Source: Chloroflexota bacterium
GTDB taxonomy: Bacteria; Chloroflexota; UBA6077; FW602-bin22; JAMCYS01
Length of the DNA stretch: 56,834 bases
Assembly (NCBI GenBank): GCA_023473795.1
Contig: JAMCYS010000154.1
Span: 21,861 to 78,694, forward strand
Direction: 5' to 3'
Below are positions 1 to 56,834 of this stretch, piece after piece. How positions within the stretch are numbered: position 1 is the first letter of the stretch; each line of letters begins with the position of its first letter. The notes under the pieces were generated by a model that was given only the letters and a program-made list of their open reading frames with translations, did not search any database and was not told the DNA's origin. Made by a program: the position numbers and the translations under genes.

Positions 1-23
1 GAGTTCAGACGTGTGCTCTGCCG
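1..23. other. Illumina adapter remnant (artefact)
   Basis: These 23 bases match the TruSeq read-2 adapter stretch (GAGTTCAGACGTGTGCTCTT and following) with one mismatch at base 20. This is library sequence, not genome. Reading frames that begin here are spurious. Confidence 0.93.
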
Positions 24-111
24 AGGTCCCGGTGACGCTGGAGACCGACCGAGAGGCGATCGAACTGGCCTGCAAGACCTTTGCCGCCGAAACGGTCAAG
101 GCGGCGCGGAT
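24..111. repeat. 88-bp exact copy of 449-536 (assembly artefact)
   Basis: Bases 24-111 are identical to 449-536, in the same orientation and offset by 425 bp. The copy is flanked by adapter on one side and by the true start of the contig on the other. The offset is not a multiple of three, so the copy is read in a different frame from the original. A chimeric, adapter-bearing read at the contig end explains it best. Confidence 0.9.
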
Positions 112-669
112 TCGATTGAAGAGGTAGATCGCAACTTGCTGGTGGAGGCCAATCGGCTCCTGCCGCACGTGCCATTCGACTACCTGGACGTGCTGATCGT
201 GGACGAGATGGGCAAGAACATCAGCGGCACCGGGATGGACCTCAATGTCATCGGCATCTGGCGGCGGCTGGGTGGGGAGCAGAAGCCCTACTACAAGTAC
301 ATCGTCGCCCTCGACCTCACCCCGGAAAGCCACGGCAACGCCTTGGGCATTGGCATGGCCGATCTCACCACTCGCCGGTTGGTGAACAAGATCGACTTCC
401 ACGCCACCTACACAAACGTCATGACGACCAACTTCTTCACCACGGGCAAGGTCCCGGTGACGCTGGAGACCGACCGAGAGGCGATCGAACTGGCCTGCAA
501 GACCTTTGCCGCCGAAACGGTCAAGGCGGCGCGGATCAAGAGCACGTTGGACCTGGAGCATATCTGGGTCTCGGAAGGCCTGCTGTCCGAAGTGAGGCAG
601 CGCGAGGCTCTGGTGGTGGAAGACGACCCCCGGCCTCTGTCGTTTAATTCGGAGGGGGCGCTGGTCTAG
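112..669 (+). CDS. C-terminal fragment, LarA-like (nickel-pincer isomerase family) protein
   Basis: This is the 3' part of a gene cut by the contig edge. About 185 residues are readable, beginning after the artefactual join. They include VDEMGKNISGTGMD, a run ending LTPESHGNALGIGMAD, and TTRRLVNKIDFHATYTN. I associate these with LarA-like/DUF2088 proteins, which are homologues of the nickel-pincer lactate racemase with often unknown substrates. The nickel- and substrate-binding N-terminal half is missing, so activity cannot be judged. The family call is from memory of the motif. The gene ends with TAG at 667-669, about 190 bp before the phosphofructokinase gene, and the spacer shows nothing I can name. 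Confidence 0.5.
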   Translation, partial: SIEEVDRNLLVEANRLLPHVPFDYLDVLIVDEMGKNISGTGMDLNVIGIWRRLGGEQKPYYKYIVALDLTPESHGNALGIGMADLTTRRLVNKIDFHATYTNVMTTNFFTTGKVPVTLETDREAIELACKTFAAETVKAARIKSTLDLEHIWVSEGLLSEVRQREALVVEDDPRPLSFNSEGALV

Positions 670-862
670 ACGGCCCAGCGACAAGGTGGCTATCGGCCGC
701 CGCCGCCAGTAGAAGTGGCGGGGCGGCAAATGGCCGCCAATCGAGACAACGGCGCCCTCTACTCTGCCAGACAGGCACGCTCCCTGCAAGCTCGCCGGCG
801 AGGAATGGGGTTCCAGGGCCAGACTGCTTTGGCAGGACGGCGCCCCGTCGCTGAGGTGAAGT

Positions 863-2053
863 ATGGCACTCACGAGCACCGCCAACGTACTGGTCGGTCA
901 ATCCGGGGGCGTCACGGCGGTCATCAACAGTAGCCTGGCCGGCGTCGTCCAGGAGGCGCTGCGGCAACCCGCTATCGGCTCCGTGCTCGGCATGCGCTAT
1001 GGCATCCAGGGTCTGCTGGCCGATCAGGTGATCGACCTGGGGAGACAGGACCCCGCGGTCCTCGAGGCACTGCGCGGCACGCCGGCCGCCGCCCTGGGCA
1101 CCTGCCGCTACAAGCTGCAGCCCGCCGACGCCGAACGGGTGGTCGAGACATGCCGGCAACTGGGCGTCAGATACTTCTTCTACATAGGCGGCAACGACTC
1201 GGCCGATACCTCTCACCGCATCGCCCTGGCGGCTGCCGACCTCGGCTACGACCTGCGAGTGATCGGCGTGCCCAAGACGATCGACAACGATCTGCCGTTC
1301 ACGGACCACTGCCCCGGCTACGGCAGCATCGCCCGCTTCGTGGCAATGGCAGTCGCCGATGCGGGCCGCGACACGGAAGCCAACCGTTTTGTCGATCCGA
1401 TCAAGATCGTCGAGGTGATGGGGCGCAACGCCGGCTGGGTGGCGGCGGCTGCCGCCCTCGGCAAGCACTCCCAGGAGGACGCACCCCAATTGATCTTCCT
1501 GCCCGAGCGCCCCGTCACCGTGGAGCGCTTCCTGGCGGAAGTGCGGCGTGTGTACGACCGGCTGGGCTTTGCCGTGGTGGTGGTCCCGGAGACGATGCGC
1601 GACGAGAAGGGGCACCCGCTGGCCGAGGAAGGAGCCGAGCGCAGCGACGCCTTCGGCCACCGCCGCCTGGCGGGCGCCGCCAACCGCTTGGCGAACCTGA
1701 TCGCGGACCGCTTGGGCATCCGCGCCCGCTGGGACAAGCCGGGCACGATCCAGCGCTCTCTAATGGCCGCGGCCTCGCCGGTTGACCTCGACGAAGCCTA
1801 CTTGGTGGGGCAGATGGCCGTGCGCCATGCCCTGCGGGGAGAACACGATCAGATGGTGATTCTACAGCGGGAAGAGGGCCCGGGGTACGCCTGCCACACC
1901 GGCTTGGCGCCCCTCGCCGAGATCGCCAACTGCGAGCGGCGACTGCCGCCCGAGTTCATCGCCCCCGAAGGCACGATGGTGACCGAGGCTTTCCGGGAAT
2001 ACGCCTTGCCGCTCATCGGGCCGCCCCTCACCAGGTATCCCAGACTGAGCTAA
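863..2053 (+). CDS. PPi-type 6-phosphofructokinase
   Basis: Interconverts fructose 6-phosphate and fructose 1,6-bisphosphate in cytoplasmic glycolysis/gluconeogenesis. The protein has 396 residues. An N-terminal GQSGG loop (12-16) is followed by GGNDS at 109-113, where ATP enzymes usually have GGDGS, and by PKTIDNDL at 137-144, where ATP enzymes have PGTIDNDI. TDHCPGYGS follows. The Asp and Lys at these two sites are the known markers of pyrophosphate use, so PPi is the likely phosphoryl donor and the reaction reversible. The ATG is preceded by GAGGTG at 854-858. The gene is monocistronic and convergent with tgt, 39 bp away. Confidence 0.9.
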   Translation: MALTSTANVLVGQSGGVTAVINSSLAGVVQEALRQPAIGSVLGMRYGIQGLLADQVIDLGRQDPAVLEALRGTPAAALGTCRYKLQPADAERVVETCRQLGVRYFFYIGGNDSADTSHRIALAAADLGYDLRVIGVPKTIDNDLPFTDHCPGYGSIARFVAMAVADAGRDTEANRFVDPIKIVEVMGRNAGWVAAAAALGKHSQEDAPQLIFLPERPVTVERFLAEVRRVYDRLGFAVVVVPETMRDEKGHPLAEEGAERSDAFGHRRLAGAANRLANLIADRLGIRARWDKPGTIQRSLMAAASPVDLDEAYLVGQMAVRHALRGEHDQMVILQREEGPGYACHTGLAPLAEIANCERRLPPEFIAPEGTMVTEAFREYALPLIGPPLTRYPRLS

Positions 2054-2092
2054 ATGCCGACTGGGAAAAGGCGGGGCAGGCGCCCCTGCTCG

Positions 2093-3265
2093 TCACTCGA
2101 CGCCGACCACCCGCTTGCTCCACTTGGCGCGCTGTTCGGCACGGACTTCTTCGCTCGCCGATCGATAGCCGGCGAGGAACTCCGCGCGAAAGTGGCTGAA
2201 GGACCCCTCCAGTATGGCCGCTCGGATGCGCGCCGTAAGTCGCTGCAGGAAACGCAGGTTGTGAATTGTGGCCAGGCGGTAGGCCAGCAGCTCCTCGCAG
2301 CGGAAGAGGTGGTGGAGGTAGGCCAGACTGAAGGTGCGGCAGGTGTAGCAGTCGCAGTCACCCTCGACGGGGGAATTGGCGTGCTTGTGAGCGGCATTGC
2401 GCACGTTTATTCGACCGTGCCAGGTGTAGAGCCCGCCGTTGCGCGCCACCCTGGTCGGCAGCACGCAGTCGAACATGTCTACCCCGTGAGCCACGCCCTC
2501 CACAATGTCTTCGGGCGAACCGACGCCCATCAGATAACGCGGCTTGGCCGCCGGCAGCAGCAGCACCGTCTCCGCCAACAGCTCGTACATCTGTCCCTTG
2601 GGCTCGCCGACGCTCAAACCGCCGATGGCATAGCCGGCGAAGCCCAGACCTGAGAGGAAGCGGGCGCTCTCGTGACGCAGCGCGGGGTAGGTCGAGCCCT
2701 GGACGATGCCAAAGAGGGCCTGGTCTACACGGGTGTGTGCTGCCAGGCAGCGCTCGGCCCAACGATGGGTGCGCCCCAGCGCCTCTCGGGCGTATGCTTC
2801 CGAACACGGATAAGGCGTGCACTCGTCGAAAGCCATGGCCACGTCGGCGCCGAGCAGCTCCTGCACGGCCGTGGCCCGCTCTGGGGTGAAGTAGTGCTCG
2901 GAACCATCCACGTGGCTGCGAAAACGGACGCCGTCTGCGCCAACTTGGCGCATGTGGCCCAGGCTGAAGACCTGGAAACCGCCGCTGTCCGTGAGAATGG
3001 GCCGGGGCCAAGCCATGAAGCGGTGCAAGCCGCCCATTTCGGCCACCAGCTCGGCTCCGGGGCGAAGGTACAGGTGATAGGTATTCGCCAGGATGAACGT
3101 CGCGCCGAGGGAGGCCACGTCGTCCGGCCCCAGACTCTTTACCGTCGCCTGGGTGCCGACCGGCATGAAGAGAGGCGTCAAAGCGACCCCGTGCGGGGTT
3201 CGCAGGCTGCCGGCGCGCGCCTCGCCGACCGGGAAGCGCCCCTCCAAGGTGAATTCCAGACTCAA
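2093..3265 (-). CDS. tgt: tRNA-guanine (queuine) transglycosylase
   Basis: Exchanges G34 in GUN-anticodon tRNAs for the queuine precursor preQ1. Visible signatures are DSGGFQVFSL, the nucleophile region VDMFDCVLPTR, and the zinc site CDCYTC with a downstream Cys and a His in TIHNL. I chose TTG at 3265 (390 aa): it has a strong GGGGAGGT ribosome site at the right distance and follows the visible -10. Longer ATG or GTG starts upstream fall in or before the promoter and encode non-conserved Arg-rich sequence. No other queuosine genes are in view. Confidence 0.95.
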   Translation of the reverse strand: MSLEFTLEGRFPVGEARAGSLRTPHGVALTPLFMPVGTQATVKSLGPDDVASLGATFILANTYHLYLRPGAELVAEMGGLHRFMAWPRPILTDSGGFQVFSLGHMRQVGADGVRFRSHVDGSEHYFTPERATAVQELLGADVAMAFDECTPYPCSEAYAREALGRTHRWAERCLAAHTRVDQALFGIVQGSTYPALRHESARFLSGLGFAGYAIGGLSVGEPKGQMYELLAETVLLLPAAKPRYLMGVGSPEDIVEGVAHGVDMFDCVLPTRVARNGGLYTWHGRINVRNAAHKHANSPVEGDCDCYTCRTFSLAYLHHLFRCEELLAYRLATIHNLRFLQRLTARIRAAILEGSFSHFRAEFLAGYRSASEEVRAEQRAKWSKRVVGVE

Positions 3266-3297
3266 CTGGCCGACCTCCCCAGCGGTGGATTCGGGCG

Positions 3298-3303
3298 ATT
3301 GTA
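3298..3303 (-). promoter_or_regulatory. extended -10 promoter of tgt
   Basis: The minus strand reads TGTTACAAT (TGn plus TACAAT). Predicted transcription starts about 26 nt before the TTG start of tgt. There is no convincing -35, as expected for an extended -10. Confidence 0.55.
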
Positions 3304-3411
3304 ACACGGACTGCTTCGGCAGACGCAACCGCGAGTCCCTGCGGCGCGAGGCCACTCCGGAGGCAAGCCGCCTGGCGCGGGCGACGCCCTTCGGCAGGGC
3401 GAGGACTATCT

Positions 3412-3440
3412 TGGCGAGGCCCGCCGCGTTCTGCTATGCT
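3412..3440 (+). promoter_or_regulatory. promoter of CRP-family regulator gene
   Basis: TTGGCG (3412-3417), a 17-bp spacer and TATGCT (3435-3440) with TG at 3432-3433. An in-frame ATG at 3436 lies inside the -10 and cannot be the start, which supports the ATG at 3463. Confidence 0.6.
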
Positions 3441-3462
3441 TCCGGCGAGGTGTGAGTCAGAG

Positions 3463-4158
3463 ATGCCCGTAAGCAGAAGTGCGTCTAACACGCCGGGGTT
3501 CCTGCGCTCTTTCCCCTACTTCTCCAGCCTCGGTCCCGACGAATTGGCGGGTCTGGCAGCGGAGGTTGTCATCCGGGAGTACGGCAAAGGCGAGCTCGTC
3601 GCGCTCGAGGGTGAACCCTGTCGCGGCCTCTGCCTGGTTAGGGCCGGGCGGGTGCGCGTCTTCAAGACGTCGCCCGACGGCCGCACACAGGTGCTGAGCA
3701 TGGCGGGGCCGGGCGAGTCCTTCAACGAGGTGCCGAACTTCGACTCTGGCCCCAATCCGGCGAGCGTCGAAGCGCTGGAGCCCACGACGATCTTCCTGCT
3801 GCACCGGGAGACAGTGCTGCGGGCGGTGGAACGCTATCCCAGCGTGGCTCTGGCAATGCTGAACGTCTTCGCCCGGCGTCTCCGCCACCTGACCGGCGTG
3901 GTGGAGGACCTCTCCTTTCGCCACGTCACCAGCCGTCTGGCAAAAGTGCTGCTGCAGTACGCCGCGGAGCCTGCTCCTGGGCGAGGCGAAAGCGGACTGA
4001 CGCAGCGGTTGACCCAGCAGGAGATGGCGGCGATCGTCGGCACCGCACGGGAAATGGTGGGGCGTTCACTGAAGGCCCTGGAGGCCCAGGGGGCGCTGCG
4101 CGTGGAACGCAACCGAATCATCATCCTCAATCGCGACCTGCTGGAGCGAATAGTCTAG
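3463..4158 (+). CDS. CRP/FNR-family transcriptional regulator
   Basis: This is a 231-residue regulator with an N-terminal cyclic-nucleotide-binding-type beta roll (about 15-130), a long dimerisation helix and a C-terminal winged helix. The recognition helix TAREMVGRSLKALE carries the RExxGR contacts of E. coli CRP (R180, E181, R185), not the ExxSR of FNR, so a TGTGA-type half-site is predicted. The FNR-type N-terminal cysteine cluster is absent, so an Fe-S sensor is unlikely; the effector is unknown. The start is ATG 3463, with GAGGTG upstream. A matching operator lies 4 bp past its stop, in front of an Fe-S operon it probably controls. Confidence 0.9.
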   Translation: MPVSRSASNTPGFLRSFPYFSSLGPDELAGLAAEVVIREYGKGELVALEGEPCRGLCLVRAGRVRVFKTSPDGRTQVLSMAGPGESFNEVPNFDSGPNPASVEALEPTTIFLLHRETVLRAVERYPSVALAMLNVFARRLRHLTGVVEDLSFRHVTSRLAKVLLQYAAEPAPGRGESGLTQRLTQQEMAAIVGTAREMVGRSLKALEAQGALRVERNRIIILNRDLLERIV

Positions 4159-4161
4159 TGG

Positions 4162-4177
4162 CGTGACTTTGATCACA
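4162..4177. promoter_or_regulatory. CRP-type operator
   Basis: CGTGA-CTTTGA-TCACA matches TGTGA-N6-TCACA at 9 of 10 positions. Its centre (4169.5) is about 41.5 bp upstream of the start predicted from the -10 at 4199-4204. This is the classic class II activator position. Confidence 0.7.
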
Positions 4178-4198
4178 TCCCCTGGTTGTCGATTCCTC

Positions 4199-4204
4199 TA
4201 CAAT
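4199..4204 (+). promoter_or_regulatory. -10 element of the Fe-S operon promoter
   Basis: TACAAT with no recognisable -35 at the usual distance. The operator at 4162-4177 covers the -35 region, which fits an activator-dependent promoter. Confidence 0.55.
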
Positions 4205-4278
4205 ACTTCCAGTGAGACCCAGGGAGCGTACACCCGGACGGCTCGACACCCTGGGTAAATTGCGGGGAGGGGTTGGCT

Positions 4279-4485
4279 ATGATCGCGGTTCTGCCGATCC
4301 TGGACGGCGAGCGTTGCCAGGGCTGTGGGGACTGCGTCGCCGGCTGCCCGACAGGGGCCGTGGCCCTGGTCGAGGGCCGGGCGGCCATCGTGCATCCCGA
4401 CGACTGCAACTATTGCGCCGACTGCGAAACCCTCTGCCCTAGGCAGGCGATCTCCTGCCCGTTCGAGATAGTACTTGGTGATTGA
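4279..4485 (+). CDS. 2[4Fe-4S] ferredoxin
   Basis: Small cytoplasmic electron carrier of 68 residues. It has two full CxxCxxCxxxCP motifs: Cys 13, 16, 19, 23 (CQGCGDCVAGCP) and Cys 43, 46, 49, 53 (CNYCADCETLCP). An extra Cys60 is not part of either. ATG 4279 follows GGGGAGGGG at a good distance; an in-frame TTG six bases earlier is less likely. First gene of a three-gene unit with a Cys-rich protein and an Nfu protein. The redox partner is unknown. Confidence 0.93.
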   Translation: MIAVLPILDGERCQGCGDCVAGCPTGAVALVEGRAAIVHPDDCNYCADCETLCPRQAISCPFEIVLGD

Positions 4486-4486
4486 T

Positions 4487-4747
4487 ATGGCACTCAACCG
4501 CTCCTGTCCGGGCTCCCTATCGCTCAAAGAACCGAAGCCTGAGTATCAGGTCTGTTCCCGTTGCGGCTACGAGGTCGAGATCTGGAGCGACGAGTTCAAG
4601 CGTCGTTGCCCGCAGTGTGGCGGCCTGATCGTCAAGGGCCGGCAAAACTCGTGCATCGACTGGTGCCAATACGCTAAACTTTGTGTGGGAGAAGAAACCT
4701 ACGCTCGGATAATGGCCGAACGCCAGCGTCTGGGTGGGGATAAGTAA
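4487..4747 (+). CDS. small Cys-rich zinc-ribbon-like protein
   Basis: The product has 86 residues, and its ATG lies one base after the ferredoxin stop, so translation is probably coupled. Cysteines pair as CSRC (23, 26) and CPQC (41, 44), a zinc-ribbon pattern. A second motif, NSCIDWCQYAKLC (Cys 56, 60, 67), looks conserved and could bind metal or an Fe-S cluster. An isolated Cys7 is also present. I do not recognise a named family. Its place between ferredoxin and Nfu suggests a role in Fe-S handling or redox sensing, but this is inference. Confidence 0.7.
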   Translation: MALNRSCPGSLSLKEPKPEYQVCSRCGYEVEIWSDEFKRRCPQCGGLIVKGRQNSCIDWCQYAKLCVGEETYARIMAERQRLGGDK

Positions 4748-4761
4748 GGGGGGCAACGTCG

Positions 4762-4986
4762 ATGCAGGAAGAGGTCAAACAGGCGCTGGAGTCGGTACGC
4801 TCTCATTTGCGAGCCGACGGTGGGGACATTGAGCTGGTGGAAGTCGACGAGGTGTCGGGCACGGTCAAGGTGCGATTGGTCGGCGCCTGCGATGGCTGCC
4901 CTGGCGCTCGCTTCACCTTGGCTAATGGGGTAGGCCGGGTACTACGCGAGCGCGTCCCGGGCGTGAAGCACGTCGTGGCCGTCTGA
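4762..4986 (+). CDS. NifU C-terminal-domain (Nfu) Fe-S scaffold
   Basis: A 74-residue stand-alone Nfu domain. The hallmark CDGC motif (Cys43, Cys46) in GACDGCPGA is present; two subunits would hold one [4Fe-4S] cluster for delivery to apoproteins. The N-terminal half (EEVKQALESVRSHLRADGGDIELV) is typical. Third gene of the CRP-site-controlled unit, 14 bp after the Cys-rich gene. No IscS, SufBCD or IscU partner is in the window. Confidence 0.93.
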   Translation: MQEEVKQALESVRSHLRADGGDIELVEVDEVSGTVKVRLVGACDGCPGARFTLANGVGRVLRERVPGVKHVVAV

Positions 4987-5024
4987 GGCCCAGGGCAGCG
5001 CCTATCGCTCGTGCCCATCCCTCG

Positions 5025-5065
5025 GCCCCGGCGGGGAGGCAAGTGCTCCACGACCGGGGCTGTTT
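5025..5065 (+). terminator. possible terminator after nfu
   Basis: Inverted repeat GCCCCGG (5025-5031) / CCGGGGC (5054-5060) with a 22-nt loop, followed by TGTTT. The long loop and short T run make this a moderate candidate. Confidence 0.4.
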
Positions 5066-5259
5066 CACCTTACTTCGCCGGGCCTCGGCAGGTGGTGGGC
5101 AGCGGCTCATTCGCTAACAGTGCTGCCTGTTCTTGACCAGTCAAGCCGCCGGCAGTCCCGTGCTCCCTCTTGACCGCCAGCGAACCGCTTCCGCTGCCTC
5201 ACTTGTTCGCTCAATCCAGCAACCGGCAGGACTATTAATGGGAAACCGATGAGCGAAGC

Positions 5260-5288
5260 TTGACAAATGCTCCCCTGCGTGGTAAGAA
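5260..5288 (+). promoter_or_regulatory. sigma-70-type promoter of rpoD
   Basis: TTGACA (5260-5265), 17-bp spacer, TAAGAA (5283-5288). Predicted leader is about 138 nt with short inverted repeats such as GCCCAAGGTGGGC. The rest of the 446-bp gap from 4987 holds only the terminator candidate. Confidence 0.7.
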
Positions 5289-5432
5289 TAGAGAGTTGCG
5301 GCGCCCAAGGTGGGCTTGCGCTTAGCCGTTTAGTTAGCATACCCCGAGCCCCCGTTTGTCCCATTGGGGCAGATCGTGGCGTAACTCGCCTCGAGATATT
5401 ACGTCATCTATTTGGTGTGGGGAGGAGACAAC

Positions 5433-6683
5433 GTGACCCTTGCGGCCACCGAAATGGTCAGCCTCGGTCGACCACTAGAGATGGAGCTGGACCTCAGCGA
5501 AGACTTGCTGGATGCTCCACAAGATATCCTCGACCTGGAGGACCCTGCACTAGCAGAGGGCGCCGATACATGGTCGACCCTTGAAGACAGCGCGGGCTTT
5601 AGTCCCGAAGCCGGCGAAGAGGTGGATAGAATCTTGATTGCCGACATCGATTTCGCGAAAAATGCCGCACCCGAGGGAACCACTGAAGAGCGCACGCACC
5701 TCAACTGGGACGCTTCGGACGAGGGCGAATTCAAGATCGGCGCTACGCCGACTTGGGGCAACCTGGACCTGCACGAGAATATCGACAACCCGGTAACGCT
5801 GTATCTGCGTGAAATCGGTAGGGTTCCCCTCTTGTCCACCGCCGACGAAGTCAGCCTAGCCAAGCAGATAGAGCGCGGCCTGCAGGCATCGGTTTGGCTG
5901 TTGCGGGCTGATTTGACGCCGGAAGAGCGCAGCCGCTGCCAGTGTGAAATGGCTAGAGGCGACACAGCCCGGCATCGCCTGACCGAAGCCAACCTGCGCC
6001 TCGTCGTCAGCATCGCCAAGAAGTACATCAACCGCGGGCTTTCTCTTCTCGATCTGATTCAGGAAGGCAACATCGGCTTGACGAGGGCAGTGGAGAAGTT
6101 CGATTACCAGCGCGGCTTCAAGTTCAGCACCTACGCCACCTGGTGGATCAGACAGGCTATTACGCGCTCCATCGCAGACCAGGCTCGCACAATCCGGGTA
6201 CCGGTGCACATGGTGGAGTCGATCAACCGGCTGTCGCGCACCTCGCGTCAGCTGCAGCAGGACCTCGGCAGAGAACCGACCAGAGCCGAGCTGGCTTGTG
6301 AGATGTGCGTCAGCCTGGACAAGGTACGGGACATCGTAAAAGCCGCCCAACAGCCCATCTCCCTCGAGACACCTGTCGGCGAGGAAGAAGACAGCCTGCT
6401 GGGCGACTTCATCGAAGATCGCGCCTCGCCGTCGCCGACGGAGGCGGCATCCCGGCAGCTGCTCAGCGAGCAGGTCGAGTCCGTGTTGAGCACCCTGACT
6501 TATCGTGAGCAACGGGTGCTGCAGCTGCGCTTCGGCATGGGCGACGGTCGCGCACGCACGCTCGAGGAAGTCGGTCGCGAACTCGGCGTCACGCGCGAGC
6601 GCATCCGGCAGATCGAGGCCAAGGCGCTACGCAAACTGCGCCATCCCAGCCGTCGCAAGAAGCTCAAGGAATTCCTGGAGTAG
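5433..6683 (+). CDS. rpoD: primary sigma factor (RpoD/SigA family)
   Basis: Housekeeping RNA polymerase sigma factor of 416 residues. An acidic N-terminal segment of about 115 residues precedes region 1.2 ([16 protein letters not shown], from about 119). Region 2 shows [23 protein letters not shown] and the -10 reader [14 protein letters not shown]. Region 4 has [20 protein letters not shown] for the -35. GTG 5433 sits five bases after GGAGGAG; an in-frame TTG at 5412 precedes that ribosome site and is rejected. The TTGACA/TATAAT-like promoters across the window fit this factor. Confidence 0.95.
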
Positions 6684-6705
6684 TCAGCTAGCGGTTAGGG
6701 CACTG

Positions 6706-6740
6706 GGCCCCGGGGCGTCCGCCCCGGGGCCTCGCTTTTT
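6706..6740 (+). terminator. strong rho-independent terminator after rpoD
   Basis: Perfect 11-bp stem GGCCCCGGGGC / GCCCCGGGGCC with loop GTCC, then TCGCTTTTT. Confidence 0.9.
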
Positions 6741-6801
6741 CTCAAACTGGAACGAATCCTGCCCCTGCTGGACAGCAGGCAGCGAGCCTGCCTAATCGGG
6801 G

Positions 6802-7392
6802 GTGAACGAACAGATGCAGTTCGGTCTGGGCATTACCGTGACTTCGTTAGACGAAGACGAAGTAGGCGAGATCCGCTGGTTGGTTGTGGATCCCGCCAAG
6901 AACGCCCTCAGCCACGTGGTCGTAGCCGACGGCCAAGGTAGCAGGGAGGGCACGGCCGTACCTGTCTGGGCCGTTTCCCGGGCCGAGGATAGCCTCGTCA
7001 GCCTGGAAACGGATGCCGCCAGCGTCGTTCGCTTTCCTCGCTTCGGGCTGCGTCGATCACCCGGCCACGAGGCGCCGGCAGTGCCACACGAGCCAGGCGA
7101 TTTCCCTTTCCTCTTTCCCGAGGACGGCAGCCTGCCAGCGGCGGCCGTGGCCCTCGCCGCCGACACCGAAGTGCGTTGCCGGAGCCAGACGCTGGGCACG
7201 CTGGCAGCGGTGTTCGCCGATGATTACACAGCCGAAGTGACGACCCTGGTGGTGCGGCTGAAAGAGGAAGACAAGTTGGTCGACATCCCAATGAGCTGGG
7301 TGCGTGACCTGACGCGCAGCGCTATCCGTTTGGACTGCCACCCTGAGGACGTGGCAACACTGCCGGCGACAGCATGGCAGCCCGCCAGCTAA
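6802..7392 (+). CDS. PRC-barrel-like domain protein
   Basis: A 196-residue soluble protein. The N-terminal half (about 5-75: GLGITVTSLDEDEVGEIRWLVVDPAKNALSHVVV in part) looks like a PRC-barrel fold. A second, weaker copy (about 115-190) includes the repeat-like LGTLAAVFADDYTAEVTTLVV. Proline-rich linker between. Family members act as small adaptor domains in RNA processing or photosynthetic proteins; no specific role is visible here. The start is GTG 6802 or ATG 6814, since GGGGGTG just upstream is compatible only with the later ATG. Isolated by the rpoD terminator upstream. Confidence 0.7.
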   Translation: MNEQMQFGLGITVTSLDEDEVGEIRWLVVDPAKNALSHVVVADGQGSREGTAVPVWAVSRAEDSLVSLETDAASVVRFPRFGLRRSPGHEAPAVPHEPGDFPFLFPEDGSLPAAAVALAADTEVRCRSQTLGTLAAVFADDYTAEVTTLVVRLKEEDKLVDIPMSWVRDLTRSAIRLDCHPEDVATLPATAWQPAS

Positions 7393-7415
7393 TCCGCGGA
7401 CCTCGGTCCGCTCTG

Positions 7416-7733
7416 CTACAAGAAGATCGACGTCGCGTTGATCAGCAGGACGAACACCATGATGACGTTGATGATGCGCAGGCTGAGCCAGATGCGCGGG
7501 AAACGGTACTGCAGGCGGATAATCACGTAAAGGACTGCCAGCACCAACAACGCCTTGAAGGCATACATCCCCCACTCGCCCCAGGTGTGGAGCAGCCACC
7601 CTGGCAGCGCATTGGCCTCGACCGCACCACGCCGGAAGCTGATGGCGGTGGTGACGATGTCCCCGAACTGCAACGTGAGGAAAACGACGACGAGAGACAG
7701 CTTGCCGGAGGCTCTGAGGGCCTGGATACTCAT
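7416..7733 (-). CDS. small integral membrane protein (DUF5658-like)
   Basis: Predicted 105 residues with three or four membrane helices (LVVVFLTLQFGDIVTTAI, YAFKALLVLAVLYVII, INVIMVFVLLINA). The pattern of an early D-x-x-T in helix 1 recalls DUF5658 proteins of unknown function; I hold the family name loosely. An ATG at 7742 overlaps the TATAAT box, so ATG 7733 is preferred. That start coincides with the predicted transcription start, making the mRNA apparently leaderless. Convergent with the PRC-barrel gene. Confidence 0.65.
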   Translation of the reverse strand: MSIQALRASGKLSLVVVFLTLQFGDIVTTAISFRRGAVEANALPGWLLHTWGEWGMYAFKALLVLAVLYVIIRLQYRFPRIWLSLRIINVIMVFVLLINATSIFL

Positions 7734-7740
7734 GGCGTAC

Positions 7741-7746
7741 ATTATA
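7741..7746 (-). promoter_or_regulatory. perfect TATAAT -10 at a leaderless start
   Basis: TATAAT on the minus strand, with TTACTG 16 bp upstream as a weak -35. The predicted start point falls at 7733-7735, on the ATG. Confidence 0.6.
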
Positions 7747-7850
7747 CCAGCGGTCGTCCGGTCAGTAAATGGTTAAACCGAGGTTGTGAGGTGCGGATGG
7801 CGGCCCAGTCTGTCCGCCTCCACCAGGCAAGCCTTAGACCTGTCCGCTTA

Positions 7851-7879
7851 TTGACACCCCTTTCTCGCCGTGCTACCCT
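7851..7879 (+). promoter_or_regulatory. promoter of hibernation factor gene
   Basis: TTGACA (7851-7856), 17-bp spacer, TACCCT (7874-7879) with TG at 7871-7872. It gives a leader of roughly 225 nt before the ATG at 8112. Within the 365-bp gap 7747-8111 I see no other feature. Confidence 0.65.
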
Positions 7880-8111
7880 TGAACCAAGGCAGACAGATGC
7901 GGATGCTGGGCGAACAGGCCGGCGGAACGCCAGATTGCCTTACGGTTTGATGGCCTATGTTGGGTGGAGCAGCCCTGGCTAGCCAGGCGGCTTGGCACCG
8001 CCCCTCCAAGTGGTGGTGCTTGACCAACTTTGGGCCAGCCCTCTTGGTATATGCCCAGACAGAGCCTCTCCTCAGCGACCCATGGCTTGAATTGGCAAGG
8101 GAGGTAAGCGA

Positions 8112-8684
8112 ATGCAGTTGCTGGTCAGGGGGAAGAACCTAGAAGTCAGCGAAGCGATGCGCGCTCACGTGGAGAAGAAACTCGGCCGTCTGGACCGCTA
8201 TCTCGACTCCGTGGCTCAGACGGAGGTGGAGATTTCGCTGGAGAAAACCAGAGCCGCCAGCGATCGGTATGCCGTGCAGGTCACTATGCTCACCAACGGC
8301 AGCATAGTCCGGAGCGAGGAACGTGCCCACGATGTCCCCACCGCCGTCGACGCAGTAGTGGAGGTTCTGCAGCGGCGTCTAGTGGGTTTGAAGGAAAAAC
8401 ACTACCGCAGATCCAAGACCGCCCCCAAGGAGGCCCTGGCTGAGGCCTTGGCAGCCGACCTGGGACCGGAGTCGGTCGAAAGCGAGGACGTGCACGAGGT
8501 CCCGGTGGCGCGAGTCAAGCGCGTCGCCATCAAGCCGATGTCCGTGGACGAGGCGGCGGAGCAAATGGAATTGCTCGGGCACGATTTCTTTCTGTTTTAC
8601 AACTCCGCTACGAACCTAGTCAGCGTGGTTTACCGTCGGTTCAGCGGCGACTACGGCCTCATCGAGGCCGAACTAGGGGCTTAG
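8112..8684 (+). CDS. hpf: long-form ribosome hibernation promoting factor
   Basis: Binds the 30S decoding region and dimerises 70S ribosomes into inactive 100S particles during starvation. 190 residues, as for the long form: an N-terminal S30AE/YfiA domain (1-100; RGKNLEVSEAMRAHVEKKLGR) plus a C-terminal dimerisation domain (about 130-188; KRVAIKPMSVDEAAEQMELL then FFLFYNSATN). The ATG follows GGGAGGTAAG. Transcribed alone from the promoter at 7851. Confidence 0.95.
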   Translation: MQLLVRGKNLEVSEAMRAHVEKKLGRLDRYLDSVAQTEVEISLEKTRAASDRYAVQVTMLTNGSIVRSEERAHDVPTAVDAVVEVLQRRLVGLKEKHYRRSKTAPKEALAEALAADLGPESVESEDVHEVPVARVKRVAIKPMSVDEAAEQMELLGHDFFLFYNSATNLVSVVYRRFSGDYGLIEAELGA

Positions 8685-8740
8685 ACGTACTATAAACCGC
8701 CCGCCTGAAGCCGCTTGGTGTGGTCAAGCGAGCGGCCGAT

Positions 8741-9943
8741 TCAACCGTCAGACACGCTAACAACGTCAGGCAAACCGTCCGGGACGGGCGTCTGACGATA
8801 CGCCCAGGCACTCAATCCCAGGAGCAGGAGGTATCCAGCAGCCTGGGAGGAATAGAGGATCTGGCTGGCCCAGACGGGCAGGATTCTAGAGGCCTCAGGC
8901 GAGCCAAGCAAGGCGGCTGGCAGCGGGTATGGCAATGAAATGAGTATCGCTGCCACAATGGCAGGAACTCTCAGCCGCTGTTGGCGTAGCGTCTCGACCA
9001 ACTGCGGCAGCGCCAACACGGCGCAGTACCACATCGAATTGGGCAGTAGGACGAGCAAGGCCACCGGCCCCGCTGCGGGCGGCAGCCAACATAGTGCAAC
9101 CAGGCCGACGGCGACGAGCAGGAGGGTGAGCGGCAAGATGGCTTGTGGCGCGTCAAGCACTGGTGTCAGCGGAGTGCCGCCCAGCAGGCGTTGCACCGCG
9201 ACGTAGGGCGAGCTATTGCCCCAGTCCTGCAAGATGACCCGGGTTTCCACGCCGGTGAGCCCGCTAACGTAGTGGTACGCTCCGTCCAGGCCGATGACCA
9301 GCAGGCTGGCAAGCCCCCCAACCGCCAGCGCCGTTGTACCCCCTGCCACAACCCGCCAGCGTCCACGTATCAGGTAAGGCAAGAGCAGGAGCGCCGGATA
9401 GAACTTCAGCGTCCCTGCCGCGCCGATCAATAGTCCAGCCCGCCAGTCTCGAGAGCGAGCCGCGTACTGCCACGCTAGCACGATCAGAAGCAGAATCAGA
9501 ATCTCGTATTGAGCCAACCAAAGGTGAAACAGAGCGGGTGGCCACAAGGACAACACCAACGCCGCACGCCAAGACAGCCCGAGCCGTCGCCCTACCCAGG
9601 CCAGTGCCCAGACGGACAGGCCGAGCCACACCAGCGAAGATACCTCAAACGGCAAGAAGGTGAGCGGCCAGTTTAGTAGCCACACGGTAGGCGGATGGAA
9701 GTTGGCATAAGGGTACGCAGGTTGGGCTTGCGGAAAGTAAGCGAGCTGCAGTTGACGCAAAGGCGTGAAAGGCGGCAACCCGTCGCGGAGCGCCCTTGCG
9801 GTCATGTGGTCGATGAGCGTGTCTTTCCCGTAGGAGAACGGTGGGAGCAGGGCGCGAACAAGCGCCGAGCCCACGGCGAATGTGATGGCGCCCACCTGCA
9901 AGAGACGTCGCCAGCGCCCTTCCCGATTCACTGGTTTAGACAA
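8741..9943 (-). CDS. GT87-like (DUF2029) polyprenyl-phosphate sugar glycosyltransferase
   Basis: Integral membrane protein with about ten helices, resembling GT-C fold family 87 enzymes, which use lipid-linked sugars on the outer face of the membrane. After the first helix, an acidic loop (GKDTLIDHMTARAL) and PYANFHPPTVWLL match the family layout; TLKFYPALLLLPYLIRGRW is also characteristic. Start uncertain: the open frame extends to 10066, but that part overlaps the carrier gene and encodes Arg-rich sequence, so TTG 9943 is proposed (400 aa). Last gene of the amino-sugar operon. Sugar and acceptor unknown. Confidence 0.75.
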   Translation of the reverse strand: MSKPVNREGRWRRLLQVGAITFAVGSALVRALLPPFSYGKDTLIDHMTARALRDGLPPFTPLRQLQLAYFPQAQPAYPYANFHPPTVWLLNWPLTFLPFEVSSLVWLGLSVWALAWVGRRLGLSWRAALVLSLWPPALFHLWLAQYEILILLLIVLAWQYAARSRDWRAGLLIGAAGTLKFYPALLLLPYLIRGRWRVVAGGTTALAVGGLASLLVIGLDGAYHYVSGLTGVETRVILQDWGNSSPYVAVQRLLGGTPLTPVLDAPQAILPLTLLLVAVGLVALCWLPPAAGPVALLVLLPNSMWYCAVLALPQLVETLRQQRLRVPAIVAAILISLPYPLPAALLGSPEASRILPVWASQILYSSQAAGYLLLLGLSAWAYRQTPVPDGLPDVVSVSDG

Positions 9944-10008
9944 GTGCTGCCACCCAAATGAAGTCCGCGCCCCCGAAGCTGCGGGCCAGCAGCGCCTGGC
10001 CGCGGCCT

Positions 10009-10392
10009 TCAGCCCGACCTCGAGGCGATAATCAGTCCCAAGCAGACGATAGCCACCCCTAACCAACGGCTAAAGGGCACGTGCTCGCCCAGCTGCACCC
10101 CCGACAGAGCGAGAACGAGAACGATGGCAAGGGCCATAAACGGGTAGGCAAGACTGAGATCGACACGGGACACGGTAACCGTCCAGCATCCTGCCGCAAG
10201 AACGGCGCACGTTAGTCCGGCCACCACTCTCACGTTCCCCAACGTCGCGCAAACGAAACCCCAGATGGCACTGGACTCCGTCGGGAAGGTGCCAACCTCT
10301 ACCATGCCTTTCTTGACCAGAAGCTGCCCGACCACGGTGAAGAAGACGGTTCCGGATATGCTTAACCAGGACGGCAACGTCAAGTGACTCAC
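10009..10392 (-). CDS. SMR/EamA-type small carrier, ArnE/ArnF-like
   Basis: A 127-residue protein with four membrane helices. The second half (SLAYPFMALAIVLVLALSGVQLGE and then GVAIVCLGLIIA) resembles ArnE/ArnF, the pair that flips aminoarabinose-phospho-undecaprenol. Located three bases after wecE and in the same operon as an ArnC-like transferase, which favours a flippase role over drug export. Only one subunit is present, so a homodimer would be needed. GTG start at 10392. Confidence 0.75.
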   Translation of the reverse strand: MSHLTLPSWLSISGTVFFTVVGQLLVKKGMVEVGTFPTESSAIWGFVCATLGNVRVVAGLTCAVLAAGCWTVTVSRVDLSLAYPFMALAIVLVLALSGVQLGEHVPFSRWLGVAIVCLGLIIASRSG

Positions 10393-10395
10393 GCG

Positions 10396-11553
10396 CTAAC
10401 CACCATCGTGTTCGCCTACCGGCGACTCAATCAGCGATGCCACTACCCTTTCCTGATCGTCTTTGGTCAGGGAAGTGTAGAACGGGAGCCTAAGTAGTCG
10501 GTCACTCACATCTTCACACACCGGGCAATCGCCGGGCATACCGCCAAAACGGCGGCCCATCTCGGAGAGATGCAAGGGCAAGTAGTGGAAGACGGACAGT
10601 ATACCGCGTTGCTTCAAGCGTGCGATTAGCGCCTGCCGATGGCCCAGGCCTGGCAGCAGAAGGTAGTACATGTGGTAGGGTTGTTGGCAATGTGCGGGCA
10701 CAATGGGCCTGCGCACCCCAGATCGCTCAGCCCAACCGGCCAGTTGCTCGTCGTAGCGAAGCCAGAGGCGTCGGCGCGCTGCCTGGATGTCTTCCCATGC
10801 CTCCAGCTGTGCCCAGAGGAAAGCTGCCAACAGCTCTGAAGGCAGATAGCTTGAGCCGAGATCGACCCAAGTGTACTTGTCCACCTGGCCCCGGAAGAAG
10901 CGGCTGCGATTGGTACCCTTCTCGCGCAGTATCTCCGCCCGTTCAACTAGCGCCGGGTCGTTGATTACCAGCGCTCCTCCTTCTCCACAGGAGAAGTTCT
11001 TGGTCTCGTGAAAGCTCTGAGTGGCCAGGCACCCGAATGTGCCCAGTCGCCTGCCTTTGTACGAGCCAAAAAGACCGTGGGCGTTGTCCTCCACCACGGC
11101 AAGGCCATATCGCCGCGCTACGTCCAGGATGGCGTCCATCTCACAGCCCACGCCGGCATAGTGCACGGGGACGATAGCCTTGGTGCGGGGAGTGATCAGC
11201 CCCTCCAGAAGCGTCTCATCAAGATTCAGGGTATCAGGGCGTATGTCCGCGAATACCGGACGCGCGCCACGCATTACAAACGCATTCACGGTAGAGACGA
11301 AGGTAAAGGATGGGACTATTACCTCATCGCCTGGTTGGACATCTAGCAGGAGCGCAGCCATTTCCAGCGCGTGAGTGCAGGATGTGGTGAGCAATACCTT
11401 CGCCGCGCCTAGTCTTTGCGCTAGGAATGCGTGGCACTTGGCGGTGAAAGCCCCATCGCCAGATAGATGGCCGCTATCAACAGCCTGAAGCAGGTACTCA
11501 ATCTCTCTGCCGGCCAAGCTTGGTCTATTGAACGGAATGGTATTCTGGCCCAC
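10396..11553 (-). CDS. WecE-like dTDP-4-amino-4,6-dideoxyhexose transaminase
   Basis: PLP-dependent DegT/DnrJ/StrS transaminase that aminates C4 of a dTDP-4-keto-6-deoxy sugar, in E. coli giving dTDP-fucosamine. 385 residues. The PLP lysine is K185 in SFHETKNFSCGEGG, and VVEDNAHG corresponds to the cofactor-binding VEDxA. The run KGTNRSRFFRGQVDKYTWVD is strongly WecE-like. GTG 11553 follows AGGAGA; the longer open frame overlaps the GNAT gene and is rejected. The neighbouring acetyltransferase predicts a 4-acetamido product. No RmlA/RmlB in view to supply the substrate. Confidence 0.88.
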   Translation of the reverse strand: MGQNTIPFNRPSLAGREIEYLLQAVDSGHLSGDGAFTAKCHAFLAQRLGAAKVLLTTSCTHALEMAALLLDVQPGDEVIVPSFTFVSTVNAFVMRGARPVFADIRPDTLNLDETLLEGLITPRTKAIVPVHYAGVGCEMDAILDVARRYGLAVVEDNAHGLFGSYKGRRLGTFGCLATQSFHETKNFSCGEGGALVINDPALVERAEILREKGTNRSRFFRGQVDKYTWVDLGSSYLPSELLAAFLWAQLEAWEDIQAARRRLWLRYDEQLAGWAERSGVRRPIVPAHCQQPYHMYYLLLPGLGHRQALIARLKQRGILSVFHYLPLHLSEMGRRFGGMPGDCPVCEDVSDRLLRLPFYTSLTKDDQERVVASLIESPVGEHDGG

Positions 11554-11566
11554 AGCCGCTCTCCTA

Positions 11567-12301
11567 TTACTCAAACCACTTGTGATACCACAGCCCCAAA
11601 GACTCGGTGAAGAAGCCGCACCGCTGGTACAACCGCTGGGCCGCCACGTTGCGACCCTGGGTTGCCACGGCAACCTGGCTAGCGCCGGTGGCTGTGAACC
11701 AGGCAAGCGCAGAGTGAACAAGCGCCCGGCCTATGCCGTGGTGTTGCGCAGAGCCGTTCACACCCAGCAAGCCGATCCGACCGGTCCCGGGAGAGTCGAG
11801 ATGGCAGGTTACGTAACCCTGTGGCTCACCCTTGAGATCCGCGACCAGGACATTCTGAGCATACCCATCCAGACTAACCAGAATCCAAGTCTCATAGAAG
11901 CTGCGGCAGCGCTCTGGCGCGAATCCCGCGTCGATAGCAAATCGTGTGTCCCGGTAGTTCTCCCCAGCGATTGCCACTAGCGCCTCTCGGTCGGCTGGCA
12001 AGGCCGGCCGCACTGTCACGCCAGGTGTATCCATCGAGATTGAGCGCCCGTTAGCCATCGACCAGCTGAGTCCAACACGAACGTCCACCAGGCGATAGCC
12101 ATTGGCCTCGGCCACACGAGTAGTCTCTGGATCGGACGGGCTCGCCAGGAAATAGAGGCAGCGAACCTGGTACGCCCTACACCATTCCCTCACACGACCC
12201 TGGGTCTCGGCTGAGAGGGTAGAACCGTTTACTCTGGCAATCCGAAACCCCCAGAAGCGCGTATCCCAGTCTAGGATCTGGCAGGGCTCCAACTGACTCA
12301 T
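11567..12301 (-). CDS. GNAT N-acetyltransferase, WecD-like
   Basis: A 244-residue protein with a GNAT domain in its C-terminal half; the acetyl-CoA loop is QHHGIGRALVHSAL and is followed by the beta-bulge helix with AAQRLYQRCGFF. The N-terminal half (LDWDTRFWGFRIARV) matches the start of WecD-type enzymes, which acetylate the 4-amino group of dTDP-fucosamine. Its ATG overlaps the stop of the GT2 gene (ATGA), and wecE follows 13 bp later, so the two sugar enzymes are made together. Confidence 0.8.
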   Translation of the reverse strand: MSQLEPCQILDWDTRFWGFRIARVNGSTLSAETQGRVREWCRAYQVRCLYFLASPSDPETTRVAEANGYRLVDVRVGLSWSMANGRSISMDTPGVTVRPALPADREALVAIAGENYRDTRFAIDAGFAPERCRSFYETWILVSLDGYAQNVLVADLKGEPQGYVTCHLDSPGTGRIGLLGVNGSAQHHGIGRALVHSALAWFTATGASQVAVATQGRNVAAQRLYQRCGFFTESLGLWYHKWFE

Positions 12302-13326
12302 TCCCTGGCGTCTCCAGCAGGCATCCGGGCTATCCTCATTGGTCCCACTGCGCCCTGCATTGCAACACCCCCGCCCAGCAGTTCTCTCTCACCGCCCATC
12401 GCATCTCGAATAGCGTATGCCGGCTTGTCCATGGTGCGAAAATGCATCCGCGCGAGGTACTCGCCTATGATGCCAAGCGCGAAGAGCTGGGCGCCCGAGA
12501 AGATAGCGATTACCGAGGCGAGGAAGGGGAAGCCCGGCACTGACCCGCCCTCCATGACAAACCGGCCAAGTACGTAGGCCAGCACAACGAGACCGAAGAT
12601 GGTGCAGGAGAAACCTAGCCAGCTGGCTAGCTGCAGAGGAAGAGTGCTAAAGCCGGTCATCATGTTCAAAGCGTGAGTAACGAGTTTTCGCAAGGTGTAT
12701 TGCGAGGCGCCCACTGCCCGCGGGTCGTGGCGCACCTTCACTGCCGCGAACTTCGCTGTGGCCCAGGTCAGCAGCACGTCTACCGACACGAAAGGCCCCT
12801 GGAACGTCACGAAGGCATCTCGCAACTGCGTACGGAAGGCTCGGAAGGCACTAACCTGCCGGGCCGTCTCGGCACCCATGGTGCTTTCCAGGGCGAGCTT
12901 GGTGATCTGCGAGGCAAGGTCTCGCCAGAGCCCATGCTGCTCTTGAAGGGGCGGCCCATACACGACGTCGTAGCCCTCCGCCATCTTGGCCAGCAGATTT
13001 GGCATCTCTTCCGGTGGATTCTGCAGGTCATCATCCATGGTCACGATCACCTCCCCCTTGGCGGCTCTGATGCCAGCAAGGAGGGCGTTGTGCTGTCCGT
13101 AGTTGCGCATCAAGTTCAGGCAGCGGATGGCCGGATAGGCAGCGCTGAGCTCCTGCAGACGGTCCCAGCTGGTGTCGCGACTACCGTCGTTCACCATGAC
13201 AACTTCGTAGGGTACACTCAGTGAGTCGAGCACCGGCAACAGCCGCTCTACTAGCCTGGAGAGCCCAGCGGCACTGTTGTACACCGGGACAACTACGGAG
13301 AGAGTGCGGAGACCAGCGGTGCTCAC
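12298..13326 (-). CDS. GT2 polyprenyl-phosphate glycosyltransferase, ArnC/GtrB-like
   Basis: A 342-residue enzyme: cytoplasmic GT-A domain (VVVPVYNSAAG; VNDGSRDTSW; DDDLQNPPEE with the metal-binding acidic residues) followed by two C-terminal membrane helices. This is the layout of ArnC, GtrB and dolichol-phosphate mannose synthases, which load a nucleotide sugar onto undecaprenyl phosphate. Overlaps its upstream neighbour by GTGA and its downstream neighbour by ATGA, so the operon is tight. The nearby WecE/WecD pair suggests its sugar is a dTDP-4-acetamido hexose (inference). Confidence 0.88.
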   Translation of the reverse strand: MSTAGLRTLSVVVPVYNSAAGLSRLVERLLPVLDSLSVPYEVVMVNDGSRDTSWDRLQELSAAYPAIRCLNLMRNYGQHNALLAGIRAAKGEVIVTMDDDLQNPPEEMPNLLAKMAEGYDVVYGPPLQEQHGLWRDLASQITKLALESTMGAETARQVSAFRAFRTQLRDAFVTFQGPFVSVDVLLTWATAKFAAVKVRHDPRAVGASQYTLRKLVTHALNMMTGFSTLPLQLASWLGFSCTIFGLVVLAYVLGRFVMEGGSVPGFPFLASVIAIFSGAQLFALGIIGEYLARMHFRTMDKPAYAIRDAMGGERELLGGGVAMQGAVGPMRIARMPAGDARE

Positions 13327-14714
13327 TGGCTCCCTCCTTCGCTAGCACTAGGCTCTGACGGCATCGAGCTCGAGTATGTGTCTACGTCGGGAGCCAGGGG
13401 CAACTTCTGGCGCGACCTGGCGAAGGCGACCGTGGCCCAGAATTGCAGCAGTACCGTCAACCCGAAGAGCAGGAGAGCGGCGTAGGTCATAGGGTTGCCG
13501 ATAGTGAACAGAGCCGCAGCCATCACCACAGCCGGCAAGACCAGCCAGGTTGTGGCTAGCCACGCGGGCAGAGCACCACTGGCCACGGCGAAGAGCAGCG
13601 CCGGCACCGTCGCCAGCGCCATATGCATGTGGGAATCCCAGGCGACGGTGTCGGTGGCAGCGAGCGTCGCCAGCAGCATGGCCGACAATCGTTTGTCGCC
13701 GGCCAGGTCGCCGTGCCACCATAGCCACAGGGCGGCGCCGGCACAGAGCAGCATCCCTACCCCTACAACCGCCCATTCCATCTCCGGCTGCAGCGAGCCG
13801 CCAATGTTTAGCCATAGGGACCGCCAGTTCATCATGTGCTGCGGCGTATTCGTCGGCATGCCGGCCACGTACCCGCTCACCAGACTGGCGAGGTCGCGCA
13901 CGCCATCAAGGCCCAGCATGTAGATTGATCCGCCGCCGACAGCCACAGCGGCGACCGCGAAGCCGAGGAGCGCGTTCCTCTGCCTGGCCAGCAGGAGTCC
14001 AGGTAGAAGGACGATCAAGAGCTGCGGCTTGATCAGCAGAAGTGCCAGCCATAGCCCGGCAAGCCAAGGCCGCCGCCGCCGCAGCGATAGGACGAACTCG
14101 CCAACTCCCACCAGAGGCAGGAGATTGACCTGGCCGAAGAATAGCGTGAGGTACACAGGCCACGCCAAGACGAGAAGTGGCAAGACGAGTCTTCTGGGGC
14201 CCGCGCTCCGGAAAGCCCAAGTGAGCCTGACGAAATAGAGCGTGATGAGCACCAGGTTGGCCACTGTCCAGACGGCAAAGCCGAGCGTGGGACCCAGTGG
14301 TAGCAGCGGCAGGAAGGGTAGAACGAAAACGGGCAGGTAGGGCATCGGGACGACTGCGAACGCCATACCCGGGCCGTTGTCCGGATACATAGAGAACAGC
14401 TGCCGTTCGTGGTCGGCCAGCAGCGAGAGATCGTAGATCCTGGCGAAGCCGTTGTCTCTGCCAACCTCGGCCGCCGCCCAGACGGCCCGGAAGTCCGAGC
14501 CTACATACCGAAACAATCCTACCTGGTAGACCCAAAACGCGAAGAGGAGCACATAGAAGACTGCCAGGGCAGCTAGAGCCAGGTTGACCCAGCCGCCCCT
14601 GCCCAATCCGACGAGCGGCAGGCGCCGTCGAACCGCTGCGCGGGCGGGCACGGGGGCCAGAGGCAGCGGCGCCTCTGGACTGTCTGCTGCCAGATTCTTG
14701 CTTTCATTCACCAT
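13323..14714 (-). CDS. GT87-like (DUF2029) membrane glycosyltransferase
   Basis: A 463-residue membrane protein with a cytoplasmic N-terminal tail of about 35 residues and about ten helices. The first outer loop has VGSDFRAVWAAAEVGRD, with the Asp expected to be catalytic in GT-C enzymes, then MYPDNGPGMAFAVVPMPYLP. First gene of the tight minus-strand operon leading into GT2, GNAT, wecE, carrier and the second GT87-like gene. The ATG follows GGGTGGTG. Acceptor unknown; wall polymer or surface glycoprotein would fit a single-membrane cell. Confidence 0.78.
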   Translation of the reverse strand: MVNESKNLAADSPEAPLPLAPVPARAAVRRRLPLVGLGRGGWVNLALAALAVFYVLLFAFWVYQVGLFRYVGSDFRAVWAAAEVGRDNGFARIYDLSLLADHERQLFSMYPDNGPGMAFAVVPMPYLPVFVLPFLPLLPLGPTLGFAVWTVANLVLITLYFVRLTWAFRSAGPRRLVLPLLVLAWPVYLTLFFGQVNLLPLVGVGEFVLSLRRRRPWLAGLWLALLLIKPQLLIVLLPGLLLARQRNALLGFAVAAVAVGGGSIYMLGLDGVRDLASLVSGYVAGMPTNTPQHMMNWRSLWLNIGGSLQPEMEWAVVGVGMLLCAGAALWLWWHGDLAGDKRLSAMLLATLAATDTVAWDSHMHMALATVPALLFAVASGALPAWLATTWLVLPAVVMAAALFTIGNPMTYAALLLFGLTVLLQFWATVAFARSRQKLPLAPDVDTYSSSMPSEPSASEGGSQ

Positions 14715-14852
14715 CTAGTCACCACCCGGTTCCAGCCGGCAACCGTCTTGATGGCATTCGGCTACCCCTTGATTCGATACCGTCATCCACACCTGGGTGT
14801 GCCGGAAACAAGCGCTAGTGCCGCGACACGACGAACAACGCCGGTCGCGAGC

Positions 14853-16169
14853 CTAGGACTGCTGCCCACCCGGGCAGCCGCAAAAGCCCGTCACAGTCGG
14901 GACTGAGTTGACCTCCGCGGCAGGGCCCCCGCTCGGTCGCGGCTTTGTCAGAAGCAAAACAACCAGCGACAGGGCCGCCCACAGTACCGCGGGCCAGGTT
15001 TGGCCCAGAAGACCGTTGGCCAGCCAGGGCGTGGCCAAGCTGCCCACGAGCAAGGGCACGGCAGTCCGGGCGCGTCGCCGCGTTATCGCCGGCAGCGCGG
15101 CAAGCCACAGACATAGATCGTATATCATCGCGTGTGGGCTGACCAGCACCCCGGCGAAACCGACGGCGCCGGCAGCTTCCTTGAGGCCCCAGCGACGCCA
15201 CAGAGCCAGCCAGACCACCGCCGTCAGCCCGTCGGAGACCACCAGCAGCGGCCTCTCCCATTCGCTCGTACTGACAAGCAACGCTTCCCAGGAGTAGGTG
15301 GAGGCACGCCACATCAGATTCAGGGCCATCTGGTCACCGGCCCAGCTGATTGACGCCAGGTACGCCGCTATGCCATCGACTCCGACCAGCGCCACGCTCG
15401 CTACGACCGAGCCGACGCAGCCCACTGCCAATAGGAGGAGCGGCCGCCACCGGCGGCCGATCAGCAGAACGAAAGCTGGCAGCAGAATGAGCTGGGGCTT
15501 GGGTAGAAGCAACCACGTAGCCACACCTGACCAAGGCTTAGTGCCGCTGGCGGCGGTAGCAAACAAGACCAGTCCCAGCGACAGAAAGACCGACACCTGG
15601 CCGAACTTGAGGGCCGCCGCCACCGGCAGCCAGAACGGCAGCCAACAAAGCACCGCCCCCCAGCGCCAGGAGGGCAAGTGCCGGTACAAGACCCAGCAGG
15701 TACCCACCAGTGCCCCCAGCTGGAACAGTCCCCAGATCAGCGACGCCTCCTGCAACCCAAGTGCGGCAAGCGGCAGCATCACCACTAGAAAAACGGGCGG
15801 ATAAAGGAAATACAGCATGTCTGCTGGCGCCGCGGGCAGTCCGGTCAGACTGGCTCGCAGCGCGAGTTCGGCAGAACGGTCGTACGGAGACTGCCCAGTG
15901 CCAAACAGCGCGCTGCCGATGTAGTAGCTGACAAAGTCCGAGTTGGCGGGCGGGACTCCTCGCAGAGCCTCCCACCAGACTAGCAGCATTGCCAGACTCA
16001 CGGCAAGGCCAGCGCCGCCGATGGTGAGCGCGGCGATGTCGGCGGCCCTGTCGTGGCCTGTGCTGGCCGCAAAGTCCGCGGGGGCACTGGCAGTGGTCTG
16101 TCGGCCCTCTGTCAACCCACCCTCCGGTAGCAACGTCGACCCATCCCGCGGACAAAGCGACTGCCGCAC
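14853..16169 (-). CDS. GT87-like (DUF2029) membrane glycosyltransferase
   Basis: Third GT87-like protein of the cluster, up to 438 residues with about ten helices. The first outer loop carries NSDFVSYYIGSALF, then GQSPYD and FLYPPVFLVVMLPLAAL, the usual family order. GTG 16169 is the outer start; TTG 16115 has a better ribosome site (GGAGGG) and removes a non-conserved tail, so it may be the true start. It is separated from the downstream operon by 138 bp, which holds a short CACACC/GGTGTG palindrome, so it may be transcribed separately. Confidence 0.75.
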   Translation of the reverse strand: MRQSLCPRDGSTLLPEGGLTEGRQTTASAPADFAASTGHDRAADIAALTIGGAGLAVSLAMLLVWWEALRGVPPANSDFVSYYIGSALFGTGQSPYDRSAELALRASLTGLPAAPADMLYFLYPPVFLVVMLPLAALGLQEASLIWGLFQLGALVGTCWVLYRHLPSWRWGAVLCWLPFWLPVAAALKFGQVSVFLSLGLVLFATAASGTKPWSGVATWLLLPKPQLILLPAFVLLIGRRWRPLLLLAVGCVGSVVASVALVGVDGIAAYLASISWAGDQMALNLMWRASTYSWEALLVSTSEWERPLLVVSDGLTAVVWLALWRRWGLKEAAGAVGFAGVLVSPHAMIYDLCLWLAALPAITRRRARTAVPLLVGSLATPWLANGLLGQTWPAVLWAALSLVVLLLTKPRPSGGPAAEVNSVPTVTGFCGCPGGQQS

Positions 16170-16189
16170 GCCTGCTGCATAGCGGTCAG

Positions 16190-16195
16190 ACTATA
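16190..16195 (-). promoter_or_regulatory. extended -10 promoter for the GT87-led cluster
   Basis: Minus strand TGTTATAGT (TGn-TATAGT), about 20 nt before the GTG at 16169. Confidence 0.5.
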
Positions 16196-16303
16196 ACACA
16201 GAGCGTCTTGGTTAGGTAGTAATCGATGACGGTGCTCGCGGCACCCCATCTTGGTGACGCCAGGCGATAATAGGTGAGGCGAGTACCCCCTTCCTGGCCC
16301 CAC

Positions 16304-16317
16304 CAGTAGTACTACTG
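16304..16317. promoter_or_regulatory. 14-bp perfect palindrome, candidate operator
   Basis: CAGTAGTACTACTG is fully symmetrical. Its centre is about 60 bp upstream of the predicted start of the response-regulator promoter, a class I activator position. No other copy was noticed in the window. Confidence 0.45.
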
Positions 16318-16335
16318 TCGGTAGCCAAGAGTACG

Positions 16336-16364
16336 TGGACAGGTCTCCGACAGCCGTGTATAAT
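16336..16364 (+). promoter_or_regulatory. promoter of response regulator/pseudokinase pair
   Basis: TGGACA (16336-16341), 17-bp spacer, perfect TATAAT (16359-16364). It gives a 170-nt leader. The 371-bp divergent gap 16170-16540 also holds the palindrome at 16304, a stem-loop at 16384 and the minus-strand -10 at 16190. Confidence 0.75.
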
Positions 16365-16383
16365 GGTCGATATATGGGAGATT

Positions 16384-16401
16384 AAGGGGTAGTAACCCCT
16401 T
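16384..16401 (+). other. stem-loop in the leader of the response regulator mRNA
   Basis: AAGGGGT / ACCCCTT with loop AGTA, about 13 nt after the predicted start. No T run follows, so it is more likely an mRNA-stabilising or regulatory hairpin than a terminator. Confidence 0.4.
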
Positions 16402-16540
16402 CTGTTGAGTGCCACGGGGCGACCCAGTATTACCAACTTCAATTGAAGCTCGCTCTCGCGTTCGCCGGCCCATTCGCGACAGGATGTAAGGCCAACGCGG
16501 GATCTGTATGTGAATCGGGAGTGTGGGAGGGCGGAATCAG

Positions 16541-17236
16541 ATGCGCGAGCCGAACGAGAAAGTGAAGATCCTCATTGCGGATGACCACCCCATCTTTCGC
16601 CAAGGGCTCCGCGGAATACTGAACGAAGAGCCGGAGTTCGAGGTCGTCGGAGAGACCGCCGACGGTAACCAAGCAGTAGACCTGTCCCAGACCCTCAGCC
16701 CTGACGTGCTGCTCATCGATGCGCACTTGCCCGGCAAAGACGGCATCGAGGTTGCCCGCGCGGTCAAGATGCACTCCCCAAGTACCGGCATCATTATCAT
16801 GACTGCCCAGGACGATGAAGAGCAACTGTTCCAGGCCATCAAGGTGGGAGCCGCCGGGTACTATCTGAAAGACATCGAACCCGCGACGCTGCTGGAGGCG
16901 ATCCGTCGGGTTAGCGTCGGAGAGTACCTCATCAACGAAAGCGTCCTCACGAAGCCCCTCGTCGCTTCCCGCGTGCTGAAACAGTTCCGCGACTTGGCCC
17001 TCGCCGGGCAGGATGTCGAGCCACTCTTTGTTCCGCTGTCGGCCCGCGAAATAGAGGTCCTCGAATACATAGCCCGTGGCAACAGCAACAAGGAAATCGC
17101 ACGCGCCCTCAAGATCAGCGACCAAACGGTCAAGAACCACATTACCTCCATATTGCGGAAACTGGCCGTCAACGACCGAACGCAGGCCGTGGTTTACGCT
17201 CTGCGACACGGTTGGATCAAGATGCATGAGGTCTAG
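16541..17236 (+). CDS. NarL/DegU-type response regulator
   Basis: A 231-residue two-domain regulator. The receiver (8-125) has the full active site: D14/D15, phospho-acceptor D60 (LLIDAHLPG), T88 and K110 (YYLKD). The C-terminal LuxR-type HTH (about 165-228) has LSAREIEVLEYIARGNSNKEIA and VKNHITSILRKL. ATG 16541 follows GGGAGGG. The next gene is a kinase-like protein that lacks catalytic residues, and the Flp pilus locus lies downstream, so this protein probably controls pilus expression. Its phosphate source is unclear. Confidence 0.93.
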   Translation: MREPNEKVKILIADDHPIFRQGLRGILNEEPEFEVVGETADGNQAVDLSQTLSPDVLLIDAHLPGKDGIEVARAVKMHSPSTGIIIMTAQDDEEQLFQAIKVGAAGYYLKDIEPATLLEAIRRVSVGEYLINESVLTKPLVASRVLKQFRDLALAGQDVEPLFVPLSAREIEVLEYIARGNSNKEIARALKISDQTVKNHITSILRKLAVNDRTQAVVYALRHGWIKMHEV

Positions 17237-17245
17237 ATCCCAGTA

Positions 17246-18328
17246 ATGGGTGAGGAATCGCCCCCAAGGGACGCTCTTCTGAGGGAGTGCGAGCTAGCGC
17301 GGCTGGACGGCCGGAAGACCATCGATCAACTGCAACGGCAATTGTACGAGCTCCGTCTACTCGTGCGGCAAGTCGAAACCGAACTCCAGCAACTTGCCCC
17401 AAAGCGCAGCGAACGAGAAGAGCAAGTACGCCTTGTGGAGATCGACCCTGCCGCTTTCACGCCGGCGCTCGTTCGCGAGGCTTACGCCGCGCTCGCCGAG
17501 GTCGCGAACCGCCACTTCCTAATGCAGGTGCAGCTGGACTCCCTGCGCCAGAGGGAGCAAGCGCTGACGCTTCAGCTGGGGCAGGCGGAACAATCGTCGA
17601 ACTTGCTGGCCAAGATAGCGATGTTCTTGCCGGACTTGCGCTCCGGCGAAGCGGCACCCCCGGCGAATGGCGGGGGGATCTCGCACCGCGAGACTGCGCG
17701 GCTTCTGGTCACGGCGCGGGAAGAGCAGAGACAGCTGCTTACCCAGCAGATCCTGGATGGGCCAGTGACGGTTCTGAGCAATCTGGTGCTGCAGGCAGAA
17801 GTCGGCCTGCGCCTGATGAGCCGCAACAAAGACACGGCAATGGCCGAATTGAAGGAGTTGAAGGATTCCCTGGCGGGCGCGCTGGGAGAGGTGAAGCGGT
17901 TTGCCGTGACCATGAGTCCCCCATCTCTGCCGGAGATGGGTCTCCCCGGCACGCTGCGGCGGTACCTCGCCGAGGTGGAGACCCGAACCGGTGTGGCGGC
18001 CCACTTCGCCAGTTCCGGAGATGACATGCGCCTGCCGGCGGAGACGGAACTCTATCTCTTTCGCGCGGCCCAGGAGGCTCTGGGCTACTTACTGGTGGGT
18101 GCCCCGCCGTCCGAGATCGGTGTCTCTCTCTCCTTCACCCCACACTCCGCGCAAATGGAAGTTGCCGCGGCCTACGCCGGCCTCGCCCCATCGGCAGGCA
18201 GCGAGCAGGAAGACTTGCGGAACCTGGGCTACTACAGCCAGGCCTGTGGCGGCAAGGTCTTGGTGGACAGACCGAACGAAAGCAACCTGCAAATCCGCAT
18301 CTTCGTTCCCAGTCCCCAACCCGTCTAG
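17246..18328 (+). CDS. degenerate DegS/LiaS-like histidine kinase (pseudokinase)
   Basis: A 360-residue cytoplasmic protein: coiled coil (about 20-115), a DHp-like helix pair (about 155-220) and a C-terminal ATPase-like fold. In kinases of this class the DHp reads HDGP; here it is LDGP (170-173), so Leu replaces the phospho-accepting His. The ATP site is also lost: QEALGYLLVG stands where the N box (QEALxNxxKH) should be, and no DxGxG motif follows. The end (ACGGKVLVDRP, then LQIRIFVP) still keeps the kinase fold signature. Nine bases after the response regulator gene. Probably a binding partner or decoy, not an enzyme. Confidence 0.8.
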   Translation: MGEESPPRDALLRECELARLDGRKTIDQLQRQLYELRLLVRQVETELQQLAPKRSEREEQVRLVEIDPAAFTPALVREAYAALAEVANRHFLMQVQLDSLRQREQALTLQLGQAEQSSNLLAKIAMFLPDLRSGEAAPPANGGGISHRETARLLVTAREEQRQLLTQQILDGPVTVLSNLVLQAEVGLRLMSRNKDTAMAELKELKDSLAGALGEVKRFAVTMSPPSLPEMGLPGTLRRYLAEVETRTGVAAHFASSGDDMRLPAETELYLFRAAQEALGYLLVGAPPSEIGVSLSFTPHSAQMEVAAAYAGLAPSAGSEQEDLRNLGYYSQACGGKVLVDRPNESNLQIRIFVPSPQPV

Positions 18329-18421
18329 TCTGCCCGCATCACCCGCTCTACACCACAGTTCCTACTACCCATCACTCACTTCCTTTCACCCCCTCGTAAC
18401 TAATTCGGTATTACCTTCCCA

Positions 18422-18450
18422 TTGTTCGGTCAAGGGGCTGCCAATACAAT
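18422..18450 (+). promoter_or_regulatory. possible promoter of the Flp pilin genes
   Basis: TTGTTC (18422-18427), 17-bp spacer, TACAAT (18445-18450). The -35 is weak, which would suit an activated promoter. Leader about 100 nt. Confidence 0.45.
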
Positions 18451-18555
18451 GCAAACAAGAAGAGGGGCTGAGTGTAGGGTAGTCCGGTGGTTGAGCAGCA
18501 AGAGGCCAGACGGGTCTCGGCAGCCCCCAATAGCGGAAAGGAGGTAAATGGAACG

Positions 18556-18738
18556 ATGTACCTGTGGCTGCTCGCGCAATCGTATCTGGCGATGCCGCGC
18601 CGCCAGGAGGGCCAGGGGCTGGTAGAGTACGCGCTGATTATCGTACTTGTAGCCGTTCTCATCATCGTCGCGCTCCTAGCCCTCAAGAACCAGGTCTCCG
18701 GCACTTTCTCGACGATCGTTTCCGGTTTGTCTCAGTAG
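18556..18738 (+). CDS. flp: Flp type IVb pilin 1
   Basis: A 60-residue prepilin. The leader ends at Gly19, and the mature protein starts QGLVEYALIIVLVAV: the G-xxxx-E-Y rule of Flp pilins is met, with Glu at +5. A single hydrophobic helix follows. ATG 18556 lies behind a perfect AAAGGAGGT, implying high expression; the longer open frame from 18487 overlaps that ribosome site. First of three pilin-like genes ahead of the assembly genes. No prepilin peptidase is in the window. Confidence 0.92.
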   Translation: MYLWLLAQSYLAMPRRQEGQGLVEYALIIVLVAVLIIVALLALKNQVSGTFSTIVSGLSQ

Positions 18739-18820
18739 TAGGCCCGACGCCGAGCTCGCGACCGAGGAAGGCGAACAAGTATCGACCGGCGGCAACAATT
18801 GAGGGAAGGAGGTGATACGA

Positions 18821-19000
18821 GTGCTGTATCTCTGGCTGTTGGCCCAGTCGCTGTTGGCCCGCCGCGAAGAGGGGCAGGGTCTGGTCGAGTATGCGCTAAT
18901 CATCGCGCTAGTGGCGATCCTGATCATCTTGGCGCTGCTCGCCCTGAAGAATCAGGTTTCCTCCACGTTCTCGACGATCGTTTCCGGTTTGCATCAGTAG
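18821..19000 (+). CDS. flp: Flp type IVb pilin 2
   Basis: A 59-residue close paralogue of pilin 1 (same YLWLLAQS leader and LALLALKNQVS tail). Cleavage is expected after Gly18, giving QGLVEYALIIALVAI. GTG 18821 follows AAGGAGGTGAT; an in-frame GTG nine bases earlier is part of that ribosome site. A 24-nt exact match near the 3' ends (18706-18729 and 18968-18991) indicates a recent tandem duplication. Confidence 0.92.
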   Translation: MLYLWLLAQSLLARREEGQGLVEYALIIALVAILIILALLALKNQVSSTFSTIVSGLHQ

Positions 19001-19064
19001 TACCTGGCAAGCATCCGGCTGCGGGACGAATGCCCTGTGGCGGTAGTGAACGACTGGTAGGCAG

Positions 19065-19250
19065 ATGATGATGGCAAGACTAGTGATCGATTGGCTCTCT
19101 GGGCAGCGAAGCAGCGGTTACGGCAAGTCAGTGACCGAGTCCGCGTTGGTTCTCTTCTTAGTAGTCACCGTAGTGTCCACGGCGACGGTCACTGTCGGTC
19201 ATCAGCTTTCCGCAACCTGTTCAGGAATTCTGGCGGCTTTGCAGCCTTAG
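19065..19250 (+). CDS. diverged third Flp-like pilin
   Basis: A 61-residue protein with the pilin plan but low similarity to the other two. The G-xxxx-E rule holds (G20, then KSVT, E25), but the usual Tyr is Ser26 and the helix is VLFLVVTVVSTATVTV. It has a single Cys near the C-terminus. Three successive ATGs (19065, 19068, 19071) could start it, and the ribosome site is weak, so expression should be lower. It may be a minor or tip pilin, or a gene losing function. Confidence 0.65.
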   Translation: MMMARLVIDWLSGQRSSGYGKSVTESALVLFLVVTVVSTATVTVGHQLSATCSGILAALQP

Positions 19251-19303
19251 GTGGCGAGGCGGCTTAGCGGCAGTGCCATCACCTGGTTGTTGACGAGATT
19301 TAG

Positions 19304-19374
19304 ACTCCAGCGTGACGAGGTCAGATCCAAGCGTTGTATTACCGAACCGAAGGCAGCAACCATGACGCTGGAGT
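19304..19374 (+). other. inverted repeat in the pilin-cpaB spacer
   Basis: ACTCCAGCGT (19304-19313) and ACGCTGGAGT (19365-19374) are exact complements enclosing 51 nt. With the palindrome at 19458 they make the 314-bp gap 19251-19564 strongly structured. It does not match a riboswitch consensus that I know. Confidence 0.4.
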
Positions 19375-19457
19375 AAAGCGCCGGCCACCGAGGTTGAGTT
19401 CCCGAGAGCGCTTGGCCGGTAATGGCCCGGTCAAAGCCAAAGCGCAGGGTGATCTGG

Positions 19458-19487
19458 TGGGAGCCCTACCGGCCGGTAGGGCTCCCA
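19458..19487 (+). terminator. 30-bp perfect palindrome; terminator or processing hairpin
   Basis: TGGGAGCCCTACCGG joined directly to its complement, followed by TTTCGTCTC. It lies between the pilins and cpaB. It would let pilin transcripts outnumber those of the assembly genes by partial termination or by protecting a processed 3' end. The T tract is short. Confidence 0.6.
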
Positions 19488-19564
19488 TTTCGTCTCAAGT
19501 TCGCGATACGATCGCGTAGTCACCGCTCGCCGGCACGTCGATGCGGCCGGCAGGAGGTTAGGGA

Positions 19565-20359
19565 ATGGGCAAGCGCCGAGCCGGCGTGGTCCTCACGATA
19601 TTCGGCGTCGTTCTAGCCATAATGGTAGGCGGCGCTGTCTTCACGCTCTCCCAGCAGGCCACCGCGGCCAACGAGGAGGAGTCTGTACAAGCTATCGTCG
19701 TTCTCTCTCGAGTAAATGAGCGCACGGCGATTCCGGCCACCGCCATCGGCGTCGTGTCGGCGCCCAAGTCTGTCGTTCCACCGAGCGCACTTACCCACGT
19801 GGAGGACGCGATCGGCAAGATGACGCTGGAGGACATGTACCCGGGCGACTGGGTCTTGAGCGACCGTATCGCCGACACCAAAGGCGAGAGCGGACGTTCG
19901 TTCACGATCGAGTCTGGGCAGGTAATCGTCTCGTTCCCCGCGTCTGACATCATCCAGATGGGAGCGGTGAAGACGGGCGACTATGTCGATGTGCTTATCA
20001 CCTTCGATACCACCAAGGAACAAGGCGCGGCCGCTCCGGGACAGCCGGCTAACCAGGGGCAGGTTTCGCCCGGCGGGACAACGCAGCTAACAATGCAAAA
20101 CTTGAGAGTCCTCAACGACGTGGGCGGGGGAGAGCCGCAGGCCGCGGGCAGCGGCAGCACGGCGGCACCAGCCCAGGCGCCCAAGCAAGTTCTCTTCGCC
20201 GTATCCCGGCAGGACGCCATTGTCCTCAAGCAGATCAAGGACTATCCGGGGGCCAAACTAGAGTTGGCTCTGCGGGCTGCCGGCGACAACCGAGTCTATT
20301 CCACGGAGGCCGTGAATATGCGCGGCTTGATCGAGCGCTTCAAAATACAGGCTCCCTAA
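19565..20359 (+). CDS. cpaB: Flp pilus assembly protein CpaB/RcpC
   Basis: 264 residues: one N-terminal membrane helix (VVLTIFGVVLAIMVGGAVFTL), then an SAF domain (about 42-115) and an RcpC-type domain (VSFPASDIIQMGAVKTGDYVDVLITF). CpaB proteins are periplasmic or exocellular parts of Tad machines and usually work with a secretin, which is absent here. A Gly/Gln/Ala/Pro-rich insert lies at about 155-210. The ATG follows AGGAGGT. First of five consecutive tad genes. Confidence 0.88.
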   Translation: MGKRRAGVVLTIFGVVLAIMVGGAVFTLSQQATAANEEESVQAIVVLSRVNERTAIPATAIGVVSAPKSVVPPSALTHVEDAIGKMTLEDMYPGDWVLSDRIADTKGESGRSFTIESGQVIVSFPASDIIQMGAVKTGDYVDVLITFDTTKEQGAAAPGQPANQGQVSPGGTTQLTMQNLRVLNDVGGGEPQAAGSGSTAAPAQAPKQVLFAVSRQDAIVLKQIKDYPGAKLELALRAAGDNRVYSTEAVNMRGLIERFKIQAP

Positions 20360-20398
20360 CGGCAGACCAGTCAATCAATTGGGCACAGTGGGCAAGGT

Positions 20399-21664
20399 AT
20401 GAACGAGAAACGGCGCCCGATCCGCTTGTTGATCGCGGACGATAGCGGCGAAACGCGCACCAGCCTGGAGAAGATGCTGTCTCTCGAGGACGACATTCAG
20501 ATCGTTGGCCAGGCCTCTAGCGGTAAACAGGCGATCGAGAAAGGGCGCGAACTGCGTCCGGATATCATCCTAATGGATGTCTGGATGCCCGAGGTCGATG
20601 GCATAGCCGCCACCGAAGTCATTGCCACCGACATCAGCTCGGTGCAGGTGATTATGATGTCGGTTGCCGGCACCTCAGATCTGCTCAGGCGGGCGATGCT
20701 GGCGGGGGCAAGAGAGTATCTTGTCAAACCGTTCAGCATCGAAGAGCTGGCCGCCAGTCTGCGACGGGTGTTCGATCTCTATTGCCCCAAGCAACCATCC
20801 ACCCCCATTCATATCACTGGCCCCGGCAGAGGGGCTAGCCCCGACAGGCAGCAGGGTAGGATCATAGCCGTCGGCGGCCCGAAGGGCGGCTCCGGAAGAA
20901 CCACGATCGCCTGCAACCTTGCCGTGGCCCTGGCCCAGACAGCAGGCCAGCCAGTTGCTCTAGTGGACGCCAGTATCCCGTTTGGCGACGTGGGCTTAGC
21001 GCTCAACTTGGCCAATGGTCGGAGCATCGTCGACCTGGCCCTGGCTGATCCGGCAGAGATCGACCTGCCCGCTGTCGAAGAGCTGTTGGTGGCGCATTCT
21101 AGCGGCGTTAGGGTGCTGCTGGCGCCAGCCGCGCAAGGCAGTTCAGAGGGCATCAATCAGGCGTACGTGAAGAAGATACTGCTGGAGTTGACGTCTGGCT
21201 ACCGTTATGTAGTGGTCGACCTATCACCCCACCTGCACGAGGCCGACTTGGCCGCTTTGGGCGTGGCTGACAAGGTCGTGTTGGTGTACACCCTCGAAGT
21301 GCCTTCGGTTAGGGGCCTGAAGCACTACCTAGAGACGGCGAAAGCGCTCGGACTCGACGAAGGCAAACTGGTTCCAGTCGCCAACCGGATGGACATGCCA
21401 GGAGGCGTGCGTCTGCCGGATGTCGAAAAGAGCCTGAATCTGCGCACCGCGTTGGGCATACCCACTGACCTGCGTCTGGCGACCTACGCTCTGAACAAGG
21501 GCACACCGTTCGTTCTCAGCCAGCCGAAGAGCGCGCTGGCGCTGAGCATCCGCGACCTAGCCGGCCTGGTCGACGGCGAGTCTGCCGTCAGTCAGGCCAC
21601 AGCCTCTAAGCCTGCTAAGAAGGGCCGCGGGTCCCACATGTTCGGCTGGAAGAAGCCCAGCTAG
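20399..21664 (+). CDS. cpaE: CpaE/TadZ-like protein: receiver plus MinD-type ATPase
   Basis: 421 residues. The receiver (8-125) has phospho-acceptor D60 (ILMDVWMP) and K110. A MinD/ParA-type domain follows (about 153-400). The signature lysine K162 is kept in KGGSGRT, but the P-loop lysine is R167, so ATP hydrolysis is probably weak or lost, as in other atypical TadZ proteins. VALVDASIPFGDVG supplies the switch I Asp. TadZ/CpaE places the pilus machine at the pole or another site. The C-terminal tail is Lys-rich. Confidence 0.88.
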   Translation: MNEKRRPIRLLIADDSGETRTSLEKMLSLEDDIQIVGQASSGKQAIEKGRELRPDIILMDVWMPEVDGIAATEVIATDISSVQVIMMSVAGTSDLLRRAMLAGAREYLVKPFSIEELAASLRRVFDLYCPKQPSTPIHITGPGRGASPDRQQGRIIAVGGPKGGSGRTTIACNLAVALAQTAGQPVALVDASIPFGDVGLALNLANGRSIVDLALADPAEIDLPAVEELLVAHSSGVRVLLAPAAQGSSEGINQAYVKKILLELTSGYRYVVVDLSPHLHEADLAALGVADKVVLVYTLEVPSVRGLKHYLETAKALGLDEGKLVPVANRMDMPGGVRLPDVEKSLNLRTALGIPTDLRLATYALNKGTPFVLSQPKSALALSIRDLAGLVDGESAVSQATASKPAKKGRGSHMFGWKKPS

Positions 21665-21743
21665 AAGTAAGCGAATCGCCGGTAGCATTCCGCCGGGACG
21701 ACGGTGATGCCCCGAACGACGGCGACTAGTCAAGGAGAAAACC

Positions 21744-23129
21744 ATGTCCCTGTTGAGAAGAATCGAGGGCAACCTCGCCGCTCCAGCGGCGACGCCGGCG
21801 GCGAGCCCGGAGAGCACCCGTGCCACCAGCACGACGACGGGGTCTCGAGATTCTGGCCGTGAGATGAGCCTGGAGCTACGGGCCAAAGTGCAGAACCGGC
21901 TGATCAGCGAGCTTGACCCGAAAATGGATCTGAGCGACAGGGCCAAAGTAGAGCGCACCATCGAGGAGCTCTTCAACCTTATTCTGGCCGAAGAAAACAT
22001 AATCCTCACGAGAGTTGAACGCTCGCGCTTCTTCGAGCAGATTCTGGCTGAGATTCTCGGCTACGGACCGATTGAAAACCTGCTGAAGGACGAAACGATC
22101 TCCGAAGTGATGATCAACGGCCCGAGGCAGGTCTACATCGAACGTAAGGGCCGGATCGTCAAAACGGATACGCGCTTCGAGAACGACGCCCATGTAATGC
22201 GCATCATCGATCGCATCATCTCGCCGCTCGGTCGGCGTTGCGACGAGACACAGCCAATGGTTGATGCCCGTCTGCCTGATGGCTCCCGCGTGAACGCTGT
22301 GATACCGCCGATTTCGCTGGTAGGCCCCGTGGTCACCATTCGGAAGTTCGCCAAGAACCCCCTCACCGTGGACCAGCTGATCGAGTTCGGCAGCATTACG
22401 CGGGAGGTTGCCGAGTTCCTTCGCGCTTGCGTGATCGGCAGGCTGAATATCATCATCTCCGGTGGCACTGGCTCCGGCAAGACGACGCTCTTGAACGTCC
22501 TCTCTGACTACATTCCCGACGACGAACGCATCGTCACCGTAGAAGACGCCGCGGAGCTCCAGCTGCGCCAGGAGCACACTATCACCCTTGAAGCTAGGCC
22601 GGCCAACATCGAAGGGAAAGGGCAGATCACGATTCGCGACCTGGCGATCAATGCTTTGCGCATGCGTCCCGATCGGATAGTGGTAGGCGAGTGCCGCGGT
22701 CGTGAGGCGCTCGACATGCTACAGGCGATGAACACCGGCCACGACGGCTCTCTGACCACGTTGCACTCCAATAGTCCGCGAGACACCATCGCGCGCCTCG
22801 AAACGATGGTCCTAATGGCGGGCATGGATTTGCCGCTACGGGCGATTCGAGAACAGATTGCGGCGGCGATCGACCTTGTAGTGCACCAGGAGCGCTTCCG
22901 GGACGGCACGCGCCGGGTGACCAGCGTGACGGAAGTCCAGGGTCTGGAAAGCGAAACCATAGTGCTGCAGGACATCTTCACGTTCCAGCAGACAGGCGTC
23001 AGCGAAGGCCGAGTCCTGGGGCAGCTGCGGCCGACGGGCATGCGCCCGAAGTTCGCGCCTAAGTTGGAGCGATCCGGCATCAATTTGCCGCCGTCTATCT
23101 TTGGCATCAGACTAGAGGCCTTGCGCTAG
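21744..23129 (+). CDS. cpaF: Tad secretion ATPase CpaF/TadA
   Basis: 461-residue hexameric motor that drives Flp pilin assembly at the inner face of the membrane. Visible: N-terminal helical domain (40-120), Walker A GGTGSGKTT (240-248), Asp-box VTVEDAAELQL, Walker B region RPDRIVVGECRG and the His-box TTLHSNSPRD. All catalytic motifs are intact. Good SD (AAGGAG) upstream. Works with TadB and TadC, encoded next. Confidence 0.95.
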   Translation: MSLLRRIEGNLAAPAATPAASPESTRATSTTTGSRDSGREMSLELRAKVQNRLISELDPKMDLSDRAKVERTIEELFNLILAEENIILTRVERSRFFEQILAEILGYGPIENLLKDETISEVMINGPRQVYIERKGRIVKTDTRFENDAHVMRIIDRIISPLGRRCDETQPMVDARLPDGSRVNAVIPPISLVGPVVTIRKFAKNPLTVDQLIEFGSITREVAEFLRACVIGRLNIIISGGTGSGKTTLLNVLSDYIPDDERIVTVEDAAELQLRQEHTITLEARPANIEGKGQITIRDLAINALRMRPDRIVVGECRGREALDMLQAMNTGHDGSLTTLHSNSPRDTIARLETMVLMAGMDLPLRAIREQIAAAIDLVVHQERFRDGTRRVTSVTEVQGLESETIVLQDIFTFQQTGVSEGRVLGQLRPTGMRPKFAPKLERSGINLPPSIFGIRLEALR

Positions 23130-23147
23130 TAGTCGCGGGGGTACACC

Positions 23148-24095
23148 ATGCTCGCACTGGGTTTGGCTGCAATTGGCGCCGTGGCGACGATCCTCATCTT
23201 CCTCGGTTTGCGCTACGCGCTGGCTCGTGAAGGGGATATCAACGCGCGGCTGGAACAAGTCGTGGCCCGGAACACCTCGCTTTGGCGAGACGCCGGGGCC
23301 TCACGAGAATCGCTCGCCGCCGGATTGGACAAGGCGGTGGCGAGCCGCAGTTTCGCCGCGAATATCGCTCGTGATCTGGCGCGCGCCAACCTGAAGATCA
23401 CCGTCACCGAGTACATAACGATCCACGTGGTCATGTTCGTTCTGGTTGCCTTGCTGACGATACTGCTTACTGGCAACCCTGTGAGCAGCGTTCTGCTCGG
23501 CTTCATTAGCATGTTACTGCCACGTTTCTACGTCGCTCTCAGCCAGCAGCGCCGTCTCAATGCCTTCAACACCCAGCTGGCCGATACCTGCGGCATGCTG
23601 ACCAATGCTCTACGCACCGGCTACAGCTTGCTGCAAGCGATGGAAATGGTGAGTCGCGAGGGTCCTTCGCCCACTTCGGATGAGTTCCAGCGGGTGGTGC
23701 GCGAGGTTGGCCTCGGACTCACTCCAGAGCAGGCTCTGGCCAACCTGGTGCGCCGAATGAACAGCGAAGACCTGGACCTAATGGTGACGGCGATCAACGT
23801 TCAGCACGAGGTCGGCGGCAATCTTGCCCTCGTCCTGGACAGCATCGGACACACGATTCGGGAGCGCGTGCGGGTCAAAGGCGAGATCAAGACCCTGACC
23901 TCGCAGGTCAGCTGCAGCGGCAACGTAGTAAGTATGCTGCCGATCGGCTTGTGCATTCTTCTCTACTTGCTGAACTCCCAGTACATCATGACTATCTTCC
24001 AGCCCAGTTGGGTTCTCTGTCTGCCGGCGCTGGCGGCGGGCGGGATTATCGCCGGCTGGACCGTGATGCGTAAGATCACCGAGATCGAGGTTTAG
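23148..24095 (+). CDS. tadB: Tad platform membrane protein TadB
   Basis: 315 residues with helices near 2-22, two adjacent in the middle (TIHVVMFVLVALLTILLTG, then a second pair member) and two C-terminal. A GspF-type cytoplasmic domain (about 150-270) includes RTGYSLLQAMEMVSREGPSP and HEVGGNLALVLDSIGHTIRER. Forms the inner-membrane platform with TadC. ATG start 18 bp after cpaF. Confidence 0.92.
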   Translation: MLALGLAAIGAVATILIFLGLRYALAREGDINARLEQVVARNTSLWRDAGASRESLAAGLDKAVASRSFAANIARDLARANLKITVTEYITIHVVMFVLVALLTILLTGNPVSSVLLGFISMLLPRFYVALSQQRRLNAFNTQLADTCGMLTNALRTGYSLLQAMEMVSREGPSPTSDEFQRVVREVGLGLTPEQALANLVRRMNSEDLDLMVTAINVQHEVGGNLALVLDSIGHTIRERVRVKGEIKTLTSQVSCSGNVVSMLPIGLCILLYLLNSQYIMTIFQPSWVLCLPALAAGGIIAGWTVMRKITEIEV

Positions 24096-24105
24096 GAGGG
24101 CACTC

Positions 24106-25041
24106 GTGGATTCGATGGTATCCTCAGGCCTGGCGCTGCTCGCCTCCCTGGCCACGCTCGCGCTCTTCTACGGCTTCTCGCTCATCAGGGCGGGCCGACC
24201 CAAGATCAAGGATCGCATAGGGCAACTCGGCTCCCGCCCGGTCACCCTGGAGGAGATCGAGCTGTCGCAACCCTTCTTTGAGAGGGTGATTCGGCCGACG
24301 GTCAATCAAGTCGCGACCCTCCTCAACAAGCGCCGGCCAGAGCAGTCGACGCGCCAACTGCGTCATCGCCTGGCCCTCGCCGGCAATCCCAACAACATGG
24401 ACGTATCGGACTTCTTGGGCGTAAAGGGCATGGCGGCCCTAGGCGTCGGGGGGCTCTGCCTACTACTGCTGTTCAGCATCGTGCCACTGTGGCAGGCCGC
24501 CCTTGCCGGATCGATCTTCTCTGTCATCGGCTACACTCTGCCCGATTTCTGGTTGGGTAACATAGTCAATCGCCGTAAGAAGGAGATCCAGAAGGCGCTG
24601 CCAGATGCGCTCGACCTTCTCACCATCAGCGTCGAAGCCGGCTTGGGTTTCGATTCGGCAGTGAACAAGGTAGCACAGAAATGGCGCAATGCTCTCTCGG
24701 ACGAATTCAGACGTACTCTGGCGGAAATCCGCATGGGCAAAGCGCGACGTGATGCGCTGAAGGATCTAGCAATACGGACTGACGTCGCGGACATGAACAT
24801 GGTTCTGGCGGCCATTATCCAAGCGGATCAGCTCGGAGTGAGCATCGCCAAGATCTTGCGCGTCCAGGCCGACCAGATGCGCGTCAACCGCCGCCAGCGT
24901 GCCGAACAGGAAGCACACCAGGCGCCGGTCAAAATGACTTTCCCCTTGGTCTTCTTGATCTTTCCTGCTATGCTCATCATCATCGTGGGACCAGCAATCG
25001 TCCAGATCCTGCAATTGATGACCAGTGGAACGATACAATGA
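24106..25041 (+). CDS. tadC: Tad platform membrane protein TadC
   Basis: 311 residues with an N-terminal helix, a central pair, a GspF-type domain (QKALPDALDLLTISVEAGLG; ADQLGVSIAKILRVQADQMR) and a C-terminal helix. Pairs with TadB. GTG 24106 is preceded by AGGAGG overlapping the tadB stop region, so the two are coupled. The stop overlaps the next ATG by ATGA. No TadD-G or prepilin peptidase follows. Confidence 0.92.
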   Translation: MDSMVSSGLALLASLATLALFYGFSLIRAGRPKIKDRIGQLGSRPVTLEEIELSQPFFERVIRPTVNQVATLLNKRRPEQSTRQLRHRLALAGNPNNMDVSDFLGVKGMAALGVGGLCLLLLFSIVPLWQAALAGSIFSVIGYTLPDFWLGNIVNRRKKEIQKALPDALDLLTISVEAGLGFDSAVNKVAQKWRNALSDEFRRTLAEIRMGKARRDALKDLAIRTDVADMNMVLAAIIQADQLGVSIAKILRVQADQMRVNRRQRAEQEAHQAPVKMTFPLVFLIFPAMLIIIVGPAIVQILQLMTSGTIQ

Positions 25042-25382
25042 TTGTCCGGAACCAGACTCGCGGCACGACGCTTGCCGATCGGTGCAGAATGGCGCAAGGC
25101 TTCTGGCCGCGGCTGCGGGGACTCCTTTTCACCAAGCCACTTGCCGAAGGCGAGGGCCTGCTAATCGACCCCTGCCAGTCGGTGCACACTGTCATGATGA
25201 GCTACCCGATCGACGTGCTCTTTCTGAATAAGCAAGGCCGGGTGGCCCATCTCATCGACGCAATGGCGCCGTACCGAGCAAGCCGGTTCGTTTGGAGCGC
25301 CCGCAGCGTCCTCGAATTGCCCGCGGGTACCGCTAGGCAGACCCGCACGACAGTCGGCGACCTCTTACTGGTTGAATCCTAA
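25038..25382 (+). CDS. DUF192 family protein
   Basis: 114 residues, a single DUF192 fold: RGLLFTKPLAEGEGLLIDPC near the start, then the conserved SVHTVMMSYPIDVLFLN and ELPAGTA. Members are often secreted or lipid-anchored and of unknown function; this one has no signal peptide and so is probably cytoplasmic. Overlaps tadC by four bases, and is commonly seen near Tad genes in related bacteria as far as I recall. The function in the pilus system is unproven. Confidence 0.85.
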   Translation: MIVRNQTRGTTLADRCRMAQGFWPRLRGLLFTKPLAEGEGLLIDPCQSVHTVMMSYPIDVLFLNKQGRVAHLIDAMAPYRASRFVWSARSVLELPAGTARQTRTTVGDLLLVES

Positions 25383-25394
25383 CCGCAGGCAGGA

Positions 25395-26726
25395 TTAAGC
25401 CTCTTCGTAGAGGGCCTCTCTAGTCATCCGCCGCATCATTGCCAGGTATTCCGCCTTGGACATTTTCGGCTTGGTCTCGGCCAGCACCCGCCGAGCGTTG
25501 GCCGCATCGTCCGCCAGCAAGTCGACCAGCGTCATTGCCATCGCCTTGGCGGGAACCTGCACGGCGGTTTCCAGATCGACTATGGTGAAGTCGGCCCCAT
25601 GGCTGGCGCCCGTCGCGCCACCGGCGCTGGGCTGAACCGCCGGCATGATCTGACTTATGTCGCCCATGTCACTGGAGCCGGTGTGGTGATGGGCCTGCCC
25701 CCAGCCCGACTCCCCGACCAGCGACAGCGCGTTCGCCCGGTAGAGCTCGGCAAATGCGGGATCGGTCTCGTACGGCAGATAGCCGGCCAGGGTCGTGATC
25801 CGCAGCTTGGCCCCCACCGCCAGAGCGCCGGCGCGCAGCGCGCGGTCGACTTTCCTCTCCGCGTCGAGCATCGCCGCCACGGTCTTGCCTCGAACGAAGG
25901 TCTCCATCTTCACGTCGGCCGGCACAACGTTCACCAGCTCGCCGCCTTTGGTGATGATCGGGTGCACCCGCACCGTATCTTCATCACGGAACGTCTCTCG
26001 CTGGGCATGAATGGCACTGAGGGCCAGCATTGCGGCATTGAGGGCGTTGATGCCCTTGTGGGGCATCCCGCCCGCGTGGGCAGCCCGGCCCGTGAACTGG
26101 ATGAACTTGGCGAGGCAACCGTTCAGTGACGGAGGAATGCTGGCCCGACCTTCCTCCGGGTTCGTCGTCGTGTGCACCATCATCGCCATATCCACATCGT
26201 CTAGCTCGCCCAGACGGATCAGCTCGGGCTTGCCGCCGAGGAACTCGATCATTCCCTTCTCGCGCAACCCCAGGCGGTATTCGATCTCTACGTACTCCTC
26301 AGCCGGAACGGCGATGAGAGCCACCCGACCGCTGAGTGAGCTGAGTACGTCCGTCTCGGCCAGCGCCGAAGCAACACCCAACAGAGTGGCAATTTGGGCA
26401 TTGTGGCCGCAGGCGTGGGCCGCACCGGTGACGGCATCGGCACAGGCGTGCCCGCGCACCAGGATGGAGTCTAGCTCGCCGAAAACCGCCACGGTGGGGC
26501 CGGGACGCCCTGTGTCAAGCACAGCCTTGACCCCCGTGATCGCCAGCCCGGTGCGGTGGGCAAGACCCAGTTCGCGAAAGCGAGCTGAGACCAGGGCAGC
26601 GGTAGCGTGCTCCTTGAACCCCAGTTCGGGATGATGAAGAACCTCTTCCGCCACGCCGCGGAGAGAGTCAGCGCGGGCATCGATGACGGCACAAACGTCG
26701 CGTTTGAGGTCGGCGACTGCTTTCAT
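25395..26726 (-). CDS. M20-family amidohydrolase (AbgB/HipO-like)
   Basis: 443-residue zinc peptidase or amidohydrolase. Metal-site motifs are GACHACGHN-like (AHACGHNAQIATLLG), PAEEYVE with the catalytic Glu, and a C-terminal SHGADF His. The dimerisation domain (about 190-310) interrupts the catalytic one. Long insertions around PEEGRASIPPSL fit the AbgB or indole-acetamide group rather than aminoacylases; the substrate cannot be read. The ATG follows AAGGAGCAGGA. Confidence 0.88.
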   Translation of the reverse strand: MKAVADLKRDVCAVIDARADSLRGVAEEVLHHPELGFKEHATAALVSARFRELGLAHRTGLAITGVKAVLDTGRPGPTVAVFGELDSILVRGHACADAVTGAAHACGHNAQIATLLGVASALAETDVLSSLSGRVALIAVPAEEYVEIEYRLGLREKGMIEFLGGKPELIRLGELDDVDMAMMVHTTTNPEEGRASIPPSLNGCLAKFIQFTGRAAHAGGMPHKGINALNAAMLALSAIHAQRETFRDEDTVRVHPIITKGGELVNVVPADVKMETFVRGKTVAAMLDAERKVDRALRAGALAVGAKLRITTLAGYLPYETDPAFAELYRANALSLVGESGWGQAHHHTGSSDMGDISQIMPAVQPSAGGATGASHGADFTIVDLETAVQVPAKAMAMTLVDLLADDAANARRVLAETKPKMSKAEYLAMMRRMTREALYEEA

Positions 26727-26760
26727 TCCTGCTCCTTACGTATGCTTAGTGGCATGGCGC

Positions 26761-26766
26761 ATTATA
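26761..26766 (-). promoter_or_regulatory. TATAAT -10 upstream of the M20 gene
   Basis: Perfect -10 on the minus strand about 35 nt before the ATG. No clear -35. Confidence 0.5.
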
Positions 26767-26846
26767 CAGCCTGAGGCTTGGCGAACACGTGCCCAGCCGG
26801 AGGCCAGTCTCCGGCCGTCGGACTGGCATGCCCTGTCTCTCGCGGC

Positions 26847-27542
26847 TTACCTCGGCCCTTCCAGCCAACGCAACTCCTCTCGGCCGCGCAACAACTGGGC
26901 GAGGTTGATGCCATAGTGAGCCACGGTGCAGGCGAGCAGACTCCAGCGCCAGAGGAACAGCGCGCCCAAGGCCACGCCCAATGCCGCGGCGCCGGCAACG
27001 CCAATCCTTCCTTGGGGCAGATGGACTACGCCAAAGAGGACGCCTGTCAGCACGACGAGCAACAGCGGGGGCAAGAACTGAGAGAGGCCGCCAATGGCCA
27101 GCCCTCTGAATAGAATCTCCTCGGCGAAGGCAGCCGGCAGCAGCGCGGCGATGGCCACTGCCCAGTCTCTGCTCCCTGTTGGCAGTATCGCCCGCAGAAA
27201 CGCCGGCGAATAGGCCGAGGGCCCGAATGTCACCGCCGCCCATTTGCTGCCGCGGAAGTTGATTTCCTGGAGAACCGCCGCTGCCACGACGCCGACCAGC
27301 AAGTCCGCCAAGGGGGCTTCCGCCTGCAAGCCAAAGACGAAACCTGGCAGACCGCTCGCCGCCGCGAGTAGCAGGCTCAGTCCGACCAGGAGCGCGCGCC
27401 CCAGATTCTCCCACGGGTTAAGCAGAGGGTTGTACGGCAGCTCTCGGTGGCGCAACAGTCGCGCCGCGGCCAGTGCGTTCAGAACGACAAACGCCAGGAG
27501 GGCGGCGGTGCCCGCCGCCAGAGCGAAAAGGCCCCAGTTCAT
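26847..27542 (-). CDS. CPBP (CAAX-type) intramembrane protease
   Basis: 231 residues with about eight membrane helices. The three family motifs are present: EEILFR (Glu pair and Arg), FGVVH (FxxxH) and HYGIN (HxxxN), all in the C-terminal half. Such bacterial enzymes are linked to immunity or peptide maturation, but no target is nearby. I take ATG 27542; the longer frame to 27722 is Arg/Pro-rich and runs into the glnA promoter region. Confidence 0.85.
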   Translation of the reverse strand: MNWGLFALAAGTAALLAFVVLNALAAARLLRHRELPYNPLLNPWENLGRALLVGLSLLLAAASGLPGFVFGLQAEAPLADLLVGVVAAAVLQEINFRGSKWAAVTFGPSAYSPAFLRAILPTGSRDWAVAIAALLPAAFAEEILFRGLAIGGLSQFLPPLLLVVLTGVLFGVVHLPQGRIGVAGAAALGVALGALFLWRWSLLACTVAHYGINLAQLLRGREELRWLEGPR

Positions 27543-27671
27543 AGCAGGCACCGGGAGACAGAACCGGGGCTCGAGGCTGGGAGGCCTTGTGCTGTGGGCA
27601 CCAATCTGGCGGCCGCGATTTGTGCGCGGGGTACGTGGACGCCGGATCGACCTGGTGTTAGCATACCAATG

Positions 27672-27677
27672 TATAGT
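27672..27677 (+). promoter_or_regulatory. -10 candidate for glnA
   Basis: TATAGT about 110 nt before the GTG start of glnA. No good -35 at 17 bp, so an activator may be needed. No TGT-N-ACA-type nitrogen operator stands out. Confidence 0.4.
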
Positions 27678-27787
27678 GGCCTTGTTACCGGAGCACAAAC
27701 GCGGCCACGGCGGACGCGGCACTCATCTGGCTGGCAGGCCCGCGTGTCACCCGTAATCGATATTAGCGCCATTAGGAGGTCCCACAA

Positions 27788-29146
27788 GTGTCCAGCGTTC
27801 CAAGCGAGGCCAACCTGCACAAAGAGGTCATGGCCAAAGCGGAAGCCGAAGGAGTCAAGTTCGTCAACCTGCAGTTTACCGACGTAACGGGAATCGTCAA
27901 GAGCGTAACCGTGCCGATAGACCAGCTGCCCGATGCGCTCGAGAACGGCAAGTGGTTCGACGGTTCGTCGATTGAGGGCTTCGCCCGAATCGCCGAGAGC
28001 GACATGTTCCTCAAGCTGGATCCTACCACGTTCTCGGTGATCCCCTGGGAGCGCGGCGACGACACGACGGCTCGCGTTATCTGCTGGGTCTACACCCCGA
28101 AGGGCGAGCCCTTTGCCGGCGACCCACGCTTCGTCTTGAAGCGTGCGATGGACGAGGCAGCCGAGCTTGGCCTAGTGTACAACACCGGGCCTGAGCTCGA
28201 GTTCTTCCTGTTCAAGACAGACGACCACGGCAAGATGGTGGCGCTCCCTCACGATTCGGCTGGCTACTTCGATCTATCGACCGACCTCGCGGCCCAGGTG
28301 CGCAAGGAAATGGTCAACGCCCTCAACGGAATGGGCATTCAAGTCGAGACCTCTCACCATGAAGTGGCCATGGGCCAGCATGAGATCGATTTCCAATATG
28401 ACAACGCGCTGAAGTCGGCCGACAACGCCGTGACTTTGCGCTACACGCTGAAGGCGGTCGCACAGGCCCACGGCTTGCACGCGACCTTCATGCCCAAACC
28501 CATCTTCGGCATCAACGGCTCCGGTATGCACGTGCACCAGAGCCTGACCACCATCGACAGCGGCAAGAACGCCTTCGCCGACTCCGACGACGAGTATGGT
28601 CTGTCAGATCTGGCCAAGCACTTCATCGCCGGCCAGCTGTACCACGCTCGCGGCATGAGTGCCGTGCTGGCCCCATTGGTGAACTCATACAAGCGACTGG
28701 TGCCAGGTTATGAAGCCCCGGTCTACATCAGCTGGGCGCGGGTCAACCGGTCGGCCCTGATCCGGGTGCCTCAGGCCCACAAGGGCAACACGCAGGCAAC
28801 CCGACTCGAGCTGCGCTGCCCCGATCCCAGCTGCAATCCCTACCTCGCCTTCGCCGTGATGCTTCGGGCGGGGCTGGACGGCATCAAGCGCCAGATTGAG
28901 TTGCCAGCTCCGGTCGAAGAGAACCTGTACCACTTCGACGCCGCCGAGCTGAAGAAGCGCAGTGTTCGCACCCTACCGGGCAGTCTGGCGGAGGCCCTGG
29001 ACGAGCTGCAGCGCGACGAGATCGTGCAGGACGCCTTGGGCGAGCACGTCTACAGCCGCTTTGTCGACGCCAAGCGCCAGGAGTGGGACGAGTATCGGAT
29101 GTACGTCTCGGGGTGGGAAATCGACCGCTATCTTGAGATCTACTAG
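27788..29146 (+). CDS. glnA: type I glutamine synthetase
   Basis: Makes glutamine from glutamate, ammonia and ATP as a cytoplasmic dodecamer. 452 residues, the shorter GSI-alpha size. Motifs: FDGSSIEGF (latch), PELEFFLF, KPIFGINGSGMHVHQSL (metal and ATP site) and NRSALIRVP (substrate arginines). The C-terminal adenylylation loop of the GSI-beta form is not seen, so feedback or protein-binding control is more likely. GTG 27788 follows AGGAGGT. A PucR-type regulator gene follows 14 bp later. Confidence 0.95.
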   Translation: MSSVPSEANLHKEVMAKAEAEGVKFVNLQFTDVTGIVKSVTVPIDQLPDALENGKWFDGSSIEGFARIAESDMFLKLDPTTFSVIPWERGDDTTARVICWVYTPKGEPFAGDPRFVLKRAMDEAAELGLVYNTGPELEFFLFKTDDHGKMVALPHDSAGYFDLSTDLAAQVRKEMVNALNGMGIQVETSHHEVAMGQHEIDFQYDNALKSADNAVTLRYTLKAVAQAHGLHATFMPKPIFGINGSGMHVHQSLTTIDSGKNAFADSDDEYGLSDLAKHFIAGQLYHARGMSAVLAPLVNSYKRLVPGYEAPVYISWARVNRSALIRVPQAHKGNTQATRLELRCPDPSCNPYLAFAVMLRAGLDGIKRQIELPAPVEENLYHFDAAELKKRSVRTLPGSLAEALDELQRDEIVQDALGEHVYSRFVDAKRQEWDEYRMYVSGWEIDRYLEIY

Positions 29147-29160
29147 CGCGGGAGCGAACC

Positions 29161-30834
29161 GTGGCAACGGTTGGCGAGATTTGGCAACTGGCTCTGCCGC
29201 AAGGTAGCGAGTTGATTGCCGGCGAAGCGGGGCTCTGGCGGGAAGTCTCTTCCACGGCCAGGCTCCGCCCCCGCCCACCTGGCTTCGAATCACTAACCGG
29301 ATCGGAGCTGGCCTTCGTCTCACTCCAGTCTCTCCGACTGCTGGATGAGGACCTCGCTCTCGCCTCGGTAATCGGCCGTCTGGCGGAGACTAAGGCCGCC
29401 GCGGTTGCCGTACTGGGTGAAGTCGACTCCGAAGCCAGAAGCGCCGCCGATCGCTATGTCCTGCCGCTGTTCTCCCTGCCAGCTGACGTCAACCTCGGCG
29501 ACGTGGAGCAGGGGGCTCTGCGAGTCATCGTCGAGCACCAGGCGGAGATCTACCGGCGTGACCACGACGCCTACCGCCAACTCACGGAATTGGCGATTGG
29601 TGGCAACGGCTTGCCGGCCATTGTCGAACGCCTCACGCGGATAACGGGCAAGCCTGCGGCTCTCCAGGACGCCGAAGGCCCCCTCAGGCTCTTCATCGCC
29701 CCCCGGGCGAGTCAACTAACCAAGGAAGACGCGGAAGCGCTGCTAGCCAGTGGTGAGACCGAACTGGCCGTCTGGTTGCGGGGCATGCCGCTTAGCGCCT
29801 CAGACCCGCCCGTGGCACGCTTTGATCTGCCAGGTGGCCTGCTCAGGTTGGTCGCGCCGGTGGTGGCCCGCAACAGGGTCGCCGGTTTCCTCTCGCTAGT
29901 TGCCCTGCCCGCCGAAATGGCCGAAGTCGACCGTCTCGCCGTCGGCCGGGGGGCCGCCGCCTGCGCCATTGAGATGGCGCGCCAACAGGCAGCCATCGAC
30001 GCCCAGGACCAGCTGCAGATCGGCGTGGTGGATGAGCTGCTGGCGGGCAGCCCGGGCGATAGCCAGGCGCTCCAGGAGCGAGCAGCTCGCCTAGGCTACG
30101 ATCTCAGCCGTCCGCACGCCGTGATAGTGTTGAGGCTCCCTCAAGAAAGGCGAGGGCAGGAACTGCCGGATCTAGGTCGAGCGATCGAGAGAGAAATCAT
30201 AGTGCGCCGTCTGCGAGCGCCTTTGCGCCCGCGTGGCGACAACGTGACCGTCTTCTATCCGCTTCCGGCTGAGGTTGGAGAGGCAGCGCTGAAACGGCTG
30301 ACCGAGGACTTTCGCCTGGCAGTTGCCAGTCGGGTAGGCCAGACTGGCCTATGTGCCGGTCTGGGCCGGCTACACGCCGGACTCGAAGGGCTCAGGCTCG
30401 CCCACCAAGAAGCCGAGCAGGCGATAGCGCTCGGTACCACGATTTTCGGTCCCGGTCGCACGGTTTATTTTGGCGACCTAGGTCTCTACCGCCTGCTGTT
30501 CAAAATCCAGGAAAAGGATGAGCTACGTCGGTTCCACGACGAGATGCTTGGCCGCCTAGTCGAGTACGATCGGCGCAATAACGCCGAACTGGTAGCGACA
30601 CTCGCCGCCTATTTCGAGTCCAACTACAGCCCCACGGATGCCGCCGAGCGTATGCACCTGCACCGCAACACGTTTATCTATCGTCTGCGGCGCATACGGG
30701 ACGTCGGCGGGCTGGACCTTGAGGACCCGGAGGCCCGCCTGGCCCTCCACCTGGCTCTGCGCATCGGTGAGACTCTGCGCGCGGCGGAGCCGCCCCCGAC
30801 ACAAGGGGAGCCCGGTCATTCCCACCACCGCTAG
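29161..30834 (+). CDS. PucR-family transcriptional regulator
   Basis: 557 residues: N-terminal PucR ligand domain (1-125), a GAF-like middle (about 140-280), a GGDEF-like CdaR domain (about 290-430) and the C-terminal PucR HTH (RRNNAELVATLAAYFESN; HLHRNTFIYRLRRIRDVGGLDL). The family controls purine, GABA or sugar-acid use. Being cotranscribed with glnA suggests control of nitrogen assimilation or of glnA itself. GTG 29161 with GGGAG upstream. Confidence 0.88.
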   Translation: MATVGEIWQLALPQGSELIAGEAGLWREVSSTARLRPRPPGFESLTGSELAFVSLQSLRLLDEDLALASVIGRLAETKAAAVAVLGEVDSEARSAADRYVLPLFSLPADVNLGDVEQGALRVIVEHQAEIYRRDHDAYRQLTELAIGGNGLPAIVERLTRITGKPAALQDAEGPLRLFIAPRASQLTKEDAEALLASGETELAVWLRGMPLSASDPPVARFDLPGGLLRLVAPVVARNRVAGFLSLVALPAEMAEVDRLAVGRGAAACAIEMARQQAAIDAQDQLQIGVVDELLAGSPGDSQALQERAARLGYDLSRPHAVIVLRLPQERRGQELPDLGRAIEREIIVRRLRAPLRPRGDNVTVFYPLPAEVGEAALKRLTEDFRLAVASRVGQTGLCAGLGRLHAGLEGLRLAHQEAEQAIALGTTIFGPGRTVYFGDLGLYRLLFKIQEKDELRRFHDEMLGRLVEYDRRNNAELVATLAAYFESNYSPTDAAERMHLHRNTFIYRLRRIRDVGGLDLEDPEARLALHLALRIGETLRAAEPPPTQGEPGHSHHR

Positions 30835-30867
30835 CTCTGCTGGTGGACGCGCCGCCAAGACGTTGCC

Positions 30868-33195
30868 TCAACGAGCGGTCTGAACTGTCCATCCGTTCTC
30901 GCCGAACGTTACTACTGTGGTTCCCTGCAGGTCGGTGCGGTAGACCGGAGCCGGCGCCAGTAGAGAGAGAGTAGAGGCCGCCGGGTGGCCAAAGCGGTTC
31001 CTTTGGCCGACGGATATCAAAGCCGCCGCCGGCACCAGCGCCCTGATGAACGCCGGATCGAGGCTGTCCTGGGCGCCGTGGTGCGGCACCTTCAACAGGG
31101 AGTGTGGCTTGAGCTGTCCGGAAGCGGCTAGTATCCTCTGCGGCGCCAGCTCGGCGTCGCCCACCAGATACAGCACGCTCTGATCACGCTCAAGTGCCAG
31201 AATGATAGAGGCATCGTTCAGCGTCTCGTCGTCTCCACCCCAAGCCTCGCCCGCGTAGAGGACGGACAATCTTGCGCCCGCTCCCAGGTCGACCCGTTGG
31301 CCAGTGATAGCGGTCTTCACCGGTATGCCCCTTGCTACCAGTAGCTCCGCCCAGCGTTTGTAGACCGGGGACGGGAGAGCAGGCGGCCTCCCCTGCAACA
31401 CCTGACGCACCTGGTAGCTCTGGAGCACGTCGATCAGGCCCGCCGTGTGGTCGTCGTGCCCGTGGGTGAGCACCACGAGGTCAAGCGACTTGTCCCAGTA
31501 GGGCAGCCGCCGCCCGAGGGCATTCAGAATCGCCACGCCGTCGGGACCGCCATCGACGAGCACCCGATAACCTGCCGGAGACTCTATCAGGATGGCGTCG
31601 CCCTGGCCCACGTCGAGCACGCTGGCCCTCAACTCGCCATCGTCGGGCAGAGAGAACACACCAAGGAGGAGAGCCGCCAGGGCGACAGCCGTGGCCAGGC
31701 TGTACCTCGCCGGCAAAGGTGAAAGGTGCGCCTTCCGCCAAGCCCAGGCAGGGCCAAGACAACTGCGGCCAGACAGCCAGAGCAACAGAACGCCGTAGTA
31801 GGCGAGGATCAGCCAGGCCTGGGGTCTACCGACGTTGAGAGAGGCATAAGGCACGGTGGAGCTGGCCTCGACCAGCCAGATCAGCGCGCTCAAGAATGGC
31901 CAGGCGAGACAGCTGGCTGCCACGCCGAGCGGCGCCCAGACGAGGCCCAGGCCAGCGGCAAGCGTGCTCCATTCCAGCGCCCCAGGCACGGCTGGCACGG
32001 CCACCAGGTTGACCAAGAGGGAGACTGGCGAGAGCTGCTGGAAGTCCGAAACGACCACCGGCAGCACGAGGGCCTGTGCAGCAAGCGTCGTGGCCAGAGG
32101 CTGCGCCAGCCATTCAGGCCAGCGCCCGAGCCAGTGAAGCAACCGTGGAGCAAGCGTCACCAAGCCAAGTGTCGCCAAAGACGAGAGCTGAAAGCCCAGG
32201 TCTAACGCCATTTGAGGCTGCCAGACGGTCAGGGCTAGGCAGGCCAACCCAAGCCCAGCCAGACCATCACGGGGTCTGCCCAGCTGCAGGGCGGCCACGG
32301 CGGCCAAGGACATCAACGTCGCCCGGGCGACGGCGGGGGCTCCGCCTGTCAGCAAGGCATAGAGAACCGTGCCGGCCACCACCAGCAGACTTCGCGCCAG
32401 CAAGCCGCCACGCAAGGATAAGGCCAGTCCACTCAGCAGGCCCACGACTATCGTGACCTGCCAGCCACTGACCGCCAAAATGTGGCTGGTGCCCGTGGCG
32501 CGAAACGCCGCCACTACTTCGTCGGGCAGGCGGCTGGTGTCGCCCAGCAATAGACTCGCCGCCAGGGCGCTCTGGGGCTCGGGGAGCGAACGGTCGAGCG
32601 AATCCGCCAGGCTCTGCCGCACTCCGGAGATCGCCGTCAGAAGGTCCCCGGATTGTCCGGGGGTCAGCAGGGTAAGCCGCGGGTAGCGGATCAGCGAGAA
32701 GATGCCCTGGCGCGCCAGGTAGTCGCTGTAAGCAAAGCCGTCGAAGTCTGGTGGCTCCTCCAGGCGGCCAGTCAACTCCAGCCGATCGCCGGTGTGCGTC
32801 TGAGGGAAACGGGGCGCCACCACCCGCACCAGGCCGTGAGCGAGCTGGCTCTGCCCGCCGCACACGACTGACTCGACGGCTAGCTGGAAGCGCTGGCCAC
32901 CCGAATCGAACTCAGCCTCGGCCGGCACCCGACCGAGCAGCACCACGTCGTAGCCATTGAATTGCGCGACGTGACCATCGTCGGGCGCCGTCACCGCCAC
33001 CGCCCCGCGCCAGGCGCCCAGCGCCAGCAGACCTCCCGCCAGCAACGCCCAACGCCACCGGGGCTGGCGCCAACACAGGCCAGCCAGCCCAGTGAGACCG
33101 GCAGCCCACCATGGAGCAACCGCCGCCACACTCGGCAGCAGGAGACCAGCAACTATCCCGCCCAACCAGGCGGAGGCCAGAGTGACCAGCGCCAT
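30868..33195 (-). CDS. comEC: ComEC/Rec2 DNA uptake channel
   Basis: 775-residue membrane protein that passes single-stranded DNA across the membrane during transformation. Order: two N-terminal helices, an outer OB-like DUF4131 domain (about 60-190), the Competence helix bundle (about 205-490) and a C-terminal metallo-beta-lactamase-type nuclease (about 505-775) with LTHGHDDHTAGL and VPHHGAQDS. All metal ligands are present, so the nuclease may be active. In an operon with comEA, with a dehydrogenase gene between them. Confidence 0.95.
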   Translation of the reverse strand: MALVTLASAWLGGIVAGLLLPSVAAVAPWWAAGLTGLAGLCWRQPRWRWALLAGGLLALGAWRGAVAVTAPDDGHVAQFNGYDVVLLGRVPAEAEFDSGGQRFQLAVESVVCGGQSQLAHGLVRVVAPRFPQTHTGDRLELTGRLEEPPDFDGFAYSDYLARQGIFSLIRYPRLTLLTPGQSGDLLTAISGVRQSLADSLDRSLPEPQSALAASLLLGDTSRLPDEVVAAFRATGTSHILAVSGWQVTIVVGLLSGLALSLRGGLLARSLLVVAGTVLYALLTGGAPAVARATLMSLAAVAALQLGRPRDGLAGLGLACLALTVWQPQMALDLGFQLSSLATLGLVTLAPRLLHWLGRWPEWLAQPLATTLAAQALVLPVVVSDFQQLSPVSLLVNLVAVPAVPGALEWSTLAAGLGLVWAPLGVAASCLAWPFLSALIWLVEASSTVPYASLNVGRPQAWLILAYYGVLLLWLSGRSCLGPAWAWRKAHLSPLPARYSLATAVALAALLLGVFSLPDDGELRASVLDVGQGDAILIESPAGYRVLVDGGPDGVAILNALGRRLPYWDKSLDLVVLTHGHDDHTAGLIDVLQSYQVRQVLQGRPPALPSPVYKRWAELLVARGIPVKTAITGQRVDLGAGARLSVLYAGEAWGGDDETLNDASIILALERDQSVLYLVGDAELAPQRILAASGQLKPHSLLKVPHHGAQDSLDPAFIRALVPAAALISVGQRNRFGHPAASTLSLLAPAPVYRTDLQGTTVVTFGENGWTVQTAR

Positions 33196-33227
33196 AGCCT
33201 GAAGACGCCCCGCGGTCGGGCTACCTC

Positions 33228-34259
33228 CTAGTCAGGCTGCAGGAGCACCTTCAGCCCCAAGCGCTCCTCACAGACCCGAATGCCCTCCTGCCAATCGCTC
33301 AGCGGCAGGCGATGCGAGATCAGGGGCCGTAGGTCAACCAGGCCCTCGGCCAGGATTGCCATCGTGCGGTCCCACGTATCCCAGGTATGACTGATCGAGC
33401 CGCGGATGGTGAGCTGCTTATACACGATGTCGTCGGGGTTGACCTGGGCAGGCTTGCCGTGCAGGCCGAGGATGACTACCGAGCCTAGCTTCCTTACCGC
33501 CGCCAAACACTGGCGGAGGGAAGCGTCGCTCCCCGCGCATTCGAAGGCAAAATCGGCGCCATAGCCGCCGCTCAGCCCCCGTGTGACGGCCGTGAGGTCG
33601 GCGTTCTCGACGTCGACGGTGATATCGGCGCCCATTTCCCCGGCGACCGCCAGGCGCTGGGCATCTTGATGCAGGCCGGCCACCACTACCTTGGCACCCT
33701 GAGCTTTGGCCAGTTGCATGGTCATCAGACCGACCGGCCCAGGGCCTGAAATGAGCACCGTATCTCCCGGCTCGACGTGGCAGAGCTCGCTCACAGCCTG
33801 AACCGAGCAGGCGAGCGGCTCACTGAGCGCCCCGACGTCCAGACCAACATTGCCCGGCAGACGAAAGACCTGGTCATCCTGGCTGATGATGTAGCTGGCG
33901 AAGGCACCGTCCACTTTGTGGCCGACGTTCAGAGTCGACTCGCAGAGGGCGTAGTAGCCCGAACGACAGTAGCGGCACTGCCCGCACCTAACCGAGACGT
34001 AGGGTGTGACGGTGACCTTGTCGCCGACCCGAGCGCGCCGCACGCCGCTGCCAACTTCGGCCACGATGCCCGAGACCTCGTGGCCAAGCGTCACGGGCGG
34101 CCTGCAGGGCAAGTCGGCATTGACGATGTGAATGTCGGTGCCGCAGATGCCGGCATAGTGGACTTTGATCTTCAGCTGGCCGGGGCCGCAGGTAGGCTCG
34201 GCAATCTCACGCAAGCGCATGTGGCCGGGGCCCCGTTCTGTCTTCTGTAAAGCCTTCAC
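33228..34259 (-). CDS. zinc-dependent medium-chain dehydrogenase (sorbitol/threonine type)
   Basis: 343 residues. The catalytic zinc site shows CGTDIH and GHEVSG, and structural zinc CGQCRYCRSGYYALC has all four Cys. The Rossmann motif is GPGPVGLMTMQLA. Such enzymes oxidise polyols, threonine or galactitol with NAD(P). GTG 34259 follows AGGAGGAAG. It lies between comEA and comEC, which is unusual; no metabolic link to DNA uptake is known. Confidence 0.9.
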   Translation of the reverse strand: MKALQKTERGPGHMRLREIAEPTCGPGQLKIKVHYAGICGTDIHIVNADLPCRPPVTLGHEVSGIVAEVGSGVRRARVGDKVTVTPYVSVRCGQCRYCRSGYYALCESTLNVGHKVDGAFASYIISQDDQVFRLPGNVGLDVGALSEPLACSVQAVSELCHVEPGDTVLISGPGPVGLMTMQLAKAQGAKVVVAGLHQDAQRLAVAGEMGADITVDVENADLTAVTRGLSGGYGADFAFECAGSDASLRQCLAAVRKLGSVVILGLHGKPAQVNPDDIVYKQLTIRGSISHTWDTWDRTMAILAEGLVDLRPLISHRLPLSDWQEGIRVCEERLGLKVLLQPD

Positions 34260-34313
34260 GGCTGGGCTTCCTCCTGGAACGTGACTGCGCTCGCCGGCCG
34301 TGAGCGCGGCGAG

Positions 34314-34895
34314 TCAGGGTGCCGTGATTCTACCCTTGATGAGCTCAAAAGTCGATGCATTGACGATCTTGAGCTCCAGCAATTCTTCGATGCGCTGGAA
34401 CGGCCCTTTGCCCTCACGTTGATCAACTATCTTCTTGACGGTAGCCGGCCCAACCTGGGGCAGGCTGTCCAACTGCTCCGCCGTGGCCGTGTTGAGATTG
34501 ATCAGTCCGTCGGCGGGCACGACCGAATTCGCAGCTGGGGCCAAAGAGGGCGATTGACCGGCTACCCGGGAGGGGACGAGAACGTGCATCTGGTCGTGCA
34601 GGCGGGTGGAGAGGTTCAGGCGCTGTAGATCGGCGTCCTCGGTAGGTCCACCCGCTGCCCGCAAGACATCGTCTACGCGGTCGCCATCCTGAAAGGGGTA
34701 CACTCCCGGCTGGAGCACGGCTCCGCTGACGTAGACTTTGAGCGCCGCGGCGGCGGGAGTGGGCACGACGATCTGGAGGGGTGGCCGAGCGGGGGTCAGT
34801 GTCTGGAGCAGGAACAGCGAGATGGCGACGAGCGCCAGCACCACCGCGCCGCCGAACAACCAGCGCCACCTGGCCAGCCAACCCCCACCCACCAC
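34314..34895 (-). CDS. comEA: ComEA competence DNA receptor
   Basis: 193 residues: N-terminal membrane anchor (LFGGAVVLALVAISLFLLQ), an SLBB domain (about 50-110; LKVYVSGAVLQPGVYPF) and a C-terminal helix-hairpin-helix pair (INLNTATAEQLDSLPQVGP). Binds double-stranded DNA outside the membrane and hands it to ComEC. This anchored SLBB form is the one seen in Gram-positive-type cells. GTG start 34895, 19 bp after thiE. Confidence 0.95.
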   Translation of the reverse strand: MVGGGWLARWRWLFGGAVVLALVAISLFLLQTLTPARPPLQIVVPTPAAAALKVYVSGAVLQPGVYPFQDGDRVDDVLRAAGGPTEDADLQRLNLSTRLHDQMHVLVPSRVAGQSPSLAPAANSVVPADGLINLNTATAEQLDSLPQVGPATVKKIVDQREGKGPFQRIEELLELKIVNASTFELIKGRITAP

Positions 34896-34914
34896 TTGCG
34901 TTGCCCCCCCGTTG

Positions 34915-35553
34915 TTAGGACTCCCGCTGCCGCTTGGCTTCTTCCACGATAGCCATCAGCGCGGCCGTGGCCTGAGCGATGTCGGGCGCGCTAACCACCG
35001 CCGAGATGACCGCCACACCATCCGCTCCCTGTCTGATGACCTCGGCGGCGTTGTGCATATTGATGCCGCCGATGCCCACCAGCGGCAAGCCGGCCTCCCG
35101 CCGGATCTCGGCTAGGATTTCCGTCCCCACCGGGGCCCCGGCGTCGCTCTTGGTCGAGGTGGCGAAGACGGCACCGACGCCCAGGTAGTCGGCGCCGTCG
35201 GCCTTGGCCTGACGCGCCTCCGGCACGTTGGCAGCAGACACGCCCAGGATCATCTTGGGTCCCACCAGACGGCGCACGACTGCCGCGGGGAGGTCCTGCT
35301 GGCCGACGTGGACCCCGTCCGCTTCGACGGCGATGGCGACGTCCACCCTATCATTGACTATGAATAGCACTCCCGCCTCACGGGTGAGCCCCCGCAGGGC
35401 ACGGCCGGTCTCCAGCAGATCCCGGCCCTCCGCGTGCTTGTCCCGCAACTGGATGACGGTGGCACCGCCGCGGATGGCCTCGCTCGCCACCTGCACGTGG
35501 CTGCGCCCGCGCGACAAGTTCGAGTCGGTAATCACATATAAGTCCAGTCGCAT
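34915..35553 (-). CDS. thiE: thiamine-phosphate synthase
   Basis: Joins HMP-PP and the thiazole phosphate to give thiamine phosphate. 212-residue TIM barrel with QLRDKHAEGRDL, FIVNDRVDVAIAVEADGVHVGQQDLP and GVGAVFATSTKSDA, which bind pyrophosphate and HMP. Complete. The ATG follows GGGGAGGAG. No TPP riboswitch is visible; a short 5' hairpin (35570-35586) replaces it. First gene of the thiE-comEA-adh-comEC unit. Confidence 0.95.
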   Translation of the reverse strand: MRLDLYVITDSNLSRGRSHVQVASEAIRGGATVIQLRDKHAEGRDLLETGRALRGLTREAGVLFIVNDRVDVAIAVEADGVHVGQQDLPAAVVRRLVGPKMILGVSAANVPEARQAKADGADYLGVGAVFATSTKSDAGAPVGTEILAEIRREAGLPLVGIGGINMHNAAEVIRQGADGVAVISAVVSAPDIAQATAALMAIVEEAKRQRES

Positions 35554-35569
35554 CAGGGGCTCCTCCCCG

Positions 35570-35586
35570 GCTCGCCTCCGGCGAGC
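35570..35586 (-). other. 5' hairpin of thiE mRNA
   Basis: GCTCGCC / GGCGAGC with a 3-nt loop, right at the predicted 5' end and just ahead of the ribosome site. Confidence 0.45.
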
Positions 35587-35592
35587 ATCCCA

Positions 35593-35621
35593 ATTCTAGT
35601 GCACCACCAGCATGCAATCAA
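35593..35621 (-). promoter_or_regulatory. promoter of thiE operon
   Basis: Minus strand TTGATT (35621-35616), 17-bp spacer, TAGAAT (35598-35593). Confidence 0.6.
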
Positions 35622-35641
35622 GCGTATTAACGATAGTACGA

Positions 35642-36625
35642 CTAGCGCTCGCCTTGTACTTCCCGCCGCAGGTCGCCAATCAGTTCCGCGGCCGGCCCGG
35701 CGGCTGGCGGCGCATAACGCTCGGATAGCTCTGTCAGCAGCGGGGCGATCCGTGGCTGGCTCCGGTTCTCGACGAAGTGATCCAGCGCCGACAGACCACC
35801 ACCAGGCAAAGCCTTGGCGTAACTCGGGATCTCCACCTGTAGCCTCTGCACCCAGGCTTCCAGACGGTCGTAGCGCGCTGCCGCTAGAAGACGCGCCGAG
35901 GGGGTAGTCATACGGTCCAAGAACATCTGCCGGCGGCTACCGATCCAGGTCGGCACCTTCTCCCCGAGCCACCAGCGGTAGAACTCGGCCCTGTGACCGT
36001 CGACCCAACCGGCGAAGTCGCCGTTGTCCTTAGCCAGCCGCATCTCTTCCCGGTGCAAGTTGATGAATAGATTACGGAGCAGGGCCGGCAGTCCGACGTT
36101 GGCGTCAATGGTGTCGGCATCATAGAGCACTCGCTCTTCGCTCCCCGCGCCGGGCGGCGCGTGCAAGTGGGCTTGGATGACCTCGGCCACCCGCCGTCCC
36201 AGGCTCCCCGGCAAGCCTCGCCGGGCCAGCAAGACCTCCGCCAGCCTGGCTCCCGAATTGTTATGTAATGTCCTTGCCAGCTCCAGTTCGCCGTACAGAC
36301 GTGTTACCTCGTTCTGGCGAGCCGGCGGCAGGAACTCGTTGCGCCAGAAACCGTTTTCGTCCAAATGGCGCTGGCCGTCGCTGGCCGTCAGAATCTCGCC
36401 GTCGTAGCCTTTGGCTATGTCGTGCAACAGCCCGGCGAAAGCCAGGACCAGCCCATCGCCCCCCTCGCGCTCGCTCAGGGTGCGCGCCAGGGCGCGCACC
36501 CGCAGTACGTGCTCGAAAGTATAGTTGCGCCAGGTGAAGCCAACCCACTCTTCATCCCACAGCTGGTAAGTCTCTACTACTAGAGCCTCCAGCTCCGCTA
36601 GAACCGCGTCGTGATTCGTCGCCAA
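35642..36625 (-). CDS. HD-domain phosphohydrolase
   Basis: 327 residues. The HD metal site is FEHVLRVRAL (His), LLHDIAK (His-Asp) and a later His/Asp set (IQAHLHA; YDADTIDAN). Sequence resembles predicted HD hydrolases of nucleotides or phosphates with no assigned substrate. TTG 36625 is chosen for its GGGAGGT ribosome site; longer starts cross the TATAAT at 36671-36676. Divergent from the dehydrogenase at 36786. Confidence 0.8.
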   Translation of the reverse strand: MATNHDAVLAELEALVVETYQLWDEEWVGFTWRNYTFEHVLRVRALARTLSEREGGDGLVLAFAGLLHDIAKGYDGEILTASDGQRHLDENGFWRNEFLPPARQNEVTRLYGELELARTLHNNSGARLAEVLLARRGLPGSLGRRVAEVIQAHLHAPPGAGSEERVLYDADTIDANVGLPALLRNLFINLHREEMRLAKDNGDFAGWVDGHRAEFYRWWLGEKVPTWIGSRRQMFLDRMTTPSARLLAAARYDRLEAWVQRLQVEIPSYAKALPGGGLSALDHFVENRSQPRIAPLLTELSERYAPPAAGPAAELIGDLRREVQGER

Positions 36626-36670
36626 CGGGACCTCCCGCTTCGTCCGCTCTCCAGTTCTCAGACGTACCGA

Positions 36671-36676
36671 ATTATA
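36671..36676 (-). promoter_or_regulatory. TATAAT -10 of the HD gene
   Basis: Perfect -10 about 46 nt ahead of the TTG start; -35 not clear. Confidence 0.5.
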
Positions 36677-36785
36677 GCCCATCGGCCCCGCTCTCAGCGC
36701 CGTGGAGGGCGCGCTCGACCGCGCGTTGAACCGGCGCTTGGGGCGTGCTATGCTGGCGGCAAGCGGACCGAACAGGAGGATCACG

Positions 36786-37892
36786 TTGGCCAAATACAGG
36801 TTAGTGCTCGTCGACCGTCCCGCCTGGTTCCAGCCGGCGATCGAGCAGGAAGAGATGGCGCGAATAGGCGGCGAAGCGCTGGTGGGCTGGGCGCGGCTGG
36901 GCGAGCCACCCGTTCTCGACGCAGTGAACGCCAGCACCGGTCTGCCCGTCGACGAGCTCAGCCAGATTAGCATCTCCTACGTCGACTCTGCCAAACATAC
37001 GCCAGAAGTAATCGAGCGCATGGCGGCGGACGCCGACGCGGTGATGGTGACGAGCGCCAAAATCACCGCCGAGGCGATGGACCGCCTGCCCAGGTTGCGG
37101 GCCATCGGCCGCCCGGGCATCGGCTACGACGTCATCGACGTGCCGGCGGCCACCGAGCGCGGTATCGCCGTCTTCTCCTCGCCCGGCTTCTGCGCCAGCG
37201 AGGTCGCCGATCACACTCTGATGCTGGCTCTAGGTTTGGCGAGGAAGCTGCCGCTGCTGCACCACGCCATTCGCCGCGGGGTGTACGAGCGGGGATTGAG
37301 CGCGCCCATGCCGGCCGTCTACGAGTTGACTCTAGGTCTCGTGGCCTTCGGCGAGATAGCCCGGCAAGTGGCCTTGCGGGCCAAGCCATTCGGCTTCAGG
37401 CTCCTGGCCTCTGACCCATTTGTCAGCCAGGAGGTGGCGAGCCAATACGGGGTCACCCTGGTGCCGATCGACGACCTGCTGCGTCAGGCGGACATCGTCT
37501 CGGTACACGCGCCGTTGATGAAAGAGACCTTCCATTTGCTGAGCGAGCGCGAATTCAATCTAATGAAGCGCACGGCCTACGTCATCAACACGGCGCGGGG
37601 TCCCGTGATCGACCAGCAGGCCCTGATCGCCGCGCTGCGGGCCGGACGTATCGCCGGGGCAGGCCTTGATGTCTTTGAGTCCGAGCCCTTGGCCGCCGAC
37701 AATCCGCTGACCACGATGGACAACGTGCTGCTGACGCCGCACACGGCCGGCGTGTCGGACTCCAGCCAGATAGCCTCGCGCCACCGCACGGCGCGAAACA
37801 TCGTCAACGCCCTGGTGGGCGAGTGGCCGCCGACGCGCGACCTGGTGAATCCGCAGGTGAAGGAGAACCTGCGCCGGGCAGAGCCGGCCTAG
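36786..37892 (+). CDS. D-2-hydroxyacid dehydrogenase, CtBP-like
   Basis: 368 residues with the catalytic Arg in VINTARGPVID, the Glu in LDVFESEPL and the His in LTPHTAG. The nucleotide loop GLVAFGEIA is close to GxGxxG but has Val-Ala in place of the second Gly, as in CtBP-type members. Reduces or oxidises 2-hydroxy acids with NAD(P); substrate unknown. TTG 36786 follows AGGAGGA. Its stop codon overlaps the stop of trmO on the other strand (CTAG). Confidence 0.87.
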   Translation: MAKYRLVLVDRPAWFQPAIEQEEMARIGGEALVGWARLGEPPVLDAVNASTGLPVDELSQISISYVDSAKHTPEVIERMAADADAVMVTSAKITAEAMDRLPRLRAIGRPGIGYDVIDVPAATERGIAVFSSPGFCASEVADHTLMLALGLARKLPLLHHAIRRGVYERGLSAPMPAVYELTLGLVAFGEIARQVALRAKPFGFRLLASDPFVSQEVASQYGVTLVPIDDLLRQADIVSVHAPLMKETFHLLSEREFNLMKRTAYVINTARGPVIDQQALIAALRAGRIAGAGLDVFESEPLAADNPLTTMDNVLLTPHTAGVSDSSQIASRHRTARNIVNALVGEWPPTRDLVNPQVKENLRRAEPA

Positions 37893-38344
37893 AAGTAGCC
37901 GGCCATGATCTCCTCCACCCACCGGGGGAGCAGCGCGTTGTCCACATGGTCGAAGTGAGGAAAGTAGGGCTTGACGTCGAGGACTGGGGTGCCGTCCACG
38001 GCGTCGAGCCCTTTCACGCGCAGCGCGTTATCGGCAACGCTCACTATCTCCACCGCGGTTATGCCGATGGGGTTGGGCCGATGTTTGGCTCGTTGGGCGA
38101 AGCTGCCGGTGAGAGGCAGATCCTCCCGTCCCCGGGGCCGGCGAAGCAGATCGGTCTCCGGCCGGAAGGCGGCCTGGTGCATATAGAAGACCACCACCGC
38201 GTGAGAGAACTGCTCCAGGCCCCGCAGCCCCCCGGCCAGGGCGGGCTCGACAACCACCTCGGCCACCACGTCACCCCAACCCTCGTCGACCGCCTCCGTG
38301 ATGGGTGAACGTACTTCGCCGATTGGCCGCAGGGTAATGCTCAC
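37889..38344 (-). CDS. trmO: tRNA t6A37 methyltransferase TrmO
   Basis: 151 residues of the TsaA/TrmO family, which adds a methyl group to t6A37 of tRNA-Thr using SAM. Typical TrmO motifs: IGEVRSP at the start, QFSHAVVVFYMHQ and HRPNPIGITAVEI, then LDAVDGTPVLDVKPYFP. GTG 38344 follows AGGAGG; longer frames overlap the cyclase gene. Confidence 0.93.
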   Translation of the reverse strand: MSITLRPIGEVRSPITEAVDEGWGDVVAEVVVEPALAGGLRGLEQFSHAVVVFYMHQAAFRPETDLLRRPRGREDLPLTGSFAQRAKHRPNPIGITAVEIVSVADNALRVKGLDAVDGTPVLDVKPYFPHFDHVDNALLPRWVEEIMAGYF

Positions 38345-38391
38345 GGCAATCCCTCCTGAGGAAACCATCGTCTCGATCGCTCGCGGGCGGC

Positions 38392-39030
38392 CTACCACTC
38401 CAGCAGCACTGCCCTCGCCAGGGCGCCATCCGCAACGTCCAGCTTGAGCGGCAGGCAGACCAGGTAGTAGTCTCCCGCCGCCACTCCGGAGAGGTCGAGC
38501 CCCTCCAGGATCAGCACCCCGGCGCCGAGCAGGGCCCGGTGCACCTCGCCCGCGCCGTGGGCAGCGTTCTCGATGGAGAGATAGTCTATGCCCACGAGCC
38601 GCACCGCGGTGTGCTCCTTCAGGTAGGCGGCGGCCGCCGGGGTGAGGCCGACGCGGTCCTGGCGAAACGGCTCGTCCCACAGGGAGAAGTTGCCGGTCTT
38701 GAAGAGCACGTGCTCCACTCCCAGCCAATCGCGCGAGGAAAGGTCGGGTAAGTCAATGTCCACACCGGTGGCAACCTCCACCACGCGGGCCGGACCGACC
38801 AACAGCGGCAAGTCCTCCGCGCCGAAAGGCGGCCAGGCATCGTCCACGTGAAAAGGAGCGTCAACGTGCGTGCCGCTGTGGATGCCGGCGCGGAGCCGCG
38901 AGACGTTGACCGCGTCGCCTCTCGATCGCGCCAGGGGAGCGTCAATCGCCACGGCTGGGTCGCCGGGGAAGACGGGCATGTCCCGCCGCAATTGGACGCT
39001 GATGTCGTAGATGTGGGTGGGCGCAGTCAA
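38392..39030 (-). CDS. cyclase/kynurenine-formamidase-family protein
   Basis: 212 residues. The metal-site motif HSGTHVDAPFH is intact, and MPVFPGDPAV and GIDYLSIE are typical. Members hydrolyse N-formylkynurenine or other amides and lactones; no tryptophan-degradation genes are nearby, so the substrate is open. TTG 39030 has GGGAGGAG upstream and overlaps the RarA stop by four bases (TTGA), so it is coupled to rarA. Confidence 0.88.
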   Translation of the reverse strand: MTAPTHIYDISVQLRRDMPVFPGDPAVAIDAPLARSRGDAVNVSRLRAGIHSGTHVDAPFHVDDAWPPFGAEDLPLLVGPARVVEVATGVDIDLPDLSSRDWLGVEHVLFKTGNFSLWDEPFRQDRVGLTPAAAAYLKEHTAVRLVGIDYLSIENAAHGAGEVHRALLGAGVLILEGLDLSGVAAGDYYLVCLPLKLDVADGALARAVLLEW

Positions 39031-41235
39031 GGTCTCCTCCCGCTCACGAAAGCGACGGCCGTGTGCCAGGGAACCGACTGATTGAGCAGCCGCGCCGCAA
39101 ACAGCTGCCGAACGGCGACGATATCCTCCGCCGACAGGCGACCGCCCAGCCGGCCCACGTAGGAGAGTTCGTCCTTCGAGCCGGGCTCGCCAAACCAGCG
39201 CTCGAGCAACTCCACGCTCGCCTGCAGTTCGGCCGTCTGCTCGACCCAGCCCAGCTGCAGGTCGGCGAAACCCGCCGCCGCCAGCCAGGCCAGCAGCTCG
39301 TTTGCCGTCCACCTGAGCGACGGCTCGCCATCGGGCACGTACGCGCTCTCCTCGGCCGCCACCAGTCTCTCCGCCAAGTCCTGGCCGAGCGGCGATAGAT
39401 CTACCAGACGGTAGAGCCTCTGGCCGCGTTGGGGCACCGACTCGGCCAGACGAAGCGCCGCGCCGGGACGCAGAACCGCGGCGATCGTGCCAAGGGCCGC
39501 TCCTTTATCCGCCACCCTGGCCAGGGCGTTGCGTCCGACCGCGGCATCGAAACGCAAGTCCGGCTCGCCCATGGCCCGCAGCAGGTCAGTCAGGCTCCGT
39601 GCCTCGCCCTGCAACACGACCGGGCGGCGCAGCTCGGGCAAGGCAGCCGCCTGCTGGCGCAGCCCCTCGGCGGCGCGGGCGTCGCGCGCCAGCGCATAGA
39701 CGCCCCCCTCGGGCACGCGGCGCAGCAACTCCCAGGTGAGCAAACCCGTGGCGGCGTTGAGGTCCAGAGCGACACTGTGCCTGTCCAGGTTCAGGTCGGA
39801 GAGCAGGCGGTCGCGCGTCGCCGCCAGATGCTCGCTCACGCCGCTGATCGTCCGTTGCAGCCAGCGGTTATGTTCCCCGAAACGTGGTCCAGCCGTCAGC
39901 GCCTCGCCCGACGCCAGACCGACTCCCTCCATCATCGCCGCCAGCTGGGCCTCCCGACGCCGAGTCACTTCCTCGGCGATGCCGCGCTCGTACCCTTGTT
40001 CTCCCGGCTGGTAGAAGACCCTCCCCTGCAGGCCAACCGGCAGGTACTGCTGCGCCACCCAGTGGTCACGGTAGGCGTGCGGATACAGGTAGCCCTCGCC
40101 GTGGCCGAAACCCTCGCGGTCGCGGCTCTCGTCTTTGAGATGCGAGGGCACGTTGGCCGTGCGCTCGCCCTCCACGACCGAGAGGGCGTCGAAAAAGGCG
40201 AAGGCAGAGTTGGACTTCGGCGCGGTGGCAAGGTAGAGAGCCGCCTCTGTCAGGTGAAAGCGCCCCTCGGGCAGTCCCACCCGATCGAAAGTGGCGGCAC
40301 AGGCCTCCACCACCCGAATGGCGTTGGGGTCGGCCAGGCCGACGTCCTCTCCGGCGAAGATGAGCATGCGGCGCAGGATGAAAAGCGGGTCCTCTCCCGC
40401 GTAGACCATGCGCGCCAGCCAGTACATCGCCGCGTCGGGGTCCGAGCCACGCAATGACTTTATGAACGCCGAAATGGTGTCGTAGTGAATGTCTCCTTCC
40501 TTGTCGTAAAGGACGGCCCGGCGCTGAATGCTCTCCTCGGCCACCGCCAAATCGACCACGATGACACCTTCGGCGTTGGGCGCTGTAGTCTCCACCGCGA
40601 GCTCCAGGGAGTTGAGCACCCCGCGGGCGTCGCCATTGGCCACGTCCACCAGATGATCGAGCGCCTCCGGCCGCAGGTCGACTTTCAGCTTGCCGTAGCC
40701 CCTCTCCTCGTCGGCCAGGGCGCGCAAAGCGACTCGGCGCAGGTCGTCTTCGCCGAGCGGCAGCAGTTGGAAGATGTGGCTACGGCTGACCAGCGGCCGG
40801 TTGACGGAGAAGTAGGGGTTCTCGGTGGTGGCGCCGATCAGGATAACCGTGCCATTCTCCACCCAGGGCAGTAGCGCATCCTGTTGGGCCTTGTTCCAGC
40901 GGTGCACCTCGTCCACAAAGAGGGTGGTGCGCTGGCCCTGCTTCTGTCGACGCTGCGCCGCCTCGGCCGTGACGCGACGCAGGTCGGCCACCCCGGCCAG
41001 GACGGCGTTGAGCGTTTCGAAGTGCGAGCGAGTGGAGTGGGCGATGACCATCGCCAGCGTCGTTTTGCCCGTACCCGGCGGGCCGTAGAGGATGAGAGAG
41101 GAGAGTTGATCGGCCAGGATGGCCCGCCGCAGCAGCCGTCCGGGTCCGACGATGTGCTCCTGGCCGACGTACTCGTCTAGGGTCCGCGGCCGCAGGCGCG
41201 CCGCCAGCGGCTCGTGCTTGCCGGGACCCTCCCGC

Positions 41236-41252
<17 letters not shown>
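39027..41252 (-). CDS. rarA: RarA/MgsA AAA+ ATPase fused to a methyltransferase-like domain
   Basis: 741 residues. The N-terminal 430 or so form a complete RarA: GPPGTGKTT (Walker A), LFVDEVHRW (Walker B), sensor GATTENPYFSVN and the tetramerisation region. RarA acts at stalled replication forks. The C-terminal 290 residues look like a class I SAM-methyltransferase fold (VALDLNAATGLLTWELLRRV; DAAVGRNALARVAD). This joined architecture is known from Cyanobacteria and relatives, where the second part is unassigned. GTG 41252 overlaps the argH end by 17 bp. Confidence 0.92.
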
Positions 41253-42651
<1,399 letters not shown>

Positions 42652-42667
42652 TGGCTGCGGCTCGGGC

Positions 42668-43939
42668 CTAGTGGCCCTCCTCTACCTTCTTGGCGTCTTC
42701 GCTCACCTTGGGCGGCATTATGCTCAGCTGCCCCTCGGGACCGGTTAGCAACTGCACCGCGGCCTGCGTGCGCAGGGGCAGGCCGAAGAGTTTGATGAAA
42801 CCCTCGGCGGCCCGGTGGTCGAACTTGTCGGCACGATCGTAGGTGGCGAGCTGGTAGCTGTACAACGACTTAGGTGACTGGCGACCCACGACCTGGCACG
42901 TGCCTTTGTGCAAGCGAACGCGCACCACGCCGCCGACGTGCCGCTCTGACGATGCCACGTAGGCCGCTAGATCCTGGTGCAGCGAACTGAACCAAAGGCC
43001 GTTGTAGATGAGGTCAGCGTACTCCGTGGCGACCTTGGCCTTGAAGCGGGCCTGGTCCTTGGTGAGAGTGAGCCCCTCCATCGCCCTGTGGGCAGCATGG
43101 AGGATCATCGCGGCCGGGGCCTCATAGATCTCCCGAGACTTGATGCCAACCAGACGATTCTCGACGTGGTCGATCCTTCCCACGCCGTGCGCCCCGCCCA
43201 ACTCGTTCAGTTTGGCGATGAGCGACACGCCGTCCAGAGGTTCTCCACCCAGGGACACGGGCACGCCATGCTCGAAGCCGATCTCGACGTATTGCGGCTC
43301 GGCCGGCGCCTCAGCCGGACCGGTGGTCCACTCGTACACCTCCGCCGGCGGCTCGTTCCAGGGGTCCTCGAGCACGCCACACTCGATGCTCCTACCCCAG
43401 AGGTTGACGTCCGTACTGTAAGGGCTGGCGACCGTCACGGGCACCGGGATGTCGTGCTCGCGAGCGTATTCGATCTCCTCCTCGCGCGACATCCCCCACT
43501 CGCGCACCGGGGCGATCACCTTGAGTTCGGGCGCCAGGGCGCCCACGGAGACATCGAACCTAACCTGGTCGTTGCCTTTGCCGGTCGAGCCGTGAGCGAC
43601 GGCAACGGCGCCTTCCTCGCGCGCCACGTCTACTAGTAGCTTGGCGATGAGAGGCCGGCCGAGCGCCGTGGCCAGCGGATAGGCCTCCTCATAGATGGCT
43701 CCCGCCTGCAGAGCGGGGAAGATGAAGTAGTTGACGAAGAGGGAACGAGCGTCAACCTGGATCGCTTTCTTGGCGCCCAGGCTCACAGCCTTCGCCTGGA
43801 TGGCACCCAGGTCCCGGTCGTTGGCCCCGAGATCGATCGTAAGCGTGATCACCTCGGCGTCGTAGTGGTCCTGAAGCCATTTAATACAAACTGAGGTGTC
43901 CAGACCACCTGAATAGGCGAGAACCACCCGTTGAGCCAT
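42668..43939 (-). CDS. argG: argininosuccinate synthase
   Basis: Joins citrulline and aspartate with ATP. 423 residues. P-loop AYSGGLDTS near the N-terminus, then GSTGKGNDQVRF and WGMSREEEIEYA. ATG 43939 is behind GGGAGGAAG; a longer frame upstream crosses the promoter. First gene of argG-argH-rarA-cyclase-trmO. Confidence 0.97.
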   Translation of the reverse strand: MAQRVVLAYSGGLDTSVCIKWLQDHYDAEVITLTIDLGANDRDLGAIQAKAVSLGAKKAIQVDARSLFVNYFIFPALQAGAIYEEAYPLATALGRPLIAKLLVDVAREEGAVAVAHGSTGKGNDQVRFDVSVGALAPELKVIAPVREWGMSREEEIEYAREHDIPVPVTVASPYSTDVNLWGRSIECGVLEDPWNEPPAEVYEWTTGPAEAPAEPQYVEIGFEHGVPVSLGGEPLDGVSLIAKLNELGGAHGVGRIDHVENRLVGIKSREIYEAPAAMILHAAHRAMEGLTLTKDQARFKAKVATEYADLIYNGLWFSSLHQDLAAYVASSERHVGGVVRVRLHKGTCQVVGRQSPKSLYSYQLATYDRADKFDHRAAEGFIKLFGLPLRTQAAVQLLTGPEGQLSIMPPKVSEDAKKVEEGH

Positions 43940-44023
43940 GTCTTCCTCCCGGAGAAGCCCACGTATCGCGCTGACCCGGAAAACGGGCCGCCGCGCGAAG
44001 AGCACTTGATGACCGCGGCGAGG

Positions 44024-44052
44024 ACTATACTGCACGGCAGGCTGTTTGTCAA
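44024..44052 (-). promoter_or_regulatory. promoter of argGH operon
   Basis: Minus strand TTGACA (44052-44047), 17-bp spacer, TATAGT (44029-44024): near consensus. Leader about 78 nt. The 334-bp gap 43940-44273 otherwise holds a hairpin at 44233; I see no ARG box. Confidence 0.8.
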
Positions 44053-44232
44053 CGCGGCGAGCGGCTGCGAGCCGCCGGTCGCCAGCCGGTGGCCGGCGAT
44101 ATCTGCCTATGCCAGCCAGCACCGTCCAGAGCAAGGGCGAAAGGCCAAACCCGTCGCAGTCCGAAGCCCTGGCAGACGCTGAACAGCCGCCGGAAGACCC
44201 CGGCGGGATCGTGCCGCGAATGGGCAACGCAA

Positions 44233-44259
44233 AGCCTCCCACGCGAAGACGCGGGGGCT
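44233..44259 (-). terminator. weak terminator after rpoN
   Basis: AGCC-TCCC-A-CGCG / CGCG-GGGGCT hairpin with two bulges and loop AAGA. It is followed on the minus strand by TTTGCGTT only. Confidence 0.35.
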
Positions 44260-44273
44260 CGTGTTCGCCGACA

Positions 44274-45686
44274 CTAGCGCAGCGATGACGGCAGAATGTT
44301 CAGCTGCTCGCGGTACTTGGCCACCGTGCGGCGGGCGACGTGGATGCCCACGTTGTCCAGCTTCGCCGCAATCTCCTGGTCGGTCAGCGGCGTCTTCTCG
44401 GAGACGATCAGCTCCTTGATGACATCTTTCACGCTGAGAGAGGCGGTGAAGAAGTCGCTGAACGGTATGACCCGCCCATCAGGCAACATCACGTACTTGG
44501 AGGCCGTCGCCCGGCTGACGGTCGATTCGTGCATGCCAAGATGCTGAGCCACCTGCGCCCGAGTCAGAGGGCGTAGATGGCGAATGCCCAGGTCGAGGAA
44601 TTCCCTCTGCTCGTCGACGATGGTAGTGGTAATCCGTTGGATGGTCTGGCGGCGCTGGTTTATGTTGGCGATGAACAGCTTGGCCCGCGAGACGTACTGC
44701 TGGATGTGCCGGCGCTCCTCCTCTGAGAAGCGCTCGTTGCCGTGCTCCAGTTCGGCCGACAGCTGGTTGTAAATCGGGCTCAGGCGAAGGACGAAGCGCT
44801 TCGACTCCACTACATCAACCTCGTAGCCGTCCTCACCCTTCTTGATAATGACGTCGGGCATAACATACGTGGAGATAGGCTCATTGCGGCCGGGTTCCGG
44901 CACGCTGTCGCCCTGGGCCGGATACGGGTTCAGGTGGTGCTTGATGAAGTCCCACACGTCCGCGACCTCGTCGGAGGAGATGCCCATTTCGCTGGCAATG
45001 CGACCGAACTTGTGCTCCCCCAGCTGGGTCAGGTGCTTCTTGATTACCTCGCGCGCGTTGGCGTGAGTGATCCCCTGCTCCTCCAGGTAGTCGAGCTGGA
45101 TAAGCAGGCACTCGCGCAGGTCGCGGGCGCCAATGCCGATCGGGTCGAGGGACTGCAGGTGCCGAAGGACCAGCTCCACGCGGGACTTGTCGGTGTCGAA
45201 AAGCTCGGCGGCCTCCTGCACCGAGGCGCGCAGATAACCATTTTCGTCTAGATTGCCCACCAGAAACTCGGCGATGGGCATGTCTTCGCCCGGCAGCAGC
45301 GACTGCAACTCCGTCAGCAGACGCTCGGGCAGCGTCATCTGCGCCGCCACCTGAGTCAAGGGGTCGAAATCGTCGTCGCCGGAGGCAGAGAGCCCATGAG
45401 TGGGCACGTAGTCTTCAGGTACCTCGGACTGTTCGTTCCGAGACTCATCCGTCGCCTTACGCTCGGCCAGGCAGTGAGGGCAGACGTTCCCTTCCATATT
45501 GCCGCCGCAGACCGGGCACCTGCTGGCCTCCACCATTTCCATGGCAGGGTTTTCGGAGAGTTCTTGCTGGACGGCCTGCTGCAGTTCCAGCGACGACAGC
45601 TCGAGGATGTAACTGGCGGCCACCAGACGGGGCGACACCTTCATCTGTTGCTGCTGGCTGGCATCCTGGCTCAGATCCATATCCAT
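44274..45686 (-). CDS. rpoN: sigma-54 factor with zinc-ribbon insertion
   Basis: 470 residues. Region I (about 10-50) has the Gln/Leu-rich activator-interaction segment. Core-binding region (about 110-300) and the DNA-binding part with LTRAQVAQHLGMHESTVSRA and the RpoN box ARRTVAKYRE (near 455) are complete. Between regions I and III sits CPVC...CPHC (Cys 57, 60, 69, 72), a treble-clef-like zinc ribbon not seen in E. coli RpoN. Starts at -24/-12 promoters only with an AAA+ activator; none is in the window. Ends one gene after a REC-GGDEF-like gene. Confidence 0.93.
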   Translation of the reverse strand: MDMDLSQDASQQQQMKVSPRLVAASYILELSSLELQQAVQQELSENPAMEMVEASRCPVCGGNMEGNVCPHCLAERKATDESRNEQSEVPEDYVPTHGLSASGDDDFDPLTQVAAQMTLPERLLTELQSLLPGEDMPIAEFLVGNLDENGYLRASVQEAAELFDTDKSRVELVLRHLQSLDPIGIGARDLRECLLIQLDYLEEQGITHANAREVIKKHLTQLGEHKFGRIASEMGISSDEVADVWDFIKHHLNPYPAQGDSVPEPGRNEPISTYVMPDVIIKKGEDGYEVDVVESKRFVLRLSPIYNQLSAELEHGNERFSEEERRHIQQYVSRAKLFIANINQRRQTIQRITTTIVDEQREFLDLGIRHLRPLTRAQVAQHLGMHESTVSRATASKYVMLPDGRVIPFSDFFTASLSVKDVIKELIVSEKTPLTDQEIAAKLDNVGIHVARRTVAKYREQLNILPSSLR

Positions 45687-45698
45687 TGCGTACCACTC

Positions 45699-46622
45699 CT
45701 ACCTTCTCCGGTCGACATAGTAGGCACTACCGGCGACGCTCTTAGCCTTTGCCTTCACCTCAGCCGCTAGTGTGCCCACCATGCCAACGCTGTCGACCGG
45801 CTTGTATCTGTTCGTCACTACGCCGATGCTGACACTGGCGATCGGGAATCGGGTCGTACGGCCCTGGCGATCAGCGCCCAGAATGTAGCCGCGAGCCAGA
45901 TCCTCGGGTGAATAGAAACGTGTCACGTCCCGGTCGAAGCGACGGATAATTTCCTGGCAGACGCTTTCGGCCTTGTCGGCCGGTACGACGACGACGAAGT
46001 CGTCGCCTCCGATGTGGCCCAAGAAGGTCAGTTCGCTGCCCACACTGTCGGTCACCTCACGCAGGACTCTGGCCAGCGACTTGATCAGTTCGTTGCCCCG
46101 CACGAAGCCGTAAGCGTCGTTGACCGACTTGAAACCGTCCACGTCGACGTAGAGTATAGCCCATTTCTGGGTTCGGCCGGACACTAGCTGGCCAACCGCA
46201 CGTTCTATGAGGGTGTTGCCAGGCAGGCCGGTCAGCTCGGAAAGCAGGCCCAGCTCCACGTGGCGCAACTGCGTGCGGATGCGCGCCAGCAGTTCCTGCA
46301 GATTGAAAGGTTTAGTAAGATAATCGTCTGCCCCCATGGCCAGGGCCTCTACCTTGTCGCCCACGTTCTGCCGTGCGGTGAGCATGATGATGGGAATGTA
46401 GATGGTCCTCATGGTACCGCGCAGGCGGCGGCAGACGGCAAAACCATCCATGTCGGGTAGCATCACGTCTAGGAGCAGGAGGTGCGGCTGGTAGCGGAGG
46501 GTCATCTCCACCGCTTCTCGACCGGTGGAGGCAACCAGAGTCTCATAGCCCTCGGAGCGAAGGAACGTGTCCAGCAATTCTAGAATGTAGGCTTCATCGT
46601 CGACGATTAGTATCCTGCTCAT
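45699..46622 (-). CDS. response regulator with GGDEF-like (GGDDF) domain
   Basis: 307 residues: receiver (1-120; D-site LLLLDVMLPDMDG, K in YLTKPFNLQEL) and a GGDEF-type domain (about 130-305). The active-site motif is GGDDF, Glu to Asp, and no RxxD I-site precedes it, so cyclic-di-GMP synthesis may be weak or absent. PleD-like layout without the second receiver. Twelve bases before rpoN, so likely coexpressed with it. The ATG has a weak ribosome site. Confidence 0.85.
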   Translation of the reverse strand: MSRILIVDDEAYILELLDTFLRSEGYETLVASTGREAVEMTLRYQPHLLLLDVMLPDMDGFAVCRRLRGTMRTIYIPIIMLTARQNVGDKVEALAMGADDYLTKPFNLQELLARIRTQLRHVELGLLSELTGLPGNTLIERAVGQLVSGRTQKWAILYVDVDGFKSVNDAYGFVRGNELIKSLARVLREVTDSVGSELTFLGHIGGDDFVVVVPADKAESVCQEIIRRFDRDVTRFYSPEDLARGYILGADRQGRTTRFPIASVSIGVVTNRYKPVDSVGMVGTLAAEVKAKAKSVAGSAYYVDRRR

Positions 46623-46814
46623 CCCAGCCAGCGGGCGGATTAGTTGGTCGACGGGGCCGGTCGGCCAAGGCCGCGGCTCGCTCCACGTCGCCTCCCCGCC
46701 TAGCAGCGGGCCACGTCGTTCAATTTCCCTAGGCAGGAAAAGCCAAGAACGTGAGCGCAGGAAACGTGCCAAACCAGGCTGACAGGCGGGGGAAGCACTG
46801 CGGGAGTGGAAACG

Positions 46815-46856
46815 ACGAGGCAGCCGCCCGCCATCAGGAACGTTCGGCTGCCTCGT
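46815..46856 (-). terminator. hairpin after the 79-aa zinc-ribbon gene
   Basis: 12-bp perfect arms (ACGAGGCAGCCG / CGGCTGCCTCGT) with an 18-nt loop, followed on the minus strand by CGTTTCC. Confidence 0.5.
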
Positions 46857-46896
46857 AGGCAATTCGCGTTAGCAGGACCCAGGGCCAGGCTGCTGG

Positions 46897-47136
46897 CTAC
46901 ACCTCGGCCCGGTTGTTGAATCGCGCCCGCACGGGTACCATCTGCCCGTTGTTGATCGGCTCGTTGATGTAGATGTCGCCGTTGCGGATCTTGAGGTTGA
47001 AGCCGCAGCTCGGATTGGTGCAAACCCAGGCTTTGTAGTGAATGGCCGCTCCCTGGCTGCCAAAATCGGAGAGTGGCACCAGATCACCATTGTTACAGCG
47101 GCGGCAGCGTGGCAGATTGAGATTGTCGACGCCCAT
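46897..47136 (-). CDS. small zinc-ribbon protein
   Basis: 79 residues with CRRC and, later, CTNPSC, forming a four-cysteine zinc site, then a short beta-rich tail (NLKIRNGDIYINEPINNGQMV). I do not recognise a named family. ATG behind GGGGAGGAG and its own promoter (47473-47501) and terminator, so it is a real, well-expressed gene. May bind nucleic acid, but this is a guess. Confidence 0.75.
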   Translation of the reverse strand: MGVDNLNLPRCRRCNNGDLVPLSDFGSQGAAIHYKAWVCTNPSCGFNLKIRNGDIYINEPINNGQMVPVRARFNNRAEV

Positions 47137-47472
47137 TACAAATTCTCCTCCCCTCCCCTGTCGGGTGAGACGTAGTCACCGTCGCCCGGCTCAGCCTGAG
47201 CGACAACAACCCGGCTCGCAATTGCGAGCTGGCGCTGCCTCTACCCCCAAATTCCCCCAGAAGAGCGGACACCTCCGCAACTTGGCGTCGCCAACCACAT
47301 CGAGAGCGCAATCCGGAACGGGATCTCCCGGTGTGCTGATTGCCCCCGCTCCTGTCGCACCGGAACGGTGCGGCCGGCCCCCAACTAAGAAGCCAACACA
47401 ACGACAGGGAATGTTCCAGCCTTCCCGTCGAAGCTAACTCACGTCGTGGGTACTCGGATGCAATCTGCTTCG

Positions 47473-47501
47473 ATGGTAACATAGGGCATGGTGCTTGTCA
47501 A
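47473..47501 (-). promoter_or_regulatory. promoter of the 79-aa gene
   Basis: Minus strand TTGACA (47501-47496), 17-bp spacer, TACCAT (47478-47473). The leader is over 300 nt; nothing else is evident in the 426-bp gap 47137-47562. Confidence 0.6.
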
Positions 47502-47562
47502 CGCCGGCAAGCCGAGCAGTCGAGCCTGCGCTCATCTGCCGAGGCAAATGCTTGCTGGGCGA

Positions 47563-47760
47563 TTAGCTCTGCCTTGAGTCGCCGTCGGCTTGATCTTGCG
47601 AGACCGCGAGCCGACCGAACATCGCTCGGTGGTTGAGGGCGTTGAGGATGACGTAGGCCGCGACCGCGTAAGCGATCGTATGGCCGCGGTCGAAGCCTAG
47701 ATAGAGGTAGCCCACAAGGGCCAGAAGGAAAGAGGTACACGCGTAAAGCAGCGCACGCAC
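47563..47760 (-). CDS. small two-helix membrane protein
   Basis: 65 residues from GTG 47760: LLYACTSFLLALVGYLYLGF and TIAYAVAAYVILNALNH are membrane helices, with a charged C-terminal tail. The beginning (RALLYACTSFLL) resembles that of the holin-like protein at 53281. An outer TTG at 47838 adds a 26-residue soluble stretch and has no ribosome site. No family recognised. Confidence 0.55.
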   Translation of the reverse strand: MRALLYACTSFLLALVGYLYLGFDRGHTIAYAVAAYVILNALNHRAMFGRLAVSQDQADGDSRQS

Positions 47761-47877
47761 ATGGCGTTCCCGCTCAGCTGCAGCCGGGTTTCCAGACAAA
47801 GTCGCCTGCCTCCGCGGGGCCAACTCCCCGGCACCCAACTGCCGGGTGGGAGTGCCAGCGTCTCCGCCGGCAGGCGC

Positions 47878-47883
47878 ATTATA
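47878..47883 (-). promoter_or_regulatory. extended -10 for the small membrane protein gene
   Basis: Minus strand TGATATAAT (TGn plus perfect TATAAT). Confidence 0.6.
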
Positions 47884-47900
47884 TCACACCTCTGCGTGGT

Positions 47901-48602
47901 TTACGCAGCCACATTCAAGTCTTCTTGCACCTCCACCACGCCGTCCACGCGCGCCGCCACCCCCTCCGCCGCTTCGGCATCCTCTAGTGAAGCCACCGTG
48001 CCCCGCAAATAGACGATGCCGTTGCGCACCGTGACGCCTACGCTCAGATCGGTGGTTTGGCCATCTTCCGCCAGTTCGCGCCGCACGTCGTCGGCGATCT
48101 CCTCATCCCCGCGGGCGATGCTGGAGAACGGGGGTTCGCTAGGGCTCTGATCCGCCGTCGCGGTGGGCGCGAATCCGCCCACGATATCGTAGCCCTGCTC
48201 TTGCTCGCCCCGCGGCCGGATTACCGTGTCCGTCGGCGGGAAGAAGGGCTCGGCCTCAGAGATGGCCTCCATCACGTCGGTCGTGCCTTGCTCATCATTG
48301 AAGTCGTACTCAGTGCCCTCATAGGTGATATCGGTACCCTCCTCCGACAGCTCGGCCGGCCGCTCGGGATGGTAGATCAAGTGCGCGCCGTCGACCGGCA
48401 CTAGGTCCAGAACCGTCTCGTCTTTGACTTCCCGCACCCCGGGTAAATTGCGCACGGCCGCCAGCATCTCCTGGTGCTGCTCCTCGGTTTCTACCGCACC
48501 GACGAGGCGCACAACCCCGTCCTTCACTTCCCCATAGACATCGGGCGAGGGGTACGCGGCCAGCAACGAGTCGATGTTCATTTGCAGCTCAGCGTCGTCC
48601 AA
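47901..48602 (-). CDS. protein with two BON domains
   Basis: 233 residues: BON 1 (about 7-65), an acidic linker of about 100 residues, BON 2 (about 168-232; GVTVRNGIVYLRGTVAS). BON domains bind membranes or large molecules. No signal peptide, so it is probably cytoplasmic or membrane-associated from inside. TTG 48602 is a tentative start; ATG eight codons later is also possible. Confidence 0.8.
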   Translation of the reverse strand: MDDAELQMNIDSLLAAYPSPDVYGEVKDGVVRLVGAVETEEQHQEMLAAVRNLPGVREVKDETVLDLVPVDGAHLIYHPERPAELSEEGTDITYEGTEYDFNDEQGTTDVMEAISEAEPFFPPTDTVIRPRGEQEQGYDIVGGFAPTATADQSPSEPPFSSIARGDEEIADDVRRELAEDGQTTDLSVGVTVRNGIVYLRGTVASLEDAEAAEGVAARVDGVVEVQEDLNVAA

Positions 48603-48738
48603 AGTGGCCCCCTGATTTCGTATTGGCGGCGGATTGGCGAGTGCGGGGCGCAGGAACTATGCCAACAGCCGACCGTCCTACCAGTTTGGCGCGGCAACGC
48701 GATCCCCGGCGCCCGCCCGGGACCTGGCCGCGCGCTTG

Positions 48739-48768
48739 TTGACACCTCCTTGGCGACCGGCCTACAAT
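48739..48768 (+). promoter_or_regulatory. promoter of SDR-DUF362 pair
   Basis: TTGACA (48739-48744), 18-bp spacer, TACAAT (48763-48768). Confidence 0.7.
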
Positions 48769-48840
48769 AGCCGCCGAGTTGGACAGGCAAATCCGCGGTC
48801 GGCGCTACCGCACCCGAGAGGACGTGGAGGCAAGCAAGCG

Positions 48841-49605
48841 TTGATCCTGGACAAGTTGAGCCTCGCGGGCAAAGTCGCGCTGGTCACAGGCAGCAGCGCC
48901 GGACTGGGGCGCGGCATCGCTCTGGCCCTGGCCCAGGCCGGCGCCGACCTGGCATTAGTGGCGCGGCGCGAGGCTCAACTGCGCGAGACGGCCGGGGAGG
49001 TCGAGGGCTACGGCCGGCGCGCCCTCGTCTTGCCGGCAGATGTAACCGATGCCGCGCAAGTGCGCGGACTGGTCGACTCGACGCTCGGCGAGTACGGGGG
49101 CATCGACATTCTCTGTAACGCGGCTGGGGCCAACCGGCGTCTGCCGCTGCTGGAGATGAGCGAAGCGGACTGGGATGCCATACTGAGCGCCAACCTCAAG
49201 TCCGTGTTCTTGGTCTCGCAGTCCGTAGCCAAGCATATGGTCACCCGCCAGCGGGGCAAGATAATCAACATCTGTTCTCTGACGACGGTCATTGGCATCG
49301 AGAACATCGCCGCCTACGGCGCCAGCAAGGGCGGTGTGGCGCAGCTGACCAAGGGTATGGCGGTGGAATGGGCAAAGTACCATCTCAACGTCAACGCCAT
49401 AGGGCCAGGCTATTTCCACACCCACCTCACCGACGCCGTCTTCGCCGACCCTGCCAGAGCGGCCTGGGTGCGCAGTCGCATTCCCTTTGGCAAGGAAGGC
49501 GTGCCCGAGGACCTGGCAGGTGCGGCCGTCTACTTGGCTTCGGAAGCCTCAGACTACGTGACGGGGCAGATCATATTCGTGGATGGCGGTTGGCTGGCGG
49601 GATAG
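48841..49605 (+). CDS. short-chain dehydrogenase/reductase
   Basis: 254 residues. Rossmann TGSSAGLGRG, NAAG, and the catalytic Ser with YGASKGG (Tyr/Lys). The ending TGQIIFVDGGW is typical of gluconate-5-dehydrogenase-like enzymes. Substrate unknown. TTG 48841 with GTGGAGG upstream is the best start; longer frames reach into the promoter. Followed after 35 bp by the DUF362 gene. Confidence 0.9.
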   Translation: MILDKLSLAGKVALVTGSSAGLGRGIALALAQAGADLALVARREAQLRETAGEVEGYGRRALVLPADVTDAAQVRGLVDSTLGEYGGIDILCNAAGANRRLPLLEMSEADWDAILSANLKSVFLVSQSVAKHMVTRQRGKIINICSLTTVIGIENIAAYGASKGGVAQLTKGMAVEWAKYHLNVNAIGPGYFHTHLTDAVFADPARAAWVRSRIPFGKEGVPEDLAGAAVYLASEASDYVTGQIIFVDGGWLAG

Positions 49606-49640
49606 ACCCAGCGCCGGCCGAGAGAACGAAAGGAGAGAGC

Positions 49641-50969
49641 GTGGCATCGACAGTCTATTTCATGGACGACAGAGCGTCGGGGTCCCAGGACAGCCTGGTG
49701 GCGAAGATGCTGGGGCTTTTCGACGAGGCCGGTCTCGCGGAGATGATCCGCCCGCGCGATGTAGTCGCGATTAAGATGCATATGGGCGAGTGGAACAACA
49801 CCGCCTATTTGCGGCCGGTCTATCCGCGGGCGCTGGCCGACAAAGTAAAGAGCCTGGGGGGCATACCCTTCGTCACCGACACCACGACGATGCCCTATGC
49901 CGTCTGGTCCTCGCGCGTGACGGCGGTCGACCATTTGATCACCGATGAGCGCAACGGCTTCACTTCGGGCTCCGTGGGCTGCCCGGTGATTATCGCCGAC
50001 GGCTACTTCGGCACGGACGACGTTCACGTCGACATGCCCGAGGGTCTGGCGCTCAAGGAAGCCTTCGTTTCTACTGCCATCGCTATGGCCGACGTGGTTA
50101 TCATGCTCTCCCACTTCAAGGGTCACGGCGTCGGCGTCATCGGCGGCGCGCTGAAGAACCTTGGTGTGGGCTGCGCCTCCAAGCGAGGCAAGTTCAACCT
50201 GCACGGCTGCGGCGACGCCCGCTACAGTCTGGCCAGTTCCAGCTTCTACCCGGATAAGTGCAAGGGCAGGGACTGCCCCACGTGGGAGCTATGCGACCAA
50301 GTCTGCGCGTTCGGTGCCATTCACATCACAGAGAGCGGGATGGTGTTCGAGCCGGACAAGTGCAAGGGCTGCTTCTCGCATCGCTCGGTCGTCACCTGTG
50401 GCGCTCTGACCCCGCCGAAGGACTGGGGCGAGTTGAACCCAGTGGCTATTGCCGACGCGGCCTATGGCGCCCACAAGGCGATAGGCCACGGTAGGATCGG
50501 CTACATCAACCTGGCCGTCGACATCTCGCCAATGTGCGACTGTATCGGCTACGCCGACCGGCCAATGGTGCCAAACATCGGCGTCTTTGCCTCCAAAGAT
50601 CCGGTGGCGATCGATATGGCCTGCGTGGACGCTGTCACTGCGGCGCCGGGCATTCCCGGCTCAATCACCGAAGCCAAGGGCGTGCACCACCCCGGCGATA
50701 TCAAGCACGACAAATGCTCGTCGATAATGGGCGCCAGCCAGTACATCCAGATCAAGTCAGCCCAGAAGCTGGGGCTGGGCAGCGCAAACTATGAGCTAGT
50801 GAAGATCGACCGGCTACCCTCGGCGCTGCCCTACGTCTTCAATCCAGCGGCGGGCACCGCACCCGAGCCCATCGGCGCCCGCTATTCTCGCGCCTTCAAG
50901 AAGGTGCCTTTCTTCCCGGAGGGCGGCTTCCGTCGACATGCGGATACCGACGTTACCGACCTGCGCTAG
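49641..50969 (+). CDS. DUF362 Fe-S protein
   Basis: 442 residues. N-terminal DUF362 fold (KMHMGEWNNTAYLRP; MLSHFKGHGVGVIGGALKNLGVG) and a central ferredoxin-like insertion with CKGRDCPTWELCDQVC and DKCKGCFSHRSVVTC, which is one classical-looking site plus an incomplete second. The function of DUF362 proteins is not established. GTG 49641 follows AAGGAGAG. Cotranscribed with the SDR gene. Confidence 0.88.
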   Translation: MASTVYFMDDRASGSQDSLVAKMLGLFDEAGLAEMIRPRDVVAIKMHMGEWNNTAYLRPVYPRALADKVKSLGGIPFVTDTTTMPYAVWSSRVTAVDHLITDERNGFTSGSVGCPVIIADGYFGTDDVHVDMPEGLALKEAFVSTAIAMADVVIMLSHFKGHGVGVIGGALKNLGVGCASKRGKFNLHGCGDARYSLASSSFYPDKCKGRDCPTWELCDQVCAFGAIHITESGMVFEPDKCKGCFSHRSVVTCGALTPPKDWGELNPVAIADAAYGAHKAIGHGRIGYINLAVDISPMCDCIGYADRPMVPNIGVFASKDPVAIDMACVDAVTAAPGIPGSITEAKGVHHPGDIKHDKCSSIMGASQYIQIKSAQKLGLGSANYELVKIDRLPSALPYVFNPAAGTAPEPIGARYSRAFKKVPFFPEGGFRRHADTDVTDLR

Positions 50970-51000
50970 GAACGCCCGCTAGCCGACGCTGGTGAGAGGG

Positions 51001-51039
51001 GCGCACGACGACCGAAGGGAACCCTTTCGGGTCGTGCGC
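51001..51039. terminator. bidirectional terminator between DUF362 and the 209-aa gene
   Basis: GCGCACGAC / GTCGTGCGC with an inner CCGAAGGG / CCCTTTCGG arm: a long hairpin between convergent genes, with T-rich sequence after it on the plus strand. Confidence 0.75.
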
Positions 51040-51059
51040 TACCGTCTATCTATTACCTT

Positions 51060-51689
51060 CTAAGCCCCTAGTAGGGGCGCTGCCTCAGGGTGCTGCCGCC
51101 GCATCCTCTCTATGTCCTCCCGAAAGCGGCCCTGGTTGCCCGCCACTGGGAAATGGAGCGGCTCGCGGTCGAGTAGCCGCTCCGCCAGGCCCCACGCCTC
51201 CAGACGCCGCACCAAGGGCCGGTTCGTGCTCTTGACGAGGACCAAGAAAGGCGGCTCGCGCTCCTCGATCTCCCGCCTGAGAAAGGTGCCGCAGTTCTCG
51301 ATCACTCTGTTGGCTACGCTATCGGTCACCTGGTTCACCGGGCAGCGCGCTGCGTCGACGATGGCGAGCCCCCGAGCCGCGAAAGCCCGCAGGTACTCCT
51401 CCTTGCGCTCGTAGTCCCGTGGTCCGTCGGGTGCCAGCCCCAGCGCCCTCGCCATCTCCCAGAACAGTGCCGACGGCACACCCCGCCGGGACCATTCCGG
51501 CACTCTGTAGAAGTAGGCTCCCGAGATGGGCGGGGACTCGGCGAGAAACAGCAGACGCACCTTGGCCGGCAAGAACCGCTCGAACAGCTCTCGGTTGCGC
51601 GGTCGGTATTCCGGCCCGGGCGGCAACAGGCCCTGGCGGTAACAGATGTCGCAGGCGCAGATGGCCCTGCCCAGAGCGCCGTCTCTCAT
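51060..51689 (-). CDS. uncharacterised protein, possible UDG-like fold
   Basis: 209 residues, soluble. N-terminal CACDIC (Cys pair) and a central LLFLAESPPISGAYFYRVP are notable, then an Arg-rich C-terminus with HFPVAGNQGRFRED. The early LxxLAESPP and late HFP motifs recall the paired catalytic loops of uracil-DNA glycosylases, but I cannot claim homology. ATG with GGAGACAAG upstream and a promoter at 51725. Confidence 0.6.
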   Translation of the reverse strand: MRDGALGRAICACDICYRQGLLPPGPEYRPRNRELFERFLPAKVRLLFLAESPPISGAYFYRVPEWSRRGVPSALFWEMARALGLAPDGPRDYERKEEYLRAFAARGLAIVDAARCPVNQVTDSVANRVIENCGTFLRREIEEREPPFLVLVKSTNRPLVRRLEAWGLAERLLDREPLHFPVAGNQGRFREDIERMRRQHPEAAPLLGA

Positions 51690-51724
51690 CTTGTCTCCAT
51701 TATGTCATCTACTCACTGGGGGCG

Positions 51725-51730
51725 ATTGTA
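51725..51730 (-). promoter_or_regulatory. extended -10 of the 209-aa gene
   Basis: Minus strand TGTTACAAT, about 35 nt before the ATG at 51689. Confidence 0.5.
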
Positions 51731-51758
51731 ACACAGCGACTGCGAAGATCAACAAGAA

Positions 51759-51780
51759 ACCCCCGGCGATTGCCGGGGGT
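51759..51780 (-). terminator. rho-independent terminator after yvcK
   Basis: 9-bp perfect stem ACCCCCGGC / GCCGGGGGT, loop GATT, followed on the minus strand by TTCTTGTTG. Confidence 0.85.
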
Positions 51781-51806
51781 GACGTGGGGTCTGGTCGGCG
51801 CGGCGC

Positions 51807-53123
51807 CTACGCGCCCAACTGCGTCAGCTCGCGCGGCTTGGCGGTTGCGGACTGCGAACGGTCATAGTAGATACGCATCAGCGAGGCAGCTAGCTTCTTC
51901 GGCTCGTGGCGCAGGCCATTCTCCGGGTTCACGAGATCGGCCAGGACCACCCGCACGCCCATCGCGTCTGCCTTCGACAGGTCGCCGTTGATCTCCACTG
52001 GCCGCACGTGCGCGTGCGCGGGCAGGACCGCGTTGGGATTGTTGTTGACGAGCATGTAATCGAACAACTGGAAGCCCACGTGATCGGTAAGCACCTGCAG
52101 GTGATCGCTAACATGGAAGTCGTCCGTCTCGCCGGCCTGCGTGGCCACATTGCAGACGTACACCTTAGGGGAGTTCGAGGCACGAATTGCCCGGGCGATG
52201 TCGTCGACGAGCAGGTTTGGCAGGACGCTAGTGTAGAGGCTCCCCGGCCCGACCACGATCAAGTCAGCCTGCAAGATGGCCCGTAAGGCTTCGGGATAGG
52301 CCGCCGGGTGGCTCGGCTGCAGGAAAACGCGTTTGATCCTGCCTTTGCCCGTGTGGCCGATTTCCGACTCACCCTCGACCAGGCCGAGCTCCTCAGTCTC
52401 CGCGGCTAGATCGAGATTGGCCAGGGTGGACGGCAGTATTTGCCCGCGCACTGCCAGAACGCGCGAAGACTCGCGAATGGCTCGCTCGAAGTTCCCGGTT
52501 ATGTCGCTCATGGCCACGATGAACAGGTTGCCGAAACTGTGTCCTTCCAGGCCAGAACCGCCGTTGAATCTGTATTGGAACAGCTTCGTCATCAGCGGCT
52601 CGGCATCGGCCAGAGCGGCGATGCACTGCCGGAAATCGCCCGGCGGGGGCAGTCCGAAGTCAACGCGCAGCCGCCCGGAGGAGCCACCGTTGTCGGCCAC
52701 CGTGACGATGGCGGTGATATTGCTGGTGTATTCCTTCATCCCGCGCAACAGCGTGGACAGACCCGTACCACCACCAATGCAGACGACTTTTGGCCCGCGG
52801 CTCAGCAGGCGCTTCTGGTAGACGATGTCGATGATCTTGTCTTCCCGACCAAGGGGGACGAAGGCCGACAGTAGCGATTTCCCCAGGCGGGCGAACGCGT
52901 ACACGGCGACGCCGACTCCCAGGACAAGGAACAACGCGGCGCGGACGAGTCGCGGAACGAACTGGAGGGTGATGGTACCGACCCACTCGGGAAAAGGCTG
53001 CTCACGGTATACGTTCGTGATAGCGTAGGCGGTTCCCAGACCGAGGAAGATGACCCCCAGCAGAAGAAGCAGCAGCCAACGCTTGACGTGCATACCGGGG
53101 TATAGCCACTTCAAAGAGTCCAT
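51807..53123 (-). CDS. yvcK: YvcK/CofD-like protein with membrane anchor
   Basis: 438 residues. Two N-terminal helices (WLLLLLLGVIFLGLGTAYAI; a second near 55-75) then the CofD-like domain: CIGGGTGLSTLLRGMKEY, VTVADNGGSSGRLR, and HSFGNLFIVAM. In Bacillus the YvcK core is needed for growth on gluconeogenic carbon and for wall synthesis and binds UDP-sugars. No rapZ or whiA neighbour here, unlike in Bacillus. Confidence 0.92.
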   Translation of the reverse strand: MDSLKWLYPGMHVKRWLLLLLLGVIFLGLGTAYAITNVYREQPFPEWVGTITLQFVPRLVRAALFLVLGVGVAVYAFARLGKSLLSAFVPLGREDKIIDIVYQKRLLSRGPKVVCIGGGTGLSTLLRGMKEYTSNITAIVTVADNGGSSGRLRVDFGLPPPGDFRQCIAALADAEPLMTKLFQYRFNGGSGLEGHSFGNLFIVAMSDITGNFERAIRESSRVLAVRGQILPSTLANLDLAAETEELGLVEGESEIGHTGKGRIKRVFLQPSHPAAYPEALRAILQADLIVVGPGSLYTSVLPNLLVDDIARAIRASNSPKVYVCNVATQAGETDDFHVSDHLQVLTDHVGFQLFDYMLVNNNPNAVLPAHAHVRPVEINGDLSKADAMGVRVVLADLVNPENGLRHEPKKLAASLMRIYYDRSQSATAKPRELTQLGA

Positions 53124-53200
53124 ATCCGCTCACCCCTGCCGGTCGGTTCTGTTCGTGGCCCTAAACGCAGTTTGTATGCCACAGACCCCCGGCCGACCGA

Positions 53201-53206
53201 ATTATA
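53201..53206 (-). promoter_or_regulatory. extended -10 of yvcK
   Basis: Minus strand TGCTATAAT, a consensus extended -10. Confidence 0.65.
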
Positions 53207-53280
53207 GCACGCCTCATAGAACTCTGAACGGCTGCCCGGAGACTAATCTACCGTACTTTCGTCCTATTCTTGCCAGCCTA

Positions 53281-53622
53281 TTAATCGAAAGCACGGTTGA
53301 CCACAAAGCTGACGACGCTGACGACCAAGGCGCCCAGAATGGCGTCGGCGAACGAGCCCACGTGAACCGCTGGGTACAGGAAAGCGGCCAGCCAGAAGAC
53401 GAAGCCGTTGATCACGACAACAAACAGGCCGAAGGTCAGGCAAGTCAACGGCAAGGCGAAGAAGTTGATCACCGGGCGCACAAAAATGTTGAGCAGAGCC
53501 AGAATTGCGGCGAAGACGGCGACCGATTGCCAGTCGTTATAGACGATACGATTGGGGAAGAGATAAGCAGCCAGGAGCACCGCAAGGAAGATCGCTAGCC
53601 ATCTATAGAACAGAGCACGCAA
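53281..53622 (-). CDS. phage-holin-family (4-helix) membrane protein
   Basis: 113 residues with four membrane helices (AIFLAVLLAAYLF; VAVFAAILALLNIFV; LPLTCLTFGLFVVVINGFVFW; AILGALVVSVVSFVV). The RPVINFFALPLTCLTFGLF run is typical of the mycobacterial-4TMS holin superfamily, which is common on chromosomes and seldom a real holin. TTG 53622 follows GGGAGGG. Single gene with its own promoter. Confidence 0.85.
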   Translation of the reverse strand: MRALFYRWLAIFLAVLLAAYLFPNRIVYNDWQSVAVFAAILALLNIFVRPVINFFALPLTCLTFGLFVVVINGFVFWLAAFLYPAVHVGSFADAILGALVVSVVSFVVNRAFD

Positions 53623-53652
53623 GCACCTACCCTCCCTACTAGCGTCCGGGGC

Positions 53653-53681
53653 AGCATACCACCGCTCCTGATGCTCGTCAA
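53653..53681 (-). promoter_or_regulatory. promoter of the holin-like gene
   Basis: Minus strand TTGACG (53681-53676), 17-bp spacer, TATGCT (53658-53653). Confidence 0.65.
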
Positions 53682-53686
53682 TTGGT

Positions 53687-53714
53687 TTGACACGTTTGTC
53701 ACCCCGGCTATAAT
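53687..53714 (+). promoter_or_regulatory. promoter of recR
   Basis: TTGACA (53687-53692), 16-bp spacer, perfect TATAAT (53709-53714). Its -35 is 5 bp from that of the divergent holin-like gene. Confidence 0.8.
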
Positions 53715-53750
53715 TGACGGACCCGCCGCGCGAGGCCAAGGAGAGACACT

Positions 53751-54350
53751 GTGAACACGACTGCCGAGCCTGTCGTTCGGCTTATTGAAGAACTATCTAA
53801 ACTGCCAGGAATCGGCCCCAAGACGGCGCAGCGGCTGACTTTCTTCCTGCTGCGTTCGCCCGGCGAGCAGGCGCGCGACCTGGCGCAGGCCATCATTGAG
53901 GTCAAGGAGAAGATCGGCTTCTGCTCCACCTGCTTCAACATCACCGAGAGCGACCCCTGTCGTATCTGCGCCGACCCGGCGCGCGATCCCTCGGTAATCT
54001 GTGTGGTCGAAGAACCTCTGGACATCCTGGCGCTGGAGCGTACTCGCAGCTTCAAAGGTCTGTACCACGTGTTGCACGGGGCCATCTCGCCGATGGACGG
54101 CATCGGCCCGGAGGACCTGCGGATCAGGGAGTTGCTCACTCGGCTGCAGAGGGATACGGTCAAGGAGGTCATCCTGGCCGTCAACCCCAACCTGGAAGGC
54201 GAGGCCACCGGCATGTACCTCAGCCGGCTAATCGCGCCGTTGGGCGTGAAAGTGACTCGCCTGGCGCGCGGCCTGCCCGTGGGCGGCGACCTGGAGTACG
54301 CCGACGAGGTCACTCTCACCCGCGCCCTGGAGGGCCGGCAGCCTGTGTGA
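53751..54350 (+). CDS. recR: recombination mediator RecR
   Basis: 199 residues; helps RecO load RecA at gaps. HhH motif ([20 protein letters not shown]), zinc finger [16 protein letters not shown], Toprim domain ([12 protein letters not shown]) and the C-terminal Walker-like [19 protein letters not shown] 53751 follows AAGGAG. dnaX and ybaB, its usual partners, are not adjacent. Confidence 0.96.
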
Positions 54351-54450
54351 TGCGCGTCGCCTGGAGAGCGGCCCGCGCCCGGCAGGGAACGTTGCCCTCT
54401 GTCGCTGGTTCCGAGCGGCCGACGGCCGTTCGGGACTAGTCATTCTTCCC

Positions 54451-55416
54451 TTATCGCCGTCGGCGCTGATTCATGTAGATGATGCCGGCGGAGACCAGGA
54501 ACAGACTGAACACGGTCGTCCAGGTGATTTCTTCGCCCAGAATCAGCGCCCCCAGAACGACGGCGAACACGGGCTGCAAGAAGACGAAAGAGCTGACGAT
54601 TCCCACCTCGTAGCGGCGCACCACGTAGTAGTTGACGAAGAAAGCCAACCCCGAACCCACGGTGGCCAAGTAGAGCAAACCACCCAGCGAGGCCGGGCTC
54701 AGCACCTTGGGGGCATTGCCCTCGAACAGGGAAGCGACCACCAGCATCACCACGGCCGTGGTAGCCATCTGGGCCGTGACCAACGACAGCATTCGCCAGC
54801 GATAGCCTATGCGCTTGATCAGGATATTGCCGAACGTGGCGATGGTAGCGCCGCCCAGCACCGCGGCGTCCGCCGCCAGGCTCTCCCCGCCTAAGTTGCC
54901 GCCCCGGCTCAGGGTCACGATCACCACCCCCACGAAGCCCAGACTGAGGCCGATGGCCATGCGGGGTCGCAGCCGCTCTCCCGAGATGAGGAAGTGCGCG
55001 GCGATGACGGTGAGAAACGGCTGTACCGCGCCCAGGATTTGCGCTCGTCCGACCGGTAGGTATTGCAGGGCCCAGAAGAATAGAGTGCCGGACACGGCCA
55101 ATTGGAAGACGCCCAGGAATATGGCGCCCAGCCAGGCGGTGCGGCTGGTGGGAAAGGGCAGGCGCTGCCAGCGCACCACCGCCAGGAGCAGCATCGTTGC
55201 CAGGCTGGCGCGCGCGGCCATCAGGGTATAGGGTGGCAAGCCCGTCAAGGCGAACTTGATGGCAATACTGTTGGAGGTCCAGAGTAGCGTGCCCAGGATG
55301 ACTAGGGCCAGGCCGCGCCCGTCCAAGGGCTGCGAGAGCGGCGGCCTCTCGTAGCGCGGGCGCGATGGATCCCGTGGCAAGCGAGAAGTAGTTGGGTCCT
55401 TGGCTTGTTCCTCCAT
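54451..55416 (-). CDS. EamA/DMT-family transporter
   Basis: 321 residues with ten membrane helices in two EamA repeats (about 35-165 and 180-315), e.g. LALVILGTLLWTSNSIAIKFAL and VVLGALILGEEITWTTVFSLFLV. Likely exports amino acids or other metabolites; substrate unreadable. Convergent with recR. Confidence 0.88.
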   Translation of the reverse strand: MEEQAKDPTTSRLPRDPSRPRYERPPLSQPLDGRGLALVILGTLLWTSNSIAIKFALTGLPPYTLMAARASLATMLLLAVVRWQRLPFPTSRTAWLGAIFLGVFQLAVSGTLFFWALQYLPVGRAQILGAVQPFLTVIAAHFLISGERLRPRMAIGLSLGFVGVVIVTLSRGGNLGGESLAADAAVLGGATIATFGNILIKRIGYRWRMLSLVTAQMATTAVVMLVVASLFEGNAPKVLSPASLGGLLYLATVGSGLAFFVNYYVVRRYEVGIVSSFVFLQPVFAVVLGALILGEEITWTTVFSLFLVSAGIIYMNQRRRR

Positions 55417-55503
55417 CTCAGATCACGGCCGCCCGTGCCCGCCGAACCATGCAGGCGCGGGCCTCCCCATCTATTGGCGATCGCCCTACTGGCAGCGTCG
55501 ACC

Positions 55504-56403
55504 TCACGTCTCCACCAGCCGCTCACTACCGGCCGAAAGGCTCGACCCCGGTTGAGCCGCGGCCGGGTCGTAGCCGTGCCAGGTAGGTGTGGCGAAGGCA
55601 AGGCGCCGGGACATTACGTTCAGAGCCGCGGGGTTGTTGTCGATGAGCACGGCCCGTCGGCCGAGCCTGACGGCGGCTTCGCCTAGCGTGCCACTGCCGG
55701 CGAAGGGGTCGAGAAGCAAATCCCCCGGCCTGCTGTGCACGCGCACGATCCTCTCGACGATTCCCAGCGGCTTCTGGGTGGGATAGCCGGTGCGCTCCTT
55801 ACCAGCCGTGGGCACGATGGTCTGCCACCAGACGTCCGTGGGCGTCTTCCCCCGGGCCGCCTTCTCCTGCCCCACGAGACCCGGGGCCATATAAGGAATG
55901 CGGTCGATTTCGTCGTAGTTGAAGGCGTAATCGTCGGGAGTCACCGCGTACCAGAGGATGTTATCGTGCTTGGCGGGCCAGCGGCTCTTGGGCCTGCCGC
56001 CGTAATCGTAGGACCAGATAATCTCGTTTATGAAAGAACTGCGCCCGAAAATGGCGTCGAGCAGGACTTTACAGTAGTGAACCTCCCGGTAGTCCAGGTG
56101 GAGAAAGAGGCTGCCGGCCGGCTTCAGCAGCCGTTTCATCTCGGCCAGCCGTGGCTCTAGCATGGCCAGGAAGTCGTCGAAGGCGTCGGCAAAAGCCATG
56201 CTGCCGACCGTGAGCGTGGCATAGCGCCTGCCCTGGAAGCCGACGCGGTCGCCGTTGGCGTCGCGCACCGTGCGCAGGCGTGTCCTCTGCTGCAGGCGTC
56301 CGGTATTGAAGGGCGGGTCCGTGTAAATGAGGTCGACGGACGCGTCGGGAAGCGCGCGCAGCACCTCAAGGTTGTCGCCGAAGTAGATATCGAGCGCGGT
56401 CAT
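55504..56403 (-). CDS. orphan DNA methyltransferase (beta-class order)
   Basis: 299 residues. Catalytic motif DPPF (motif IV, in LIYTDPPFNTG) precedes the SAM motif DPFAGSGT (motif I), the order of the beta class, with a target-recognition segment between. DPPF suggests N6-adenine, though N4-cytosine is possible. No restriction nuclease is encoded nearby, so it is either an orphan enzyme or its partner lies elsewhere. ATG 56403 follows GAGAGGT. Confidence 0.88.
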   Translation of the reverse strand: MTALDIYFGDNLEVLRALPDASVDLIYTDPPFNTGRLQQRTRLRTVRDANGDRVGFQGRRYATLTVGSMAFADAFDDFLAMLEPRLAEMKRLLKPAGSLFLHLDYREVHYCKVLLDAIFGRSSFINEIIWSYDYGGRPKSRWPAKHDNILWYAVTPDDYAFNYDEIDRIPYMAPGLVGQEKAARGKTPTDVWWQTIVPTAGKERTGYPTQKPLGIVERIVRVHSRPGDLLLDPFAGSGTLGEAAVRLGRRAVLIDNNPAALNVMSRRLAFATPTWHGYDPAAAQPGSSLSAGSERLVET

Positions 56404-56554
56404 GCGGACCTCTCGTAAGCAAGCTGAACGCCGAGGCTCATTATACCCGTGGCTACCGGCAGGCGGCAACGCGACCGCGGGCAGGGCCGACGCAACGGAG
56501 CGTGCGGGCTTTGAGATGGTTCGCAAATTGCCTGCGTCTGGGCCGATTTCGACA

Positions 56555-56584
56555 TTGACTTGTTGTGGTGGGGTGTGCTATAAA
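56555..56584 (+). promoter_or_regulatory. tandem promoter P1 at the contig end
   Basis: TTGACT (56555-56560), 18-bp spacer, TATAAA (56579-56584). The gap from 56404 to the contig end has no gene; 56404-56554 shows nothing else. Confidence 0.65.
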
Positions 56585-56711
56585 CTGGTGTCCGCGCCGC
56601 CTGGGGGACTGGGTGGTGGGGGAAGTGCCGTGGAAGGCTTGGGTGGCTTCGCTAGGGGCTCCGGGCGGCGGCTAGTTGCTCGGGGCATTTTTGTGGGGCG
56701 AAGGGCCGGGC

Positions 56712-56741
56712 TTGACAGGTTCGTGGCGGTTGTGATACGAT
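56712..56741 (+). promoter_or_regulatory. tandem promoter P2 at the contig end
   Basis: TTGACA (56712-56717), 18-bp spacer, TACGAT (56736-56741) with TG at 56733-56734. Strong. Tandem arrangement with P1 is typical of rRNA operons. Confidence 0.7.
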
Positions 56742-56747
56742 AAGCGT

Positions 56748-56834
56748 TGTCACTGCCGAAGGGGGCACCTTAACAACCGGATAGCAGCAGGAAGGAATCC
56801 GCAAAAGCGGGGAACAACTCGTCTGTAGAGGCCC
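56748..56834 (+). other. probable rRNA operon leader with boxA-like element
   Basis: After P2, CACCTTAACAA (56766-56776) resembles boxA (GCTCTTTAACAA), the antitermination site of rRNA leaders. No rRNA sequence is reached before the contig ends. Contigs often break at rRNA operons. Confidence 0.45.

Follow-up and report, generated by a model that had tools for sequence, protein, structure and literature searches.

The gene at positions 17246-18328 of the window, by which we mean the whole 56,834-nucleotide stretch of Chloroflexota DNA analysed here, is the second kinase gene (HK2) of an HK1-RR-HK2 cassette found at Tad pilus loci across the phylum, with its partner HK1 missing, rather than an isolated oddity. 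Alignment and residue content support the view that its product is phosphotransfer-dead. We regard it as about an even chance that this protein is a cassette pseudokinase that docks non-catalytically on the adjacent response regulator, which would receive its phosphate from another source.

A degenerate kinase homologue beside an intact regulator

The window HK2 is a 360-aa open reading frame running from ATG to TAG. It starts 9 bp past the stop codon of the regulator gene, and Tad genes follow downstream at 18556-25041 (Table 1), in keeping with the pilus locus that had been proposed from inspection of the DNA. Alignment with the HDGPAQ helix of intact homologues puts the phospho-His column at Leu170, as the original prediction had it, in a register fixed by the flanking residues E159, R162, D171, G172, P173, N179, L182 and E185. 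The explanation of this His-to-Leu change as one miscalled assembly base was rejected, because the Leu170 codon (CTG) is two substitutions away from either His codon. The only histidines of the protein are those at positions 90, 147, 253 and 300. The proposed loss of the N box and of the glycine loop was likewise borne out: the N-box Asn aligns with Tyr281, and the Asp and first Gly of the G1 box (DxGxG) align with A308 and Y310. The phosphatase Gln position is occupied by Thr175.

Table 1 Features of the Tad locus and of the HK2 gene in the window
Feature	Position	Strand	Evidence
Unrelated opposite-strand ORF at the position of the relatives' HK1	14853..16169	-	ORF list, locus comparison
NarL/DesR-type response regulator (231 aa) with an intact phosphorylation pocket	16541..17236	+	Pfam, orthologue alignment
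HK2, HisKA_3/DegS-type kinase homologue, 360 aa, putatively catalytically dead	17246..18328	+	ORF list, Pfam, alignment, predicted structure
HK2 N-terminal coiled-coil, DegS-sensor-like, residues 8-127	17267..17626	+	pLDDT >90 over most; sub-threshold PF05384
HK2 DHp helical hairpin, residues 147-223; His>Leu170, Gln>Thr175; D171 and L182 retained	17684..17914	+	alignment, structure
HK2 CA-like domain, residues 228-355; GHKL fold, N and G1 boxes absent	17927..18310	+	alignment, fold search
Flp pilin, ATG start within ORF 18487-18738	18556..18738	+	ORF list, translation
Second Flp pilin, start codon not fixed	18812..19000	+	translation
RcpC/CpaB	19565..20359	+	PF16976
TadZ, ParA-type ATPase with an intact N-terminal receiver domain	20399..21664	+	Pfam, TadZ alignment
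TadA/CpaF ATPase	21744..23129	+	PF00437
TadB	23148..24095	+	PF00482
TadC	24106..25041	+	PF00482

Against Pfam, the window HK2 remained below threshold for HisKA_3 (18.7 bits, cut-off 24) and for DegS (PF05384; 16.7 bits, cut-off 27.6, with orthologues above it at 29.7 and 33.9), and no HATPase_c match was obtained; the intact orthologue L162 passed all three (HisKA_3 59.9, DegS 29.7 and HATPase_c 54.8 bits). Judged as a HisKA_3 kinase (PF07730 plus HATPase_c), the protein thus has the DHp and CA folds and the kinship but lacks the acceptor His and the N and G1 boxes. It scored 200 bits with an HK2 profile vs 105 with an HK1 profile, and its nearest homologues are only ~30% identical. Overall, 30 of 62 conserved positions are altered. 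Those retained comprise 0/2 catalytic positions in the DHp, 3/8 catalytic positions in the CA domain and 29/52 others, so that the comparison of catalytic with other positions (3/10 vs 29/52) is one of small numbers. The DHp keeps 17 of 33 non-catalytic conserved positions, the lowest among the degenerate homologues scored bar that of G008.

The predicted structure retains the coiled-coil, DHp and CA folds (mean pLDDT 84.9), with high confidence along the coiled-coil and in the greater part of the CA domain and lower values, about 67-84, over the DHp hairpin; the length, fold signature and open frame are kept, as originally described. The best PDB fold matches were DesK and DesK-DesR complexes, and the CA domain superposed on that of VraS with a TM score of 0.82 over 131 columns, while a sequence search of the PDB returned only a weak match to DesK (E 1.2). 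The DesK residues His188, Asp189, Gln193 and Leu200 (PMC5231405) correspond to L170, D171, T175 and L182 of the window HK2, in which the acidic and docking residues survive but not the acceptor or the phosphatase Gln. The protein is accordingly expected to act neither as a kinase nor as a normal HisKA_3 phosphatase, and docking would be the function most consistent with the surviving residues.

The adjacent NarL-type regulator had been described as retaining D60, T88 and K110, and these residues, along with D14 and D15, are invariant in an alignment of 13 sequences. Regulator orthologues in ten other genomes of the order are 71-76% identical, with ~97% identity over the DNA-binding half. The receiver domain of the window regulator is the most diverged of the order's eleven good orthologues (0.63 vs 0.80-0.86; 0.68 in G003, which has the regulator only), and its DNA-binding half is not diverged (0.97). 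Phylogenetic depth may explain part of this receiver divergence.

An HK1-RR-HK2 cassette across the phylum

A scan with a regulator profile yielded 80 named loci which, together with the genome loci, display the recurring gene order HK1-RR-HK2-flp-rcpC-tadZABC; when genome contigs were scanned with a single HK2 protein, no relatives were recovered, HK2 being too diverged. The His, N box and G1 box are present in all 57 full-length HK1 copies, the other four of the 61 HK1s being fragments or unclear. For the 33 full-length HK2s adjoining an HK1, counted as loci and not as independent events, the CA motifs are intact in 6 and gone in 27. Among these 27, the acceptor His is retained in 25 and replaced by Arg in one (L059), and the last gene (L177) is split by a frameshift. 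L177 was rejected as a His-less case, since a single-base frameshift separates MHDGP from PAQSLTN and the His is present; CA loss with the His kept was thus counted for 25 full-length HK2s adjoining an HK1, and for L177 as well when read across the frameshift. Most homologues keep the His, so the universal absence that the original prediction had entertained does not hold.

HK2s with no HK1 in view are intact in 13 of 17 cases, and HK2 homologues lacking an adjacent regulator of the cassette type in 15 of 15; at L002, L046, L195 and L206 the contig runs out close to the regulator, which leaves the absence of HK1 unproven. At L061, a regulator and a CA-dead HK2 are preceded by a PHP-domain gene and not by HK1. 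Two unusual arrangements were also seen. At L195 (1225-2424), an HK2-like gene 3' of the regulator has an intact HATPase_c but reads KLRILNPL in place of a recognisable His motif, opposite to the usual CA-dead state, and at L206 (1234-2451) the gene in the HK2 position has a sub-threshold DegS-like N-terminus and no recognisable kinase half.

In the window, no HK1 lies beside the regulator. An HK1 orthologue was not found in the 96%-complete assembly either, the best match reaching 4e-36 vs 1e-60 or better in genomes where HK1 is present. The window is therefore an end state of the cassette, in which HK1 was not found and HK2 is dead.

In a tree of the N-terminal and DHp regions, with the columns of the His and Gln masked, loss of the CA motifs takes four changes and loss of the His three (H>L in the window, H>R in L059 and H>Q in L044), and the His was thus lost at least three times among HK2s. 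A single-change CA loss, obtained from a tree that included the CA domain, was judged to reflect long-branch attraction via shared loss, and the tree was rebuilt without this domain. The window HK2 groups with HK2 and not HK1 (branch support 100/99), its place within the HK2 clade being unsure because its branch is long.

Probable retention of the degenerate gene

Next, we evaluated whether the gene is retained or neutrally decaying. Measurements of dN/dS were made in dead relatives, the window HK2 being saturated at ~30% identity to its nearest homologues. CA-dead, His-keeping HK2 relatives displayed dN/dS values of 0.015-0.44 for the whole gene, 0-0.35 for the DHp and 0.01-0.32 for the dead CA domain, and are under purifying selection. 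In the window HK2 itself, GC content by codon position (0.71/0.44/0.77) matches that of neighbour genes and is coding-like in all three domains, and neutral simulations of the gene at 50% identity left a stop-free run in 0 of 200 cases. With the topology fixed, the window accounts for 26-27% of the tree length in HK2, a value near saturation, 26% in the regulator, 21-23% in TadA, 29-32% in TadZ, 15% in RcpC and 19% in TadB. As the HK2 share is similar to those of the regulator, TadA and TadZ, no burst of drift is seen. An excess rate on the window's end branch in a full-length tree (3.42 vs 0.45-0.70 in relatives) was discarded, none of it being left on the fixed topology with neighbour genes as a yardstick. 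Taken together, the frame, codon structure, fold and branch length indirectly indicate that the window HK2 is retained and not neutrally decaying. The original claim of selection and not decay was an inference rather than an observation when made, and these indirect tests fit its retention part.

Association with Tad genes and possible regulatory targets

We then compared the 13 genomes of the order; none of the others compared belongs to the family of the window genome (G000). The main tadA, at an identity of at least 70%, is found in G000, G005, G006, G008, G009 and G012, and all six carry an HK2, dead or live, beside the regulator. Four genomes (G002, G011, G003 and G010) retain the regulator and have neither the main tadA nor an adjacent HK2. 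G001 is an exception, with HK2 present and no main tadA, and G004 (short contig) and G007 (no regulator orthologue) fell outside this scoring. HK2 thus tends to go with Tad, an association that rests on few, related genomes. Because the regulator persists without the main Tad locus, it likely has other targets and is probably not dedicated to Tad. Regulator orthologues 71-74% identical to the window's were also observed at L125 (9621-10304) and L124 (9607-10308), away from any nearby kinase or Tad genes; judging from gene context, these would represent an orphan regulator with a role beyond a window-type Tad locus.

Within the window, the N-terminal receiver of TadZ has an intact pocket, and 41 of 45 TadZ sequences share its five residues DDDSK; this receiver is a possible second target for the kinases of the cassette. 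The word GTATTACC occurs three times in the window, always on the + strand (16427-16434, 18408-18415 and 19336-19343), in the non-coding gaps 5' of the regulator, the pilins and rcpC. None of 100 shuffles reached three copies, and the 4.4-Mb genome holds 30. It is a candidate shared operator, but one selected by eye post hoc and rare in the loci of relatives. At 19458-19487, 5' of rcpC, two 15-nt arms (TGGGAGCCCTACCGG / CCGGTAGGGCTCCCA) form a perfect, spacerless inverted repeat that precedes TTTCGTCT and may be a terminator.

Proposed mechanism and alternatives

We propose that an HK1-RR-HK2 cassette was ancestral at Chloroflexota Tad loci and that its HK2 subsequently became a pseudokinase. 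The window HK2 would most likely fold as a DegS/DesK-like dimer and dock on the adjacent NarL-type regulator, and, once bound, might tune it by sequestering it, by holding it in one state or by presenting it to another kinase. HK2 itself would be unable to autophosphorylate and, because the catalytic Gln is also gone, is probably unable to dephosphorylate. Phosphate would reach the regulator from a small phosphodonor or from a kinase whose gene lies elsewhere, another kinase being, as originally suggested, a plausible source, and the regulator and HK2 may together control Tad transcription. A broader scheme, which we put forward only tentatively, would make the cassette at Chloroflexota Tad loci a heterodimeric two-kinase switch, HK1 hydrolysing ATP and a CA-dead HK2 contributing the acceptor His and regulator docking. 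Some lineages, the window's among them, would have moved beyond this to an HK2 that can no longer be phosphorylated and that controls or senses the regulator purely by binding, perhaps coupling the regulator to the conserved TadZ receiver.

Alternatively, and in our view improbably, HK2 may pair with an active orphan HisKA_3 kinase encoded elsewhere and steer that kinase, the regulator not being its direct target. Other pseudokinases act in this way: DivL steers CckA, RocA steers CovS and FasC steers FasB. Such pairing would fit an ancestral state with HK1 and HK2 side by side, and ATPase-dead HK2s retain the His and DGPAQ where HK1 is present, a pattern suggestive of trans-phosphorylation of the kind put forward for FasB-FasC (PMC12675982). 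Ten further HisKA_3 kinase matches were obtained in the window genome, and for three of them the contig holds no NarL regulator match. However, HK1 is missing from this genome and its HK2 has no acceptor His, which rules out the FasC mechanism there, and any orphan partner kinase would be hypothetical.

It is less probable still that HK2 is a remnant of the cassette drifting toward loss after HK1 disappeared. HK1 is already lost, HK2 is absent beside the regulator in the four regulator-only genomes, the branch is long with nearly half of the conserved positions changed (30/62), and the regulator's receiver domain is the most diverged in the order, all as expected of a relic. Yet an intact 360-codon frame at ~30% identity is unexpected under neutrality, the codon positions are coding-like in every domain, and the rate is no higher than in neighbouring genes.

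Very unlikely is a role for HK2 solely as a dephosphorylating enzyme for the regulator: D171 is retained, and the motif persists in two other His-less homologues (QDGPAQ in L044, whose CA domain is intact, and RDDVAQ in L059), but the Gln after the His, which HisKA_3 dephosphorylation requires instead of the His itself (DesK Gln193; PMC5231405), is Thr175 in the window HK2. HisKA kinases have a Thr or Asn about one helical turn past the His (PMC5231405). To read Thr175 as a HisKA-type phosphatase residue of this kind is a weak hope. The spacing from the His in HisKA kinases differs by one residue from that of Thr175.

Comparison with known systems

Pseudo-histidine kinases and two-component control of Tad/Flp pili are both already known, and the docking pseudokinase that we favour for the window can be set against each. 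Natural pseudo-histidine kinases are few and have mostly been studied singly (DivL, RocA, FasC), and here intact, CA-dead and His-less copies all occur, from genome to genome of one phylum, in a single operon position beside the same regulator. The HK2 set thus forms a comparative series for asking what a dead kinase still does, and whether a second kinase turns into a docking or acceptor subunit once a live partner is present. The cassette is also a little-described regulatory module at Tad loci, mostly in uncultured bacteria.

For pilus control, the available portions of the reports on PprAB of Pseudomonas and on a Flp/Tad-linked two-component system of Pectobacterium (PMC3510237, PMC3767616) describe control of Flp/Tad pili, a linkage shared with the window, and those portions describe no pseudokinase. 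In one open literature library, no publication was found that describes either an HK1-RR-HK2 cassette or a pseudokinase of Tad loci. The original view that no system of this type had been described for Tad pili, which was also an inference when made, agrees with that library search as regards the pseudokinase, two-component control of such pili as such being known.

DesK-DesR, DegS and VraS resemble the window in fold, domain order, the DegS-like N-terminal coiled-coil and the paired NarL-type regulator; unlike them, the window HK2 is without the His, N box, G1 box and phosphatase Gln. In Corynebacterium, a ChrS pseudokinase variant acting with HrrS arose in laboratory evolution via a CA-domain frameshift (PMC9491836). 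It has no working CA domain, its His is dispensable and it helps a paralogous kinase to pass phosphate to the regulator, but its origin is the laboratory, whereas the window HK2 is natural and old. FasBCA of Streptococcus comprises a heterodimer of active FasB and the pseudokinase FasC with one regulator (PMC12675982). Like the cassette, it has two kinases and one regulator per operon, one kinase having a dispensable CA domain, and it fits the ATPase-dead, His-keeping HK2s. The Fas kinases are, however, membrane proteins, and the window has neither the active partner kinase in the same operon, which its relatives do have, nor a His retained alongside a dispensable CA domain. DivL of Caulobacter binds DivK~P by its regulator-docking face and has no kinase or phosphatase activity (PMC4211667). 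It shares with the window HK2 a kinase-like architecture without phosphotransfer, that is, no acceptor His and a kept fold, together with the regulator docking proposed here, although DivL belongs to a different kinase class with PAS sensors and controls CckA, and the window HK2 is a HisKA_3-type coiled-coil protein beside its presumed regulator. By analogy, relatives in which HK1 accompanies a CA-dead HK2 that still has its His resemble FasB-FasC, and the window looks like a later, DivL-like state.
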